This document shows positions 1-64,000 of a stretch of DNA of 64,000 nt, piece by piece. The stretch is taken from assembly GCF_026239695.1 (NCBI RefSeq), contig NZ_JAPIVS010000002.1:620001-684000 (forward strand). The letters run 5' to 3'. The notes beneath the pieces were generated by a model, which saw nothing but the letters and a program-made list of their open reading frames with translations, was not told the origin of the DNA and did not search any database. Position numbers and translations under genes: made by a program. This DNA comes from Pedobacter sp. MC2016-15. Lineage in GTDB: Bacteria > Bacteroidota > Bacteroidia > Sphingobacteriales > Sphingobacteriaceae. The first letter of the stretch is position 1, and each line of letters starts with the position of its first letter.

Positions 1-392
1 GTTTCAATGCCAACATCGGTGTGCTGAAGTTATATCCCGGTATTACGCCACAGGCTGTACAAGCCATCACACGGTCGTCCGTGGATGCGATCATCCTGGA
101 AACTTTCGGCTCGGGTAATACCACTACTGCTTCATGGTTTATCGCAAGTTTGCAGGAGGCCATAGACCAGGATAAGCTGATTGTAGATATCTCTCAGTGC
201 CAGGGTGGTTCTGTGGAGCTGGGCAAATATGAAACCAGCAAACGCTTACAGCAGATGGGCATCATCAGCGGCTTTGACATGACCTTTGAGGCTACGGTGA
301 CTAAGCTGATGTACCTGATGGGTCAGGATCTTTCCCATGCACAGATTGCCTTTCTGATGGAACAATCCATCCGGGGTGAGTTAACTTCTTAA
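1..392 (+). CDS. ansA: Type I L-asparaginase, C-terminal part (cut by window start)
   Basis: The reading frame is already open at base 3 and runs 129 codons to a TAA at 390-392, so this is only the C-terminal domain. The text from GVLKLYPGIT through the SQCQGGSVELGKYET segment to the C-terminal stretch is the small second domain of cytoplasmic asparaginases, which hydrolyse L-asparagine to aspartate and ammonia. The N-terminal domain with the catalytic threonines lies outside the window, so activity cannot be judged. The next gene starts 68 bases downstream on the same strand. Family assignment is confident; type I rather than type II is inferred from the sequence style and cannot be checked for a signal peptide here. 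Confidence 0.85.
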   Translation, partial: FNANIGVLKLYPGITPQAVQAITRSSVDAIILETFGSGNTTTASWFIASLQEAIDQDKLIVDISQCQGGSVELGKYETSKRLQQMGIISGFDMTFEATVTKLMYLMGQDLSHAQIAFLMEQSIRGELTS

Positions 393-460
393 AGTAAAAC
401 TTGTGTAAGAAGGACATTTAGAACATCAATCCAAGGATATTAAACTTATTTTTGAATATC

Positions 461-1861
461 ATGAAGATAGAGCAAATTTATACCGGTTGCCTTGCTGAAG
501 CAGCTTACTATATAGAGAGTAACGGCGAGGCTGCAATCATTGATCCGCTGCGCGAAGTTCAACCCTATCTGAAAAAGGCAGAACAGGCTGGTGCCCGTAT
601 CAAATATATCTTTGAAACACATTTTCATGCCGACTTCGTCTCGGGCCATGTAGACCTTGCGAAGCATTCAGGTGCGGAGATCATTTACGGCCCCACGGCA
701 GTAACCAATTTTGATTCTCATATAGCTGAAGACGCTGAGGTTTTTTACATCGGCGAACTCAGTATTAAAACATTACATACTCCCGGGCATACTCCGGAAT
801 CTACAACATACCTGCTGAGCGATAAGGATGGTAAACCTTATTGTATTTTTACGGGGGACACCTTGTTTATTGGCGACGTAGGCAGGCCAGACCTGGTGCA
901 AAAGGGAACGCAAACAATGGAGGAGATGGCAGGAGTGCTGTACGATTCGCTGCATGCTAAAATCCTGACACTGCCGGATGATATCCTGGTATACCCTGCC
1001 CATGGTGCAGGCTCATCCTGTGGAAAGAACATGAGCAAGGAGACCTTTGACACGCTGGGAAACCAGAAACAGGTAAACTATGCGCTGAAAGCAAAGAGCA
1101 GGGAAGAGTTCATTGAGCAGGTAACCGATGGTATTTTACCGCCGCCGCAGTACTTTGCCAAAAATGCGGCCATGAACAAACAAGGCTATGCGAGTTTTGC
1201 TGATGTACAGAAAAAGGGAAATGTTCCTTTTTCAGCTGAGGAATTTGAAGCTACGGCAAACCATACAGGTGCATTGCTCTTAGATACGAGGGATCCTCAG
1301 AAATTTGCTTCAGGATTTATTCCGCGCTCAATCAATATTGGTCTGGGCGGACAATTTGCGCCCTGGGTAGGTGCTCTGATAACCGACCTGAAACAACCGC
1401 TATTGCTGATCGTGGAAGATGGCAAAGCCGGGGAAGCGATTACACGCCTGGCAAGGGTTGGATACGACTACACCATAGGTTACCTGGAAGGTGGAATCGC
1501 AGCCTGGAAAGCAGCAGGAAAAGAACTGGACACTGTCACTTCAGTATCCGTGCAGGACTTTGAAGCAAGGCTGAATGAAAATCCTGCATTATCTATCCTG
1601 GATGTTCGCAAACCTGGTGAATATGAGGCAGGACATCTGGAATCTGCAGATAGCCGTCCGCTTGATTATATCAACGACTGGACGAATGAGGTCAACCCCT
1701 CAGGAACGTATTACCTGCATTGTGCAGGTGGTTACAGATCGATGGTAGCTGCATCTATATTAAAGGCCAGGGGTGTGGATAATGTGATCGATGTTGCAGG
1801 CGGATATGCCGCGATCAAAACTACCGGTTTAACAAGAACAGATACTATTGCCTCACACTAA
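461..1861 (+). CDS. CstB-like persulfide dioxygenase (metallo-beta-lactamase fold) with two rhodanese domains
   Basis: A 466-residue cytosolic protein. The N-terminal metallo-beta-lactamase domain carries the metal motif H54-F-H56-A-D58 with H63, then TPGHTPE and FTGDTLF, the pattern of ETHE1-type persulfide dioxygenases. Two rhodanese domains follow (about 265-355 and 370-460). The first has VEDGKAG where the catalytic cysteine should be and looks inactive; the second keeps C421 in the loop HCAGGYRS. MBL, pseudo-rhodanese, rhodanese is the layout of Staphylococcus CstB, which oxidises low-molecular-weight thiol persulfides to thiosulfate. I chose the ATG at 461 over an in-frame TTG at 452. 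The next gene, 22 bases on, is a YpdA-type reductase, which fits a role in sulfide and thiol homeostasis (inference). Confidence 0.85.
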   Translation: MKIEQIYTGCLAEAAYYIESNGEAAIIDPLREVQPYLKKAEQAGARIKYIFETHFHADFVSGHVDLAKHSGAEIIYGPTAVTNFDSHIAEDAEVFYIGELSIKTLHTPGHTPESTTYLLSDKDGKPYCIFTGDTLFIGDVGRPDLVQKGTQTMEEMAGVLYDSLHAKILTLPDDILVYPAHGAGSSCGKNMSKETFDTLGNQKQVNYALKAKSREEFIEQVTDGILPPPQYFAKNAAMNKQGYASFADVQKKGNVPFSAEEFEATANHTGALLLDTRDPQKFASGFIPRSINIGLGGQFAPWVGALITDLKQPLLLIVEDGKAGEAITRLARVGYDYTIGYLEGGIAAWKAAGKELDTVTSVSVQDFEARLNENPALSILDVRKPGEYEAGHLESADSRPLDYINDWTNEVNPSGTYYLHCAGGYRSMVAASILKARGVDNVIDVAGGYAAIKTTGLTRTDTIASH

Positions 1862-1883
1862 GATATAAGGAACTGATTGACGA

Positions 1884-2852
1884 ATGGAAGAATATGACGT
1901 ACTGATTGTAGGTGCGGGCCCGATAGGACTGGCCTGTGGCATAGAAGCGATAAAAGCTGGCCTGAGCTACATTATTGTAGACAAAGGGGCCCTGGTAAAC
2001 AGTCTGTATAACTATCCTGTATTTATGACTTTCTTTTCCACCTCTCAGAAGCTGGAAATAGGAGGCGTACCCTTTGTAAGTATCAACCCTAAGCCCAACA
2101 GAAATGAAGCGGTAGAATACTATCGCCGGGTGGCTGAAAAGTTTGAGCTGAACCTGCATTTGTTTGAAGAAGTTACAGCAGTAAATAAAAAAGCAGCTAA
2201 TGATTTTGAAGTAAGCACATCAAAGAACTCCTATAAAGTAAAAAACGTAGTGATTTCCACAGGCTTTTATGATGTGCCGGTATTGATGCATATTCCGGGT
2301 GAAGGATTGCCGAAAGTAGCCCATTACTACAAAGACCCGCATTTATATTCCTTTCAGAACGTAGTGGTTGTAGGTGCAAATAACTCAGCTATTGACGCGG
2401 CACTGGAAACCTACCGCAAAGGTGCTAACGTAACCCTGGTGATCCGCAGTGGCGAACTCGGACCGCATCTTAAATATTGGGTGCGCCCTGATATTGAGAA
2501 CCGCATTAAGGAAGGCTCGATCAAAGCTTTGTTTAATTCTGAACTGACAGGGATTGAAGAGCATTCCGTTTCTGTAAGAACCCCTGAGGGTGATGTGGTC
2601 CTTGAAAATGACTTTGTGATCGCGATGACGGGATATAAACCCAATTTTGAAATGCTCAGAAAACTGTGTGTTCAGGTTGCGGATGAGATCACTAATGTAC
2701 CTTTATATAATCCTGAGTCAATGGAAACCAATCAGTCGGGCTTATACCTCGCAGGAGTGGTGTGCGGCGGAATGGATACACATAAATGGTTTATTGAAAA
2801 TTCAAGGGTACACGCAGAGCAGATCTTTCAGCACATCAGTTCCAAAAAATAA
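1884..2852 (+). CDS. ypdA: YpdA-family FAD/NAD(P)-dependent disulfide reductase (putative bacillithiol disulfide reductase)
   Basis: A 322-residue flavoprotein. The FAD-binding motif GAGPIGLACGIEA starts near residue 10, and a second Rossmann motif, VVGANNSAIDAALE, sits near residue 155 for NADPH. The text between, with FMTFFSTSQKLEIGG, is typical of YpdA. It lacks the CxxC redox pair of thioredoxin reductase, as YpdA proteins do. In Firmicutes YpdA reduces bacillithiol disulfide; bacillithiol is also reported in some Bacteroidetes, but the substrate here is inference. It follows the CstB-like gene by 22 bases and is probably co-transcribed with it, suggesting that a low-molecular-weight thiol and its persulfide are handled together. 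Confidence 0.85.
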   Translation: MEEYDVLIVGAGPIGLACGIEAIKAGLSYIIVDKGALVNSLYNYPVFMTFFSTSQKLEIGGVPFVSINPKPNRNEAVEYYRRVAEKFELNLHLFEEVTAVNKKAANDFEVSTSKNSYKVKNVVISTGFYDVPVLMHIPGEGLPKVAHYYKDPHLYSFQNVVVVGANNSAIDAALETYRKGANVTLVIRSGELGPHLKYWVRPDIENRIKEGSIKALFNSELTGIEEHSVSVRTPEGDVVLENDFVIAMTGYKPNFEMLRKLCVQVADEITNVPLYNPESMETNQSGLYLAGVVCGGMDTHKWFIENSRVHAEQIFQHISSKK

Positions 2853-2892
2853 CATCATTTTTAAATTAAGCGTCAGTTTGACTGAATTTAAT

Positions 2893-2900
2893 TAAGTTTG
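2893..2900 (+). promoter_or_regulatory. Bacteroidetes -7 box before the polyprenyl synthase gene
   Basis: TAAGTTTG matches the phylum consensus TAnnTTTG and lies 19 bases before the ATG. A TTTG at 2877-2880 is too close (12 bases) to be an ideal -33 element, so only the -7 half is supported. Confidence 0.35.
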
Positions 2901-2919
2901 CACAAATTTTAAGACCTGA

Positions 2920-3891
2920 ATGCCAGGAATAGATCAGATTAAGAAACCCATAGCCACAGATATAGATGTCTTTGAAGAAAAGTTCAAAGCCTCAATGCAT
3001 AGTGATGCGCCATTACTGGACCGTATCACGCACTATATCGTAAAAAGAAAAGGCAAACAGATCAGACCCATGTTCGTGTTTTTTGCTGCCAAGCTTTGTG
3101 GTGGAATAATCGAATCTACACACCGTGGTGCTGCTTTGGTAGAATTACTGCATACTGCTACACTGGTACATGACGATGTAGTAGACAATGCTTATGAGCG
3201 CAGGGGTTTTTTCTCCATCAATGCACTCTGGAAAAACAAAATTGCCGTTCTGGTGGGCGATTATCTGCTGGCGAAAGGCTTGCTGCTCTCGGTAAATAAC
3301 CAGGAGTTCCGTCTGCTGCAGATTGTCTCTGAAGCGGTGAAACAGATGAGCGAGGGTGAGCTGCTGCAGATTGAGAAAGTAAGGAGAATGGACATCAGCG
3401 AAGAGCTGTACTTCGATGTGATCCGCCAGAAAACGGCCTCCCTGATTGCTTCCTGCTGTGCCTGTGGTGCAGCCTCGGCAGGTGCCGATGAAGAAACAAT
3501 CGAAAAAATGCGTCTCTTTGGTGAAAAGGTGGGTATAGCCTTCCAGATCAAAGATGATACGTTTGACTTTGGTACAGATGACGTGGGTAAACCGCTGGGG
3601 ATAGATATCAAGGAGAAAAAGGTAACGCTTCCGCTGATCTATGCACTGAACCGTACGAGTAAACCAGAAAAGAAAAAGGTAATCAACCTGGTAAAAAACC
3701 ACAATGATGAACCTGTCAAAATACAGCAGATCATTGATTTTGTAAATCAGAATGAAGGCGTGCACTATGCTGAGCAGAAAATGCTGCAATATCAGCAGGA
3801 AGCATTTGATATTTTATATACTTTCCCTGAAAGCGACGCCAGAACTGGTCTGGAACAATTGGTTCGCTATACCACAGAGCGCAAAAAGTAG
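2920..3891 (+). CDS. Polyprenyl diphosphate synthase (trans-isoprenyl chain elongation, quinone side chain)
   Basis: A 323-residue all-alpha prenyltransferase of the octaprenyl/solanesyl diphosphate synthase (IspB-like) type. Both aspartate-rich motifs that hold the magnesium and the allylic diphosphate are present: D85-D-V-V-D89 in LVHDDVVDNA and D212-D-T-F-D216 in QIKDDTFDFG, together with the GKQIRP region near residue 45. It condenses isopentenyl diphosphate onto an allylic primer, most likely for the menaquinone tail. Length is normal. Chain length cannot be read safely from the sequence. The final codons and stop form a small hairpin (see 3882-3899). It stands alone between the thiol genes and the peptidase. 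Confidence 0.9.
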   Translation: MPGIDQIKKPIATDIDVFEEKFKASMHSDAPLLDRITHYIVKRKGKQIRPMFVFFAAKLCGGIIESTHRGAALVELLHTATLVHDDVVDNAYERRGFFSINALWKNKIAVLVGDYLLAKGLLLSVNNQEFRLLQIVSEAVKQMSEGELLQIEKVRRMDISEELYFDVIRQKTASLIASCCACGAASAGADEETIEKMRLFGEKVGIAFQIKDDTFDFGTDDVGKPLGIDIKEKKVTLPLIYALNRTSKPEKKKVINLVKNHNDEPVKIQQIIDFVNQNEGVHYAEQKMLQYQQEAFDILYTFPESDARTGLEQLVRYTTERKK

Positions 3892-3899
3892 GCTTTTTG
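3882..3899 (+). terminator. Weak hairpin spanning the polyprenyl synthase stop codon
   Basis: CAAAAAG at 3882-3888 pairs with CTTTTTG at 3893-3899; the four-base loop contains the TAG stop. It is AT-rich and short, so termination would be weak. The 11-mer AGGCTTTTTGT at 3890-3900 recurs directly at 3908-3918. Confidence 0.3.
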
Positions 3900-3975
3900 T
3901 CCCCACCAGGCTTTTTGTTGTAAAATAATTTCGCAGGCGTTATTTTTAAGCTTATTTTCATCAAAATTTTTATTC

Positions 3976-5427
3976 ATGAAGCTTTCCCTTTCCCTCCTGT
4001 TTGCGGGGCTGGCCGTATCGGCATATGCCCAGGATGACCTAAATACAGATTTCAAAAAAATCAATGCCGAAGTACAGGCGCATTCTGCTGCCTATAGTAA
4101 CCTGAAATCTGCCACGGAAACCATTGGGCACCGCCTGACAGGATCTGCTAACGGAGCCAAAGCCGAAGAATATGTGTATAAACTGCTGAAATCTTATGGT
4201 TATGAAGTCCGCTACCAGCCATTTGAGGTTGAAAGCTGGAGCAGACTGACAAATGAGACTAAAATTGGAGACTCTCCAAATGGCCTGAGTGGAGTGAAAT
4301 CTGTAACACTTGCCCACTCCCCTGTAAAGGCATCGGTTTCTGCCGCAATTGCAGATATGGGAAATGGATTGGAAGAGGATTACCTCAAAGATAAAGACAA
4401 AGTAAAAGGGAAGATCGCCCTGATATATTTGGGTGTTTTACCGGGATCGCCGGCAGGAACACCAACATTGCACCGTTCTGAAAAGACGGCTATAGCTACC
4501 AAATATGGTGCAGCTGGAGTGATCATCATCAATGGTGTTAAAGGCGGTGTTTTGCTGACAGGTACAGCATCTGTAACGGGAAAACTAATTCCTGTGCCTG
4601 CAGTATGTATCGGCCTGGAAGATGGCATGCAGCTGAAAGAACAGCTGCAGTCAAAACCACAATATGCCAGTCTGAACATGACCAACTTCTCTGGGATGAT
4701 CAAGGCCAGAAACGTAGTTGCAACGCTGAAAGGCAGTAGCCTGCCAAAAGAAAAAATCGTAATAGGCGGGCACCTGGATAGCTGGGACCTGGCAACAGGA
4801 GCGATAGACAACGGAATTGGTTCATTTGCTGTAATTGATATGGCTAGGACTTTCAAAGTGTTGAATCTGAAACCAAAACGCACGGTAGAGTTTGTGTTGT
4901 TTATGGGCGAAGAACAGGGCTTGCTGGGTTCAAAAGCTTATATCAGGTCTGCAAAGGCTAACAATGAACTGGATCAGCTGAAGTTTATGCTGAACTATGA
5001 CATGACAAATGATCCGAAAGGATTTGCAACAAGCAGAGCAGAGATGAAGGAACTGTTCACCGGCTGGGGAAGTCAGATCGCAAAGATTGATACAGGCTTT
5101 AAAAATGTATTCCGTGCGGGCGCAGGCCTCCATAGTGACCACCAGCCATTCATGCTGGAGGGAATACCTACAGGTGGCGGAGCAGGAGGCGAGTTGCCAA
5201 ACCACTCAGGACAGTTTTACCACTCTGACGGAGATGATTTTAGTCTGGTAGACGAGCAGGAACTTAAAAATACAGTACGGTACAGTGCGATGCTGCTCGA
5301 TGCACTGGCGAATACACCGGTTATTCCTGTGCAGAGACAAACAGAAGAAAACCTGAAAGCTTTCCTGATTGAGAACAAACTGGAGCTACCTTTGAAGATT
5401 GCCGGTGAATGGCGCTGGAAAGATTAA
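3976..5427 (+). CDS. Secreted M28-family zinc metallopeptidase (carboxypeptidase Q-like)
   Basis: A 483-residue protein with an N-terminal signal peptide (MKLSLSLLFAGLAVSAYAQ), so periplasmic or secreted. The middle resembles a PA-type insert, and the catalytic domain shows the M28 zinc signature: H266-L-D in GGHLDSWD, D in AIDNGIGS, the catalytic pair E312-E313 in MGEEQGLLGS, D in NYDMTND and H in LHSDHQPF. These residues bind two zinc ions in aminopeptidases and in mammalian carboxypeptidase Q. The precise peptide substrate is unknown. The LacI-type regulator gene starts 17 bases after its stop, so some read-through into the regulator is plausible. Confidence 0.88.
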   Translation: MKLSLSLLFAGLAVSAYAQDDLNTDFKKINAEVQAHSAAYSNLKSATETIGHRLTGSANGAKAEEYVYKLLKSYGYEVRYQPFEVESWSRLTNETKIGDSPNGLSGVKSVTLAHSPVKASVSAAIADMGNGLEEDYLKDKDKVKGKIALIYLGVLPGSPAGTPTLHRSEKTAIATKYGAAGVIIINGVKGGVLLTGTASVTGKLIPVPAVCIGLEDGMQLKEQLQSKPQYASLNMTNFSGMIKARNVVATLKGSSLPKEKIVIGGHLDSWDLATGAIDNGIGSFAVIDMARTFKVLNLKPKRTVEFVLFMGEEQGLLGSKAYIRSAKANNELDQLKFMLNYDMTNDPKGFATSRAEMKELFTGWGSQIAKIDTGFKNVFRAGAGLHSDHQPFMLEGIPTGGGAGGELPNHSGQFYHSDGDDFSLVDEQELKNTVRYSAMLLDALANTPVIPVQRQTEENLKAFLIENKLELPLKIAGEWRWKD

Positions 5428-5444
5428 TCGTTATAGCTGCTTAA

Positions 5445-6458
5445 ATGAGTAACTTCAATATAAAAGAATTGGCCAGGGTGCTGAACCTATCCACCTCTAC
5501 GGTCTCCAGGGCCTTCAGGGATAATGGTGATATCAGCAAAGAAACCAGGGATAAGATATTGGCTGCGGCAAAGGAGCATAACTACCAGCCAAACCATTAT
5601 GCCAGTAACCTGCGTGAGCAACGCAGTAAAACTATAGCGGTAATTGTTCCTGAACTGGGAAATAACTTCTTTTCACAGGCTATCCATGGGATAGAACGTG
5701 TGGCCCGTGAAAAGGGCTACCACATCCTAATTTACGCTACGGATGATGATTATGAAAAAGAGGTCGCCTTTATCAGGCACCTGCACAATGGCCGTGCAGA
5801 CGGCATCATTATGTCTGTTTCTGGCGAAGAAAACGACCATAACTACCTGAATGAGCTTAATCAGCAACGCCTGCCGCTGGTGTTCTTCGACAGGGTTTAT
5901 GAGGATATTATCACGCCCCGCGTGATTACCAACGACTATAACAGTAGTTTTTCTGCTACGAAACACCTGATCAAACAGGGCTGTAAACGCATTGCTTATC
6001 TGGTGATCAACAAAAACCTGTCTATCGGAAAAACCCGGATGCAGGGATACCTGGATGCACTGGAAAAATATGATATCCCATTTGATGACGACCTGATCGT
6101 AGACTGTACCAATAGTTATAAACGAAATGATGTCATCCTCAAGGACATGTTCAAAAAGCTAAAACCCGATGGCGTTTTTACTTCCGTAGAGCGTTTGGCA
6201 TTCGCTACCTATTATGCCTGTTACGATTTGAATTTATCGATACCTCAGCAGGTGAAAGTTGTTGGTTTTTCAAGCCTTCAGATCGCGCCTTTGCTAAACC
6301 CTTCACTCACTACAGTAACCCAGCCTTCTACACAGATAGGTGTTGAAGCTGCATCGCTTCTGTTCAAAATGTTAGCTGCTCCGGAGCAGGTTAACAACAG
6401 TGAAACTGTGGTCCTCGATTCAAAATTAATCAAGCGGAATTCTACCGCAAAAAGTTAA
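5445..6458 (+). CDS. LacI-family transcriptional regulator of the maltodextrin locus
   Basis: A 337-residue DNA-binding regulator. The N-terminal helix-turn-helix (IKELARVLNLSTSTVSRAF, from residue 4) with the hinge helix after YQPN is classic LacI. A periplasmic-binding-protein-like sugar domain follows (about 60-330), with IAVIVPELGNNFF and FFDRVYED segments. It lies immediately upstream of the susCDE and alpha-glucan genes on the same strand, and a perfect 22-bp palindrome with a central CG, typical of LacI-family operators, lies 122 bases after its stop. The natural inference is control by maltose or a maltodextrin; whether it represses or activates is not visible. Confidence 0.9.
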   Translation: MSNFNIKELARVLNLSTSTVSRAFRDNGDISKETRDKILAAAKEHNYQPNHYASNLREQRSKTIAVIVPELGNNFFSQAIHGIERVAREKGYHILIYATDDDYEKEVAFIRHLHNGRADGIIMSVSGEENDHNYLNELNQQRLPLVFFDRVYEDIITPRVITNDYNSSFSATKHLIKQGCKRIAYLVINKNLSIGKTRMQGYLDALEKYDIPFDDDLIVDCTNSYKRNDVILKDMFKKLKPDGVFTSVERLAFATYYACYDLNLSIPQQVKVVGFSSLQIAPLLNPSLTTVTQPSTQIGVEAASLLFKMLAAPEQVNNSETVVLDSKLIKRNSTAKS

Positions 6459-6461
6459 GTC

Positions 6462-6488
6462 CGGGCTGCTGTTTTTCAGCCCGTTTTT
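6462..6488 (+). terminator. Rho-independent terminator of the lacI gene
   Basis: CGGGCTG (6462-6468) and CAGCCCG (6477-6483) form a 7-bp GC-rich stem followed by five T residues, three bases after the regulator's stop codon. It separates regulator transcription from the sus operon. Confidence 0.8.
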
Positions 6489-6580
6489 GTCTCTGTTTTT
6501 TGAAAAAAAAATCGGTGTCCGACTCAAAATACGCAGAATTACTGATTTTTAATCTGACTGCTGCTGTAAAATAGTCAGTA

Positions 6581-6613
6581 ATTCCGGGAACGTTCCCGGA
6601 ATCGTTCCCGGAA
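6581..6613. promoter_or_regulatory. Palindromic LacI-family operator with an extra half-site
   Basis: Bases 6581-6602 are a perfect 22-bp palindrome with centre AACGTT and arms TTCCGGG/CCCGGAA. The right half CGTTCCCGGAA (6591-6601) is repeated exactly at 6603-6613, giving a third half-site 12 bases downstream. This lies in the 436-base gap between the regulator gene and susC. I saw no second copy in front of the other sugar genes of this window. Confidence 0.75.
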
Positions 6614-6894
6614 AAATAGTCAAATTAGGCTTAGTGTATAAAAAACACTTTAATTCGTTTTTAAATCGATGTAATACATTGTAAATCAATATCATGTATC
6701 TGTATTTGTTTAAAATGTGTAAATAGTTGTTAAGAATTTATTGGTGATAAATCTCTTTTTGGGAGTATAAAATATCGTGCTAAAATTTATTTTGATATAA
6801 AATTTGGAAATAATGACGGCAGATGTAAATTTAACCGGAGTGTATTAAACACTTAAACACTACCCAAATATATAACCCAAAAAGAGCAATAAAT
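6614..6894 (+). other. AT-rich susC upstream region and long leader
   Basis: This 281-base stretch holds no credible open reading frame. It is strongly AT-rich and contains the candidate promoter at 6679-6708; if that is used, the susC mRNA has an untranslated leader of about 180 bases. No recognisable riboswitch was seen. Confidence 0.5.
6679..6708 (+). promoter_or_regulatory. Candidate susC promoter
   Basis: TTG at 6679-6681 and TGTATTTG at 6701-6708 are separated by 19 bases, the phylum's spacing. The -7 box has one mismatch to TAnnTTTG. It lies downstream of the operator, which would put the operator well upstream of the transcription start. Confidence 0.35.
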
Positions 6895-9879
6895 ATGAAA
6901 GTATTTTACGTGATGAGGCGAGTTTTGCTGCTGGTTTTAACCTTCGCAGCAATTGCCGTACAAGCACAAACCGGCACCGTTACTGGTAAAGTAATTGACG
7001 AAACAGGACTGGGACTTCCCGGTGTTTCTGTCCAGGTAAAAGGCCAGCCAAAAGTTTCCAGTACAGATGCAAAAGGTAACTACAGACTGACAGGTCTGGC
7101 AAACGGACCTGTGACGCTGACAGCCACTTATATAGGCTACCGTTCTGAAGATATGGACATCGTGGTGAAAGCCAGTACTGTGGCCAACTTCTCCCTCAAA
7201 CCAGATGCACAAAATCTCAGCGAAGTAGTGGTAATCGGATACGGTACCGCACAGAAAAAAGATCTTACAGGATCTATCACTACTGTTGGTGCCAAAGAAT
7301 TTCAACAGGGTAATATCACTTCTCCTGAACAGCTGATCTCTGGTAAAGTTGCCGGTGTATCTATTACCTCAAATGGTGGTGCACCAGGTTCAGGAAGCAC
7401 GATCCGCGTTAGGGGCGGTGCTTCACTAAACGCAAGTAACGACCCTTTAATCGTAGTTGATGGTGTTCCTTTCAGCAGTAACTTATTGCCTGGTGCTACC
7501 AGCAGTAATGTAATTGCCGGTGTAGGTAACCCACTCAGTCTGATCAACCCTAATGATATCGAAACTTTTACTATTCTGAAAGATGCAAATGCCACTGCGA
7601 TCTATGGATCAAGGGCATCTAACGGTGTAATCCTGATCACTACCAAAAAAGGTAAATCGGGCGCTCCGGTAATCAACTTCAGTTCTACTAATTCTTACCT
7701 GACGGTTGCTAAAAAAGTGGATGTCTTAAATGCTGACCAGATCCGTGCTTATGTAAATGCGAATGGAAATGCAGACCAGAAAGCTTTGCTGGGAACGGCA
7801 AATACCGACTGGCAGGATGTTATCTACAAAAATGTATTCAGCACAGACAACAATCTGAGTATTGCCGGCGCATTTAAAAAAGTTCCTTACCGTTTTTCAG
7901 GAGGGTATCTTGATCAAAAAGGTTCGCTCCGTACAGATAACTTAACGCGTGCCTCAGCTGCATTAACGTTAAACCCATCATTCTTTGAAGACCACCTGAA
8001 AGTAGACTTAAACCTGAAAGGTACGCTGAGCGAATCTCGCTTTGCAAACCAGGATGCCGTAAAAGCTGCTATCCAGTTTGACCCAACTCAGCCGGTTTAT
8101 GCAAATAATCAATATGGCGGATACTTTGAATGGGTAGGTTCTACAGGACAGTTAAATCCTAATGCACCAAGAAACCCACTGGGACTGATTGAGCAAAAAA
8201 CAGACAGAGGCAAAGCGGACAGAAGTTTTGGTAACTTAAGACTGGACTACTCTTTCCATTTCCTGCCTGAGTTACACGCTAATGCGAACGTAGGTTACGA
8301 TGTATCCAAAGGATATGGAACAACCAATATTCCTGCATTTGCAGCACAGAGCTTTGGTACTGAAGGTTTGGCCTCGCAATACAGTTCTGTTCAGCACAAT
8401 AAACTGGCTGAATTTTACTTCAACTATGCCAAAGACCTGAAAAGTATTAACAGTAATATCAATGCTACGGCTGGTTACGGTTACTATGATAACTCAACTA
8501 CCACTTATAACTTCGCCAGCTACAGAGCTACAGGTACTGTATTGAGCACTCCAGTATTTCCTTTCGATACACAGCAGAACAGATTGCTTTCTTACTATGG
8601 TCGTGTGGTATACACGCTTGCAGATAAGTACATCTTCTCTGGTACAATGCGTGCCGATGGATCTTCTAAATTCAGCGAAGACAACAGATGGGGTTATTTC
8701 CCTTCAGCAGCTTTTACTTGGAAGGCAATCAATGAGTCTTTCCTGAAAGAAAGTAAAGTTCTGTCTGATTTAAAACTACGTTTAAGCTACGGTATCACTG
8801 GTCAGCAGGACGGTATTGCTAACTATAGCTTCCTGCCAAACTATTACAACAGTGCCAATGAGCAGCAGTATTATATCGGTGGTCAGTACTACCATTTCTA
8901 TACGCCAATTGCTTACGACAGAAACCTGAAATGGGAAACTTCTACAACTTATAACGCCGGTATCGACTACGGTTTGTTTAAAGGACGTGTTTTTGGTAGT
9001 GTAGATGTGTATTACAAAAAAACCAAAGACCTGCTGAGTACTGTACCTATTCCGGTAGGAACCAACTTCAGCAACTTATTGCTGACCAATGTGGGGAACA
9101 TGGAGAACAAAGGTATTGAGGCAAGTATCAACGTGGGTATCATCAAAACTGAAGATCTTACCTGGGATATGGGCTTTAACGTAACTTACAACAGAAATAA
9201 AGTAACTAACCTTTCCTTAAATCCGGATCCTAACTATAAAATCGGAGCAGGTGATATCACTGGTGCTACCGGTACTACGTTAAAATGGAATGCTGCAGGA
9301 TATCAGCCAGGTTCGTTCTTTGTGTACAAACAAGTATATAATGAGCAGGGTTTACCAATCGAAGGTGTTTATGACGACCTGAACAATGATGGCGTGGTAA
9401 ATGATCAGGACAGATATTTCTATAAAGCACCACAGGCGAAAGTAATCCTGGGCTATACGACTTCATTGAACTATAAGAAATGGACGTTAAGTACAGTGCT
9501 TCGTGGTAACCTGGGCAACTACATCTATGACAACGTGTCTTCTAACCTGGGTGTAAACAGAAATGTACTGAGCCCAAGCGGACTGATCAATAACGCAGGT
9601 AGCTCACTGCTGCAAACCAACTTCACATCCAACCAGTTCCTGAGTGATTATTATGTACGTAATGCCTCATTCCTGAAAATGGATAACGCAGGTCTTGCCT
9701 ATAACTTCGGCAGGCTCTCACCAAACAGAGCTACTACGCTGCGCATCAGTGCAAACGTTCAGAACGTATTTGTGATCTCTGATTACAAAGGTATCGACCC
9801 TGAAAATGCATTGGGTATTGATTACAACCTGTACCCAAGACCAAGAACATACAGTCTGGGTGTAAACGTTGGTTTTTAA
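6895..9879 (+). CDS. susC: SusC-type TonB-dependent outer-membrane receptor for maltodextrins
   Basis: A 994-residue outer-membrane beta-barrel. After a signal peptide ending QAQ comes a carboxypeptidase-regulatory-like domain (about 25-105, TVTGKVIDETGLGLPGV), then the plug with VVVIGYGTAQKKDLTGS and the IRVRGGASLNASNDPLIVVDGVPF segment of SusC/RagA proteins, then the barrel ending in an aromatic-rich strand with final phenylalanine. It would import oligosaccharides using TonB energy, with the SusD lipoprotein encoded 18 bases downstream acting as lid. The alpha-glucan substrate is inferred from the amylase and maltose phosphorylase genes that follow. Length is normal for the family. Confidence 0.93.
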   Translation: MKVFYVMRRVLLLVLTFAAIAVQAQTGTVTGKVIDETGLGLPGVSVQVKGQPKVSSTDAKGNYRLTGLANGPVTLTATYIGYRSEDMDIVVKASTVANFSLKPDAQNLSEVVVIGYGTAQKKDLTGSITTVGAKEFQQGNITSPEQLISGKVAGVSITSNGGAPGSGSTIRVRGGASLNASNDPLIVVDGVPFSSNLLPGATSSNVIAGVGNPLSLINPNDIETFTILKDANATAIYGSRASNGVILITTKKGKSGAPVINFSSTNSYLTVAKKVDVLNADQIRAYVNANGNADQKALLGTANTDWQDVIYKNVFSTDNNLSIAGAFKKVPYRFSGGYLDQKGSLRTDNLTRASAALTLNPSFFEDHLKVDLNLKGTLSESRFANQDAVKAAIQFDPTQPVYANNQYGGYFEWVGSTGQLNPNAPRNPLGLIEQKTDRGKADRSFGNLRLDYSFHFLPELHANANVGYDVSKGYGTTNIPAFAAQSFGTEGLASQYSSVQHNKLAEFYFNYAKDLKSINSNINATAGYGYYDNSTTTYNFASYRATGTVLSTPVFPFDTQQNRLLSYYGRVVYTLADKYIFSGTMRADGSSKFSEDNRWGYFPSAAFTWKAINESFLKESKVLSDLKLRLSYGITGQQDGIANYSFLPNYYNSANEQQYYIGGQYYHFYTPIAYDRNLKWETSTTYNAGIDYGLFKGRVFGSVDVYYKKTKDLLSTVPIPVGTNFSNLLLTNVGNMENKGIEASINVGIIKTEDLTWDMGFNVTYNRNKVTNLSLNPDPNYKIGAGDITGATGTTLKWNAAGYQPGSFFVYKQVYNEQGLPIEGVYDDLNNDGVVNDQDRYFYKAPQAKVILGYTTSLNYKKWTLSTVLRGNLGNYIYDNVSSNLGVNRNVLSPSGLINNAGSSLLQTNFTSNQFLSDYYVRNASFLKMDNAGLAYNFGRLSPNRATTLRISANVQNVFVISDYKGIDPENALGIDYNLYPRPRTYSLGVNVGF

Positions 9880-9897
9880 CATTTATAATTTAAGAAG

Positions 9898-11466
9898 ATG
9901 AAACTATTCAAAATATTTACGGCTTCAGCCATCCTGGTGGCTACGCTCTCGTCTTGTAAAAAAGACCTGAATCTAACGCCTACCAATGACCTGACTGCCG
10001 ATAAGGTATACAGCTCGGCGGCAGGATATAAACAAGTTCTTGCAAAAGTTTATGCAAGTTATGCTACAACCAGTGGTTTGGCATCTGACAAGAGTGATCT
10101 TGGCGGTATCGACGCGGGTACCTCTGACTTTATCCGTCTGTACTGGAATGCTCAGGAACTGACCACAGATGAAGGTCTGTGTGTATGGAATGACCCTGGG
10201 GTATATGAACTGAACTACCTTACGTTCAGCTCAGAAAACATCATCCTGCGCGGATTGTACACCAGAAGTTTGTACCAGATTACTGTAGCGAATGAGTTTT
10301 TACGTGAAAGTACGCCTGAGAAACTGGCGTCCCGTAACATCACGGGTGCTGATGCAACTGCCATTGCTGCATACAGGTCTGAGGCAAGGTTTTTACGTGC
10401 TTACCAGTACTGGGTGCTGATGGACTTGTTTGGTAACCCGCCAATCCTGACTGAAGCAAACGAAATTGGAATTGTTTCTCCACAGCAGATCAAACGTGCA
10501 GAATTATTCAAATATGTAGAATCTGAATTGCTGGCTATTGAACCTGAATTGCAGACTGCCAATGAATATGGCAGGGCTACAAGAGGTGCTGCAGATATGT
10601 TATTGTCTCGTTTATACCTGAATGCCGCAGTGTATACAGGTACTGCAAAAAATACTGAGGCCATTACTTATGCCAACAAGGTAATCGCTGGTCCTTACCA
10701 ATTGCATTCGGCCTACAGAAACCTGTTCCTGGCGGATAATGATAAAAGTAATCCGGAAACTATCCTGGCTATCAACTACGATGGAAACTTTACGCAGAAC
10801 TATGGTGGAACAACTTTCATCATCAATGCATCGATCAACAGTGATATGAACCCTACTTCGTTTGGTGTGCCAAATGGCGGATGGGGCGGTATCCATGCCA
10901 GCTCTACTTTGCCGGCAATGTTTGGTAATGCAACAACTACTGACTCCAGATATATGTTTTTCGGTACGAAAGCTGCCAATGATGATATCGGTGTCTTTAC
11001 AGATGGTCTGCGTGTCACCAAATTCAGAAACATAACTCAGGGAAATGTTGCTGGTTCTTCTACCAACGGTACCTTCAGTACAGTGGATTTCCCAATCTTC
11101 CGTTTGGCTGAGGCTTACCTGAACTATGCTGAAGCTGTAGTGCGTGGTGGTTCTGGTGGTTCAACTGCTGAGGCCGTTGCCTATGTGAACCGTTTGCGTC
11201 GTCGTGCTTATGGTAACGACTCCGGAAACGTTGCTGCACTGACGCTGGACAATATTTTAGCAGAGAGAGCAAAAGAATTTTACTGGGAAGGTTACAGACG
11301 TACTGACCTGATCCGTTTTGGTAAATTCACTGACGGTTCTTACCTGTGGCCATGGAAAGGCAGTGTTAGAGCAGGACGTGCAGTTGCTGCCACTCGTAGT
11401 ATCTTCCCTCTGCCATCAGCTGATATCATCGCAAACACGAACCTAGTTCAAAATCCAGGCTATTAA
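9898..11466 (+). CDS. susD: SusD/RagB-type starch-binding outer-membrane lipoprotein
   Basis: A 522-residue lipoprotein: the N-terminus ends in a lipobox with the lipidated cysteine at residue 20 (LSSC), followed by KKD. The TPR-like SusD fold shows in the SEARFLRAYQYWVLMDLFGNPP segment, in RGAADMLLSRLYLNA and in the C-terminal ERAKEFYWEGYRRTDLIRFGKF motif. It sits on the outer membrane over the SusC barrel, captures glycans and hands them to the channel. It directly follows susC (18-base gap), and a strong AT-rich hairpin lies between it and susE. Confidence 0.93.
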   Translation: MKLFKIFTASAILVATLSSCKKDLNLTPTNDLTADKVYSSAAGYKQVLAKVYASYATTSGLASDKSDLGGIDAGTSDFIRLYWNAQELTTDEGLCVWNDPGVYELNYLTFSSENIILRGLYTRSLYQITVANEFLRESTPEKLASRNITGADATAIAAYRSEARFLRAYQYWVLMDLFGNPPILTEANEIGIVSPQQIKRAELFKYVESELLAIEPELQTANEYGRATRGAADMLLSRLYLNAAVYTGTAKNTEAITYANKVIAGPYQLHSAYRNLFLADNDKSNPETILAINYDGNFTQNYGGTTFIINASINSDMNPTSFGVPNGGWGGIHASSTLPAMFGNATTTDSRYMFFGTKAANDDIGVFTDGLRVTKFRNITQGNVAGSSTNGTFSTVDFPIFRLAEAYLNYAEAVVRGGSGGSTAEAVAYVNRLRRRAYGNDSGNVAALTLDNILAERAKEFYWEGYRRTDLIRFGKFTDGSYLWPWKGSVRAGRAVAATRSIFPLPSADIIANTNLVQNPGY

Positions 11467-11481
11467 TTCAAGTAAAATGAA

Positions 11482-11540
11482 CCCGTGATAATTAAAATAA
11501 TGATTAGATATACTACAATCATTATTTTAATTATCAACGG
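11482..11540 (+). promoter_or_regulatory. Intercistronic stem-loop between susD and susE
   Basis: Bases 11486-11505 pair perfectly with 11517-11536 (20 bp, almost all A-T), around an 11-base loop. A one-base bulge extends it to the flanking CCG/CGG bases. No T-tract follows, so it is more likely an mRNA-processing or 3'-end-protecting element than a terminator. Confidence 0.75.
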
Positions 11541-11575
11541 CTCCATCTTTCAGATAAAAATATAAACATAAAAAG

Positions 11576-12619
11576 ATGAACGCATTATCTATAAAAAGCT
11601 TAGCCTTCAGCATGATCGTACTGATGTTCATGTCATGCAAAAAGGACGAAAATAAAGTGGTGGCCGGAAACGGTACCGCACCGGCATTAACTTCTTCTGC
11701 AGTAGCTACGCAGGTACTGAAGGAGGAAAACGCTGAAACAAATTTTGGGGTCTTTAACTACAGCGCATCCAGCTTTGGTTTTGAAGGCAATGTAGTATCT
11801 TATACCGTTCAGGTTGATGTTGCAGGAAATAACTTTAAAGCGCCCAAAGAATTATCTGCGGGATCATTACTCACAAAAACAGTAACCGTTGCTGAAATCA
11901 ACAGTATCAGCAATCAGCTGAAACTGGTTAATGGTGTAGCAGGCAAGATTGATGTAAGGGTAAAAGCAAGCATCAGCGATAAACATCCTGCAGCCTACTC
12001 CAATACGCTGACCTATACGATCACTCCGTACCAGATCATCATTGACTATCCGTCACTGTATGTGCCGGGTAGTTATCAGACTACTGCCTGGACTCCTGCT
12101 TCAGCAGCGAAGATCTCTTCTGTTGCTGATGATAAAGCTTACGAAGGATTTATCTATTTCCCTGACGCAGTGAATGAATTCAAAATCACTTCTGCACCAA
12201 ACTGGGACAATGTGATATACGGAACAGCTGCAGCTGGTAAAATAGTTGCCGGAGCTGGAGATAACCTGAAGGTTACAGGTGCGGGATATTACCTGCTAAA
12301 AGCAAACACTACGGCACTGACTTACTCGGCAGTAAAAACTACATGGGCTGTAATGGGTGCCGCAACTGGAAATGTTGAAACGCCAATGACCTATGATATG
12401 ACTACCAAAGTATGGACGGTAACCAAAGCACTGTCTGCCGGAACATTGAAGTTCAGGGCTAACGGTACTGACGCCATCAACTTCGGAAGCAACGCAACTG
12501 CTGACGGAACGCTGGTAGCTGGCGGAACAGCTATTCCTGTAGCTGCTGCAGGAACTTATAAGATTACCTTTAACGTAAGTATCCCTGGAAATTACGTTTA
12601 CTCGATACTATTACAATAA
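11576..12619 (+). CDS. susE: SusE/SusF-like outer-membrane starch-binding lipoprotein
   Basis: A 347-residue lipoprotein with lipobox cysteine at residue 21 (FMSC, then KKDE). The N-terminal half (about 35-150) resembles the SusE immunoglobulin-like domain. The second half holds two short repeated beta-sandwich units; ITSAPNWDNVIYG, with the tryptophan typical of starch-binding SusE/SusF modules, lies in the first. The second (about 250-347) begins with WAVMGAATGN. Such proteins bind alpha-glucans at the surface without enzymatic activity. It is the third gene of the susCDE set and is followed by a strong terminator, so the enzyme genes downstream probably have their own promoter. Confidence 0.85.
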   Translation: MNALSIKSLAFSMIVLMFMSCKKDENKVVAGNGTAPALTSSAVATQVLKEENAETNFGVFNYSASSFGFEGNVVSYTVQVDVAGNNFKAPKELSAGSLLTKTVTVAEINSISNQLKLVNGVAGKIDVRVKASISDKHPAAYSNTLTYTITPYQIIIDYPSLYVPGSYQTTAWTPASAAKISSVADDKAYEGFIYFPDAVNEFKITSAPNWDNVIYGTAAAGKIVAGAGDNLKVTGAGYYLLKANTTALTYSAVKTTWAVMGAATGNVETPMTYDMTTKVWTVTKALSAGTLKFRANGTDAINFGSNATADGTLVAGGTAIPVAAAGTYKITFNVSIPGNYVYSILLQ

Positions 12620-12635
12620 CAAACACACACCACCC

Positions 12636-12666
12636 GTGCCCTGATCTTTATCAGGGCACTTTTTTT
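12636..12666 (+). terminator. Rho-independent terminator after susE
   Basis: A perfect 10-bp stem, GTGCCCTGAT (12636-12645) with ATCAGGGCAC (12650-12659), four-base loop, then seven T residues. It closes the susCDE transcription unit 16 bases after the stop. Confidence 0.92.
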
Positions 12667-12719
12667 AGTTTATCCCTCTCAAATTATCTTTCCGGTCAGT
12701 TTAGAAAACAAGCAAAAAA

Positions 12720-14567
12720 ATGAAGAAGTTATACGTTATTTTCCTGGTGCTGCTCTCAGCAAATACATGGGCACAGTCGAAATTGGATCATGTAGATCCA
12801 CTGTTCTGGTTTACCGGAATGAAAAATCCGAAACTGCAGCTGCTGGTGCATGGTAAAAACATTAAAGGCTACACAGCTACGCTGAACTACCCTGGTGTAA
12901 AACTGGTAGAAATCCACCAGGTAGAAAACCCTAACTATCTCTTCATCGACCTGGAAATATCCGCTGATGCGAAAGCCGGCAAATTCCCGATCTCATTTCT
13001 GGAGAAGGGTAAAAAGAAATTCGATTTTAGCTATGAGCTGAAAAACAGGGATGCCTCGCCATCCCGCATACAAGGTGTTACCAACAAAGACCTGATCTAT
13101 CTCCTGATGCCAGACCGCTTCGCAAATGGCGATCCTTCCAATGATAAGGTGAAAGGGCTGGCAGAGCAAACGCTGAACCGCGACTCTATGTATTACCGCC
13201 ATGGGGGCGATATCCAGGGGGTAATGAACCACTTTGATTACTTCAAAGACTTAGGGGTGACTACACTCTGGATGACACCAGAGATAGAAAATGACATGCC
13301 AAAAGCATCATATCATGGCTATGCTGTAACTGATCATTATCAGATTGATCCGCGTTACGGAACAAATCCCTTGTTTAAAACTTACGTAGAAAAAGCGCAT
13401 GCAAATGGCTTTAAAATCATAAAAGATATTGTTCATAACCATATCGGTACAGGTCACTGGATCTTCAAGGATATGCCAATGAAAGATTGGGTAAACCAAT
13501 GGCCGGTTTTTACGCAAAGCAGCTACCGCGATGAGCCTGTAATGGACATTCATGCTGCGGAAGGCGATAGAAAGAAAATGCTGGACGGATGGTTTGTACC
13601 TACGATGCCAGATTTGAACCAGAGAAATCCATACGTACAAAATTACCTGACACAAAACCACATCTGGTGGATCGAGTATGCAGGTATTGACGGACTGAGA
13701 CTGGATACTTATCCTTATAACGAACCGGAATATATGGCCGACTGGGCGCAGAAGCTGAAAGCTGAATTTCCTCACTTGTCGATTTTTGGTGAAACGCTGG
13801 TAAACTCTGTAGCTTCACAGGCGTACTTTACGCAGGGAAATACAGTAAACAGGGGCTTTGATTCACAGCTGCCAGGTGTAACAGACAATGTATTGAAGAA
13901 TACGATTTATGAGGCACTGAATGGTAAATCGGGATGGACGGACGGGATCTTCCGTTTATACAATATCCTCTCCCAGGATTTCCTTTATCAGGATGCTACC
14001 CGCAATGAGATCTTCCTTGATAATCATGACATGAGCCGTTTTTATTCAATGGTAAATGAAGATATCAATAAATATAAATCAGGTATCGCGCTCCTGCTCA
14101 CGCTTCGTGGCGTACCTCAGCTGTACTACGGTACTGAAATTCTCATGAAAAATTATTCTGATCCGGATGGCCTGGTAAGATCTGATTTTCCAGGTGGATG
14201 GGCAGGAGATAAAATGAGTAAATTTACTGCTGCCGGACGTACTCCGCAGGAAAATGAAGCCTTTAACTTTGTGAGTAAACTGGCGCACTACCGCAAGGAC
14301 AGCCCGGCTTTAACCACAGGAAAACTGATCCAGTATGTGCCTGAAGATGGGATGTATGTCTATTTCAGAACTACTGAAAACGGCCCGAAAAGTGTGATGG
14401 TAATTCTTAATGTTGAAGATAAAGCCAAAACCTTGAAGACTGACAGGTTTGCTGCACAGCTAAAGAACACTGCAGGATTAACGAATGTGATTACTGGCGG
14501 GAAACTAAATACAACCAAGGAGATTACCGTTCCGGCTAAAACTACGCTGGTACTAGAACTGAATTAA
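12720..14567 (+). CDS. Secreted GH13 amylase / cyclomaltodextrinase-neopullulanase (SusA-like)
   Basis: A 615-residue enzyme with signal peptide (MKKLYVIFLVLLSANTWAQ). An N-terminal cyclomaltodextrinase-type beta domain (about 22-105) precedes the GH13 barrel. All three catalytic acids are visible: nucleophile D329 in GLRLDTYP, acid/base E358 in IFGETLVN, and D437 in FLDNHDMSRF. A C-terminal beta domain follows (about 535-615). It would hydrolyse alpha-1,4 bonds of maltodextrins or cyclodextrins, probably in the periplasm like Bacteroides SusA. It begins a tight operon: the beta-phosphoglucomutase gene starts 1 base after its stop. Confidence 0.92.
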   Translation: MKKLYVIFLVLLSANTWAQSKLDHVDPLFWFTGMKNPKLQLLVHGKNIKGYTATLNYPGVKLVEIHQVENPNYLFIDLEISADAKAGKFPISFLEKGKKKFDFSYELKNRDASPSRIQGVTNKDLIYLLMPDRFANGDPSNDKVKGLAEQTLNRDSMYYRHGGDIQGVMNHFDYFKDLGVTTLWMTPEIENDMPKASYHGYAVTDHYQIDPRYGTNPLFKTYVEKAHANGFKIIKDIVHNHIGTGHWIFKDMPMKDWVNQWPVFTQSSYRDEPVMDIHAAEGDRKKMLDGWFVPTMPDLNQRNPYVQNYLTQNHIWWIEYAGIDGLRLDTYPYNEPEYMADWAQKLKAEFPHLSIFGETLVNSVASQAYFTQGNTVNRGFDSQLPGVTDNVLKNTIYEALNGKSGWTDGIFRLYNILSQDFLYQDATRNEIFLDNHDMSRFYSMVNEDINKYKSGIALLLTLRGVPQLYYGTEILMKNYSDPDGLVRSDFPGGWAGDKMSKFTAAGRTPQENEAFNFVSKLAHYRKDSPALTTGKLIQYVPEDGMYVYFRTTENGPKSVMVILNVEDKAKTLKTDRFAAQLKNTAGLTNVITGGKLNTTKEITVPAKTTLVLELN

Positions 14568-14568
14568 G

Positions 14569-15240
14569 ATGAAAGATACGACGATAGCATGCATTTTTGA
14601 CCTGGATGGGGTGTTGGTAGATACCGCAGTATATCATTACCAGGCCTGGAAAAAACTCGCAAACTCTTTAGGTTTTGACTTTAGCCATGAGCAGAATGAA
14701 CAGCTGAAAGGGGTGAACCGTATGCGCTCCCTCGACAAAATTTTAGACTGGGGCGGCGTACAAAAAACGGAGCAGGAAAAAGAAGAACTGGCGACCCTGA
14801 AAAATACCTGGTATGTAGATATGATCAGTAAGATGTCGGCCTCAGAAGTTTTACCGGGCTCGCTGGAACTCCTGGAAGCGCTGCATGCAAAAGGGATTAA
14901 GATTGCCCTCGGCTCTGCCAGCAAGAACTCCGGACTGATACTGGAAAGAACAAACCTGACGCATTTTTTTGATGCTATCGTTGATGGCAATGCCGTAACG
15001 ACATCTAAACCTGATCCGGAAGTATTTGTGAAAGGTGCCGGGCTACTGGAGGCCTCAGCAGAAGACTGTATCGTATTTGAAGATGCTGCGGCAGGGGTAG
15101 AAGCTGCACTAGCGGCAAAAATGGCCGTCGTGGCTGTGGGAGAAGAAAAGAACCTCCCGGGTGCAGATATTTATGTGAAAGATCTTGCTGGCGTATCAGT
15201 ACAGCAATTGATAGATCTGGTGGTTCAAAAGAATAAATAA
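14569..15240 (+). CDS. pgmB: Beta-phosphoglucomutase
   Basis: A 223-residue HAD-superfamily enzyme converting beta-glucose 1-phosphate to glucose 6-phosphate. The phosphorylated nucleophile D11 and general acid/base D13 lie in FDLDGVLVDTAVYHYQAW; the helical cap carries the LKGVNRMRSLDKIL specificity loop; GSASKNS and VFEDAAAGVEAA are HAD motifs II and IV. The neighbour 9 bases downstream is a GH65 phosphorylase, which produces exactly this enzyme's substrate, so the pair makes a phosphorolytic maltose pathway that saves one ATP per maltose. There is no signal peptide, so it is cytoplasmic. Confidence 0.95.
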   Translation: MKDTTIACIFDLDGVLVDTAVYHYQAWKKLANSLGFDFSHEQNEQLKGVNRMRSLDKILDWGGVQKTEQEKEELATLKNTWYVDMISKMSASEVLPGSLELLEALHAKGIKIALGSASKNSGLILERTNLTHFFDAIVDGNAVTTSKPDPEVFVKGAGLLEASAEDCIVFEDAAAGVEAALAAKMAVVAVGEEKNLPGADIYVKDLAGVSVQQLIDLVVQKNK

Positions 15241-15249
15241 GTTACGCTG

Positions 15250-17571
15250 ATGAAGAATTACATACAAGCAGAAGAGTGGAATATCATAGAGGAAGGTTTT
15301 GATCCTCATTTAAATAAAATATCTGAAAGTCTTTTTAGCCTCGGCAACGGGCGCATGGGACAACGTGCCAACTTTGAAGAAAGTTACAGCGGCGAAACAC
15401 TACAGGGAAATTATGTGGCGGGGGTTTATTATCCTGACAAGACAAGGGTTGGCTGGTGGAAAAACGGCTATCCTGAATACTTTGCCAAGGTGCTCAATGC
15501 TGCCAACTGGATGGGTCTTCAGATCCACCTTGATGGCGAGGAGCTGGATTTACATGCCTGCAAGCTGAGAGATTTCAAACGTATCCTGAACATGAAGGAA
15601 GGTTACCTGCAACGCAGTTTTACCGCAGAGCTGGCTTCAGGAAAGCAAATCAGTGTTAAGGCACAACGTTTCTTCAGCATCGCAAATGATGAGGTTGCTG
15701 CATTACATTACCAGCTGACAGCACTTAATTTCTCCGGAAAGCTGGAACTGAGTTCTTTCATTGACGGCGATGTTAAAAACCAGGATTCCAATTATGATGA
15801 GAAGTTCTGGGATGAGGTAAGCAGAACGCAGGATGATAGTGGTTCGTTCCTGACGATGCGCACAAGGAAGACGGAATTCGAAGTGGTTACGGGCGTAAAA
15901 ACTCTGGTATATGTAAAAGCTGACCAGATCGCGCTTAAAGCAGATGCTGACGTGAAAGATAAATATCTTGCGGAGAAGGCATCTTTTGATATCACACTTG
16001 ATACTCCTGTTGATATTTATAAAATAGCGACTAACCTTTCTTCACAGAACTATGAACCTGCAGCCTTAACAGCTACAGCAAAATCTGTGCTGGAGGCGGC
16101 TGTACTAAAAGGATTTAAAACCTTGCTTGAAGAACAGGCTGCTGCATGGGCAACAAAATGGGAAGAAGGTGATATTATCATTGAAGGGGATGTTGCAGCA
16201 CAGCAGGCGATCCGCTTTAATATTTTCCAGCTGAACCAAACTTATACAGGCAAGGATGCGCGTTTAAATATCGGCCCTAAAGGTTTCACCGGTGAGAAAT
16301 ACGGTGGCTCCACCTACTGGGATACGGAAGCATATTGTATTCCGTTCTACTTGTCTACAGCTCCGCAGGAAGTTTCAAAAAACCTCCTGGTATATCGCTA
16401 TAAACACCTGGAAAAGGCCATTGAGAATGCTGAGAAGCTTGGGTTCGATAAGGGTGCGGCGCTGTATCCGATGGTGACGATGAATGGTGAAGAATGCCAT
16501 AACGAATGGGAGATCACTTTCGAAGAGATCCACCGTAACGGAGCTATCGCCTTTGCGATCTTTAACTATATCCGCTATACGGGCGACCAAAGTTACCTGG
16601 CTGAATACGGACTGGAGGTGCTGATCGGCATTGCCAGATTCTGGAAACAAAGGGTAAACTGGAGTGAAGCCAGACAGCAGTATGTGATGCTGGGAGTAAC
16701 GGGACCAAATGAATATGAGAACAACGTAAACAATAACTGGTATACGAATACGCTGGCGGCATGGTGTCTGGATTATGCGATGGAAGCTGCGGAGATTGTT
16801 AAGGCGGAAAACGCTGCAAGATACCAGGAGATCGTAACGAAAACTTCGCTCGACGAGTCGCAGGAGTTTGCCGACTGGAAAAGGGTATCTGAGCATATCT
16901 ATCTTCCATATGATGAGGAAAAGGGAATATTCCTGCAGCAGGACGGCTTCCTGGATAAGGAACAAACGCTGGTAAGTGAACTGCCTGCATCACAACGCCC
17001 GATCAATCAGAAATGGAGCTGGGACAGGATACTGCGTTCATGTTTTATCAAACAGGCGGATGTACTGCAGGGGATGTATTTCTTTGAGGATAACTATGAC
17101 ATCGAATCGCTGCGCCGCAATTTTGATTTCTATGAATCACGTACGGTACACGAAAGTTCTTTGTCGCCTTGTGTACACAGCATCCTGGCAGCAAAGCTGA
17201 ATGATGGTGCAAAAGCGTATGAGTTTTACCTGCGTACTTCGCGTCTGGATCTTGATGATTATAACAATGATACGGAAGACGGTCTGCACATCACATCGAT
17301 GGCGGGTACATGGATGAGCATTGTAGAAGGTTTCGGAGGTATGCGTGTGCGCAATAACCAGCTTTCATTCAGTCCTTTCCTGCCGGAAGAATGGCAGTCT
17401 TTTGCTTTTAAAATTGGCTTCCGTGGTGTGCAGCTGCAAATAAAAGTGACACGTGAGGAGATTACTATCGTGAATCCTGCAGAAACATTAATGGACATTA
17501 ATATCTTTAACCAATTGCACAGTGTGCCGGCAGGTGAAACGGTAATCGCTTATAAAGGGTTGACCGTATGA
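15250..17571 (+). CDS. GH65 maltose phosphorylase
   Basis: A 773-residue cytoplasmic enzyme with the GH65 order: N-terminal beta-sandwich (to about 270), helical linker, (alpha/alpha)6 barrel and small C-terminal beta domain. The general acid E488 lies in GVTGPNEYENNVNNNWYTN, the GH65 active-site motif. The KWSWDRILRSCF segment and a conserved HESSLSPCVHS phosphate-binding loop follow. It cleaves maltose with inorganic phosphate into glucose and beta-glucose 1-phosphate. GH65 also includes trehalose and kojibiose phosphorylases; maltose is preferred because two amylase genes flank it, but this is inference. Its stop overlaps the next gene's ATG (ATGA). Confidence 0.9.
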   Translation: MKNYIQAEEWNIIEEGFDPHLNKISESLFSLGNGRMGQRANFEESYSGETLQGNYVAGVYYPDKTRVGWWKNGYPEYFAKVLNAANWMGLQIHLDGEELDLHACKLRDFKRILNMKEGYLQRSFTAELASGKQISVKAQRFFSIANDEVAALHYQLTALNFSGKLELSSFIDGDVKNQDSNYDEKFWDEVSRTQDDSGSFLTMRTRKTEFEVVTGVKTLVYVKADQIALKADADVKDKYLAEKASFDITLDTPVDIYKIATNLSSQNYEPAALTATAKSVLEAAVLKGFKTLLEEQAAAWATKWEEGDIIIEGDVAAQQAIRFNIFQLNQTYTGKDARLNIGPKGFTGEKYGGSTYWDTEAYCIPFYLSTAPQEVSKNLLVYRYKHLEKAIENAEKLGFDKGAALYPMVTMNGEECHNEWEITFEEIHRNGAIAFAIFNYIRYTGDQSYLAEYGLEVLIGIARFWKQRVNWSEARQQYVMLGVTGPNEYENNVNNNWYTNTLAAWCLDYAMEAAEIVKAENAARYQEIVTKTSLDESQEFADWKRVSEHIYLPYDEEKGIFLQQDGFLDKEQTLVSELPASQRPINQKWSWDRILRSCFIKQADVLQGMYFFEDNYDIESLRRNFDFYESRTVHESSLSPCVHSILAAKLNDGAKAYEFYLRTSRLDLDDYNNDTEDGLHITSMAGTWMSIVEGFGGMRVRNNQLSFSPFLPEEWQSFAFKIGFRGVQLQIKVTREEITIVNPAETLMDINIFNQLHSVPAGETVIAYKGLTV

Positions 17572-19328
17572 TGAGCTCTTGCCGCACGGCTGTCTTAATG
17601 ACTTTACTGGTTACAGGAATTATGGATGCAGGTATGGCACAGAACAAGAATAACAAGCTAATGATCTATCAGCTTTTGCCAAGGTTGTTTGGCAATAAGC
17701 AGCAGAATAATGTTCCTTACGGAACGATTGAACAGAATGGCAGTGGTAAGTTTGCTGACATAGATAACCGCGCACTGGAGGGTATCCATGAACTGGGAAC
17801 TACACATGTGTGGTATACAGGGCTGATCGCTCATGGAACGCTGACGGATTACAGCAGCGCGGGGCTGCCTGCAAACAATGCCAATGTGGTGAAGGGTAGG
17901 GCAGGCTCTCCTTATGCGGTGAGAGACTACTATGATATAGACCCCGATCTGGCTACGGATGTGAAAAACCGTATGGCAGAATTTGAGGCGCTGGTAAAAA
18001 GGACACATGACAAGGGCATGAAGGTGATTATCGACTTTGTGCCTAATCACGTAGCGCGTGAGTACAAATCGCGCATGAAGCCCGCCGGTGTAAAAGACTT
18101 TGGCGAGGCTGATGATGTGAACCTGGCTTTTGGGGCTTCGAATGATTACTATTACGTTCCGGGGAAGGACTTTGTGGTTCCTGCCGCAAAATCTCATGAA
18201 CAAACGCCACTCAGCGCTTTGCAGCAAAAATATTATAAGGAATCACCGGCCAAAGCCACGGGTAATAACGTGTTTTCTGAGCGGCCCTCAGTGGACGACT
18301 GGTATGAGACGGTGAAGCTGAACTACGGCATAGATTACCTGGACCACGAGAAACAACATTTTGATCCTACTCCGGGAGTGTGGACGAAAATGCGCGATAT
18401 CCTGGTGTTCTGGACAAATAAAGGGGTAGATGGTTTCCGCTGTGATATGGCGGAAATGGTACCGCTGGCCTTCTGGAACTGGGTGATCCCTGAAGTGAAG
18501 AAGGTGAATCCTGACCTTGTATTTATTGGGGAAGCCTATGATCCTTCAAAGTATGAGTCTTTCCTGACAACGGGTAAGTTTGATTACCTGTATGATAAGG
18601 TGGGCTTATATGACGGACTAAAAAGGCTGATCAGAAGTGAGGAACATGCGGATGTTAATGATATCCGCAGGGTGTGGCAACATGAAAGCGCGGGCTTTGG
18701 CGACAAAATGCTGCGTTTCCTTGAAAACCACGATGAAGAACGGATTGCCTCAAATGGTTTTGTTGGAAGAGCCGAACTGGCACTGCCGGCAATGGTGGTG
18801 TCTGCAACTTTATCCGGCGGTCCGGTAATGACTTATTTTGGTCAGGAGGTGGGTGAGCCTGCCAGGGCTGCAGAGGGTTTTGGCGGCGATGATAACCGCA
18901 CTTCGATATTTGATTACTGGGGCGTACCTGAGCACCAGAAATGGATGAACAACGGCGCCTTTGATGGCGGCGGACTGGGCACCGAACAAAAGGCGCTGCG
19001 GGATTACTATGTAAAACTGCTGCAGTTTGCCGGTAAGTCTGAAGCCATTGCCCATGGCAAGCTCTGGGAAATTCCTGTTGCCGGTAATATGAACAAAAGG
19101 ATGTACGGATATGTGCGCTATACGGCTATGCAGCGCCTGCTCATCCTGGTCAACTTTGACCGTCATTACAGGATGGAATGCAACCTGCAGATCCCTGCGG
19201 AAATATTGCAGGGCAACGCTGTTGGCACTGTACGCGATCAGTTGTCCGACTTAACTATAAACGATATCAGGGAGAATACGATACCTGTATGGGTATTGCC
19301 AATGACCGCACAGGTCCTGGCTTTCTAA
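17568..19328 (+). CDS. Second secreted GH13 alpha-amylase
   Basis: A 586-residue protein starting in the four-base ATGA overlap with the phosphorylase gene; a second ATG follows at 17571. An N-terminal hydrophobic stretch ending MAQ looks like a signal peptide. GH13 catalytic residues are D293 in GFRCDMAEM, E322 in FIGEAYDP and D389 in FLENHDEERI, with the IDFVPNHVAREY motif for region I. It lacks the N-terminal cyclomaltodextrinase domain of the first GH13 in this operon, so the two probably cut different substrates or bonds. Product specificity cannot be read from the sequence. Confidence 0.9.
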   Translation: MMSSCRTAVLMTLLVTGIMDAGMAQNKNNKLMIYQLLPRLFGNKQQNNVPYGTIEQNGSGKFADIDNRALEGIHELGTTHVWYTGLIAHGTLTDYSSAGLPANNANVVKGRAGSPYAVRDYYDIDPDLATDVKNRMAEFEALVKRTHDKGMKVIIDFVPNHVAREYKSRMKPAGVKDFGEADDVNLAFGASNDYYYVPGKDFVVPAAKSHEQTPLSALQQKYYKESPAKATGNNVFSERPSVDDWYETVKLNYGIDYLDHEKQHFDPTPGVWTKMRDILVFWTNKGVDGFRCDMAEMVPLAFWNWVIPEVKKVNPDLVFIGEAYDPSKYESFLTTGKFDYLYDKVGLYDGLKRLIRSEEHADVNDIRRVWQHESAGFGDKMLRFLENHDEERIASNGFVGRAELALPAMVVSATLSGGPVMTYFGQEVGEPARAAEGFGGDDNRTSIFDYWGVPEHQKWMNNGAFDGGGLGTEQKALRDYYVKLLQFAGKSEAIAHGKLWEIPVAGNMNKRMYGYVRYTAMQRLLILVNFDRHYRMECNLQIPAEILQGNAVGTVRDQLSDLTINDIRENTIPVWVLPMTAQVLAF

Positions 19329-19350
19329 GCTCCGAACCTATAAACCTGCT

Positions 19351-20700
19351 ATGGAAGAAAATAAAATTGTTGCTGTTAAACCTAAGTTGACCAACCTCCA
19401 GATCTTTAACATGAGTGCTGGATTTTTTGGTATTCAGTTTGGCTTTGCGCTGCAGAATGGCAACGCGTCGCGGATACTGCAAACTTTTGGCGCCGATGTG
19501 GAACATCTATCGCTGTTCTGGCTGGCGGCACCGCTGACGGGCATGATTGTACAACCTATCATCGGTTACTACAGCGATAAAACCTGGAACAGGTTTGGCC
19601 GCCGCAGGCCATATTTTCTCATAGGGGCAATACTGACAGCGATGGCGCTGATCCTGATGCCCAATGCGGGTGCAATGGCAGGTTTCCTGCCGCCGATTAT
19701 CATTGGTGCAGGGATGCTGATGATCATGGATGCATCTATCAACGTGGCGATGGAGCCTTTCAGGGCTTTAGTTGGGGACAAGCTCCCTGAAGAGCAGCGA
19801 AGCTTTGGATTTTCTATGCAGACTTTCCTGATCGGTGCAGGTGCGATCTCGGGCTCATGGCTGCCCTATGTGTTTTCAGAATACCTGGGGGCATCTAAAG
19901 TAGCTGCCGCTGGTCAGGTACCACATAATGTGATTTACTCTTTTTATGCCGGGGCGGCAATCCTGCTACTTACCATCTTGTGGACGGTACTGAATACCAA
20001 GGAATATCCGCCTGAACAGATGGCGCTGTATCATGCTGCGGAACCTGAAGAAGAGGAACAGAAAGGCCTGTGGTCCATCCTTTCGGATTTTTCTAATATG
20101 CCTTTGACGATGAAACAGCTGGGACTGGTACAATTCTTCTCCTGGTTTGCACTGTTCTCTATGTGGGTATTTACTACACCTGCTATCGCACAGCATATTT
20201 ATAAAGTACTTCCCGGAGATACATCATCGGTAAAGTTTGCGGATGCTGGTAACTGGGTAGGATTTCTATTCGGGGTATATAATGGTGTTTCGGCAATCTA
20301 TGCGTTGATTCTGCCTTCTTTAGCGCGGGCAACAAGTCGTAAGATAGCGCATGCTTTTTCACTTACTGCCGGAGGAGCGGGCTTGTTATCAATTTATTTT
20401 ATCAGTAATCCGGATTACCTGATCATCTCTATGATCGGTATCGGTCTTGCCTGGGGAAGTATCCTCTCGATGCCCTATGCGATTTTGTCGGGCGCCATAC
20501 CTGCCCGGAAGATGGGGGTATATATGGGGATCTTCAATTTTTTTATCACCATGCCGCAAATTGTGAACGGTTTGTTCGGAGGGCTGATCGTGAAGCAGTT
20601 CTATCATGGCGAAGCGATTTACGCGATTGTACTGGCAGGAATATTTATGATCCTGGGGGCAATCTCAGTTCTTTATATTCAGAATGGCAAAGAGAAATAA
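19351..20700 (+). CDS. MFS sugar transporter (maltose / SLC45-like)
   Basis: A 449-residue inner-membrane permease with about 12 hydrophobic helices in two bundles separated by a charged cytoplasmic loop (HAAEPEEEEQKG, about residues 228-240). The loop after helix 2 carries SDKTWNRFGRRRPY, the major-facilitator motif A in the form seen in glycoside/SLC45-type carriers. It starts 22 bases after the second amylase gene and ends the operon. The role inferred from position is uptake of maltose from the periplasm into the cytoplasm, where the GH65 phosphorylase acts. Confidence 0.88.
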   Translation: MEENKIVAVKPKLTNLQIFNMSAGFFGIQFGFALQNGNASRILQTFGADVEHLSLFWLAAPLTGMIVQPIIGYYSDKTWNRFGRRRPYFLIGAILTAMALILMPNAGAMAGFLPPIIIGAGMLMIMDASINVAMEPFRALVGDKLPEEQRSFGFSMQTFLIGAGAISGSWLPYVFSEYLGASKVAAAGQVPHNVIYSFYAGAAILLLTILWTVLNTKEYPPEQMALYHAAEPEEEEQKGLWSILSDFSNMPLTMKQLGLVQFFSWFALFSMWVFTTPAIAQHIYKVLPGDTSSVKFADAGNWVGFLFGVYNGVSAIYALILPSLARATSRKIAHAFSLTAGGAGLLSIYFISNPDYLIISMIGIGLAWGSILSMPYAILSGAIPARKMGVYMGIFNFFITMPQIVNGLFGGLIVKQFYHGEAIYAIVLAGIFMILGAISVLYIQNGKEK

Positions 20701-20744
20701 AATGACCTTTTTTTAAATAAAATACCTATTTTTACCGCCCACTT

Positions 20745-21707
20745 ATGGAACAGATAAAAACGTCATTTGATTTTGAAAAACCTATTGCTGAATTGATGCA
20801 GCAAATTGAAAAGGTTAAACAGGTTGCTGATAAAACAAAAGTAGATATGTCTGCTACACTGATAGAGCTGGAGGAGAAATTAGCCAAAACTCAGAGCGCA
20901 CTGTACACCAATCTGACCGGCTGGCAGGAAGTTCAATTGTCACGCCACCCTGAAAGACCACAGACGCTGGATTATATCAGCATGATCTGTGACGATTTCA
21001 TTGAGCTGCATGGCGACCGCACCGTGAAAGACGATAAAGCGATTATCGGTGGCTTTGCTACCATCGCCGGACAAACGGTAATGATCATCGGACATCAGAA
21101 AGGTAAAAACACAAAGGAACGTCAGTACCGCAATTTCGGTATGGCCAATCCTGAAGGATACCGCAAAGCATTAAGACTGATGCGTCTTGCAGAAAAATTC
21201 AACAAACCAGTAATTTCATTTATCGATACCATGGGTGCTTATCCGGGTATTGAGGCCGAAGAACGCGGACAGGGCGAGGCTATTGCCAGAAACCTGCTCG
21301 AAATGTCGGTACTGAAAGTGCCTATCGTTTGCTTCATCGTTGGTGAAGGAGCATCTGGAGGTGCATTGGGTATCGGTATCGGTGATAAAGTATATATGCT
21401 TGAACATACCTGGTATTCGGTAATTTCACCTGAATCATGCTCTTCTATCCTTTGGCGCAGCTGGGATTACAAAGAGAGAGCAGCAGAGTGCTTAAAGCTG
21501 ACTTCTACTGATATGTACAAAAACCAGTTGATTGATGGCATCATTAAAGAGCCTCTGGGTGGTGCACACCAAAATCCTGCTGCCATGGGGGAAACGCTGA
21601 AAGCGCAGATCCTGGCAGACCTGAAAGAACTGGGTAAAGAGAAAACTGACAAAATGATAGCCACCCGTATTGACAAGTTTTGTTCAATGGGAGTAGTGAA
21701 TGAATAA
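20745..21707 (+). CDS. accA: Acetyl-CoA carboxylase, carboxyltransferase alpha subunit
   Basis: A 320-residue cytoplasmic subunit that, with AccD, transfers the carboxyl group from biotin to acetyl-CoA to give malonyl-CoA, the first step of fatty acid synthesis. The N-terminal helical region (to about 60) and the crotonase-like core are full length. Typical segments are [44 protein letters not shown] and [16 protein letters not shown], the oxyanion-hole glycines. Its last codons and TAA stop lie inside the left arm of a 28-bp perfect inverted repeat. It is convergent with the DUF2723 gene. Confidence 0.97.
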
Positions 21708-21782
21708 AGTAACTCCCTGTTTCAAAGCTGTATGTTGCTGAAACGCAACATAAGGCTTTGAAACAGGGAGTTACTTTATTCA
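21701..21782. repeat. 28-bp perfect inverted repeat spanning the accA stop codon
   Basis: Bases 21701-21728 are the exact reverse complement of 21755-21782. Inside, after two unpaired positions, 21731-21738 pairs with 21745-21752 around a six-base loop, giving an almost fully paired 82-base hairpin. The accA stop is at 21705-21707 in the left arm. No T-tract follows directly. Confidence 0.93.
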
Positions 21783-21799
21783 AAAGGGAAAGTACATAA

Positions 21800-21852
21800 G
21801 GCATAAAAAAGCGGCCTGCAAATCTCAGATTTGCAGGCCGCTTTTTTATGCC
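21800..21852. terminator. Bidirectional terminator between accA and the DUF2723 gene
   Basis: A perfect 25-bp stem (21800-21824 with 21828-21852) and a three-base loop. The GC core GCGGCCTGCAAATC is flanked by six A on the left and six T on the right, so it works as a terminator read from either strand. The two genes converge here. Confidence 0.95.
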
Positions 21853-21868
21853 CTGGATTTCGCTCAGC

Positions 21869-24800
21869 CTACTCTTGAGGCTGCTGAGCGAAGTATGGTG
21901 AGAAACGCGCTTCCAGTCCCTGGAATTGTTGTGCCAGTTGCTGTGCAAGTTTGGTTTGTTTTTGCTCTGTAGCAGTTTTTACCATCTGGTTGAGGAACTG
22001 CAATCCGAGCTGAACGTTTTGTCCGCCGATGAACCTGCCTCTGCTTTGCGACACATCTGCCAGGTAGGTAAGCTCCTTCTGGATATAATCAGCCGATTTG
22101 GACATCAGTGTATTTGCAAGCTGTGCATCGCCCAGGGTGTAGAGGTTTTCTGCAAGGAAATAAGTACCCATCATAGAGCGCATGCCATAGAATTTATCAG
22201 GCATTACTTCGAAATAACGCGTAACAACCTTTTTGGCATCCTCAACTTTACCCTCTTTGATCAATCCGCTGATCGTAGTATTGAAGATGTTATTGAAGAT
22301 AGAGATATCATCAGAAGATTGTGGATCAAGATATTTCGCTTCTTTCACGTTACCCCACTTAAACTTGGTGTACATGTTGCGGTACAGCACATCAGTATTT
22401 ACCAGTTCATTTCTGCTGGCAGCAGTATCTATTTTAAGCGGCAATAAACGCATCGCCAGTCCTTCGGTGTACAAATAGTTATCCAGACCATTAAACTGAT
22501 CTGAAGGTACCGTACTTGCAAAATAAATCGGTCTCTTCCAGTTGTTGTTGGCAAGGATATCCAGCATCGCCAGTGTACCTTTGGTAACGTAACCTTTATT
22601 GAAGGTCCATTGCATTACCGGGGTAATCCTGGCAGAATCTGCCGCACTAACGGTTCCTGTTTTTACCACTTCTTCAGGATTGATTGTCATCTTGAAGTTT
22701 TTGGTAGGTATAAAGTTTTCCTTGGTTCCGTTCTGCAAAGGAATTTTGTCAGCATCATCATCAGACAGCAGGACATCCAGGATGTTTTTTAATTCTACAG
22801 AACCCGCAATTTTATAATCCTGGTAGTACATTACATCTCTTACACCCTGTACATATTGCGAAGGTTTCATGCTGATCGGAAGTGGCTCAGACTCATTTTG
22901 CTTGCGCTTCATGCCGTCGATGTACCAGTCTGTATCAAATAAGCTCAGGTTTACCAGACGTACATCAGGTCTTACATTTTCAACTTCCTGAATATACCAT
23001 AAAGGGTAGGTGTCGTTATCACCATAGGTGAACAGGATCGCATTAGGAGCACATGACTCCAGGTAATCCACTGCGATATCGTGTGCTACCATTTTTGAAG
23101 AACGGTCGTGATCATCCCAACCCTGTGCGCCCATAATTACCGGAGCGCCCAGCAGACAGATCACTGTGGCAATGATAGCGCCATTTTGCGCATTGATCTT
23201 ATTGAATACCCAGTCCCTGATGGCGAAGACACCAAAGCCTATCCAGATTGCAAAGGCGTAGAATGAGCCTGCATAGGCATAGTCCCTTTCTCTTGGCTCC
23301 AATGGTTTCTGGTTAAGGTAAAGCACAATGGCCAGACCTGTAAAGAAGAAGAGCAGACCTACAATACCAGCGTCTTTCTGGTTACGTTTGAAGTGCCATA
23401 TTGCTCCCATCAGACCAATGATCAGCGGAAGGAAGAAAAAGCGGTTGTAAGCTTTGTTGTCCACGATAGAAGGAGGGAGGTGCGACTGGTCGCCCAGCAT
23501 CATCGCATCAATAGGTTTAACCCCGCTCAGGAACTGACCCTGATAAATACCTGCACCCTGATCATCATTCTGGCGACCCACAAAGTTCCACATGAAGTAA
23601 CGCATGTACATGTTGCCGATCTGGTATTTGAACAGGTAGTTGATGTTATCAATGAGACCCGGGAAATGACTGTCGTCAAAACCCATCAGGCTTTTGTATT
23701 CATTTACGTGTCTCTGCTCATCACTGTACATCCTTGGGAAAGGTGTAGTTCTGTCATATTCGTAATCCGTTTTTTTACCGGCTACTTCATATTTGGTATC
23801 TCCTTTTCTGTAAATGTTTTTACCCTCTTTAAGGCTGACTTTCTCAGAGTTGTAGTTAGGGCCGAAAAGTAATGGCCTGTCTCCGTATTGTTCCCTGTTC
23901 AGGTAGCTCAGGAATGAGAATGCATTATCAGGATTACTGTTGTTTAAGTTTGGATTCGCTTTAGCCCTGATGATGATCATGGCAAACGAGCAGTAACCAA
24001 AAACAATCAGAACTGTTGACAGTAATGCAAGGTTTAAGATTTTATGCTGTGTTTTGATCGAATAACGGATACCCCATACAAAACCGGCGATCAGCAGGAT
24101 GGCGAAGAAGATCACCCCTGTACCAAAGCCCATACCCAGCGTATTCACAAAGAACAGGTCGAAATAGGCACCAAAGGAAACTACATATTGAATGATACCA
24201 TATTGAACAAAGGCCAGGATCAGGATACCAACAGCGAAGGTTTTGAATACACCCATGTTGGTTGGATTTTTTTCCTTCTTGAAATAGTATACAAAGGCAA
24301 TTGCCGGAATAGTTAATAAGTTGAGTAAGTGGATACCGATGGATAATCCCATGATATAGGCAATGAACAGCAACCACCTGTCGGCACGCGGCTCATCAGC
24401 TACGGCTTCCCATTTCAGGATGCCCCAGAATACAATAGCGGTAAACAGGGAGGATAGTGCATATACCTCAGACTCTACTGCCGAAAACCAGAAACTGTCA
24501 GAGAAGGTATAAGCGAGGGCACCTACGGCACCTGCACCCATGATCATCACCATATCACCCAGGGTCAGATCTTCGTTGCGTTTCGGGATCATCTTTTTGG
24601 CGAGTGCCGTAATGGTCCAGAACAGGAACAATATAGTTGCTGCACTTGCCATAGCCGAGCCTATGTTCATGAAGTAGGCAATTTTCTGGGTATCACCAAA
24701 GGCAAATATCGAAAAGAAGCGTTGAATCATTAAGAACAATGGAGCACCTGGCTGGTGCACTACCTGCATTTTAAAGGCAGATGCTATAAACTCACCGCAG

Positions 24801-24901
24801 TCCCAGAAACTTACTGAGGGTTCCAGCGTGAGTATATAGGTAAAGCTGGCAATGATGAAACAGAGCCATCCTGTAATGTTATTAATTTTTGAGTAGTTCA
24901 T
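21869..24901 (-). CDS. DUF2723 multi-pass membrane protein (GT-C-like)
   Basis: A 1010-residue inner-membrane protein. The first about 250 residues hold many hydrophobic helices and the first extracytoplasmic loop contains EPSVSFWDCGEFIASAFKMQ; an acidic pair in this loop resembles GT-C glycosyltransferases that use lipid-linked sugars. More helices follow to about residue 600, then a soluble C-terminal region (about 640-1010) with helical, possibly TPR-like text near residues 870-960. DUF2723 proteins occur in Bacteroidetes, and a role in protein or lipid glycosylation has been suggested from fold similarity; no function is proven by this sequence. It is transcribed alone, against accA, ending at a shared terminator. 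Confidence 0.85.
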   Translation of the reverse strand: MNYSKINNITGWLCFIIASFTYILTLEPSVSFWDCGEFIASAFKMQVVHQPGAPLFLMIQRFFSIFAFGDTQKIAYFMNIGSAMASAATILFLFWTITALAKKMIPKRNEDLTLGDMVMIMGAGAVGALAYTFSDSFWFSAVESEVYALSSLFTAIVFWGILKWEAVADEPRADRWLLFIAYIMGLSIGIHLLNLLTIPAIAFVYYFKKEKNPTNMGVFKTFAVGILILAFVQYGIIQYVVSFGAYFDLFFVNTLGMGFGTGVIFFAILLIAGFVWGIRYSIKTQHKILNLALLSTVLIVFGYCSFAMIIIRAKANPNLNNSNPDNAFSFLSYLNREQYGDRPLLFGPNYNSEKVSLKEGKNIYRKGDTKYEVAGKKTDYEYDRTTPFPRMYSDEQRHVNEYKSLMGFDDSHFPGLIDNINYLFKYQIGNMYMRYFMWNFVGRQNDDQGAGIYQGQFLSGVKPIDAMMLGDQSHLPPSIVDNKAYNRFFFLPLIIGLMGAIWHFKRNQKDAGIVGLLFFFTGLAIVLYLNQKPLEPRERDYAYAGSFYAFAIWIGFGVFAIRDWVFNKINAQNGAIIATVICLLGAPVIMGAQGWDDHDRSSKMVAHDIAVDYLESCAPNAILFTYGDNDTYPLWYIQEVENVRPDVRLVNLSLFDTDWYIDGMKRKQNESEPLPISMKPSQYVQGVRDVMYYQDYKIAGSVELKNILDVLLSDDDADKIPLQNGTKENFIPTKNFKMTINPEEVVKTGTVSAADSARITPVMQWTFNKGYVTKGTLAMLDILANNNWKRPIYFASTVPSDQFNGLDNYLYTEGLAMRLLPLKIDTAASRNELVNTDVLYRNMYTKFKWGNVKEAKYLDPQSSDDISIFNNIFNTTISGLIKEGKVEDAKKVVTRYFEVMPDKFYGMRSMMGTYFLAENLYTLGDAQLANTLMSKSADYIQKELTYLADVSQSRGRFIGGQNVQLGLQFLNQMVKTATEQKQTKLAQQLAQQFQGLEARFSPYFAQQPQE

Positions 24902-25059
24902 TTTGTAATTGATATATAAATTTGGCTATAAAAATGCAGCCGAAAATAATCAATAAGATTGACATAAGTACATAGATAATTATAGTTTAACAAAAAATAA
25001 CGCCTTAAATGGCCTCAGGACGCGTTTTTATAATTATTTTCAATTATTTTTGCAGAGGA
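24902..25059. other. AT-rich spacer before the tRNA-Gln promoter
   Basis: The 158 bases between the DUF2723 start and the tRNA promoter are AT-rich, hold no credible gene, and show no convincing hairpin or TAnnTTTG box for the minus-strand gene. Confidence 0.5.
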
Positions 25060-25090
25060 TTTGCAAATATGAAAAATCTGCGTAGATTTG
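25060..25090 (+). promoter_or_regulatory. Promoter of tRNA-Gln
   Basis: TTTG at 25060-25063 and TAGATTTG at 25083-25090 are separated by 19 bases, a full match to the Bacteroidetes -33/-7 consensus, 42 bases before the tRNA. Confidence 0.7.
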
Positions 25091-25132
25091 CATTCCAATT
25101 CAGAACAACCCACGGTTAATCTGAAGGGAGAT

Positions 25133-25203
25133 TGCCCGATAGTATAAAGGTAGTACAACGGTTTTTGGTACCGTTTGTCTAGGTTCGAATCCTGGTCGGG
25201 CAA
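25133..25203 (+). tRNA. tRNA-Gln (anticodon UUG)
   Basis: A complete cloverleaf: acceptor stem TGCCCGA/TCGGGCA (25133-25139 with 25196-25202), D-arm with AAAGGTA, anticodon stem ACGGT/ACCGT around the seven-base loop TTTTGGT with anticodon TTG at 25165-25167, four-base variable loop, T-arm with TTCGAAT, discriminator A at 25203. The CCA end is not encoded. It reads glutamine codons CAA and, by wobble, CAG. Confidence 0.95.
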
Positions 25204-25213
25204 CTAAACATAT

Positions 25214-25251
25214 TCGGATTGTGAGGTAAAATACGCAATCCGATTTTTTTT
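25214..25251 (+). terminator. Terminator after tRNA-Gln
   Basis: TCGGATTGTG (25214-25223) pairs with CGCAATCCGA (25234-25243), with one G-U pair, followed by eight T residues. It lies 10 bases after the tRNA. Confidence 0.85.
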
Positions 25252-25277
25252 AACCCAGTGTTGATACCCGTCTAATC

Positions 25278-26222
25278 ATGCCACTGCAATTTAACCCCGT
25301 TAAACTTTTTGCCGGTACAGGCACTAAAGAATTAGCCCTCAAGATCGCCGAAAGTTACGGCAGACCCCTTGGTAGTGTTTCTATAAACAGGTTTAGTGAT
25401 GGTGAATTTCAGCCCGCGTATGACGAATCCGTAAGAGGATGTGACGTTTTCCTGATCCAGTCTACTTATCAGCCTTCTGACAACCTCATGGAATTACTCC
25501 TGATGGTTGATGCCGCAAAAAGAGCTTCAGCACATTATATTACTGCTATTGTTCCTTATTACGGTCTGGCAAGACAAGACAGAAAAGACAGGCCCCGTCA
25601 GGCAATTGGTGCAAAACTGGTAGCTAACCTCCTGAAGTCTGCCGGTATCCACCGTATCATGACCATGGATTTACATGCGGCACAGATACAGGGATTTTTT
25701 GATATTCCGGTAGATCACCTTGACGGATCAATCATTTTTGTTCCTTATATCAAGAGCCTGAAGCTGGAAAACCTGACTATCGCATCACCGGATATGGGTG
25801 GTTCTTACAGGGCACGTACTTTTGCAAAGTTCTTCAATGCAGAGGTTGTCATTTGTGATAAACGCCGTAAACGTGCCAATGAAATCGAATCTATGTCGAT
25901 CATCGGAGATGTTACCGGAATGGATATCGTGCTGATTGATGATATCTGTGATACTGCAGGTACATTAGCGAAAGCTGCAGCGCTGATCATGGAAAAGGGA
26001 GCGAAGAGTGTGAGAGCAGTTTGTACACACCCTGTATTATCAGGTAAGGCTTATGAAACTGTTGAAAATTCTGTACTGACGGAACTGATCGTAACAGATT
26101 CTATTCCACTGAAACAGGAGAGCTCAAAAATCAGGGTACTGAGTACTGCTGAGCTATTTGCAAAGGCCATTGCCAATGTAAATGAGCACGGATCAATCAG
26201 TGACCTGTTTAGAATAGATTAA
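25278..26222 (+). CDS. prs: Ribose-phosphate pyrophosphokinase (PRPP synthetase)
   Basis: A 314-residue cytoplasmic enzyme making 5-phosphoribosyl 1-diphosphate from ribose 5-phosphate and ATP, for nucleotide, histidine and NAD synthesis. It shows the class I features: KLFAGTGTKELA at the N-terminus, the flexible loop with YGLARQDRKDRPRQAIGAK, DLHAAQIQGFFDIPVDHL for cation and ATP binding, and the PRPP loop VLIDDICDTAGTLAKAA near residues 217-233. Length matches the family. The L25 gene starts 22 bases after its stop, so prs and rplY are probably one transcript. Confidence 0.97.
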   Translation: MPLQFNPVKLFAGTGTKELALKIAESYGRPLGSVSINRFSDGEFQPAYDESVRGCDVFLIQSTYQPSDNLMELLLMVDAAKRASAHYITAIVPYYGLARQDRKDRPRQAIGAKLVANLLKSAGIHRIMTMDLHAAQIQGFFDIPVDHLDGSIIFVPYIKSLKLENLTIASPDMGGSYRARTFAKFFNAEVVICDKRRKRANEIESMSIIGDVTGMDIVLIDDICDTAGTLAKAAALIMEKGAKSVRAVCTHPVLSGKAYETVENSVLTELIVTDSIPLKQESSKIRVLSTAELFAKAIANVNEHGSISDLFRID

Positions 26223-26244
26223 TAACAATAAATAAATATATAAA

Positions 26245-26823
26245 ATGAAAACAATCGCAATTAGCGGTTCTCCAAGAGAGAACGTAGGGAAACGCGATGC
26301 TAAAGAGCTTCGCTATGAAGGTAAAGTTCCTGCAGTATTGTATGGTGGTAAAGAACAAGCACATTTTGCTGTAGTGATTACTGAATTAAAGGAGGCTATC
26401 TATACTCCTGAAGCTAACTTCTTAGAAATTGATATCAATGGTACTAAAACCAAAGCAATCATAAAAGAATTACAGTTTCATCCATTAACTGACGTGTTAT
26501 TACACGTTGATTTCCTTCAGTTATTCGAAGACAAAGAAATCGTTATGGAGATCCCTATCAAATTAACCGGAACTTCTCCAGGTGTTAAAATGGGTGGTAA
26601 ACTGGTTCAGAAATTACGTAAACTGCGTGTTAAATCTTTACCAAAAGATATGCCACAGGTAGTTGAAGTAAGCATTGCTAAACTTGAAGTAGGTAACTTG
26701 TTCCGTGTACGTGACCTTGCTAAAGGTGCTTACACTGTGACTAACACTCCTGAAGATACAATCGTTTCTGTAGGTATGTCAAGAGCATTGAAACAAGCTG
26801 AGCAACAAGCCGGTAAAAAATAA
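26245..26823 (+). CDS. rplY: 50S ribosomal protein L25 (long CTC form)
   Basis: A 192-residue 5S rRNA-binding protein. The N-terminal L25 domain (to about 90; GKRDAKELRYEGKVPAVLYGG) is followed by the second, beta-rich TL5/CTC domain, which the short E. coli L25 lacks. It stabilises the central protuberance of the large subunit. The order prs, rplY, pth is widespread in bacteria. Codon use is strongly biased to TTA, GGT and CGT like the ribosomal cluster later in the window, in contrast with the CTG-rich sugar genes. Confidence 0.96.
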   Translation: MKTIAISGSPRENVGKRDAKELRYEGKVPAVLYGGKEQAHFAVVITELKEAIYTPEANFLEIDINGTKTKAIIKELQFHPLTDVLLHVDFLQLFEDKEIVMEIPIKLTGTSPGVKMGGKLVQKLRKLRVKSLPKDMPQVVEVSIAKLEVGNLFRVRDLAKGAYTVTNTPEDTIVSVGMSRALKQAEQQAGKK

Positions 26824-26847
26824 GCTGAATACCCTTCAGCAAATTGG

Positions 26848-26880
26848 AACAGCACTGAATCTTTTCAGTGCTGTTTTTTT
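26848..26880 (+). terminator. Terminator between rplY and pth
   Basis: AACAGCACTGAA (26848-26859) pairs perfectly with TTCAGTGCTGTT (26864-26875), four-base loop, and a T-run to 26880. It ends the prs-rplY transcript and separates pth. Confidence 0.92.
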
Positions 26881-26892
26881 ATGTCAAAATCT

Positions 26893-26900
26893 TATCTTTG
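26893..26900 (+). promoter_or_regulatory. -7 box directly in front of pth
   Basis: TATCTTTG fits TAnnTTTG and lies only three bases before the pth ATG, just after the terminator. If used, transcription would begin at or very near the start codon. Confidence 0.5.
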
Positions 26901-26903
26901 AGG

Positions 26904-27464
26904 ATGAAATACTTAATCGTGGGTCTGGGGAATATCGGGCCTGAATATGCCAATACAAGACATAATATTGGATTCAATATCGCCGATGAACTGGTAAAAC
27001 AACTGGATGGATCCTTCTCCAACCTGCGCCTGGCCTACTACTCAGAAGTTTCATTTAAAGGCAGAAAACTGCATGTGATCAAACCGACCACGTACATGAA
27101 CTTAAGCGGAAAAGCAGTGAATTACTGGATGCATGATCTGAACATCCCATTGGAAAATGTACTGGTAATTGTGGACGACCTGGCACTACCGCTGGGCAAG
27201 TTACGACTCAAATTACAGGGCAGCAGTGCAGGGCATAACGGCCTGAAAAGTATAGAGGGCATCTGCGGTGGACAGGCTTATCCGCGTCTTCGCTTTGGCA
27301 TCAGCGATAACTTTGCCAAAGGACGGCAGGCAGATTATGTGCTTGGCCCCTTTGATAAAGATGAACAGCCTGAATTACCGGTACTGATTGACAGGAGTGT
27401 TGAACTCATCAAAAGCTTTGTCACCATCGGGCCTGCCCAGACGATGACAGCTTTCAATAAATAA
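26904..27464 (+). CDS. pth: Peptidyl-tRNA hydrolase
   Basis: A 186-residue enzyme that releases peptides from peptidyl-tRNAs dropped by stalled ribosomes. Conserved active-site residues are N10 in GLGNIGPEYANTRHNIGF, catalytic H20, the KPTTYMNLSGKAV asparagine and the aspartate in VVDDLALPLG. An upstream in-frame codon at 26868 would add 12 residues encoded inside the terminator region; I chose ATG 26904, where the protein begins MKYLIVGLGN like the family. It is convergent with the kinase gene, with only two bases between their stops. Confidence 0.96.
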   Translation: MKYLIVGLGNIGPEYANTRHNIGFNIADELVKQLDGSFSNLRLAYYSEVSFKGRKLHVIKPTTYMNLSGKAVNYWMHDLNIPLENVLVIVDDLALPLGKLRLKLQGSSAGHNGLKSIEGICGGQAYPRLRFGISDNFAKGRQADYVLGPFDKDEQPELPVLIDRSVELIKSFVTIGPAQTMTAFNK

Positions 27465-27466
27465 TC

Positions 27467-29056
27467 TTACTTTTTTGCAGCATACTCGGTAATCTTCTCA
27501 TGAAGGATGCCGAGTTCAAATGGTTTGCTCAGCACATCATTAGCACCAGCATCTATCGCTGCTTTTTTATCATTTTCCATTACAGCCGCTGAGAAGGTGA
27601 TGACAGGGACATCTTTTTTACCTTCGACATAACCTTCCCTGATCAGCTTGGTAGCCTCCAGGCCATTCATAACCGGCATAAAGGTGTCCATAAGAATCAA
27701 ATCGTATTCGTTCTCTGCCAGCTTATCCAGGGCTTCCTTCCCGTTTTCTACCACATCAGCGATGATGTTCCAGCCCTTCAGTACTTTTACGATCAGGAAC
27801 TTATTGATGGGGTTATCTTCGGCAACAAGGATTTTTACATCTTCAAATACAGCCAGTTTTTCCGGCACTCTCTTCGCATCTTCAGGGGATGTTTCCAGAA
27901 CTTCGTACCAGTTGATAAAGCAGAATGTACTGCCGACATTCTCTTCGCTGGTAACAGTGAGTTCTCCACCTTTCAGCTCTGCTAAATTACGTACAATAGA
28001 TAAGCCGAGACCTGTTCCGCCAAAGTTCAGCGTAGTATTGTCATCTGCCTGCTCAAAGGTTTCAAATATTTTGTCGATCTTATTTTGTGGAATACCTATG
28101 CCGGTATCCCTGATGGAGAATTTCAATCTTACATTGTTCGCTTTTCTTTCCGTGATCTCAACTTTCAGCGTCACGCTTCCGTTACTTGTAAACTTGATGG
28201 CATTACCAATCAGGTTCATCAGAATCTGGTTCAGCCTCAGGGAGTCTGCCATAATAGATTTGGGCAGGTCTTCATCGTACTCCGTAACCAGCTCCAGGTT
28301 TTTCTCCTTGGCGCGGATACGCAGCAGGTTTACAACCGAATGGCAGATCACAACGAGGTCTGTCGGGGCCCTGTTGATCTTGAATTTTCCGGCTTCAATT
28401 TTAGAAAGGTCGAGGATATCATTGATCACACCCAGCAGCGAGTTGGAAGAGATTTCCAGCAGATCAATCATCTCTTTCTGCTCGTCCGTCAGTTCTGTTT
28501 TTTCCAGCAGGTTGGTGATACCGATGATCCCGTTGATCGGGGTACGGATCTCATGGCTCATATTGGCAAGGAAGTTCTCTTTGATCTTTTTGCCCTGCTC
28601 TGCAAGGTCTCTGGCCCTGATCAGCTCTTTCTGGTAAGATTCAAGTTCTTTGTTCTTTTTTACGATATCACGCTGCGTACGTACAAACTGTATAAATGAA
28701 TCTACTTTTGCAGAAGTCACATAAGGGTTCAGTGGTTTGTAGAGATAATCTACAGCACCAGTATTCAGTCCGCGTACAGCATACTTGGCATCCGTTGAAA
28801 TAGCCGTCACAAAGATCACGAGGATATCCTTGGTACGGGGGTTACTTTTCAGGATCTCTACCAGCTCAAAGCCATCCATTTCGGGCATCTGCACATCTAC
28901 CAGTGCAATAGCAATGTCCATCTCCCAGGCCATGCGCAGCGCCTCATTGGGTAAAGTAGTGGAGATTAAATTTACATCGTCCCGTTCCAGTAGTGCCTCT
29001 AAAGCAATTATATTTTCGGGTCTGTCATCAACAATGAGGATATTAATCTTTTCCAT
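27467..29056 (-). CDS. Hybrid histidine kinase, REC-HisKA-HATPase-REC
   Basis: A 529-residue soluble signalling protein. An N-terminal receiver domain (about 5-125, phospho-acceptor D54 in LVDVQMPEMDG) leads through a short coiled coil to HisKA (phospho-accepting H168 in NMSHEIRTP), an ATPase domain with N-box N285 and GTGLGLSI, and a second receiver (about 405-525, D457 in LMDTFMPVMNG). It has no membrane segment or own sensor, so the input is probably phosphate relayed to D54 from another kinase. The likely donor is the 1160-residue kinase at the other end of this three-gene minus-strand set. No DNA-binding output domain is present. Confidence 0.9.
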   Translation of the reverse strand: MEKINILIVDDRPENIIALEALLERDDVNLISTTLPNEALRMAWEMDIAIALVDVQMPEMDGFELVEILKSNPRTKDILVIFVTAISTDAKYAVRGLNTGAVDYLYKPLNPYVTSAKVDSFIQFVRTQRDIVKKNKELESYQKELIRARDLAEQGKKIKENFLANMSHEIRTPINGIIGITNLLEKTELTDEQKEMIDLLEISSNSLLGVINDILDLSKIEAGKFKINRAPTDLVVICHSVVNLLRIRAKEKNLELVTEYDEDLPKSIMADSLRLNQILMNLIGNAIKFTSNGSVTLKVEITERKANNVRLKFSIRDTGIGIPQNKIDKIFETFEQADDNTTLNFGGTGLGLSIVRNLAELKGGELTVTSEENVGSTFCFINWYEVLETSPEDAKRVPEKLAVFEDVKILVAEDNPINKFLIVKVLKGWNIIADVVENGKEALDKLAENEYDLILMDTFMPVMNGLEATKLIREGYVEGKKDVPVITFSAAVMENDKKAAIDAGANDVLSKPFELGILHEKITEYAAKK

Positions 29057-29087
29057 AATTACTAGGGGGCTTCAGCAGAAGGAAGAC

Positions 29088-29927
29088 TTAGGCTATTTTT
29101 TGGTATATATTATTTTTTTGATCGATTATTTTGAAGCGTCCGATTTCGGTACTTCTGAGGGTTTCTTTGGAGCCGAGACACAGGAAACCAAAGTTGGCAA
29201 GGCTGTGATAAAAAAGGTCGATCACCCGCTCCTGTAGAGCAGTATTGAAGTAGATCAGCACATTACGGCAGGAGATCAGCTGAAACTCATTGAATACCCC
29301 GTCCGAAGCCAGGTTATGCGCAGAGAAAAGCACATTCTTTTTTAAGGAATGGTTGATGGAGGCAGCCTCATAACGTGCAGAGTAATAATCTGACAAGGTA
29401 TGGGTGGCTCCGGTTTTCTGATAATTTTCAGAATATTGCTTCATCTTCTGCAAATCGTAAATTCCATTTTTTGCAAATTCTAAAACATCTGCATTGATAT
29501 CTGTACCATAAAAAAAACTCCTGTCATACAATTGCTGTTCGGCAAAAAATATGGCAAACGAATACAATTCTTCACCAGTTGAACATCCTGCATTCCACAC
29601 CTTGATCCTTTGGTAGGATTGCAGGTAGGGGATGATATTTGCTGCTAAAGATTTGTAAAAGAGAGGATCTCTGAACATCTCGGTCACATTCACTGTCACC
29701 TCAATCAAAAAAGATTCAAAGTAATCCAGGTCGTTTGTGAGCAATGTACGTAAATCGAAGAGGCTTAGTTTTTGCAGCTGCATGATTCTGGTTACTCTCC
29801 GCTTCAGTGAAGCAGGAGAATAATCGCCGAAATCAAAGCCGTGGACGTTCTTTATGAAGACCGTTAAGGCGTTGAGTTCCTCAAAGCTGATCAGCTCCTG
29901 GCCATTTTGTTCCGGTAGTTTTCCCAT
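29088..29927 (-). CDS. cheR: CheR-type protein-glutamate methyltransferase
   Basis: A 279-residue S-adenosylmethionine-dependent methyltransferase. The N-terminal helical domain (to about 80) carries SLKRRVTRIM, and the Rossmann core has VWNAGCSTGEELYS for cofactor binding and LISCRNVLIYF, both CheR signatures. CheR methylates glutamates on chemoreceptors, but no receptor, CheA, CheW or CheB gene lies nearby; instead it sits 4 bases after one hybrid kinase and 31 bases before another. A role in modifying one of these kinases, or a scaffold role, is inference. Start ATG is at 29925-29927. Confidence 0.9.
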   Translation of the reverse strand: MGKLPEQNGQELISFEELNALTVFIKNVHGFDFGDYSPASLKRRVTRIMQLQKLSLFDLRTLLTNDLDYFESFLIEVTVNVTEMFRDPLFYKSLAANIIPYLQSYQRIKVWNAGCSTGEELYSFAIFFAEQQLYDRSFFYGTDINADVLEFAKNGIYDLQKMKQYSENYQKTGATHTLSDYYSARYEAASINHSLKKNVLFSAHNLASDGVFNEFQLISCRNVLIYFNTALQERVIDLFYHSLANFGFLCLGSKETLRSTEIGRFKIIDQKNNIYQKIA

Positions 29928-29931
29928 TATG

Positions 29932-32900
29932 TTAGCTTAACCAAACCCTCATCATCGACAGTAACTGGTCGATATCCACAGGTTTGGCGATGTAATCATT
30001 TGCCCCAGCCTCAATACACTTTTCGCGGTCGTGCTTCATCGCTTTTGCTGTTAAGGCGATAATTGGTAGTTTCTTGTGTTCCTTCTGCTCACGGATCAGT
30101 TTCATCGCTTCATAGCCATCCATTTCAGGCATCATGATATCCATCAGCACCAGGTCGATCTTATTTTCTTCCTGTAGCTTATCCACTGCTTCCCTGCCGT
30201 TATTGGCGATAATGATGTTCATGTCATACACCTGCAGGGCACTCGATAAGGCGAAGATGTTCCGCATGTCGTCATCTGTAATCAGAATGGTCTTATCTTT
30301 TAATACCTTTTCAATGGTGGAAACGGTTTTGGATTTAGCATTTCCGGCAGGGGCAGATTTAGTATCGCCCTGCTTATTGAGCTTATTCATGAATAGACTT
30401 ACTTCATCGATCAGTCTGTCGTTCGACTTATTGGACTTGAGCACCATCGCCTCAGAATACTTCATGATATGGGCAATATTATCCTGGTCAAGCTCCATCG
30501 CAGTATTGATGATGACAGGTACATGGGTGAATTTCTCCTGGGTTTTGATCTGATCAAGGAGGTCGAATCCGGTGATGTCAGGCAGGTTTAAATCCAGGAT
30601 AATACAATCAAAGGTACGCTGATCAAGCATTTCCAGGGCTTCCTTGCCGGTAAAGGCCTGCGCTACCTCGATACCCTTTTCTAACAGCTGCTCTTTGACC
30701 ACCAGGCTTTGCAGTTCATGATCCTCGATTACGAGCACGGTTTTGAAATCGTAGGTGATATTGCCGGAGTTCAGCGCCGAAAACGCATCGTCCAGTTCAT
30801 CCTTTTCTATAGGTTTCTTGAGGAATCCAATAGCTCCTTCTTTAAGGGCGCGTTCACCTTTAACCTCGCCTGCGGACATCATGTGCACGGGAATATGTTT
30901 GGTAAGTGCGTTTGCTTTCAGTCTTTTCAGCACGCCCCAGCCGTCCATTACAGGCAGCATAATATCCAGGATGATGGCATCAGGCAGTTCATCCTCCGCC
31001 ATCTGCAGTCCGGTATCACCACTATGGGCGAGGATAGGGTTAAATCCTTTTTCCACTGCGTAATCTTTAAGTACATCGGCAAACACCAGGTCGTCTTCCA
31101 CAATCAGCAGCGTCTGTTTCTGGTTTTTATTTACGGGTACGATAACAGGTTCAGGAATCAGTGGTTTGATGATCGTCTCCGGATGAAGATTCGCTGTCTG
31201 TTCTATCGACAGTGTTCCTTCCATATGTGTTGCCGGAAGGTACAGGGTGAAACAGCTGCCTTTGTCGGGCTCGCTTTCCACCTGGATCTCGCCACCGAGG
31301 ATATTCGCCAGTTCTTTACTGATGGACAGCCCTAAGCCGGTACCTCCGTATTTTCTGCTGGTGGTACCGTCTGCCTGTTTAAAGGCCTCAAATATGAGTT
31401 TCTGTTTATCCTCGGGAATCCCGATGCCAGAATCTCTGACACTGAAGGAAAGGATTTGCTCAGTACTATTTTGCAGCTGCTCAGAATAGTAAGCGATATC
31501 TTTTCCGGCCTTACTGATTTCCAGCTTAATTTCTCCCTGTTCCGGAGTAAATTTAAAGGCATTGGACAGCAGGTTTTTTACAATCTGCTCTACTTTAGAA
31601 AGATCGGTAGTGAACTTCTCCGCCACATCAGCACCCAGAACAGTTCTGAAACTTATCTTTTTGCTTTTGGCAATTTCCGTAAACAGCGATTCCATATTCT
31701 GTTTGATCTCCTGTGGTCTCACAGGCTCAATATCCAGTTCAATTTTTCCGGATTCAATTTTTGAGAGATCAAGGATATCATTGATCAGCGTCAGGAGGTC
31801 GTTACCCGCATTATGGATTACACCGGCATATTTTAGCTGCTCTTCATTGAGGTTGTCCGGTCTGTTCTCCTTCAGGATCCTGGCCAGAATGAGGATACTG
31901 TTCAGTGGGGTACGCAGCTCATGGCTCATATTGGCCAGAAACTCGGACTTATACTTACTTGATACTTCCAACTCTGCCGCTTTGACGCTCATGGCCTCAC
32001 GGGCTTCGTTTACCAATTGGTTGCGCTCCTCGAGCTGGTTGGCTTTTTCTTCAAGCTCTGCATTGGTTTCGCGCAGTTCCTCCTGCTGTACCCTCAGCTC
32101 CTCTTCGGAAGCTTGTAGTTCTTCAGATTTATGGATGAGCTCTTCATTGGTGGTACGCAATTCTTCCTGCTGACTTTCCAGTTCCTCGGCCTGCTGTTGT
32201 GTCTGCATAAAGAGCTCACGCAGTTTCTCCCTGGCTTGTGTACGGTTGATGGCTACGCCGATATTGGTGGTGATCCTTTCAAAAAAGTTGACCTGCAATG
32301 GGGTAGGGATAACCGGCAGTGCTAATTCGATTACGGCATTCAGTTCCTCTTCAAACAGTACGGGCATCACAATCAGTGATTTTGCGGCCGTGCTGCCCAG
32401 ACCTGAACTTACCTTAATATAATCCTCAGGCAGGTTGTGCATCTGTTTAAGCTGCTTCTCTACCGCTACCTGGCCTACGATACCTTCGCCCAGCCCGATT
32501 TCTATGTTTTTCCCTTTTTTTACTTCAAAGGCGTATCTGCCTGTCAGCTCAAGTTTATGTGTTTTGGAATTGTAGAGGTACATGGCCCCCACGCTGGCAT
32601 TTACATAATTGCACATGTCTGTGATGACATGTGTGCAGAGTTCCTCCATCTCCTGTTCTCCACGGAGCGACTCATTCACTACAGAGGCTCCGGATAACAT
32701 CCAGTTTTTCTGCTCATTTTCGTCAGATACCCGGGCCAGCTCCTCGTTATTCTCGCGGATTTTTATCTCTGTTAATTTTTGTTCATTGAAGGTTCTTTTA
32801 ATAAAACTCGACAACCACAATACCAGACCTAATATGATTACTGAGCTCAGCAGGACAATAACCGTAGAGCGTTGTCCGCTGGACACTCTTTTATCCTTTC

Positions 32901-33414
32901 TAATGGTCAGCAGTTCTGTTTCGGCTTTGATTACCTGATTATTTACCCTCAGCATGTTATCTTTAAACAGCTTTCCCTTATCGGTAAGTACCTTTTTGAT
33001 CGCTTCATTTTGTCCCAGTGAAGCATTGGTATTCAGGATCTCCTGCATGTCGCGGATTTTCTGTCCTGTATAAAACTCCAGGGAATCCAGTCTTGCCTGC
33101 TGCTCCGGGTTATCTGCCGTCAGTCGCTGTAATTCTTTTACCAGCGGCATGATTTTATTCATGTTCTGATTGTAAGGGTCGAGGTATTTCGGGCGCTGCG
33201 TGAGAATAAAGCCTCTCAAACCAGTCTCGGTATTTAATATCCTGACTTCTAGATTCTGGGCATGATCAATCACATCATAAGTGTGACTTTCCCATGCAGA
33301 ATCGTTATTCATGGATTTGATACTCAGATAAGAAGTAATTGCAGAGATCAGTACGAACAATAAGGAGAGGGTAAATCCTAGTACTACCTGTTGTCTAAAT
33401 GTGTATTTGAACAT
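29932..33414 (-). CDS. Membrane-bound hybrid histidine kinase, CHASE3-GAF-HisKA-HATPase-REC-REC-REC
   Basis: A 1160-residue sensor. Helix 10-30, a periplasmic CHASE3 domain (about 40-180, with NTETGLRGFILTQRPKYL) and a second helix (183-203) place the sensor outside. Cytoplasmic parts are a GAF domain (about 245-395), a long Glu/Gln-rich coiled coil (400-485), HisKA with H498 in NMSHELRTP, an ATPase domain with GTGLGLSI near 691, and three receivers with acceptor D817 (LDIMLP), D941 (LDLNLP) and D1092 (MDIMMP). The second receiver has KSNK where Lys-Pro is usual. Three receivers suggest a multi-branch phosphorelay. It starts the kinase-CheR-kinase operon. Confidence 0.92.
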   Translation of the reverse strand: MFKYTFRQQVVLGFTLSLLFVLISAITSYLSIKSMNNDSAWESHTYDVIDHAQNLEVRILNTETGLRGFILTQRPKYLDPYNQNMNKIMPLVKELQRLTADNPEQQARLDSLEFYTGQKIRDMQEILNTNASLGQNEAIKKVLTDKGKLFKDNMLRVNNQVIKAETELLTIRKDKRVSSGQRSTVIVLLSSVIILGLVLWLSSFIKRTFNEQKLTEIKIRENNEELARVSDENEQKNWMLSGASVVNESLRGEQEMEELCTHVITDMCNYVNASVGAMYLYNSKTHKLELTGRYAFEVKKGKNIEIGLGEGIVGQVAVEKQLKQMHNLPEDYIKVSSGLGSTAAKSLIVMPVLFEEELNAVIELALPVIPTPLQVNFFERITTNIGVAINRTQAREKLRELFMQTQQQAEELESQQEELRTTNEELIHKSEELQASEEELRVQQEELRETNAELEEKANQLEERNQLVNEAREAMSVKAAELEVSSKYKSEFLANMSHELRTPLNSILILARILKENRPDNLNEEQLKYAGVIHNAGNDLLTLINDILDLSKIESGKIELDIEPVRPQEIKQNMESLFTEIAKSKKISFRTVLGADVAEKFTTDLSKVEQIVKNLLSNAFKFTPEQGEIKLEISKAGKDIAYYSEQLQNSTEQILSFSVRDSGIGIPEDKQKLIFEAFKQADGTTSRKYGGTGLGLSISKELANILGGEIQVESEPDKGSCFTLYLPATHMEGTLSIEQTANLHPETIIKPLIPEPVIVPVNKNQKQTLLIVEDDLVFADVLKDYAVEKGFNPILAHSGDTGLQMAEDELPDAIILDIMLPVMDGWGVLKRLKANALTKHIPVHMMSAGEVKGERALKEGAIGFLKKPIEKDELDDAFSALNSGNITYDFKTVLVIEDHELQSLVVKEQLLEKGIEVAQAFTGKEALEMLDQRTFDCIILDLNLPDITGFDLLDQIKTQEKFTHVPVIINTAMELDQDNIAHIMKYSEAMVLKSNKSNDRLIDEVSLFMNKLNKQGDTKSAPAGNAKSKTVSTIEKVLKDKTILITDDDMRNIFALSSALQVYDMNIIIANNGREAVDKLQEENKIDLVLMDIMMPEMDGYEAMKLIREQKEHKKLPIIALTAKAMKHDREKCIEAGANDYIAKPVDIDQLLSMMRVWLS

Positions 33415-33551
33415 ATAAAAAGGTAAAAATTGCCGGGTAAATGAACCATTTCTGTCCTAATATGATTAAAACATGTGACAATAATACAGATAAAATGTTC
33501 CCCTACACATATTAGTGGAATGATTTTTTTGAACAAATGTGTCTTTTTTTG

Positions 33552-34238
33552 CTAAAACTCCAGTAATGATTGTGCGTATGTTGCGCCAACTGGTATAATT
33601 TTATCGCCGATCCATACCTGGTTTCTGTCGAATTTGCTGACAGCACTTTTAGCTACGATATACGCCCGGTGTGTTCTCACAAATCTGCGGGCAGGCAAGA
33701 GTAGCTGCATATCGCCGATTGGCATTCTGGTGCTGAGGGAAGTGTTATTATTTAAATGGATGAGGGTGTAGTTGCCGGCAGCTTCGATATACAGAATGTC
33801 GCTGATGATCACTTTAACCTGTTCATAACCATCTTTGATAAAAAGATGTTCAGGCACAGCGGACATTCCGCCGGTCTTGTTTCTCAGGCTGTATAATTCC
33901 TCGGCCTTGCTGCATGCCTTCAGGAACCTGGACAGGGAGAAGGGTTTCAAAAGATAATCGAGCGCATTCAGTTCAAAGCCCTTCACCGCATGCTCTGCAT
34001 AGGCTGTGGTGAAAATCACCAGAGGAGGATTGCTGAGGCTGCTCAGAAAGTCGATCCCACTGATGTCGGGCATTTTGATATCGAGAAAGATAAGGTCTGC
34101 CGGGTTTTTCTGCAGCCATGCCATGGCATCAAAGGCATTGGTGAAAACTGCCTCCAGGGTGATAAAAGGCACCTTGGAGGCATGAGATTTTACAATATCC
34201 AGAGCTATAGGCTCATCATCTATCGCGATAGCAATCAT
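33552..34238 (-). CDS. LytTR-family response regulator
   Basis: A 228-residue regulator: receiver domain (about 1-115, acceptor D53 in IFLDIKMPDISG, conserved lysine in LLKPFSLSRF) followed by a LytTR DNA-binding domain (about 130-228, FIKDGYEQVKVIISDILYIEAAGNYTLIH and FVRTHRAYIV). LytTR proteins bind direct repeats upstream of their target genes. It starts 3 bases after the stop of the LytS-type kinase gene, its obvious partner. Targets are not visible in this window. Confidence 0.93.
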   Translation of the reverse strand: MIAIAIDDEPIALDIVKSHASKVPFITLEAVFTNAFDAMAWLQKNPADLIFLDIKMPDISGIDFLSSLSNPPLVIFTTAYAEHAVKGFELNALDYLLKPFSLSRFLKACSKAEELYSLRNKTGGMSAVPEHLFIKDGYEQVKVIISDILYIEAAGNYTLIHLNNNTSLSTRMPIGDMQLLLPARRFVRTHRAYIVAKSAVSKFDRNQVWIGDKIIPVGATYAQSLLEF

Positions 34239-34241
34239 TTT

Positions 34242-35738
34242 TTAAGCTAAATTCAGCGTTAAATGTACGAAAAACTCTTTGGCACTTTCCCTGATGATCA
34301 GCTCATGTTTTTTTGGATAGAACAGATCCAGCCGCTGCCGCACATTTGGCAGGCCTATTCCGCTCTGCAGTTTTTCAGGATCGCCATCTGCTTTGAGATG
34401 GATACTGTTGTTTACATCGAAATACAACATTGTTCCCCTGGTCTGGAGTGTAACTTTGATATGCGAGGGCGACTGCAGGCTGATGCCGTGTTTAAAAGCA
34501 TTTTCTACAAAAGGTATCAATAGCATAGGTGCAATTTGCAGGGGGCTGAAGTTTTCTTCGATCTGAGTACTGATGACGATATCTACAGACAGGGATGTTC
34601 TTAATTTTTGAAGCTCGATATAGTTGTTCAGATAGTCGATATCCCTGCTGAGCGCAATCTTGTCCTGCATATTTTCCTGCAGCATAAAACGCATCATATC
34701 TCCCAGCTTCTGGATGCCCTCACCGGTGCGCTCTGCATTTTCCTGCAGTGCTGTCCCGTAGAGTGTATTTAATGCATTGAAAAGGAAATGGGGGTTAATC
34801 TGCGACTTCAGAAAACCCAGCGAAGCGTCTGATTTTCCCAATTCTTTTTTGAGGCTGAAGATCTCCTGCTCGGTTTCATTTCTGTTTTTATAAATGTACC
34901 AGGCCAGCGGGGCGCTGAGGCACAGTTGCGCAGGGATCTGAAAAAGGTTGACTACGATAAAGAGTTCACCTCTGCCGGCAATCAGCGCAGCCATTATGCC
35001 CACAGGTACTGCGAGCAGTATAGTAATCAGGGTAATTTTACCATAATAGGTACGGTATGGCCTAACAGCGGATCCTACTGAAGGGATGAGATAATAGATT
35101 GAATAGATGATGGTAAAGATGCAGGCCATCACCACGAAAGTCCAGCAAATGATCACCTCAAAGTCTACACCGGCAGCGAGCCACAATAACATCCCCACAA
35201 ACCAGAAAGCAAGACCAAAAACAATTTCCAGTTTCATCCTGTCCTGGATGCTGCCCTCTTTGTTATCTGTAAAGTAGATGAGCAGATTTTTTAGTGCTAC
35301 ATAAATGCAGATGAGAACTACCAGCCAGGCCGAATAGGTGAAGCCCTGAAAGAAAATGTGATTATAGGCATCATCAATATCGGGGTATTGCGAGAGCACA
35401 TAGGTTTTGGTGTAAGTCTGGGTAATACTGATCACCAATCCGGAGATGAGGTAGGTGGCAATTAGAATAGCAGTGTTAAACCCGATATTGCTTTTTCTGT
35501 AGAGTGGTGGCAGGCAGCAGAAGTTTAGCAGCAGAAAACTGAAATAGAGGATTGAATAGCGAAACAGTTCCGGGATAAAATAATTGGAAACATAGCTAAA
35601 CTCGATTCCAGCATTCTTAAACTGGTCCGGAACCTGGGTATGTGCATTGGAACCATTTGATATGAGTATCAATACCGCGCAGCCATAAATCAAACTTGCT
35701 GCCCAAAATTCTATTTTATTTAAATCTTTTATGTTCAT
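34242..35738 (-). CDS. LytS-type sensor histidine kinase (multi-pass membrane)
   Basis: A 498-residue kinase. The first about 285 residues contain some eight hydrophobic helices. A short linker coil (288-303) leads to the His_kinase domain with the phospho-accepting H317 in SQINPHFLFNALNTLYG, and a C-terminal ATPase domain with PFVENAFKHGI and GIGLPNVRQRL. The ligand is unknown; the membrane part does not show a recognisable known sensor. It forms an operon with the LytTR regulator just downstream and is divergent from the ArsC-like gene. Confidence 0.9.
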   Translation of the reverse strand: MNIKDLNKIEFWAASLIYGCAVLILISNGSNAHTQVPDQFKNAGIEFSYVSNYFIPELFRYSILYFSFLLLNFCCLPPLYRKSNIGFNTAILIATYLISGLVISITQTYTKTYVLSQYPDIDDAYNHIFFQGFTYSAWLVVLICIYVALKNLLIYFTDNKEGSIQDRMKLEIVFGLAFWFVGMLLWLAAGVDFEVIICWTFVVMACIFTIIYSIYYLIPSVGSAVRPYRTYYGKITLITILLAVPVGIMAALIAGRGELFIVVNLFQIPAQLCLSAPLAWYIYKNRNETEQEIFSLKKELGKSDASLGFLKSQINPHFLFNALNTLYGTALQENAERTGEGIQKLGDMMRFMLQENMQDKIALSRDIDYLNNYIELQKLRTSLSVDIVISTQIEENFSPLQIAPMLLIPFVENAFKHGISLQSPSHIKVTLQTRGTMLYFDVNNSIHLKADGDPEKLQSGIGLPNVRQRLDLFYPKKHELIIRESAKEFFVHLTLNLA

Positions 35739-35849
35739 CGGTACAATACTACAGTAGTTTTTGATTTGATATGATAAAATGTGATGAACGGCTAAAAAAA
35801 TGTGACGAATTAAGAAATATAGCTAGCTTTAGCGCTTTATTTCTAAGAT

Positions 35850-36197
35850 ATGACAGTATACGGAATACCCAATTGTAATACAGTAAAAAAAGCGAGGACC
35901 TGGTTAGCAGAGCATGGGTTTGATTATGAGTTCCATGATTTTAAAAAACAGGGGATCACGGCCGCAAAGCTGCAGGAATGGTGTGCAGTCTTTGGATGGG
36001 AGAAGGTGCTGAACAAAAAAGGTACAACCTGGAAAAAGCTCTCTGAAGAACAGCAGAGCCAGGTGAAAGACGAAGCAAGCGCCATTGCAGTACTGCTCGA
36101 AAACCTGAGTGCCATTAAACGCCCTGTAGTGGAGCAGGATGGAAAGGCTGTTCTAATTAGTTTTGATGAAGCGCAGTACTCGGCTTTATTGAAATAA
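35850..36197 (+). CDS. ArsC/Spx-family reductase (YffB-like)
   Basis: A 115-residue thioredoxin-fold protein of the ArsC family. The N-terminus YGIPNCNTVKKARTWL has the single conserved cysteine C9; the next segment FHDFKKQGIT and the C-terminal IKRPVVEQDGKAVLISF with the cis-proline-type RPV are family marks. Members such as YffB are annotated as glutathione-dependent or arsenate reductases, but the small family also includes proteins with unknown substrate. No arsenic resistance genes lie nearby, so arsenate is not supported. Confidence 0.85.
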   Translation: MTVYGIPNCNTVKKARTWLAEHGFDYEFHDFKKQGITAAKLQEWCAVFGWEKVLNKKGTTWKKLSEEQQSQVKDEASAIAVLLENLSAIKRPVVEQDGKAVLISFDEAQYSALLK

Positions 36198-36253
36198 CTA
36201 AACTATTACCTGTTAATATTTGTTAAAGAATAACACATAGTGACAAACTAAAT

Positions 36254-36261
36254 TATATTTG
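36254..36261 (+). promoter_or_regulatory. -7 box before the carboxypeptidase-regulatory-domain gene
   Basis: TATATTTG matches TAnnTTTG, 46 bases before the ATG. No -33 TTG was found at the right distance. Confidence 0.35.
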
Positions 36262-36307
36262 GGTGCTGCATATTCATGCAGGACTCATCACCTGAAAAGA
36301 GAATAAA

Positions 36308-37045
36308 ATGGAAATGCTTAAGAGGTTATTTATCGTCCTGTTGCTGACGATACCATTATACACGTTTGCGCAGACGGGAATCAGCGGCGGGGTGTTTGAT
36401 TATGAAAATAAAAGTTTCCCTCTTCAGAAGGTTACGGTGAGAAACCTGAACAACCAGAAGGTGGTGGTAACGGGTGCCGCAGGGCAGTTTACGATTCAGG
36501 CCAATAAGGGCGACCTGCTGGAATTCTCCCTGCCGGGTTACCATGTGGATACCTTATACCTGACTAACCTGCAGGCCAAAACTATCTATCTTCCTTCGCA
36601 GTCTACCAATCTGAAACAGGTGGATGTAAAGGGAGCAAGGTTGTCTAACGATCTGCAGCTGAAAGATCCCAATGCTCCCGGCTTCAGCCGTGTGTCTGGC
36701 ATTGCACCAACAAAGAATATCCAGCGTGCCGGTGGTGTAGGACTGGCCTTTGGTTCCGGAAAGGACAAGCGTGAGCGCGCCAAAGTAAAACGGCTTGAAG
36801 AAACCTCTTCTTACGAAAGCGAGATCAACCAGTATTTTAATGAAGAGCATGTAGCTGATCTCATCAAGCTGCAGGGACAGGAACTGAAAGATTTTATTAA
36901 CATGTACCGCCCTTCGGTGGCCCGGGTAAAAAGCGAACGCCCTTTTAACTACGATTTTTATATCGCAGAAGCGTATCAAACCTGGTTGAAACTACCTCCT
37001 GAAGGCAGAAAATTACCGCCTGTACCAACTGGCAGAAAGAATTAG
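36308..37045 (+). CDS. Secreted protein with carboxypeptidase-regulatory-like domain
   Basis: A 245-residue exported protein: signal peptide to about residue 22 (LYTFAQ), then a beta-sandwich carboxypeptidase-regulatory-like domain (about 25-100, GISGGVFDYENKSFPLQKVTVRNL and GDLLEFSLPGYHVDTLYL), as at the N-terminus of SusC proteins but with no barrel here. The C-terminal half is charged and helical, with KRERAKVKRLEETSSYESEINQYF. Function is unknown; similar Bacteroidetes proteins are common beside membrane and peptidase genes. It is followed after 36 bases by an M1 peptidase gene on the same strand. Confidence 0.75.
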   Translation: MEMLKRLFIVLLLTIPLYTFAQTGISGGVFDYENKSFPLQKVTVRNLNNQKVVVTGAAGQFTIQANKGDLLEFSLPGYHVDTLYLTNLQAKTIYLPSQSTNLKQVDVKGARLSNDLQLKDPNAPGFSRVSGIAPTKNIQRAGGVGLAFGSGKDKRERAKVKRLEETSSYESEINQYFNEEHVADLIKLQGQELKDFINMYRPSVARVKSERPFNYDFYIAEAYQTWLKLPPEGRKLPPVPTGRKN

Positions 37046-37081
37046 AAAAAACAACATTCCTAAACCTATAAATCGTAAACA

Positions 37082-39052
37082 ATGAATAACACTTTTATTC
37101 AGAGAACACTCCTTATGGCAGTGTTTTTTGCATTTGGTATCAACGTTAATGCGCAGCAAGCCCCGGCTGCAGGAAACTATGATCCACATGCTGCTTTCAG
37201 TCCGCTGTTCTACACTCAGAATGGAAATGAATTTCGCTCGGCAAGCGGATACCCGGGAGCAAAATACTGGCAAAACCGTGCAGACTATAATATTGCTGCA
37301 ACGCTTGACGACAAAACCAATACAGTAAGCGGTACGGTGACGATCACCTACAAAAATAATAGCCCTGATCAACTGCCTTACATCTGGCTGCAGCTGGATC
37401 AAAATCTTTTCAACAAGGATTCCCGTGGTAACTCACTGATCAAACTGGGAAGCCGTTACGGTGCCCGCGGAGAAAAGGTAAATGGTGGATACACGATCAG
37501 CGGACTTACGGTTGCTAAAAAAGGAGGTCCTGTGAAATTTACGTCCATCACTGAAGATACTCGGATGCAGATCCGTCTTGACCAGCCTCTGGCTGCGTCG
37601 GGAGAGGTGGTGACGATAAAGATGGACTTCTCCTTTGTTATCCCTATCAACGGATCTGACAGAATGGGACACCTGACTACTCAAAACGGAGAAATATATA
37701 CGATTGCACAATGGTTCCCAAGACTGAGTGTTTACGATGATGTACTGGGCTGGAATACGCTTCCATACTGGGGTGCCGGTGAGTTTTACTGTGAATACGG
37801 TGATGTAAACTATAGTGTTACGACACCTGCAAATCATATTCTGATGGGATCCGGAGAACTACTCAACCCGCAGGAGGTATTTACAGCAGAGCAGCTGAAA
37901 CGCTGGAATGCGGCAAAGCAAAGCGATAAAACGGTATCGATCCGTTCTGCGGAAGAAGTGCTTGATCCGAAATCCCGTCCTGCAAAGGATAAACTGACCT
38001 GGAAATTCAAAATGTCCAATACAAGGGATATTGCCTGGTCATCTTCCAAAGCGTTTGTACTGGATGCCGCAAGGATCAACCTGCCAAGTGGTAAAAAATC
38101 TCTTGCTGTTTCTGCACAGCCGGTTGAAAGCAATGGCGCTGACAGCTATGGCAGGGGAGTAGAATATGTAAAGGCTTCGATTGAACATTATTCCAACAAA
38201 TGGTTTGAATACCCTTATCCTATGGCAGTAAATATTGCAGCAAACATCAGTGGTATGGAATATCCTGGTATCGTTTTCTGCGGATGGAAAGCTAAAAAAG
38301 GTCAGGTGTGGGGAGTAATTGATCATGAATTCGGACATACCTGGTTCCCGATGATCGTGGGCAGTAACGAAAGGAAGTATGGCTGGATGGATGAAGGCTT
38401 CAATACTTTCATCAATGGTTTATCGTCTGCGGCATTTAATAACGGGGAGTACAAAGACGGACGTGACGACTTGCATAAAGCGGCAAAATATATGGCACAG
38501 CCGAACAGGGAATATATTATGTTAACACCTGATGCGATGGTGGAACAAAATATAGGAGTTAACCTATATAGCAAACCAGGCTGGGGATTGAATATCCTGC
38601 GCGATTATGTGCTGGGACAAGACCGTTTTGATTATGCTTTTAAAAATTATATCAAACAGTGGGCCTTTAAACACCCTACACCGTTCGACTTCTTCCGTTC
38701 GATGGAAAATGGAGCAGGTGAAGATCTTTCCTGGTTCTGGAGAGGCTGGTTTATGGAGAACTGGAAAACCGATCAGGCTGTAACTTCGGTGACGCCATCA
38801 AAAAAAGATGGTAAGATCGAGGGCTACAATATTGCTATTGCCAATCTGGAGCAAATGCCGATGCCAGTAATCCTGGAAGTGAAAACTGCAAGTGGTAAAA
38901 CTGACATCATCAAGATACCGGTAGATGTTTGGATGAGAAATAAAACCTGGACGGTGAACTATGACACTACCGAAGAGGTAGTATCAGTAGTGCTGGATCC
39001 TGAGCATGTGTTACCGGATGCTGATGATTCCAATAACAGCTGGAAGAAATAG
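37082..39052 (+). CDS. Secreted M1-family metallopeptidase
   Basis: A 656-residue exported zinc peptidase. A signal peptide ends near residue 24 (NVNAQ). The N-terminal beta-saddle (about 45-310) precedes the catalytic domain with HEFGH at 415-419 and third zinc ligand E438 in WMDEGFNTF, with 18 residues between as in M1 enzymes. The usual exopeptidase motif GAMEN is replaced here by SGMEYPGI, as in many bacterial M1 relatives, so aminopeptidase specificity is less certain. It probably trims peptides in the periplasm. It ends at a hairpin shared with the convergent DUF2027 gene. Confidence 0.9.
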
Positions 39053-39067
39053 TATTCTTAATTGATG

Positions 39068-39101
39068 AAAGAGAGATTCCAGGTTACTGGAATCTCTCTT
39101 T
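39068..39101. terminator. Bidirectional terminator overlapping the DUF2027 stop codon
   Basis: A perfect 15-bp stem: 39068-39082 with 39087-39101. The four-base loop holds three bases read as the TAA stop on the minus strand (39084-39086). The stem's AAA/TTT ends give a short T-run on both strands. It therefore serves both the M1 peptidase gene and the convergent gene, whose last five codons are in the stem. Confidence 0.88.
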
Positions 39102-39719
39102 TAATTTCTGCATGTCCAATACTGGTGCCGGTTCGTCGAGCCTGATCAGCCAGCCTTTCTGTTTGAGCAGGGCAATCTCAACTTTAGCTACAGAAAGATC
39201 CTTTCCTTTGATATTTTCTTCATAAACAAGTGCTGCAGGAGGTTCTACATTCGCTGCGGTAGAGAAGAGGACCTCAATCTTAAACTTCGGCCACAACTGG
39301 ATATTGCCCATATTGGCAGAGTATACTCTTTTTGTGCTATTCGCCGGAATGGCAGCAGCAAACTCACCTTTATAGTTGCCTCCCTTTTCTGTGGTCATGC
39401 TCGCCAGCAGCTGGAAGGAAGTTTCATTGACCAGGTGAAAGTGTGCCACCACAGCACTGTGCTGATCGGCCACCAGCGCAAGATAAACACCCTCTTTTTT
39501 GAATTCTGCTACCGGCGCGGCAACCTGCTGTCTGTTGCTGACCACAGCATTGTCTTCCGGGATATCGCCATGTACCAAGGTCACTTTTGAAGCAAGTACG
39601 GGAATCTCAAAATCATTGGCATCTGTTACGCCAATCGTGTCTTTATCAATGATGCGGGTAATGGTACCCTCTATATTTTCGTCTACAAAACGAACGAAAT
39701 CACCTAAATTCAAGTTCAT
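39084..39719 (-). CDS. DUF2027-domain protein without the usual Smr domain
   Basis: A 211-residue cytoplasmic protein of unknown function. It begins LNLGDFVRFVDENIEGTITRI, an SH3/KOW-like beta barrel, then the DUF2027 beta-sandwich (about 70-185; VYLALVADQHSAVVAHFHLVNET). Related Bacteroidetes proteins, as I recall, continue with a C-terminal Smr nuclease-like domain; this one stops at LKERFQ, inside a terminator stem. Whether it is naturally short or was shortened is not known. The reading frame is intact and codon use is ordinary. Confidence 0.65.
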   Translation of the reverse strand: MNLNLGDFVRFVDENIEGTITRIIDKDTIGVTDANDFEIPVLASKVTLVHGDIPEDNAVVSNRQQVAAPVAEFKKEGVYLALVADQHSAVVAHFHLVNETSFQLLASMTTEKGGNYKGEFAAAIPANSTKRVYSANMGNIQLWPKFKIEVLFSTAANVEPPAALVYEENIKGKDLSVAKVEIALLKQKGWLIRLDEPAPVLDMQKLKERFQ

Positions 39720-39810
39720 AATTTTATGTCTAATCAGAGTATTCTACTCTATTTACTACAAACCTAATGAATTATCAACAGATCACACCTGAGATATATC
39801 TTGCTTGTAC
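39720..39810. other. Spacer between DUF2027 gene and palindromic element
   Basis: Ninety-one AT-rich bases without a credible gene. TACCTTTG-type text at its right edge runs into the palindromic element. Confidence 0.4.
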
Positions 39811-40057
39811 CTTTGTTCGTGGTTTGTTCGTGGTAAAGCTATACTTCCACTATAGTTAAGCTATGCCTGGGCTATACCATGTTTACCCCATCTCTACTCT
39901 AACTTTACTATAAATCTACTCCTTGTTTACCCATTTGGTAAAGTTAGGGTTAAGTTGAGGTAGAGATGGGGTAAACATGATATAGTCTGACTATAGACCA
40001 GGGATAGTGAGACTATAGTTTAAGGACGAACAAAGTACGAACAAACTAAGAACAAAA
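39811..40057. repeat. MITE-like palindromic element with short tandem repeats at its ends
   Basis: Two arms of roughly 100 bases face each other around 39910-39937. The best part is exact: 39878-39897 is the reverse complement of 39960-39979 (20 bp). Outside it both arms carry the module CTAT-n-CCTGG-n-CTATA in opposite orientation, and the ends carry tandem TTTGTTCGT units with an 11-base step (two on the left, three as complements on the right). No open reading frame or transposase fits inside. It ends just before the promoter of the VF530-type gene. Confidence 0.8.
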
Positions 40058-40081
40058 CCCTCATTAATGTGCTATTGTTTT

Positions 40082-40089
40082 TATCTTTG
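40082..40089 (+). promoter_or_regulatory. -7 box before the VF530-type gene
   Basis: TATCTTTG, a full match to TAnnTTTG, 15 bases before the ATG. No -33 TTG at the usual distance, which would fall in the end of the palindromic element. Confidence 0.4.
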
Positions 40090-40104
40090 CGGCAGCAAAA
40101 TCAT

Positions 40105-40326
40105 ATGACAGAAGAAAAACAAGCCAACAATCCCCTGCACGGGAAAACCCTGGAGTTCATTCTGAAACAACTGGTGTGGCATTATGGCTGGCCGGAACTG
40201 GGCAAGCTGATAAAGATTGCCTGTTTCAATAATGATCCCAGTTTGAAGTCGAGCCTTACATTTTTAAGAAAAACAGACTGGGCCCGGAAAAAGGTGGAGA
40301 AGCTTTATTTGAATACTTTTCATTAA
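40105..40326 (+). CDS. VF530-type small DNA-binding protein (DUF2132)
   Basis: A 73-residue protein beginning [29 protein letters not shown]. The whole sequence, with [38 protein letters not shown], matches my memory of the VF530/DUF2132 family, a small helical fold named after a Vibrio protein with reported DNA binding. An upstream in-frame ATG at 40069 would overlap the -7 box, so I start at 40105. It lies between a palindromic repeat and the rpsL promoter; a regulatory role is possible but unproven. Confidence 0.75.
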
Positions 40327-40341
40327 ATCTCTGTTAACCCC

Positions 40342-40372
40342 TTGATTTATAAAATGTATTGTCTTACCTTTG
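40342..40372 (+). promoter_or_regulatory. Promoter of the rpsL-rpsG-fusA-rpsJ operon
   Basis: TTG at 40342-40344 and TACCTTTG at 40365-40372, separated by 20 bases, 54 bases before the rpsL ATG. Confidence 0.7.
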
Positions 40373-40426
40373 CAGTCCCTTATTGAGGGGTAAAGTTTTA
40401 AATAACAACAACAAAAACAAATAGCA

Positions 40427-40840
40427 ATGCCAACCATTCAACAATTAGTTAGAAAAGGTAGAGTAGCACTGGAGTTCAAGAGTAAGTCTCCGGCGTTGGA
40501 CAGTTGTCCACAGCGAAGAGGTGTATGTACACGTGTATATACCACTACCCCTAAAAAACCAAACTCAGCAATGCGTAAAGTAGCGCGTGTACGTTTGACC
40601 AATGGAAAAGAAGTTAACGCTTATATTCCTGGAGAAGGTCACAACTTACAGGAGCACTCTATCGTATTGATCCGTGGTGGTCGTGTTAAAGATTTACCAG
40701 GTGTACGTTATCACATCATCCGTGGAGCTTTAGATACTTCAGGAGTTGCTGGTCGTAACCAACGTCGTTCAAAATATGGTACTAAACGTCCTAAACCAGG
40801 ACAGGCAGCTGCCGCACCAACAAAAGGTAAAAAGAAATAA
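40427..40840 (+). CDS. rpsL: 30S ribosomal protein S12
   Basis: A 137-residue protein of the decoding centre. [18 protein letters not shown] and [17 protein letters not shown] are the conserved loops next to 16S helix 44; the lysines in them are the usual streptomycin-resistance positions and are unchanged. A lysine-rich C-terminal tail makes it a little longer than E. coli S12 (124). First gene of the str-type operon, 16 bases before rpsG. Confidence 0.98.
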
Positions 40841-40856
40841 TTAGGAGGAACAGAAA

Positions 40857-41324
40857 ATGAGAAAGTCAAAACCAAAAAAGAGAATTATCCTTCCTGATCC
40901 TAAATTTAACGATGTTCAGGTAACGAGATTTGTAAACAATATGATGTATGATGGAAAGAAATCCATCGCTTACTCTATTTTTTACGATGCAGTAGAATTA
41001 GCTGAGAAAAAAGCTGGTGAGAACGGTTTAGAAGTATGGAAACGTGCTTTAACAAATGTAATGCCTGCAGTAGAGGTTAAATCACGCCGTGTGGGTGGTG
41101 CTAACTTCCAGGTTCCTACAGAAGTTCGTCCTGACCGTAAGATTGCTTTAGGCATGAAATGGTTAATTTCTTACGCACGCAGACGTGGTGAAAAAACCAT
41201 GAAAGAAAAATTAGCAGGAGAAATCGTTTCAGCTGCTAAAGGTGAAGGTGCTGCTGTTAAGAAGAAAGAAGATACGCATAAAATGGCTGAAGCCAACAAA
41301 GCGTTCTCACATTTCCGTTTTTAA
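40857..41324 (+). CDS. rpsG: 30S ribosomal protein S7
   Basis: A 155-residue 16S rRNA-binding protein that initiates assembly of the 30S head and borders the exit site. The start [18 protein letters not shown] and the [16 protein letters not shown] loop are typical. A clear purine-rich ribosome-binding site, AGGAGG, stands before its ATG, which is unusual for this window. fusA begins 16 bases downstream. Confidence 0.98.
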
Positions 41325-41340
41325 TTATTGAAATCATAAG

Positions 41341-43455
41341 ATGTCAAGAGACTTAAAATATACAAGAAACATCGGTATTGCTGCGCACATTGATGCTGGT
41401 AAGACTACTACTACAGAGCGTATCCTTTATTATGCAGGTGTAAGTCACAAAATCGGAGAAGTGCACGAAGGTGCAGCTACGATGGACTGGATGGCACAAG
41501 AGCAGGAACGTGGTATCACTATTACTTCTGCAGCTACAACTGTTGGCTGGAAATACAGAGGTCAGAGCTACCATATCAACATCATCGATACTCCGGGTCA
41601 CGTGGATTTTACCGTAGAGGTAAACCGCTCCCTGCGTGTTCTTGATGGTTTGGTATTCCTTTTTTCAGCAGTTGATGGTGTTGAGCCTCAATCTGAAACT
41701 AACTGGCGCTTAGCCAACAACTACAACGTTGCCCGTATCGGTTTCGTAAATAAAATGGACCGTTCAGGTGCAGATTTCTTAAAAGTTGTTGGACAGGTTA
41801 AAAGTATGTTAGGCAGTAACGCAGTTCCTCTGCAATTGCCTATCGGTGCTGAAGACAGCTTCAAAGGTGTGGTTGACTTGATCAACAACCGTGGTATCGT
41901 TTGGAATGAGCATGATAAAGGTATGACCTTTACTGAAGTGCCAATTCCTGAGGATATGCTTGATGAGGTTGCTGAGTGGAGAGAGAAATTACTGGAATCT
42001 GTAGCTGATTATGATGAGTCTTTGATGGAGAAATTCTTCGAAGATCCGAACTCTATCACTGAGCGTGAAATCCTTGATGCTTTACGTAAAGCAGTTCTGG
42101 ATGCTACAATCGTTCCTATGGTATGTGGTTCATCTTTCAAAAACAAAGGTGTGCAGACGATGCTGGATTACGTGATGGAATTATTGCCTTCACCAATGGA
42201 TTCAGAAGGTATCGTAGGTACTAACCCCGAAACTGGTGCTGAAGAATTACGTAAACCTGATGAAAAAGAGCCATTTGCAGCTTTAGCATTTAAAATTGCA
42301 ACTGACCCGTTCGTAGGTCGTCTTTGCTTTATCCGTGTTTACTCAGGTAACCTTGAAGCAGGTTCATACGTTTATAACGCACGTTCTGAAAACAAAGAGC
42401 GTATCTCGCGTATCTTCCAGATGCATGCAAACAAGCAAAACCCTATTCCTAATGTTGGAGCTGGTGATATTGCTGCGGTTGTAGGTTTCAAGGATATCAA
42501 AACTGGTGATACACTTTGTGATGAGAAAAAACCAATCGTTCTGGAGTCAATGGTATTCCCTGAGCCGGTTATCGGTTTAGCGATCGAGCCTAAAACTCAG
42601 GCTGATATCGATAAATTAGGTATGGGATTATCTAAACTTGCTGAGGAAGATCCTACATTCAGAGTTCAAACTGACGAGGAAACTGGTCAGACTGTAATCT
42701 CTGGTATGGGTGAGCTTCACTTAGATATCCTGATCGACCGTTTAAAACGTGAGTTCAAAGTAGAAGTTAATCAGGGTGCTCCACAGGTTGCTTACAAAGA
42801 AGCGATCAACGGAACAGTACAACACCGTGAAACCTACAAAAAACAATCAGGTGGTCGTGGTAAATTCGCTGATATCCAGGTGGTGATCTCTCCAATTGAT
42901 GCTGACTTTGAAAAAGGTGGTTTACAGTTTGTAAACGAAATCACAGGTGGATCTATTCCACGTGAGTTTATCCCTTCAGTGGAAAAAGGATTTGCAGCTT
43001 CTATGGCTAACGGTGTTTTAGCCGGATATCCTCTTCCAGACATGAAAGTACGTTTGATTGATGGTTCATTCCACGCAGTCGATTCAGATGCCTTGTCATT
43101 CGAACTGGCAGCTAAAATGGCATACCGTGAGGCATTACCAAAATGTAACCCTGTATTGATGGAGCCAATCATGAAAATCGAAATCCTTACTCCTGAAGAA
43201 AACATGGGTGATGTAATCGGTGACATGAACCGTCGTCGTGGTCAGCTTTTAGGAATGGATACACGTAACGGATCACAAGTGATCAAAGCTACTGTACCTC
43301 TTTCTGAGATGTTTGGTTACGTGACGCAGCTGCGTACAATCACTTCAGGCCGTGCAACGTCTACAATGGAATTTGATCACTACGATCCGGCTCCAAGAAA
43401 CGTTCAGGATGAAGTTATTGCCAAATCAAAAGGCAGAATCAAATCTATAGATTAG
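41341..43455 (+). CDS. fusA: Elongation factor G
   Basis: A 704-residue translocation GTPase. GTP-binding motifs are AHIDAGKT (15-22), DTPGH (83-87) and NKMD (137-140); switch I holds QEQERGITI. Domains II to V follow through the C-terminus, including the domain IV loop region [17 protein letters not shown]. Third gene of the str operon, as in most bacteria, but the tuf gene does not follow; rpsJ comes next after a structured 62-base gap. Confidence 0.98.
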
Positions 43456-43469
43456 TATTAAAATAAACC

Positions 43470-43503
43470 GGCCGCCTGTTATTAATAGCTCTAACAGGCA
43501 GCC
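43470..43503 (+). promoter_or_regulatory. Intercistronic hairpin before rpsJ
   Basis: GCCTGTTA (43474-43481) pairs with TAACAGGC (43492-43499); after one mismatch three more G-C pairs (43470-43472 with 43501-43503) extend it. It fills most of the fusA-rpsJ gap; no T-tract follows. Candidate regulatory or processing site. Confidence 0.65.
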
Positions 43504-43517
43504 TTAACACAAATATC

Positions 43518-43823
43518 ATGAGCCAAAGAATCAGAATTAAGTTAAAATCTTACGATTACAACTTAGTAGATAAATCTGCTGAGAAAATCGTTAAGACTGT
43601 AAAACCTACAGGTGCAGTGGTTAGCGGACCAATTCCGTTGCCTACAGAAAAGAAAATCTTCACAGTTTTGCGTTCACCACACGTGAACAAAAAAGCACGT
43701 GAGCAGTTTCAATTATGTGCTTACAAACGTTTGTTAGATATTTATAGCTCTAACTCTAAAACTGTTGATGCATTGATGAAACTTGAATTACCTAGCGGTG
43801 TTGAAGTAGAAATCAAAGTTTAA
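43518..43823 (+). CDS. rpsJ: 30S ribosomal protein S10
   Basis: A 101-residue protein of the 30S head, also partner of NusB in antitermination. [49 protein letters not shown] are family signatures. In most bacteria rplC follows directly; here a terminator ends the transcript and a minus-strand gene intervenes, so S10 is expressed with S12, S7 and EF-G. Confidence 0.98.
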
Positions 43824-43840
43824 TTAGCTTTTTACGTTAA

Positions 43841-43876
43841 ACAAAAAGGCCTCCGGATTTCCGGAGGCCTTTTTGT
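43841..43876. terminator. Bidirectional terminator between rpsJ and the minus-strand coiled-coil gene
   Basis: A perfect 16-bp stem (43841-43856 with 43861-43876), core GGCCTCCGG, four-base loop, and A5/T5 tracts on the two sides. It ends rpsJ transcripts on the plus strand and the convergent gene on the minus strand. Confidence 0.94.
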
Positions 43877-44515
43877 TTATAGTCCTTTATTTTTTAAGTC
43901 GTCCAGCTTGTTGCGCTCATCCTGCAACTCCCTGGCGAGTTTCTTTTCCTTTTCGTTAGACTTGGTTTTATAAGTCTGGTATTCTTTAGAGATTTCTTCG
44001 TAGAGCTCTGTACGGTGTTTTGCTTCCTGTATGTTTCTGGCCGAGCGGCTGATCACAAATATCAGTCCCAGTGCCAGAACGATGATGATTGACCATACAA
44101 TCGTATTATAAGTAGATTTGCTGAAAGATATTCCGAGAAAAGCAATATCATCAAATTTTGAGTTGGCGGCCTCCAGTGCGCTTTCCCTGGCTTGGATCTG
44201 GCCATTGAGCGTGTCAATTAACTGTGCCTGGGTTTTGATCTTATTTTGTGCTGTTTTACTGCCTGAACGTTCTTTCCTGATGGAATCTGCAACGCTCTTG
44301 TAAAAAGCGCCCAGACGTGCGGGATTGATGAGTTTAGCACCATAATAACTTTTGGAACGGGATAGGAGTGACTGGTACTGGCCTTTGAGGCTCGAGTCTG
44401 TCATCGGGGCTTTGGTGGTGGTATCTGCAGCGGCCGGAGCCGGGACAGGAACCTGTGCGACGGCCGAAAAGCTGATCATCAGCGCTGTCAGAAGGGATAA
44501 AATGAGTTTGTTCAT
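43877..44515 (-). CDS. Exported/inner-membrane coiled-coil protein of unknown function
   Basis: A 212-residue protein. A signal peptide (MNKLILSLLTALMISFSAVAQ) is followed by a Pro/Ala/Thr-rich stretch, a helical region with coiled-coil character (about 45-125), one hydrophobic helix at about 136-156 (TIVWSIIIVLALGLIFVIS) and a charged cytoplasmic coiled coil to the C-terminus (KSNEKEKKLARELQDERNKLDDL). With signal peptide cleavage it would be a single-pass protein with its N-terminal part in the periplasm. I do not recognise a family. It is inserted, in opposite orientation, between rpsJ and rplC. Confidence 0.7.
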   Translation of the reverse strand: MNKLILSLLTALMISFSAVAQVPVPAPAAADTTTKAPMTDSSLKGQYQSLLSRSKSYYGAKLINPARLGAFYKSVADSIRKERSGSKTAQNKIKTQAQLIDTLNGQIQARESALEAANSKFDDIAFLGISFSKSTYNTIVWSIIIVLALGLIFVISRSARNIQEAKHRTELYEEISKEYQTYKTKSNEKEKKLARELQDERNKLDDLKNKGL

Positions 44516-44700
44516 AAGTGTTCGTTTATACGAATTTAGTAATGATATCTTAAAAATGAAACTCCTGCATTTTTAGGTAGGGCTGAAAAAATAGATTGCT
44601 TTGATTCACAAGCAAATACGATAAAAACGAGCTTCAATTGCATTTTACCTGATTTGTTTAAAAATAATAGCAGTTATTTGAAAAATTTATTCGCTAACTA

Positions 44701-44731
44701 TTTGAAAATTAAGATTTCTTTCCTATTTTTG
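44701..44731 (+). promoter_or_regulatory. Promoter of the rplC (S10-type) operon
   Basis: TTTG at 44701-44704 and TATTTTTG at 44724-44731, spaced by 19 bases: a full consensus match. It gives a leader of about 70 bases before rplC. Confidence 0.75.
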
Positions 44732-44755
44732 CCCTCCCTTAACGGGAAGTGTATC

Positions 44756-44789
44756 CACCTTGAACGAAGCCCTACTGCTTCGATGGGTG
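44756..44789 (+). promoter_or_regulatory. Structured leader before rplC
   Basis: CGAAGC (44765-44770) pairs with GCTTCG (44777-44782), and outside it CACC (44756-44759) with GGTG (44786-44789), a nested hairpin within the short predicted leader. A candidate autoregulatory site for a protein of this operon, by analogy with the E. coli S10 leader bound by L4; no sequence similarity to it is claimed. Confidence 0.5.
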
Positions 44790-44807
44790 TTAAATTAAAA
44801 AAAGAAA

Positions 44808-45425
44808 ATGTCAGGTATTATTGGAAAAAAAGTAGGAATGACCAGCATTTTCGACGCCGATGGAAAAAACATTCCATGTACGGTGATCGAAGCTGGGCCT
44901 TGTGTTGTAACACAGGTAAAAACCGCAGAGAAAGACGGTTACGTTTCAGTACAGTTAGGCTTCGATGAAGCTAAAGCGAAGAACACTACCCAGCCTTTAA
45001 AAGGCCACTTTGCGAAAGCAAACACAACTCCGAAACGCAAGTTGGTAGAATTTGAACCATTTGAGGAATCACTTAGCTTAGGTGATACTGTAACGGTTGA
45101 TATTTTTGCTGAAGGCGATTTTGTTGATGTTGTGGGAACTTCGAAAGGTAAAGGTTTTCAAGGTGTTGTGAAACGCCACGGATTTGGTGGTGTTGGTGGT
45201 CAAACTCACGGACAGCATAACAGAATGCGTGCTCCGGGTTCATTGGGTGCTGCTTCGTATCCTGCACGTGTATTCAAAGGAATGCGTATGGCAGGAAGAA
45301 TGGGTGGAGACAGAGTGAAAATTCAGAACTTACAGGTTTTGAAAGTTTATGCTGATCAAAATCTTGTTGTAGTTAGTGGTTCCATTCCAGGAGCTAAAGG
45401 TTCTTACGTAATCTTAGACAAGTAA
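44808..45425 (+). CDS. rplC: 50S ribosomal protein L3
   Basis: A 205-residue assembly-initiating 23S rRNA-binding protein. The central extension that reaches the peptidyl transferase centre is seen in [21 protein letters not shown], with the glutamine that is methylated in E. coli. First gene of the long operon that runs through the S10 and spc blocks. Confidence 0.98.
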
Positions 45426-45429
45426 GCAG

Positions 45430-46059
45430 ATGGAAGTTAATGTAGTAAACATTTCAGGAAAAGAGACAGGTGCCAAGGTGCAGCTTCCTGAGTCGGTATT
45501 TGGTGTAACACCTAGCGATCACGCAATTTATTTAGATGTGAAACAGTATTTGGCTAACCAACGTCAGGGAACACACAAATCTAAACAACGTAACGAAATC
45601 GCAGGTTCAACCCGTAAATTGTATAAACAAAAAGGAACTGGTGGCGCCCGTGCGGGTAGTATCAAATCTCCTTTGTTCAATGGTGGTGGTCGTGTATTCG
45701 GTCCTCAGCCACGTGATTACAGTTTCAAACTGAACAAAAAATTAAAATCACTTGCACGTAAATCTGCGTTGTCATACAAAGCTCAGGATAACCACATCCT
45801 TGTTTTGGAAGATTTCAGCTTTGATACGATCAAAACCAAAAATTATTTAAACCTGGTTAATGCTTTAAGCTTGACAGGACAAAAAACATTATTGGTTTTA
45901 CCTGCACAGGATAACAATATCTATTTATCAAGCAGAAACATTCAGAAAGTGAAAGTTATCACCGCTGATCAGTTGAACACATATGATGTATTAAACTGCG
46001 GTAAACTTTTATTAACTGCAAATACTGTTAAAACATTGGAGGAGGCATTTGCCAAGTAA
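45430..46059 (+). CDS. rplD: 50S ribosomal protein L4
   Basis: A 209-residue 23S rRNA-binding protein lining the exit tunnel. The loop [21 protein letters not shown] with following [19 protein letters not shown] is the tunnel extension where macrolide-resistance changes arise; it looks normal. In E. coli L4 also represses its own operon. One base separates its stop from the rplW ATG. Confidence 0.98.
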
Positions 46060-46060
46060 T

Positions 46061-46351
46061 ATGGAATTTTTAAAGAAACCAATATTAACCGAAAAAGCTT
46101 CTGCTCTTACAGAGAAGTCCAGCCGCTTCACTTTCAAAGTAGAACACAAAGCAAACAAGCTGCAGATTAAACAAGCTATCGAAAAAATGTATGGCGTTAA
46201 TGTTCTTGCAATCAACACTATGGTTGTAAACGGAAAATTAAAGTCAAGAAATACAAAAGGTGGTTTGGTTACGGGACGTAGCCCGAAATATAAGAAAGCA
46301 ATTGTAACTCTGGCAGCAGGTGAAACAATTGATTATTACGCGAACATTTAA
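46061..46351 (+). CDS. rplW: 50S ribosomal protein L23
   Basis: A 96-residue protein at the tunnel exit and docking site for trigger factor and the signal recognition particle. FLKKPILTEKASALTEKSSRFTFKV is typical. A TTG at 46049 would extend the frame into rplD; ATG 46061 fits the family start and is chosen. Confidence 0.97.
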   Translation: MEFLKKPILTEKASALTEKSSRFTFKVEHKANKLQIKQAIEKMYGVNVLAINTMVVNGKLKSRNTKGGLVTGRSPKYKKAIVTLAAGETIDYYANI

Positions 46352-46374
46352 TAAGAATTGAATAATTTATAACT

Positions 46375-47199
46375 ATGGGCTTAAGAAAATTTAAACCAGT
46401 CACTCCGGGAACCCGCTTTAGAGTTGGGGCTGATTTCTCGGAGATTACAGCAACCAAGCCCGAAAAATCATTGGTTGTTTCTTCTAAGAAATCCGGTGGA
46501 CGTAACAATACAGGAAAGATGACTATGCGCTACATGGGTGGTGGTCACAAAAAATCTTACCGTTTGATTGATTTCAAACGTGATAAGTTTGATATTCCTG
46601 CAACAGTAGCTACTGTTGAATACGATCCGAACCGTACAGCACGTATCGCATTATTACATTATGCAGATGGTGAGAAGCGTTATATCATTGCACCGGAAGG
46701 ATTGCAAGTGGGGCAGAAAGTAGTATCGGGAGATACAGCAACTCCAGAAGTTGGAAATACTTTAAAATTAGCTAACATTCCGTTAGGTTCAATTGTACAT
46801 AACATTGAAATTCAACCAGGACGTGGAGCACAATTGGCACGTAGTGCAGGTGCTTATGCTCAATTAGCAGCACGTGATGGTAAATATGCAACTGTGAAAA
46901 TGCCTTCAGGTGAGGTTAGATCAATTCTGACTACTTGTTTAGCAACAATAGGAGCAGTTTCCAATTCGGATCATGCAAATGAAGTATTAGGTAAAGCAGG
47001 TCGTAAACGCTGGTTAGGACGTCGTCCTAGAACTCGTCCGGTAGCGATGAACCCAGTCGATCACCCAATGGGTGGTGGTGAGGGTCGCTCATCAGGAGGT
47101 CAGCCAAGGTCAAGGAATGGAGTTTATTCTAAAGGCTTTAAGACCCGTACACTTAAAAAATACTCAAATCGTTTCATCATAGAGAAAAGGAAGAAATAA
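46375..47199 (+). CDS. rplB: 50S ribosomal protein L2
   Basis: A 274-residue core protein needed for subunit joining and peptidyl transferase activity. The OB-fold and SH3-like domains are complete and the conserved C-terminal loop [20 protein letters not shown] contains the universally conserved histidine. Its stop and the rpsS start share one base (TAATG). Confidence 0.98.
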
Positions 47200-47465
47200 T
47201 GGCACGTTCGATTAAAAAAGGACCATACATTGACCATAACGTAGAGAAGAAAGTAATCTCTATGAATGAATCAGGCAAAAAGTCTGTCATTAAAACTTGG
47301 TCTCGCAGATCAATGATTTCACCAGATTTCGTGAATCATACATTTGCAGTGCATAACGGTAACAAATTCATACCGGTATACGTAACAGAAAACATGGTTG
47401 GTCACAAGCTGGGAGAGTTTGCTCCAACCAGAACATTTAGGGGTCACTCTGAAAAGAAAAAATAA
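47199..47465 (+). CDS. rpsS: 30S ribosomal protein S19
   Basis: An 88-residue 30S-head protein. It starts [17 protein letters not shown] and contains [21 protein letters not shown] and [16 protein letters not shown], all signatures. Translationally coupled to rplB by the one-base overlap. Confidence 0.98.
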
Positions 47466-47472
47466 TTAAGAG

Positions 47473-47835
47473 ATGGAAGCAGTAGCGAAATTAAACAATT
47501 GTCCAACCTCACCACGTAAGATGCGTTTGGTTGTAGATCTTATCAGAGGTGAGCGTGTAGAGAAAGCATTACATATTTTAAAATTCACCAATAAAGATGC
47601 GGCAATCAGAGTTGAGAAACTTCTGTTGTCAGCGATCAAAAACTGGGAAACTAAAAATGAAGGTTCTCGCCCTGAAGAAAACCAATTATACGTGAAAACT
47701 ATAATGGTTGGTGGCGGCCGTCAGTTGAAAAGACTGAGACCAGCACCTCAAGGCCGTGGATACAGAATACGTAAACGTTCTAACCACGTGACTTTGATAG
47801 TAGATAGTAAAAACGTTGAAACTCAAACTAATTAG
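47473..47835 (+). CDS. rplV: 50S ribosomal protein L22
   Basis: A 120-residue protein whose beta-hairpin ([23 protein letters not shown]) reaches the exit tunnel. [20 protein letters not shown] is the usual N-terminus. The hairpin has normal length. Five bases separate it from rpsC. Confidence 0.98.
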
Positions 47836-47840
47836 TAGAA

Positions 47841-48710
47841 ATGGGACAAAAAGCAAATCCAATAGGAGCAAGGTTGGGAATCATCAGAGGTTGGGATTCT
47901 AACTGGTTCGGTGGCAACAACTATGCTGACAAATTAGTTGAGGACGAAAAAATAAGAAAATACCTTTCTGTGCGTATTGCCAAAGGAGGAGTAGCTAAAG
48001 TAGTTATCGAACGTACGTTAAAACGTATCACTGTAACTATCCACACTGCCCGTCCGGGAATCGTTATCGGAAAAGCAGGAGCTGAGGTTGACAAGATCAA
48101 AGAAGAGTTAAAGAAACTTACAAAAAAAGAGATTCAGATTAACATTTTTGAGATCAAACGTCCTGAGCTTGATGCACAGCTGGTAGCAGAAGGTGTTGCA
48201 AAACAATTAGAAGCAAGGATCTCATTCAGAAGAGCCATGAAATCTACAATCGCCTCTACCATGCGTATGGGTGCTGAGGGTATCAAAATCATGACTTCAG
48301 GCCGTTTAGGTGGTGCTGAGATGGCTCGTAACGAGCAGTATAAAGAAGGAAGAATTCCTTTGCATACTTTCCGTGCTGATATTGACTATGCATTAGCTGA
48401 AGCATTGACTACTTATGGTAAGATCGGTGTGAAAGTATGGATCTGTAAAGGTGAAGTTTACGGTAAACGTGATCTTTCTCCTAACATTGGCGCTGCAAAC
48501 AATGCTCCTGGTAAAGGTGGCAGACCTGAAGGTAACTTCGGTGCAGGCGGCAGAGACAGAGACAACCGTGGCGGTGGCGACAGAAGAAACGACAATAAAG
48601 GCGGTGCCGGTCGTGGCGGAAGAGGTCCAGGTCAGGGTGGTCCGGGTCAAGGTGGTCCAGGAAGAGATAACAGAGGTGGTAACCCTGCAAACAGAGGTCC
48701 CCGTAAATAA
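47841..48710 (+). CDS. rpsC: 30S ribosomal protein S3 with a Gly/Arg-rich C-terminal tail
   Basis: A 289-residue mRNA-entry-site protein. The KH domain ([18 protein letters not shown]) and the C-terminal domain with [30 protein letters not shown] are standard and end near residue 214. The remaining about 75 residues are low complexity, built from G, R, D, N and P, with repeated RGG, GGPGQ and NRGG units, absent from E. coli S3 (233 residues). The frame is continuous and the tail keeps the codon use of the gene, so it is not an assembly error by appearance. It may contact RNA; function unknown. Confidence 0.97.
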
Positions 48711-48748
48711 TTAGTCAACAGATCGTTTAACGATAATATTAAAATAAG

Positions 48749-49171
48749 ATGTTACAGCCAAAAAGAACGAAGTTCAGAAAGATGCAAAAGGGCAGAATGA
48801 AAGGTTTAGCAACACGTGGTGCTGAACTGTCATTCGGGTCTTTCGGGATTAAATCTTTAGAGGCGACATGGATTACCAGTCGTCAGATAGAGGCAGCCCG
48901 TATTGCGGTAACTCGTTTCATGAAACGTGAAGGCCAGGTGTGGATTAGAATTTTCCCGGACAAACCGGTAACTAAGAAACCAGCCGAAGTACGTATGGGT
49001 AAAGGTAAAGGTGCTCCTGAATACTGGGTAGCAGTAGTGAGACCAGGACGTATCATTTTTGAAGCAGAAGGCGTATCTTTGGAAATTGCCAAAGAAGCAA
49101 TGCGTTTAGCAGCTCAGAAATTACCTATCCAAACAAAATTTGTAGTACGTAGAGATTACGTAGAGGCATAA
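48749..49171 (+). CDS. rplP: 50S ribosomal protein L16
   Basis: A 140-residue protein near the A-site t[26 protein letters not shown] and the loop [21 protein letters not shown] are family marks; the arginine hydroxylated in some bacteria lies in the latter. A 72-base gap before rpmC contains a GGGTC/GACCC pairing but no clear terminator. Confidence 0.98.
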
Positions 49172-49243
49172 AGAGTTTTGGGGTCAATGTTGTAAGTAAC
49201 TTGTTATTATAACCGCTAGACCCAGAACATAAAAATTAATAAA

Positions 49244-49453
49244 ATGAAGAACTCAGAAATCACAGGGCTTTCACAAGAAGAACTAGTAGTCAGGATTGCA
49301 GAAGAGAGAGAAAACTTAGTAAAGTTAAAATTTGCACACACAATTTCGGCTATAGAGAATCCTACCCGTATCACTAAGGTAAGAAAAGACATCGCCCGAT
49401 TAAATACTGAATTGACAAAGCGTAAAGCAGCGTCTGCTAGTGAAACTAAATAA
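49244..49453 (+). CDS. rpmC: 50S ribosomal protein L29
   Basis: A 69-residue two-helix protein near the tunnel exit. EITGLSQEELVVRIAEERENLVKLKF and NPTRITKVRKDIARLNTEL are typical. Length is normal; rpsQ starts 12 bases on. Confidence 0.97.
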   Translation: MKNSEITGLSQEELVVRIAEERENLVKLKFAHTISAIENPTRITKVRKDIARLNTELTKRKAASASETK

Positions 49454-49465
49454 CTTTAGGTCGAA

Positions 49466-49720
49466 ATGGAAAGACAATTAAGAAAAACAAGAACCGGGTT
49501 GGTGGTAAGCAATAAAATGGATAAATCTGTTGTTGTTGCTGTAGAACGTAAAGTGAAACACCCGATCTATGGTAAGTTCGTAAAAAAAACTACCAAATTT
49601 ATGGCTCATGACGAGAAAAACGATTGCGGTATTGGAGATACAGTACTGATCATGGAGACTCGTCCGCTGAGTAAAAACAAGAACTGGAGATTAGTGGAAA
49701 TTTTAGAGAGGGCTAAATAA
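49466..49720 (+). CDS. rpsQ: 30S ribosomal protein S17
   Basis: An 84-residue OB-fold protein binding 16S rRNA early in assembly. [35 protein letters not shown] and [21 protein letters not shown] are conserved. One base separates it from rplN. Confidence 0.98.
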
Positions 49721-49721
49721 C

Positions 49722-50090
49722 ATGGTACAACAGGAATCAAGACTCAATGTAGCCGACAATAGCGGCGCAAAACAAGTACTCGTAATTCGTGTACTTGGTG
49801 GAACCGGAAAACGGTACGCGTCAATTGGTGACAAAATTGTTGTTACCGTGAAAAGCGCACTTCCTTCAGGAAACATTAAAAAAGGAACTGTCTCTAAAGC
49901 AGTTGTGGTAAGAACAAAAAAAGAGATCAGACGTAAGGATGGTTCTTACATTCGTTTCGACGATAATGCAGCAGTATTATTGAATGCACAAGATGAGCCG
50001 CGTGGTACACGTATTTTTGGCCCGGTAGCGAGAGAACTGCGTGAAAAACAATTCATGAAAATTGTATCATTAGCACCGGAGGTATTATAA
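49722..50090 (+). CDS. rplN: 50S ribosomal protein L14
   Basis: A 122-residue protein at the subunit interface. [26 protein letters not shown], and [30 protein letters not shown] are diagnostic. Spacing to rplX is one base. Confidence 0.98.
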
Positions 50091-50091
50091 T

Positions 50092-50433
50092 ATGAAAAAT
50101 AAAGTAACTGTTCAACCAAAGATAAAAATCCGTAAAGGAGATTTAGTAAAGGTTATCGCTGGTGATTCAAAAGGCCAGGAAGGTAAAGTACTTTCAGTAT
50201 TAATTACTAAAAGTAGAATTCTGGTAGAAGGTGTGAACCTTGTATCTAAACATACAAAACCAAATGCTGCTACTCCAAACGGTGGTATCATTAAAAAAGA
50301 GGCTGCTCTTCATATTTCTAACGTTGCGTTAATTGATCCTAAATCAGGAAAAACTACGCGTGTTGGCAGAAAGCTTAACGCTGATGGGAAATTAGTTAGG
50401 GTATCTAAAAAATCAGGAGAGGAGATCAAATAA
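50092..50433 (+). CDS. rplX: 50S ribosomal protein L24
   Basis: A 113-residue assembly-initiating protein. The KOW motif [22 protein letters not shown] and [10 protein letters not shown] segment are present. Its last base is the first base of the rplE start (overlap of one). Confidence 0.98.
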
Positions 50434-51005
50434 TGACTTACATACCAAGATTAAAGACTAAATACAAAGAGGAAGTTGTTCCTGCCCTGAAAAGCAAGTT
50501 CAATTACAAAAGCGTAATGCAGGTTCCTAAGTTAGAGAAGATTGCTATCAACCAGGGTGTTGGACGTTTCTCTGTAACTGACAAGAAGATCATGGACAGC
50601 TCTATCTTAGAGATGACAACCATTTCTGGTCAGCAGGCAGTAGGTGCAAAATCTAAAAAAGATATCTCAAACTTCAAGTTACGTAAGGGTATGCCGGTAG
50701 GTGTACGTGTAACTTTACGTGATAACAACATGTTTGAGTTTTTAGATCGTTTAATTTCCGTAGCTTTGCCGCGTATCCGTGACTTCAAAGGTATCAATGA
50801 CAAAGGATTTGATGGAAAAGGTAACTACACATTGGGTATTACCGAACAAATCATCTTCCCTGAGATCAACATCGACAAGATCAACAAGATCTTAGGTATG
50901 GATATTACCTTTGTAACTACTGCAACAACTGATGTTGAAGCATTGGAATTGTTAAAACAATTCGGATTACCGTTTAAGAATCAAACATCTAATACAGAGC
51001 AATAA
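50433..51005 (+). CDS. rplE: 50S ribosomal protein L5
   Basis: A 190-residue 5S rRNA-binding protein that contacts the P-site t[41 protein letters not shown] and [16 protein letters not shown] are signatures. Overlaps rpsN by one base. Confidence 0.98.
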
Positions 51006-51274
51006 TGGCAAAAGAAGGTTTAAAAGCTCGTGAAGTAAAGCGCCAGAAGCTGGTTGCTAAATTTGCAGAGAAACGCGCAGAACTTAAAGCTGCTGGTGAT
51101 TTCGAAGGACTTGACAAGTTACCAAAAAACTCGTCACCTGTACGTTTGCACAACCGTTGCAAGCTGACTGGCCGCCCTCGTGGTTACATGCGTACTTTTG
51201 GTATTTCAAGGGTTACTTTCCGTGAAATGGCCTTAGCAGGAAAAATTCCTGGAGTTACCAAAGCAAGCTGGTAA
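51005..51274 (+). CDS. rpsN: 30S ribosomal protein S14 (zinc-free form)
   Basis: An 89-residue protein of the long S14 type. The segment [34 protein letters not shown] keeps one cysteine and lacks the two CxxC pairs of zinc-binding S14. It is followed by a 134-base gap with hairpins before rpsH. Confidence 0.97.
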
Positions 51275-51287
51275 AAAATATCGTGTT

Positions 51288-51326
51288 ACGTTAGCCGATT
51301 CGCCCAAGGGCTGAAGCGGCTAACGT
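51288..51326 (+). promoter_or_regulatory. Hairpin between rpsN and rpsH
   Basis: ACGTTAGCCG (51288-51297) pairs perfectly with CGGCTAACGT (51317-51326) around a 19-base loop. A second small stem TCCGAA/TTCGGA lies at 51365-51379. No T-tract follows. S8 regulates the spc operon near here in E. coli, but no matching binding-site sequence is claimed. Confidence 0.6.
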
Positions 51327-51408
51327 TGTACGTTTAAAAGAAAAATTAACCGATGGAAGGTCGCTCCGAATGGTTCGGAAAGGAAACCACTATCACAAAT
51401 CAATAAAA

Positions 51409-51807
51409 ATGAATACAGATCCAATAGCAGATTATCTTACAAGGGTAAGAAATGCCATCAAGGCAAATCACAGAATTGTAGAAATTCCTGCATCAAATCT
51501 TAAAAAGGAAATTACTAAAGTACTTTTTGACAAAGGTTACATCGCCAACTACAAGTTTGAAGACAACACTGTTCAGGGAACGATCAAAATCGCTTTGAAG
51601 TACAACCCGATCACTAAGATCCCTGCGATCCGCACATTAGCGCGTATCAGCAAACCAGGTTTAAGGCAGTATGCAGGCGTTGATAATATGCCAAGAGTAT
51701 TGAACGGTTTAGGTATCGCTATCTTGTCTACTTCTAAAGGAGTGATGACTGATAAAGAAGCAGCCAGACTAAACATTGGTGGCGAAGTTTTGTGTCACGT
51801 TTATTAA
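51409..51807 (+). CDS. rpsH: 30S ribosomal protein S8
   Basis: A 132-residue protein that binds 16S helix 21. Starts MNTDPIADYLTRVRNAIKANHR; the C-terminus has GLGIAILSTSKGVMTDKEAARLNIGGEVLCHVY. An upstream in-frame ATG at 51370 would add 13 unrelated residues over the leader hairpin, so 51409 is chosen; length then matches E. coli S8 (130). Confidence 0.97.
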   Translation: MNTDPIADYLTRVRNAIKANHRIVEIPASNLKKEITKVLFDKGYIANYKFEDNTVQGTIKIALKYNPITKIPAIRTLARISKPGLRQYAGVDNMPRVLNGLGIAILSTSKGVMTDKEAARLNIGGEVLCHVY

Positions 51808-51825
51808 TTAAAGGAGGATTACAAA

Positions 51826-52383
51826 ATGTCAAGAATAGGAAAAGCCCCAATTAATGTACCTGCAGGAGTAACCATTACAGTAGATGCTGCTAACGTAGTA
51901 ACTGTAAAAGGCCCTAAAGGAGAATTACAACAAGCAGTAGATTCAGAGATCACTGTAAGTCAGGAAGATGGTGTACTTACAGTATTACGCCCTACTGAGC
52001 AAAAAAGACACAAAGCATTGCACGGTTTATACCGTTCACTGATCAACAATATGGTTGTTGGTGTTACAGAAGGTTATAAAATTCAGCAAGAATTAGTAGG
52101 TGTGGGTTACCGTGCTACTAACGAAGGTAATACTTTGGATCTTGTGTTAGGATATTCTCACCACTATGTATTCCAATTGCCGGTAGAGATTAAAGTAACT
52201 ACCCTTTCAGAAAAAGGTCAGACTCCTAAAATCATTTTAGAGAGTATCGACAAACAACTGATCGGTCAGGTTGCAGCGAAAATCCGCTCATTACGTGCAC
52301 CAGAGCCATACAAAGGTAAAGGTATCAAGTTTGTAGGAGAAGTGTTAAGAAGAAAAGCAGGTAAATCAGCTTCTAAAAAATAA
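51826..52383 (+). CDS. rplF: 50S ribosomal protein L6
   Basis: A 185-residue protein near the sarcin-ricin loop. [18 protein letters not shown] opens it; the second domain has [27 protein letters not shown]. An AAAGGAGG purine run precedes the start, one of few good Shine-Dalgarno sequences here. Confidence 0.98.
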
Positions 52384-52388
52384 TCATC

Positions 52389-52742
52389 ATGGCAGGGAAA
52401 AAATTATCTCGTAGAGATCGTATAAAAAAAGGAATCAGAAAAAAACTAGAAGGTTCTGAAAGCCGTCCACGTTTATCAGTTTATAGAAGCAATAAAGGAA
52501 TTTATGCGCAGATCATTAACGACGTAACTGGAAACACATTGGTATCAGCTTCTTCATTATCTAAAGATTTTTCTGGTAATGGCAACAAATCTGAGCAATC
52601 AGTAGCTGTTGGTAAATTAGTAGCTGAAAAAGCAATCGCAGCAGGCATTAAAGAAGTTGTTTTCGATAGAAATGGCTATTTATACCACGGACGCGTAAAG
52701 TCGTTGGCAGAAGGTGCCCGCGAAGCTGGTTTAGTATTTTAA
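52389..52742 (+). CDS. rplR: 50S ribosomal protein L18
   Basis: A 117-residue 5S rRNA-binding protein. [36 protein letters not shown] and [22 protein letters not shown] are diagnostic. Five bases after rplF. Confidence 0.98.
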
Positions 52743-52760
52743 TCTGAAAATAAGAGAAGA

Positions 52761-53279
52761 ATGTCAACTATCAATATAAAAAGAGTTAAGACTAGCGAGG
52801 TCGAATTAAAAGACCGTTTAGTTAGTATACAACGTGTTGCTAAAGTAACCAAAGGTGGTCGTACTTTCAGCTTCTCAGCTATCGTAGTTGTTGGAGATGA
52901 AAACGGAATCGTAGGTTACGGATTAGGTAAGGCGAAAGAGGTTACTGAAGCAATTGCTAAAGGTATCGATGACGCTAAAAAGAACCTTGTAAAGGTTCCT
53001 TTGTTAAACGGTACTGTTCCTCACGAACAAATCGGTAAATTCTCAGGTGGTTTTGTATTGATCAAGCCAGCTGCAGTAGGTACCGGAGTTATCGCTGGTG
53101 GTGCAATGCGCGCTGTATTAGAGAGTGCTGGTGTACATAACGTATTAGCAAAATCAAAAGGTTCATCAAATCCTCACAACGTGGTAAAAGCAACTGTTGA
53201 TGCTTTAACAAAAATGCGTGATGCTTACACAGTAGCACAACAGCGTGGTGTTGATTTAAACAAAGTTTTTAACGGATAA
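52761..53279 (+). CDS. rpsE: 30S ribosomal protein S5
   Basis: A 172-residue mRNA-path protein. [22 protein letters not shown] holds the loop tied to spectinomycin sensitivity, and [18 protein letters not shown] is typical. rpmD follows after four bases. Confidence 0.98.
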
Positions 53280-53283
53280 GAAC

Positions 53284-53463
53284 ATGGCTAAGATCAAAAT
53301 AACCCAGGTAAAAAGTATCATTGACAGAAGCGAACGTCAGAAAAGAACGATGCAGGCATTAGGTTTGACCAAAATGAACCAGTCTGTTGAAGTTGAAGCA
53401 AACGCTGCTATCATTGGAATGGTAAGAAAAGTGAATCACTTAGTTGCCATCGAAAGTATATAA
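53284..53463 (+). CDS. rpmD: 50S ribosomal protein L30
   Basis: A 59-residue protein read from ATG 53284 to TAA 53461-53463: MAKIKITQVKSIIDRSERQ, then KRTMQALGLTKMNQSVE and a short end. Its size and position between rpsE and rplO fit L30. A 110-base gap with a strong promoter follows. Confidence 0.95.
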   Translation: MAKIKITQVKSIIDRSERQKRTMQALGLTKMNQSVEVEANAAIIGMVRKVNHLVAIESI

Positions 53464-53473
53464 TTCGCAGAGG

Positions 53474-53503
53474 TTGTAAGTGTAATATTTTCTATTACAT
53501 TTG
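53474..53503 (+). promoter_or_regulatory. Internal promoter before rplO-secY
   Basis: TTG at 53474-53476 and TACATTTG at 53496-53503, 19 bases apart, in the gap after rpmD. It would let rplO, secY and map be transcribed separately from the upstream genes. Confidence 0.65.
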
Positions 53504-53573
53504 CAACCTTTGTATATGTTTAACCGTTGTCCCTGATTAGTGAAAGCGAAGGGCAGCACAATAAGTTTCAAAA

Positions 53574-54020
53574 ATGAACTTAAGTAATTTAAAACCTGCA
53601 TCAGGTTCTACTAAAAACAGTAAGAGAATTGGTCGTGGTACTGGTTCTGGTCGTGGTGGTACTTCCACTCGTGGTCATAAAGGTGCCGGATCACGTTCTG
53701 GTCACAAAACCAAAATCGGTTTTGAAGGTGGTCAGATGCCATTGCAACGTCGCGTACCTAAAGTAGGTTTCAAACCAATTAACCGTGTTGAATATGTAGG
53801 TGTAAACTTAGATGTTTTACAAGGATTAGCTGAGAAATTCAGCCTTACTTCAATTGATTTTGCTACATTGCAAGAGCATGGTTTAGCACATAAAAACGAC
53901 CTGGTTAAGATCCTTGGCCGTGGTGAGGTAAAATCTAAAGTTGAAGTTAAAGCTCACGCTTTCTCTGCAACTGCACAAAAAGCAATTGAAGCTGCTGGAG
54001 GCTCAATCGAAAAATTGTAA
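53574..54020 (+). CDS. rplO: 50S ribosomal protein L15
   Basis: A 148-residue late-assembly protein. The glycine/arginine-rich N-terminal extension ([26 protein letters not shown]) reaches into the subunit; [18 protein letters not shown] is conserved. It is three bases before secY, as in most bacteria. Confidence 0.98.
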
Positions 54021-54023
54021 TTA

Positions 54024-55364
54024 ATGAAGAAGCTGTTTACTACTTTAAGTAATATTTGGAAAATTCAGGAATTAAGAGAGCGTATAGTATTTACGCTCGT
54101 AATTCTTTTGGTCTATAGGTTCGTTTCTCACGTTGTTTTACCAGGCGTTGATGCAACAGCCCTAGGCGATAATCAGAAATCTGGAATCTTGGGTCTGCTG
54201 GATATGTTTGCCGGGGGATCATTTTCCCGTGTATCGATCCTTGCACTGGGGGTTATGCCATATATTTCTGCATCAATTGTAGTTCAGTTATTAGGTATTG
54301 CTGTGCCTTCCTTCCAGAAAATGCAGAAAGAAGGAGAGAGCGGCAGGAATAAACTCAATCAGATCACAAGATACCTGACGGTAGTGATTACAGCTGTTCA
54401 GGCTGTAGGATATGTGAAAACTCAGGTTCCTAAGGAAGCTATTCTGATTGATCCTACTTTATTCTTCGTTCTTTCAACATTCGTTTTGTCGGCAGGTACA
54501 TTATTTGTAATGTGGTTGGGTGAGAAAATTACCGATAAAGGTATTGGAAACGGTGTATCACTGATCATCATGGTTGGTATCATCGCACGTCTTCCGATGG
54601 CTCTTTATCAGGAGATCACTTCAAGGGTTATTGTAGACGGGGGCTTAATTGCACTTGTACTCGAAATCGTTGCTTTGTTCGCCGTGGTGATGTTTACGAT
54701 CCTTATCGTACAGGGTGTACGTAAAGTGCCTGTACAATATGCAAAACGTATCGTTGGTAACAGACAGTTTGGTGGGGTTAGACAATACATCCCATTGAAA
54801 GTGAATGCTGCTGGTGTAATGCCAATCATCTTTGCCCAGGCATTGATGTTCATTCCAACAACACTTACACAGTTTTTCCCTACTTTACAAAATACATGGT
54901 TAATCCAGTTCAGTGATCCAACATCACTGGCTTACAGTTTAACCTTCGCATTTTTAATTATTGCATTTACATTCTTCTATACTGCGATTACAGTTAATCC
55001 CGTACAGATGTCTGATGATATGAAGAAAAATGGTGGTTTCATCCCGGGTTTAAAACCAGGTCTGGATACCTCTTCATTTATTGACGATGTAATTTCTAAG
55101 ATCACCTTTCCAGGTTCTGTATTCTTAGCGATCATTGCCATCCTTCCTTCACTGGCCGTTAAGTTCGGTATTAAATCAGAGTTCGCCCATTTTTATGGAG
55201 GTACCTCCCTGCTGATTTTAGTAGGTGTGGTATTAGATACTTTACAACAGATTGAAAGTTATCTGTTAATGCGTCACTATGACGGATTAATGAAAACCGG
55301 AAGAGTTACAGGTCGTACTGGTGTTCCCGCTGCAAATACAAGCGGCAGCAGTGCGGTAATTTAA
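54024..55364 (+). CDS. secY: Preprotein translocase subunit SecY
   Basis: A 446-residue inner-membrane channel with ten hydrophobic helices. YRFVSHVVLPGVDATAL opens the first periplasmic region (plug follows with GGSFSRVSILALGVMPYISASI), GEKITDKGIGNGVSLIIMVGI marks helix 4, and the cytoplasmic loop with RKVPVQYAKRIVG contacts the ribosome and SecA. Complete and normal in length. Confidence 0.98.
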   Translation: MKKLFTTLSNIWKIQELRERIVFTLVILLVYRFVSHVVLPGVDATALGDNQKSGILGLLDMFAGGSFSRVSILALGVMPYISASIVVQLLGIAVPSFQKMQKEGESGRNKLNQITRYLTVVITAVQAVGYVKTQVPKEAILIDPTLFFVLSTFVLSAGTLFVMWLGEKITDKGIGNGVSLIIMVGIIARLPMALYQEITSRVIVDGGLIALVLEIVALFAVVMFTILIVQGVRKVPVQYAKRIVGNRQFGGVRQYIPLKVNAAGVMPIIFAQALMFIPTTLTQFFPTLQNTWLIQFSDPTSLAYSLTFAFLIIAFTFFYTAITVNPVQMSDDMKKNGGFIPGLKPGLDTSSFIDDVISKITFPGSVFLAIIAILPSLAVKFGIKSEFAHFYGGTSLLILVGVVLDTLQQIESYLLMRHYDGLMKTGRVTGRTGVPAANTSGSSAVI

Positions 55365-55369
55365 TATGA

Positions 55370-56155
55370 ATGTCTAAGATCTATTATAAGTCTCCGGAGG
55401 AGGTTGAGCTCATTAGAATTAGTTCCATGCTTGTATCTGAAACACTTGCAGAAGTGGCAAAGATCATCGGCCCTGGGGTAACCACAATGCAGCTGAACAA
55501 ACTTGCGGAGACTTACATAAAAGATCACGGAGCGATACCGGCATTTCTAAACTACAACGGGTTTCCCTATTCACTTTGTATATCGCCTAATGAGCAGGTT
55601 GTTCATGGCTTTCCCAGTGATTATGTGATTCAGGAAGGAGATCTGATCTCCGTTGATTGTGGTGTGATCAAGAACAATTTCTTTGGTGACTCGGCTTACA
55701 CGTTCTCTATAGGGGAAATCAGCGCTGACCGTCAGAAGTTGGTTGACGTTACTCAGGAATGTCTGAAGCGAGCTATTGATAAAGCTGTTGTTGGTTCCCG
55801 TCTCGGAGATGTGGGCTTCGCAGTACAGTCTTTCGCAGAGCAGAATGGTTTCGGTGTGGTGAGAGAGCTTGTTGGTCATGGTGTCGGCGTTCAGCTGCAC
55901 GAAAAGCCAGAGGTCCCTAACTACGGTAGACGGGGTACAGGTATGAAGTTAGAGGAGGGGATGGTCATTGCCATTGAACCGATGATCAATGCCGGTACAG
56001 CTAATATAGAGTTTTGGTCTGATGGCTGGACAGTAACAAGCAGAGACAGTCAGCCTTCGGCACATTTTGAACACACTGTTGCAATAAAAAAGGGGAAAGC
56101 AGATGTTTTATCAACCTTTTCTTTGATTGAAGAAGTTTTAAAAGAAAAAAGGTAA
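55370..56155 (+). CDS. map: Type I methionine aminopeptidase
   Basis: A 261-residue enzyme removing N-terminal methionine from new proteins. The five metal ligands are visible: D in SVDCGV, D in FFGDSAYT, H in GHGVGVQLHE, E in AIEPMIN, and E in HFEHTVAI. ATG 55370 starts five bases after secY's stop. Confidence 0.97.
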   Translation: MSKIYYKSPEEVELIRISSMLVSETLAEVAKIIGPGVTTMQLNKLAETYIKDHGAIPAFLNYNGFPYSLCISPNEQVVHGFPSDYVIQEGDLISVDCGVIKNNFFGDSAYTFSIGEISADRQKLVDVTQECLKRAIDKAVVGSRLGDVGFAVQSFAEQNGFGVVRELVGHGVGVQLHEKPEVPNYGRRGTGMKLEEGMVIAIEPMINAGTANIEFWSDGWTVTSRDSQPSAHFEHTVAIKKGKADVLSTFSLIEEVLKEKR

Positions 56156-56173
56156 ATAATTAAATATTTTTCT

Positions 56174-56181
56174 TAAATTTG
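56174..56181 (+). promoter_or_regulatory. -7 box before infA
   Basis: TAAATTTG matches TAnnTTTG, 44 bases before the infA ATG; no -33 TTG at the right distance. Confidence 0.4.
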
Positions 56182-56225
56182 CAACCCTGTTTAATAGCAG
56201 CTAATTAAGTAAAAATCAAGATTAT

Positions 56226-56444
56226 ATGGCTAAACAAGCCTCGATTGAACAAGACGGTGTAATAAGAGAAGCATTATCCAATGCCATGTTCAGAGTTGAA
56301 CTGGAGAACGGACATGAAATTATCGCTCATATCTCAGGTAAAATGAGGATGCATTACATTAAGATATTACCTGGGGACAAAGTTAAATTAGAGATGTCGC
56401 CTTACGATTTATCAAAGGGCAGGATTACTTATAGATATAAATAA
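56226..56444 (+). CDS. infA: Translation initiation factor IF-1
   Basis: A 72-residue OB-fold protein occupying the ribosomal A site during initiation. [39 protein letters not shown] and [23 protein letters not shown] are a full match to the family. One base before rpmJ. Confidence 0.98.
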
Positions 56445-56445
56445 A

Positions 56446-56562
56446 ATGAAAGTTAGGTCATCAATTAAAAAACGCAGTGCTGATTGCAAGATTATTCGTC
56501 GTAAAGGCAAGCTTTACGTAATTAACAAGAAAAATCCGAAGTTCAAGCAGCGTCAGGGATAA
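56446..56562 (+). CDS. rpmJ: 50S ribosomal protein L36 (zinc-free form)
   Basis: A 38-residue protein, too short for ordinary ORF listing. It begins [15 protein letters not shown] and ends PKFKQRQG. Of the four zinc ligands of the C+ form only C14 remains; positions 11, 27 and 33 are S, N and F. It is therefore the zinc-independent form. Confidence 0.97.
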
Positions 56563-56639
56563 TAAATTATTGCAGTATGATTAGATTGAATGTACAGGTT
56601 ACTCAATCTGTCGTCAAATAATCAACATTTAGTACAAAT

Positions 56640-57017
56640 ATGGCAAGGATATCAGGTATAGATTTACCAAGAAACAAAAGAGGCGAAATCGGACTAACTT
56701 ACATCTTCGGTGTAGGCAGATCAACTGCTCAGCGTATATTAACTGAGGCAGGTATCGATTTTAGCAAAAAAGTACAGGATTGGTCTGATGATGAGTTATC
56801 AGCAATTCGTACCATCATTAACGACGGCGTGAAAGTAGAAGGTGCTTTACGTTCTGAGGTTCAGTTAAACATCAAACGTTTAATGGACATCGGTTGTTAC
56901 CGTGGTTTACGTCACAGAAAAGGTTTACCAGTTCGCGGTCAGCGCACTAAAAACAATTCTCGTACACGTAAGGGCAAGAGAAAAACAGTTGCTAACAAGA
57001 AAAAAGCTACTAAATAA
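56640..57017 (+). CDS. rpsM: 30S ribosomal protein S13
   Basis: A 125-residue head protein forming subunit bridges. [30 protein letters not shown] and [30 protein letters not shown] are diagnostic. Begins the alpha block rpsM, rpsK, rpsD, rpoA, rplQ. Confidence 0.98.
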
Positions 57018-57038
57018 AATTAGTAACGGATAATAATT

Positions 57039-57428
57039 ATGGCTAAGAGTAAAAAAGTAACCAAAAAGCGTATTGTTGTTATTGAACCGGTTGGTCAGGC
57101 ACATATCAATGCGACTTTTAATAATATCATTGTTACCTTAACAAACAACAATGGTCAAACTATTTCATGGTCTTCAGCAGGTAAAATGGGCTTCAAGGGT
57201 TCTAAAAAGAACACTCCATATGCTGCAGGTCAGGCTGCAAGTGATTGCGGTAAAGTAGCATTTGATTTAGGTCTGCGTAAAGTAGAGGTTTTTGTTAAAG
57301 GTCCTGGATCAGGTCGTGAGTCTGCTATCAGAACATTACAGATCTCTGGTATCGAAGTAACTTCGATCAAAGATATTACGCCGCTTCCGCACAACGGATG
57401 TCGTCCTCCTAAGAAGAGAAGAGTTTAA
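57039..57428 (+). CDS. rpsK: 30S ribosomal protein S11
   Basis: A 129-residue platform protein. [44 protein letters not shown]-like text and the basic end [13 protein letters not shown] are typical. A 65-base gap precedes rpsD. Confidence 0.97.
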
Positions 57429-57493
57429 TTTATTAATTTTTAAAGCTAAGAGTCTGCAGCTTCAGGTTGCATGATACTTTAAAACAAAAAGCA

Positions 57494-58102
57494 ATGGCAA
57501 GATATACAGGACCAAAGTCCAAAATCGCGCGTAAATTCAGAGAGCCAATTTTCGGCCCTGATAAAGTACTAGACAGAAAAAACTATCCCCCAGGACAGCA
57601 CGGTGCGTCTAAAAGAAGAGGTAAACAATCTGAGTATTCAGTACAGTTAATGGAAAAACAAAAAGTGAAATATACTTATGGTGTATTAGAGCGTCAGTTC
57701 CGTAACTTGTTTACAAAAGCATCTTCCCGTCAGGGTATCACAGGTGATAACTTATTACAGTTATTGGAAGCCCGTTTAGATAACACAGTTTATAGATTAG
57801 GTATTGCGACTACACGTTCAGCTGCACGCCAGTTAGTTAGCCATAAACACGTAACAGTGAACGGTGAAGTAGTAAACATTCCTTCTTACCAATTAAAAGC
57901 AGGTGATGTTGTAGCAGTACGTGAGAAATCTAAAACTTTGGAAAGCATCACTAATTCAGTAGCAGGCAGAGTAATCAATAAATTCAATTGGTTAGACTGG
58001 AATGCATCTGAGTTAAGCGGAAAGTTTTTAGCTTATCCAAATCGTGATGAGATTCCTGAGAACATCAAAGAAAACTTAATCATCGAGCTTTACTCGAAGT
58101 AA
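57494..58102 (+). CDS. rpsD: 30S ribosomal protein S4
   Basis: A 202-residue primary 16S rRNA-binding protein, which also autoregulates the alpha operon in E. coli. [20 protein letters not shown] opens it; the S4 RNA-binding domain has [31 protein letters not shown]. It has no zinc-binding cysteines. I chose ATG 57494 over an in-frame start at 57467. A terminator-like hairpin follows. Confidence 0.97.
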
Positions 58103-58114
58103 TCATATATTTAA

Positions 58115-58145
58115 TTAGCTGCCTTCGCGGGCAGCTAAATTTTTT
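58115..58145 (+). terminator. Terminator-like hairpin between rpsD and rpoA
   Basis: TTAGCTGCC (58115-58123) pairs perfectly with GGCAGCTAA (58130-58138), six-base loop, then six T residues at 58140-58145. It lies inside what is usually one transcript and could attenuate rpoA and rplQ. Confidence 0.7.
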
Positions 58146-58184
58146 GCGTTACAAAATATTCATAACGATCTAAAAACATTATAA

Positions 58185-59177
58185 ATGGCAATTTTAGCAT
58201 TTCAGAAACCCGATAAGGTCATCATGCAGAAATCAACGGATTTCGATGGTATATTTGAATTTCGTCCCTTAGAACCCGGTTTCGGTGTAACAATTGGTAA
58301 TGCCTTAAGAAGAATACTTCTTTCTTCCCTGGAAGGTTATGCCATTACAAGTATTCGTTTTTCTGGTGTATCACATGAGTTTTCTACAATGAAAGGTGTT
58401 GTAGAAGATTTAACTGAAATTATCCTGAACCTGAAACAAGTTCGTTTCAAAAAAGCTGGTGATTCAGGTGACTCTGAAAAAGTTTTTATTGTAGTTAATG
58501 GCCAGGATCAGTTTCTAGCAGGTGACATCACTAAATTCTCTAACAATTTCGAAGTGCTTAATCCAGACTTCGTGATCTGTAACATGGAGAAATCAGTTAC
58601 TTTAGAGGTAGAATTGACTATCAATAAAGGACGTGGTTATGTTCCGGCTGAAGAAAATAAAATTAATGATGCTGTTGTTGGTGTAATTGCTATCGATTCG
58701 ATCTTTACCCCAATGAAAAATGTAAAATACACGATTGAAAACTATCGTGTTGAACAAAAAACAGATTATGAAAAATTAATTTTGGAAATCGCTACAGATG
58801 GATCTATCCATCCTGAAGAAGCTTTGAAAGAAGCAGCCAAAATTTTGATTCAGCATTTCATGTTATTCTCTGACGAGAACCTGGTTCTTGAATCTCAGGC
58901 AAAAGAAGAAACTAAAGAAGTGGATGAGGAAATCCTGCATATGCGTAAAATCCTTAAAACTGAATTAGTTGATCTTGATCTTTCAGTTCGTGCTTTAAAC
59001 TGCTTAAAAGCAGCCGATATCCGCACACTGGCTGATCTTGTTTCTTATGATGTAGCTGACATGTTAAAATTCAGAAACTTTGGTAAGAAATCACTTACTG
59101 AAATCCAGGAGCTTGTAAAATCTAAACAATTGTCTTTCGGCATGAACTTAGGTAAATACAAACTGGAAGAAGAGTAA
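58185..59177 (+). CDS. rpoA: RNA polymerase alpha subunit
   Basis: A 330-residue subunit. The N-terminal dimerisation domain ([34 protein letters not shown]) and the C-terminal domain (about 255-320; [25 protein letters not shown]) with the two helix-hairpin-helix motifs are present. It nucleates assembly of the polymerase and contacts activators. A structured gap leads to rplQ. Confidence 0.98.
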
Positions 59178-59202
59178 GCATAACAAATCACAAATTGTTA
59201 AT

Positions 59203-59245
59203 AGTGCATAATTCCCTCTTTAATTCAGAAGAGACGGTATGCACT
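59203..59245 (+). promoter_or_regulatory. Nested hairpin before rplQ
   Basis: AGTGCATA (59203-59210) pairs with TATGCACT (59238-59245); inside, CTCTT (59216-59220) pairs with AAGAG (59229-59233). It ends 13 bases before the rplQ ATG and could affect ribosome loading. No T-tract. Confidence 0.6.
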
Positions 59246-59258
59246 CAATAAAATAAAA

Positions 59259-59819
59259 ATGAGACACGGTAAAAAAAACAACCACTTAGGCAGAACTGAC
59301 TCCCATCGTAAAGCGATGTTGGCTAACATGGCCTCATCACTGATCAAACACAAAAGGATCTCTACAACATTAGCTAAAGCTAAATCTTTACGTATGTATG
59401 TTGAGCCTTTGATCACTAAATCTAAAAACGATACTACACACTCACGTCGTATTGTATTTAGTTACTTACAGGACAAAGATTCAGTTACTGAATTGTTCCG
59501 TGACGTAGCTGCTAAAGTAGCTAACCGTCCGGGTGGTTATACCAGAATTATCAAATTAAACAATCGTTTAGGTGATAACGCTGAGATGGCGTTAATCGAA
59601 CTGGTTGATTACAACGAAGTTTATGGTGTAGATACTGAAGCTGCTGAGAAGAAAACTACCCGTCGTGGCAGAACTAAAGCTAAAAAATCTGACGCACCTG
59701 CAGCGAAAGCTGAAGCTGCTGCTGAAGAAGCACCAGTTGCTGAAGAAGCTCCGGCTACAGAAGAAGCAACTCCAGAAGCTCCGGCTGCTGAAGAAGCAAA
59801 AGATAACAAAGGAGAATAA
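59259..59819 (+). CDS. rplQ: 50S ribosomal protein L17 with acidic Ala/Glu/Pro-rich tail
   Basis: A 186-residue protein. The core (1 to about 125) is standard L17: [41 protein letters not shown]. It is followed by a basic linker ([13 protein letters not shown]) and about 45 residues made almost only of A, E, P and T in repeated EEAP units, absent from E. coli L17 (127). The tail could be a flexible acidic surface arm; its role is unknown. It ends the supercluster at a terminator. Confidence 0.97.
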
Positions 59820-59841
59820 TTTTCCATTCTCCGGAATAAAG

Positions 59842-59874
59842 ATGCCTTTCTGTAAAACGGAAAGGCATTTTTTT
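59842..59874 (+). terminator. Terminator after rplQ
   Basis: ATGCCTTTCTG (59842-59852) pairs with CGGAAAGGCAT (59858-59868), one G-U pair, five-base loop, then a T-run. It ends the ribosomal supercluster. Confidence 0.9.
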
Positions 59875-59906
59875 ATGCATAAATAGTTTAGCCTAATTTT
59901 GATATC

Positions 59907-61091
59907 ATGTCAGAGTCTGAAAAAATTGAACAGTTTAAGACGCTCGTATCGGAGAGTGTTACCAATGATACTTTCATCAAAATTACCCTTGGTAACTACA
60001 TGGGTGAGGAGCCTGAACTCAAGAATATATATGTCCGGAAAGTGCTGATCAAACGGATGCCGATGCTCGCTTTTACCTACAGGTATAAAACAAAGGATAT
60101 CGTTAAGAACTATGCGCCCCAGGAAGGGCTCCGTCTGGTTTTCGATTATCTTGAGAGTGGTTTCCGGAACTGTACCTGCTTTACGGTTGACAACGACATT
60201 GTTCTTTTATCTCATCCATCAAAGGGCTATTCTCTTAATATGAACAAAGCGACCATGCAGGATCAGTTACCGCTGAGCCATGATAAGGAAAAAGCACGAC
60301 TCATTGCATCGTTGCAGAAACCCTATCTGACGGCACTGAGAATTACGGATAAGAATGGTATCGTCTTTAAAAATGCACAGGATAAGTATAAGCAGATTAA
60401 TCAGTACGTAGCCTTGCTTGATCCGCTGATCAGAGAGCTGCCTGCGGGAAAGTTGAAGAAAGTTGTAGATATGGGTTCCGGCAAAGGTTACCTCACTTTC
60501 GCTTTGTATGATTACCTGGTTAATGTGTTAAAGATGGAGGTAAGTGTGAGAGGAGTGGAGTACAGGCAGGACATGGTGGATCTGTGTAACAGGATTGCAG
60601 ACGAGTCTGGTTTTACAGGCTTAAGCTTTGTACAGGGAACTATTGAAGATTATCAGGAAGAAGGTATCGACTTACTCATCGCGCTGCATGCCTGTGATAC
60701 TGCTACTGATGACGCCATTGCCAAAGGTATCAGCGCGGGAGCTGAGCTGATTGTTGTTGCGCCCTGCTGCCATAAACAAATCCGCAGGGAAATGGAAAAA
60801 GGAAAGGCTGAGAATGACCTTGGATTTATCACCAGACATGGTATCTTCCTGGAGAGGCAGGCTGTGATGGTTACTGACGGTATCCGGGCACTGATCCTCG
60901 AGTACTTTGGATATAAGACCAAAGTTTTTGAATTTATATCAGAGGCGAATACACCGAAAAATGTGTTGATCACCGGCTCAAAAGTTAAAGGGACTAAGAT
61001 AAAGCACGACGATATTTCGACGAAAATTAAAGATACAAAGAGCTATTTTGGCATTGGTTATCATCATCTTGAAAGACTGCTTGGTCTTTAA
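59907..61091 (+). CDS. Class I SAM-dependent methyltransferase (Methyltransf_32-like)
   Basis: A 394-residue protein. An N-terminal domain of about 180 residues, rich in charged text, precedes a Rossmann methyltransferase core: motif I VVDMGSGKGYLTFALYDYL near residue 187, then GVEYRQDMVDLCNRIA, IALHACDTATDDAI near 257 and APCCHKQIRREM near 284. The DMGSGKGYL and PCCHKQ patterns belong to a family with eukaryotic relatives and unknown or RNA/protein substrates. It has no signal peptide. It lies between the ribosomal cluster and dnaK and appears to stand alone. Confidence 0.8.
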   Translation: MSESEKIEQFKTLVSESVTNDTFIKITLGNYMGEEPELKNIYVRKVLIKRMPMLAFTYRYKTKDIVKNYAPQEGLRLVFDYLESGFRNCTCFTVDNDIVLLSHPSKGYSLNMNKATMQDQLPLSHDKEKARLIASLQKPYLTALRITDKNGIVFKNAQDKYKQINQYVALLDPLIRELPAGKLKKVVDMGSGKGYLTFALYDYLVNVLKMEVSVRGVEYRQDMVDLCNRIADESGFTGLSFVQGTIEDYQEEGIDLLIALHACDTATDDAIAKGISAGAELIVVAPCCHKQIRREMEKGKAENDLGFITRHGIFLERQAVMVTDGIRALILEYFGYKTKVFEFISEANTPKNVLITGSKVKGTKIKHDDISTKIKDTKSYFGIGYHHLERLLGL

Positions 61092-61186
61092 CAGGTTTAT
61101 TGCCAAAGCAAAAGCCGATTTATGACAACCTGTCAGAATTGTAAATCGTTTTTAATACATTTTAGCAAAAATTATAAAATACCAGC

Positions 61187-61231
61187 CTGTTTACCTGCCA
61201 AATGCCGATTGGCACATTGCTTGTTAAACAG
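61187..61231 (+). promoter_or_regulatory. Nested hairpin in the dnaK upstream region
   Basis: CTGTTTA (61187-61193) pairs with TAAACAG (61225-61231), and inside TGCCAA (61196-61201) pairs with TTGGCA (61209-61214). It lies 43 bases before the dnaK ATG. No CIRCE element or clear TAnnTTTG box with spacing was found in the 182-base gap. Confidence 0.5.
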
Positions 61232-61273
61232 AATTAGAAAATTAGAATTCATCACATAAACAAGATAAATAGC

Positions 61274-63187
61274 ATGTCAAAAATTATTGGTATAGACTTA
61301 GGAACAACAAACTCTTGCGTAGCCGTAATGGAAGGTAACGAACCTGTAGTTATAGCCAACAGTGAGGGTAAACGTACAACGCCATCCATTGTTGCATTTG
61401 CAGAGAATGGTGAGCGTAAAGTAGGTGATTCTGCGAAACGTCAGGCGATCACTAACCCAACAAAAACAATTTATTCGATTAAGCGCTTTATGGGCAGCAG
61501 CTTTGCTGAGGTTTCTAAAGAAGCTGGCCGTGTTCCTTACAACGTAGTTAAGGGAGATAACAACACACCAAGAGTTGAAATCGACGACCGTAAATACACT
61601 CCACAGGAAATTTCTGCAATGATCTTGCAAAAAATGAAAAAAACTGCGGAAGACTTTTTGGGTCATGAGGTTACTGAAGCAGTTATTACTGTTCCTGCCT
61701 ACTTCAATGATGCACAACGTCAGGCTACAAAAGAAGCTGGTGAAATCGCTGGTTTGAATGTTAAACGTATTATCAACGAGCCTACAGCAGCAGCTTTGGC
61801 TTACGGTCTTGATAAAGCACACAAAGACATGAAAATTGTTGTGTTTGACTGCGGTGGTGGTACACATGACGTTTCTGTATTAGAATTAGGTGATGGTGTA
61901 TTTGAAGTAAAATCTACTGATGGTGATACTCACTTAGGTGGTGACGACTTTGACCACATTATTATTGACTGGTTAGCAGCAGAATTTAAAAACGAAAATG
62001 GTATGGACCTTGCACAGGATCCAATGGCATTACAACGTTTGAAAGAAGCTGCTGAGAAAGCTAAAATTGAATTGTCAAGCTCAACTTCAACTGAAGTTAA
62101 CCTTCCATATATTACAGCTGATGCAAGTGGTCCGAAACACTTGGTTAGAACTTTAAGCCGTGCTAAATTTGAGCAACTGGCTGCTGATCTGATCAAACGC
62201 ACAATCGAGCCTTGTAAATCTGCATTGAAAAATGCTGGTTTAAAAACATCAGATATCGATGAGATTATCTTAGTAGGTGGTTCTACACGTATCCCTGCAA
62301 TCCAGGATGCTGTAAAAGCTTTCTTCGGTAAAGAGCCTTCTAAAGGTGTTAACCCTGATGAGGTAGTAGCTATCGGTGCTGCAATCCAGGGTGGTGTATT
62401 AACTGGTGAGGTTAAAGATGTATTGTTATTAGATGTTACTCCTCTTTCATTAGGTATCGAGACTATGGGTGGCGTGATGACAAAACTGATCGAATCAAAC
62501 ACTACTATTCCTTCTAAGAAAGCTGAAACTTTCTCTACAGCTGCTGATAATCAGCCTTCAGTTGAGATCCACATTTTACAGGGAGAGCGTCCAATGGCTG
62601 CTCAGAACCGTACAATTGGCCGTTTCATCCTGGATGGTATTCCACCAGCGCCACGTGGTGTTCCACAAGTAGAAGTTGCATTTGATATTGATGCTAACGG
62701 TATCCTGCATGTAAGTGCAAAAGATAAAGCTACTGGTAAAGAGCAAAAAATCCGTATCGAGGCTTCATCTGGTTTAACTGATGAAGAAATCAAAAGGATG
62801 AAAGAAGAAGCTGAAGCAAATGCAGATGCTGATAAAGTAGCTAAAGAAGAAGCTGATAAAATCAACAGTGCTGATGCATTGATCTTCTCTACTGAGAAAC
62901 AATTGAAAGAATTCGGTGAGAAACTTTCAGCTGATAAAAAAGCACCAATTGAAGCTGGTCTGGCAAAATTACAGGCTGCACACGCAGCAAGAAACTTTGC
63001 TGATATCGATGCTGCTCAGGAAGAGCTTCAGGCTGCATGGAATGCTGCATCTGAAGAAATGTACAAAGCAGGTCAGGACGGCGCTCCTGAAGGAGCTGCA
63101 GGTCAGCCGGCAGGAGAATCTGCAGCACAAGGTGGCGATAACGTTACTGATGTAGATTTCGAAGAAGTAAAAGACGAAACGAAATAA
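61274..63187 (+). CDS. dnaK: Chaperone DnaK (Hsp70)
   Basis: A 637-residue ATP-driven chaperone. The ATPase domain has [45 protein letters not shown] and [12 protein letters not shown]; the substrate-binding domain follows [19 protein letters not shown]; the tail ends in the acidic [11 protein letters not shown] motif. It works with DnaJ and GrpE; neither gene is adjacent here. Codon use is highly biased like that of the ribosomal genes, indicating high expression. Confidence 0.98.
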
Positions 63188-63208
63188 GTTTCATTTCTGA
63201 TACAAATT

Positions 63209-63246
63209 AAAAAGAGGGCAACCGTAATGGTTGCCCTCTTTTTTTT
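63209..63246 (+). terminator. Terminator after dnaK
   Basis: AAAGAGGGCAACC (63211-63223) pairs with GGTTGCCCTCTTT (63229-63241), five-base loop, followed by further T residues to 63246. It lies 22 bases after the dnaK stop. Confidence 0.93.
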
Positions 63247-63470
63247 GTGCTGTTTTGCAGAATTTTGGATGGAAATGCTGCTTGTATACAGATGTCCCTG
63301 GTAAATTGTTTTGATTATTTTACAAAAAACAATAATTATTATCTATTGGACAATAATATCTCAGAAAAGCAGTTAATTTTCCCTAATTCTTGTTAAAACA
63401 GTATGTTTTAATCCTCTGGAAATATAAATTAGGGGTTCGATTATTAACTATTTATCTAAAACCCCACAAC
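63247..63470 (+). promoter_or_regulatory. AT-rich leader with hairpins before the second SusC gene
   Basis: No gene is seen in these 224 bases. TTAAAACA/TGTTTTAA form a short stem at 63393-63411, and GGGGTT (63432-63437) pairs with AACCCC (63460-63465), closing a 22-base loop only five bases before the ATG. No full TTG-N19-TAnnTTTG promoter was found. Confidence 0.5.
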
Positions 63471-64000
63471 ATGCGTAAACTTTTACAAAGTTTGTTCGTC
63501 TTGATGTTTGTTGCAGTGACTGCATGGGCTCAGGAAAGAACCATTACTGGTACCGTTATATCTAAAGATGACGGATTACCAATTCCTAGTGTAGGAATAA
63601 AATTAAAAGGTACTACAATCGGTACACAAACTTCTTCCAATGGTAATTATTCAATTAAAGTAACAAATGGCAATAGTGCTGTTTTGGTATTTACATATAT
63701 TGGCTTTACTACTCAGGAAGTATCAGCAGGATCAAGAAGTACAGTCAATGTAACTATTGTTCCAAATGAAAATCAGCTGAATGAGGTTCTTGTTACTGTT
63801 CCCTTCGGTAAAGTAAATAAGCAGACTTTTACGGGTTCAACAGCGCAAATTGGCAGTGCTGAATTTGAAAAACGTCCTATTACGAACGTATTGAGCGCCA
63901 TCGCTGGATCTGCTCCTGGTATCCAGGCTTCAACAGCTAGCGGGGCACCTGGTTCCTCACCTTCGATCAGAATCAGAGGTTTTGGTTCAGTAAACGCTTC
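63471..64000 (+). CDS. Second SusC/RagA TonB-dependent receptor, N-terminal part (cut by window end)
   Basis: Open from ATG 63471 to the window edge without a stop (176 codons seen). Signal peptide ending TAWAQ, then the carboxypeptidase-regulatory-like domain (TITGTVISKDDGLPIPSVGIKLKG, to about residue 100), then the start of the plug domain with LVTVPFGKVNKQTFTGS and IRIRGFGSVNA. The substrate cannot be told; a susD gene would be expected outside the window. It starts 283 bases after dnaK and is not related to it in function. Confidence 0.9.
   Translation, partial: MRKLLQSLFVLMFVAVTAWAQERTITGTVISKDDGLPIPSVGIKLKGTTIGTQTSSNGNYSIKVTNGNSAVLVFTYIGFTTQEVSAGSRSTVNVTIVPNENQLNEVLVTVPFGKVNKQTFTGSTAQIGSAEFEKRPITNVLSAIAGSAPGIQASTASGAPGSSPSIRIRGFGSVNA

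Follow-up and report, generated by a model that had tools for sequence, protein, structure and literature searches.

A 247-bp non-coding palindrome precedes a VF530-type gene in Pedobacter sp. MC2016-15, and the question that it raises is whether such a sequence is a mobile element, a structure that acts in a transcript, or a run of sites for a protein. It lies in the window, by which is meant here the whole 64,000-nucleotide stretch of contig NZ_JAPIVS010000002.1 (positions 620,001 to 684,000) that was analysed. A preliminary description of the window, made from the sequence alone, took the palindrome for a non-autonomous mobile or REP-like family rather than a plain terminator.

Architecture of the element

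The features of the element and of its immediate neighbourhood are listed below in window coordinates.

39811 to 40058, no strand: whole element, 22 units of 11 bp in two inverted arms with a 7-bp centre
39812 to 39833, + strand: left T block, two copies of TTTGTTCGTGG
39834 to 39877, + strand: left C block, four units nnnnnCTAT(A/G)n
39878 to 39932, + strand: left M block, five units like CATGTTTACCC, with YTAC at unit positions 6-9
39931 to 39937, no strand: 7-bp centre CCATTTG, between the innermost TAC and GTA
39938 to 39981, - strand: right M block, four units, reverse complements
39982 to 40025, - strand: right C block, four units
40026 to 40058, - strand: right T block, three units, ACGAACAAAGT / ACGAACAAACT / AAGAACAAAAC
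40082 to 40089, + strand: TATCTTTG box upstream of VF530, which we take to be a promoter box
40105 to 40326, + strand: VF530 gene (PF09905, E 8e-33), first gene to the right of the element
39084 to 39719, - strand: divergent 211-aa gene, first gene to the left of the element

The element consists from end to end of 11-bp units, 11 in each arm, which fall into three kinds of block that run 2 T + 4 C + 5 M in the left arm and 4 M + 4 C + 3 T in the right, and the 7-bp centre about which they are inverted shares its first two bases with the last left unit. The arms, 108 nt each and 18 nt apart, are 72% complementary, and they include a 20-bp exact inverted match, CATGTTTACCCCATCTCTAC (39878-39897 and 39960-39979). 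Their mean self-match at a lag of 11 is 0.58, a value attained in none of 5000 first-order Markov simulations in which the maximum was taken over lags 3-33, and within the window a lag-11 self-match of at least 0.5 (88-nt window) is confined to 39779-40071. The coordinates and motifs of the preliminary description were correct: the 20-bp segment is where it had been placed, the repeated CTAT-n-CCTGG-n-CTATA modules can be read in the sequence, and the TTTGTTCGT-type end units stand at 11-base steps as a left pair and a right triple, the outermost right unit with one mismatch. The 11-base step had been ascribed to the ends only; it is indeed found there, but it spans the entire element. No gene of note was found within the 247 bp, in agreement with the statement that no protein is encoded. 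On the side of VF530, the sequence TAnCTTTG is present upstream of the gene in seven of the eight relatives examined, the eighth (G153) lacking it in the stretch tested.

A palindrome of this length might be selected as a long hairpin in RNA, in which 11 bp is one turn of the helix. The RNA folds of the two strands, which the preliminary description had proposed as a check, are strong (z -12.5 and -10.7; as DNA, the + strand folds with z -12.5). The hairpin accounts for little of the likeness between the arms, as can be seen when the agreement of units that face each other is separated from the agreement of units in general. Over 40 elements, opposed units agree at 4.17 of 8 variable bases, non-opposed units in different arms at 3.88, and units within an arm at 4.04; in the 28 best elements the corresponding values are 4.68, 4.34 and 4.22. 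Opposed units agree slightly but significantly better than non-opposed ones (Wilcoxon p 0.004), in a comparison whose centre was chosen to favour opposed pairing. Mismatches between the arms of the 40 elements are of types other than G-T/A-C in 614 cases as against 325 of G-T/A-C, counted regardless of the direction of transcription. On the unit-agreement and mismatch counts we rejected the idea that selection acts chiefly on hairpin pairing: the arms are in the main inverted runs of similar units, to which pairing adds little. An identity with a known RNA was likewise rejected, as none of 11 weak Rfam matches, mostly to models of eukaryotic miRNA precursors (best E 3e-6), reached the gathering score.

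Sites kept while units are replaced

A DNA search of the organism's own genome (G000; 5.14 Mb, 16 contigs) found six full-length copies, of which the other five are 70-77% identical to the window copy. They form groups (L002/L003, 0.92 alike; L006/L007/L009, 0.85-0.94, with L007/L009 at 0.94), while the window copy stands alone at 0.67-0.72 from the rest. Two copies, L002 and L009, lie between convergent genes, and L006, which belongs to the same BLAST family as the window element, lies 5' of a pair of DUF6266 genes. Beyond the six copies the search, run to E<=10, yielded only seven short matches of 15-22 nt, and shared ends below about 15 nt would escape it. The sole short match that touched the element ends, L019, turned out to be a further array, 5' of a DUF6266 gene.

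Among 98 relatives only G018 matched the element at E<=1e-4 by DNA search. Of 145 genus genomes, only G000 and G018 carry the inner 18-mer, with at most one mismatch, in both arms; G018 has three such sites, and G013 and G043 have one match each. The preliminary description had held that a single copy, always at this locus, would argue for a local regulatory structure; the six copies in G000 and the three sites in G018 show a multi-copy non-coding family, which a plain terminator does not account for, as that description had maintained.

The architecture is more widespread than the letters of the units. The pattern TAC-N8 x4, N7, GTA-N8 x4, with at most three mismatches, occurs in 35 of the 145 genus genomes including G000, compared with none for the reversed control, and the unit sequences vary between genomes. 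This pattern was derived from the copies of G000, G018 and G163, in which the 7-bp centre spacing is alike by eye and was then built into the pattern, so that those three genomes are not independent while the remaining ones are; some of the three-mismatch matches (for example in G022 and G125) are one-sided arrays.

The relation between site and unit sequence was followed at the gap upstream of VF530, which was examined in eight of 144 relatives, picked because they are closely related or because an array had been seen elsewhere in them. With G000 included, seven of the nine genomes (G000, G018, G120, G153, G024, G006 and G126) have an 11-bp array in this gap, with a lag-11 self-match of 0.61-0.80 (44-nt window) against 0.45-0.55 for the best other lag, and their units are mostly different. 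GTGGACT units are common to G006 and G126, and the G018 array has kept its outer TTTGTTCGT units together with different inner ones. The G153 gap, of about 1.3 kb, holds the start of another gene besides its array. The gaps of G163 and G023 are short and have no array (lag-11 0.36). The preliminary description had proposed a search for empty sites and target duplications; no target duplication was seen by eye when the G000 and G018 gaps were set against these two, but the flanks diverge.

At a second site, the gap 3' of an arginase-family gene, arrays are present in five (G000, G018, G153, G024 and G163; lag-11 0.59-0.68) of the 12 genomes measured out of 30 loci fetched, and the remaining seven genomes give 0.32-0.43. 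A third comparison concerns the gap that holds L003 in G000, which two common flanking genes identify with a gap in G120 (L080), where a different array and a DUF6266 gene are found. A site is thus kept between species while its unit sequence is replaced. This is also seen in the pairwise identities of the arrays. Within G000 the arrays are 0.753 identical (15 pairs), whereas at the three sites common to G000 and G018 they are 0.565, 0.667 and 0.646 identical, as against 0.649 for 21 non-orthologous G000-G018 pairs and 0.483 after shuffling; the flanking genes at the common sites reach 0.84 and 0.905, and the DUF6266 gene 0.69. Arrays at orthologous sites are therefore no more alike than other pairs, and copies resemble the arrays of their own genome more than their positional counterparts. 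The exception in G018 is its VF530 array: identity within G018 is 0.664 over all six pairs and 0.763 over the three pairs without that array.

Association with DUF6266 operons and a small HTH protein

When the proteins of the 1.5-kb flanks of 39 element loci were clustered by blastp, one family, PF19781 (DUF6266), was found at eight loci, the array preceding the gene in every case, and the next-best family was a small HTH protein at four loci. The polarity recurs in 30 high-scoring DUF6266 loci of the genus, where a lag-11 self-match of at least 0.46 lies upstream in eight and downstream in none. Across the Bacteroidota, an array with lag-11 of at least 0.45 lies within 1 kb upstream of 53 of 80 DUF6266 genes and downstream of 5 of 80 (Fisher 4e-16). 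The 80 loci are the best 80 of more by protein similarity; one of them, L134 of Pedobacter sp. ASV28, is 100% identical to the first query sequence, that of genus member G055, which identifies the genus as Pedobacter. The threshold of 0.45 over 110 nt was fixed before this count but after the 30-locus genus survey. Flanks shorter than 1 kb entered the count downstream at L142, L145, L197 and L202 (L145, with none at all, being scored as a miss) and upstream at L140 and L151. Lag 10 reached 0.45 upstream of 46 of 80 genes and downstream of 2 of 80, and the other lags gave 0-9 and 3-10. In the loci inspected, the usual layout has an inverted 11-bp TTCGG/CCGAA array farthest from the gene and a 10-bp direct-repeat array between the two, the inverted array being absent upstream of DUF6266 in L211 and L202. 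The 10-bp arrays, seen among the 80 loci (L134-L213), have GGACA/TGTCA-like units.

Searching in the other direction, from arrays to genes, a CGAA-unit pattern matches 40 of 49 genomes with DUF6266 loci (269 matches against 12 for the control, summed with overlapping registers). For 15 of these genomes 73 arrays were listed, and 19 of them precede one of 34 DUF6266 matches at a distance of 157-509 nt, measured from array midpoint to match and with G211 represented only by the arrays listed for it; none lies within 700 nt 3'. Of the 54 free-standing arrays, 20 were inspected with their flanks, and two of these precede another gene whose N-terminus, judged by eye, resembles that of DUF6266. In the genus, DUF6266 accompanies the TAC-type elements in 34 of 35 genomes, as against 71 of 110 others (p 6e-5). 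The CGAA pattern, found in 50 of 145 genomes of the genus, shows a weak association of this kind (42 of 50 against 63 of 95 pattern-negative genomes, p 0.03), and its reversed control matches about 20 of the 145, mostly once (G135 11 times), so that single matches mean little. The window element fits this DUF6266-linked family: its T unit TTTGTTCGTG recurs in an array of its own genome directly 5' of DUF6266 on contig C1 (L019/L291), and its sister copy L006 precedes a DUF6266 pair. A decayed DUF6266 fragment (E 1e-7) was seen beyond the arginase gene of G120.

The link is not obligatory. By the above threshold no lag-11 array was found upstream of 27 of the 80 DUF6266 genes, and the CGAA array is absent at 15 of 34. 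Conversely, eight of the 50 CGAA-positive genus genomes are DUF6266-negative. One of these, G103, has nine CGAA matches at seven array sites, and no DUF6266 or HTH relative was found in the seven stretches fetched around them; arrays can therefore exist without DUF6266, and some may spread on their own. The G103 arrays (L296-L301) are short palindromes of 11-bp CGAA units, several of which have TTGCAC/GTGCAA-like ends by eye. In Leeuwenhoekiella, mostly non-coding copies of about 780 bp, 80-88% identical, are dispersed (L276, L278, L279 and L280; three in G221 and one in G226), and they hold CGAA 11-bp, 10-bp and GGGTGAA 11-bp arrays.

As for the protein itself, a sequence search of the PDB at E<=1 finds no relative of DUF6266, and the L134 protein has no match in the phage collection, the plasmid collection or PADLOC. 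In its structural model the C-terminal part, residues 111-213, folds like a fibronectin-type-III domain (Foldseek E 9e-5, VIA Z 11.7). The family was not named in any paper of the open-access literature searched, and none of the papers listed in title and abstract searches of that literature describes such 11-bp arrays; further papers may exist in both cases.

In 55 of the 80 loci a small HTH_17 gene is found no more than 3 kb from DUF6266, a count that includes whatever proximity arises by chance. The HTH profile has only two matches in G000 at E<=0.001, each between two DUF6266 genes, and neither adjoins the window element; the array 5' of the first DUF6266 gene is clear at one of these operons (L288, lag-11 0.52) and weaker at the other (L287, 0.44, with five CCTAC units). 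Against the PDB, the profile finds a single sequence at E<=0.01, that of 6ama (E 0.0022), which was deposited as BldC-smeA-ssfA, BldC bound to DNA. The structural search with Foldseek also ranks 6ama first (E 0.023), followed by MerR-type regulators, with the excisionase RdfS at rank 7, and no match reaches E<=0.001. By both searches BldC is the closest solved relative of the DUF6266-linked HTH protein, at a modest similarity. Matches to PADLOC mad1 (E 8e-8 for L288, 0.002 for L154) and to NCBIfam MADS1 (29 bits, where the cut-off is 80) were taken as general small-HTH likeness.

The DUF6266 operons on contig C1 of G000 (L289, L290 and L291) consist of DUF6266, the small HTH gene and DUF6266, with a sigma factor in addition in L291, and the 5' array is clear at L290 and L291. 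Those of L289 and L291 continue with genes for a small membrane protein, for an endolysin-like hydrolase (PHROG 9589, E 6e-14 in one operon and 3e-15 in the other) and for a lipoprotein-like product, and L290 is similar by eye. These operons look like a phage lysis cassette without a phage, as if domesticated.

A candidate operator array and its alternatives

The explanation that we favour, at somewhat less than even confidence, is that the element represents a free-standing array of operator sites for a BldC/Xis/CarH-like protein and a member of a family of such arrays that extends across the Bacteroidota. It takes as its basis the unit architecture, the copies, the conservation of sites with turnover of units, the link between arrays and DUF6266, and the HTH gene beside DUF6266. 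In each of the two opposed arms the 11 helically phased units would be candidate protein-binding sites; a small winged-HTH protein of the kind encoded in DUF6266 operons would bind them cooperatively and head-to-tail, one protomer per 11-bp unit; and the filaments of the two arms would converge on the 7-bp centre and bend or coat the DNA, with effects on the neighbouring promoters of the divergent 211-aa gene and of VF530. The binder, its filament here and the effect on VF530 are our inference. It is doubtful, given how strongly the unit sequences differ, that one binder would serve all array subfamilies, and promoter control is not obvious at L002 and L009, which lie between convergent genes.

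According to the parts of the literature drawn on here, winged-HTH proteins of the BldC/Xis type bind direct repeats one turn apart in head-to-tail fashion (PMC7498355, PMC5859096, PMC11963761), and CarH binds tandem 11-bp repeats (PMC9304148). The operators of BldC, Xis-type recombination directionality factors (RDFs) and CarH resemble the element in that their direct repeats are spaced by one DNA turn, as are the 11-bp steps within each arm. Those operators are bound cooperatively, head-to-tail in the case of RDFs and BldC, and the candidate binder encoded in the linked operons here resembles BldC. They differ in that those described in these sources comprise 2-7 repeats, placed at a promoter or an att site, as against 22 units in two inverted arms, and in that the arrays here include many free-standing copies whose unit sequence is replaced between close species.

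The strongest alternative, which we consider unlikely though by no means negligible, is a non-autonomous mobile element of the MITE or REPIN kind, mobilized by an unidentified transposase for which the 11-bp units would be sites and the arms a hairpin. Several observations accord with it: the copies are multiple and intergenic and some are nearly identical at different sites (L002/L003, L007/L009), the 780-bp copies are dispersed in Leeuwenhoekiella, several short G103 palindromes have TTGCAC-like inverted ends by eye, the VF530 gaps of G163 and G023 have no array, and the likeness of opposed units is in slight excess. However, no parent element with these ends was seen in G000 by DNA search at E<=10, the VF530 gap is filled by an array in seven of the nine species examined with mostly different units, and no target duplication was seen by eye at that site, where the flanks diverge. 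The element is like a MITE in being short, non-coding, inverted and multi-copy, but the entire element is an 11-bp array, and a plain MITE was rejected because the DNA search of G000 found no element with the same terminal inverted repeats.

The comparison with REP/REPIN-RAYT systems is of the same mixed kind. Both consist of extragenic palindromes that are dispersed, with one copy linked to a gene, and in both the copies are alike within a genome; the differences are that REPs are 20-40 bp long (PMC3733652) and high in copy number, as against about 247 bp and six copies, and that the partner genes here are DUF6266 and HTH. The Y1 transposase (PF01797), the RAYT/REPIN partner and the transposase family searched for, gave no match at E<=1e-5 in G000 and six further array genomes, and it is present in three of the ten array genomes (G103, G114 and G210); REPIN/RAYT was rejected on its absence from G000. 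The preliminary description was thus right to see a multi-copy non-coding family, while its MITE or mobile reading was not supported, the sites being kept between species as the units are replaced. Some mobility or gene conversion of copies may nevertheless occur.

We think it improbable that the arrays are centromere-, anchor- or nucleoid-type sites which organize the chromosome, their proximity to DUF6266 being that of a site to the gene of its own protein. Arrays are few per genome, some sites are common to species and some lie near the putative binder, and parC of plasmid R1 offers a precedent, since its 11-bp repeats are bound by an adaptor protein, ParR, which needs at least two of them (PMC9426499); as described there, however, parC consists of direct repeats on a plasmid. 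Against such a role, array sites vary among relatives, and many members of the genus have no pattern match, though the patterns miss some array types. A structured RNA or bidirectional terminator, in which the palindrome would be a long RNA hairpin, is about as improbable: the strong folding of both strands and the position of L002 and L009 between convergent genes agree with it, but the arms keep the unit motif rather than the pairing, their mismatches are mainly of other types than G-T/A-C, and no Rfam family reaches its gathering score.

A broader proposal follows on from the operator reading, and is put forward as a possibility that is on balance unlikely: that the Bacteroidota have an undescribed control system in which the BldC-like HTH protein of the DUF6266 operon polymerizes on the arrays of its own operon and on dispersed ones, and in which the code carried by the arrays evolves rapidly along with the binder, units being replaced in concert between close species at sites that persist. 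The array-DUF6266 association joins two unexplained things, the scattered long palindromes of the Bacteroidota with their 11-bp step and the DUF6266 gene family. If the linked HTH protein is the binder, these would be, to our knowledge, phased operator arrays of unusual length, and the family would provide a natural, fast co-evolving protein-DNA code in many independent versions.
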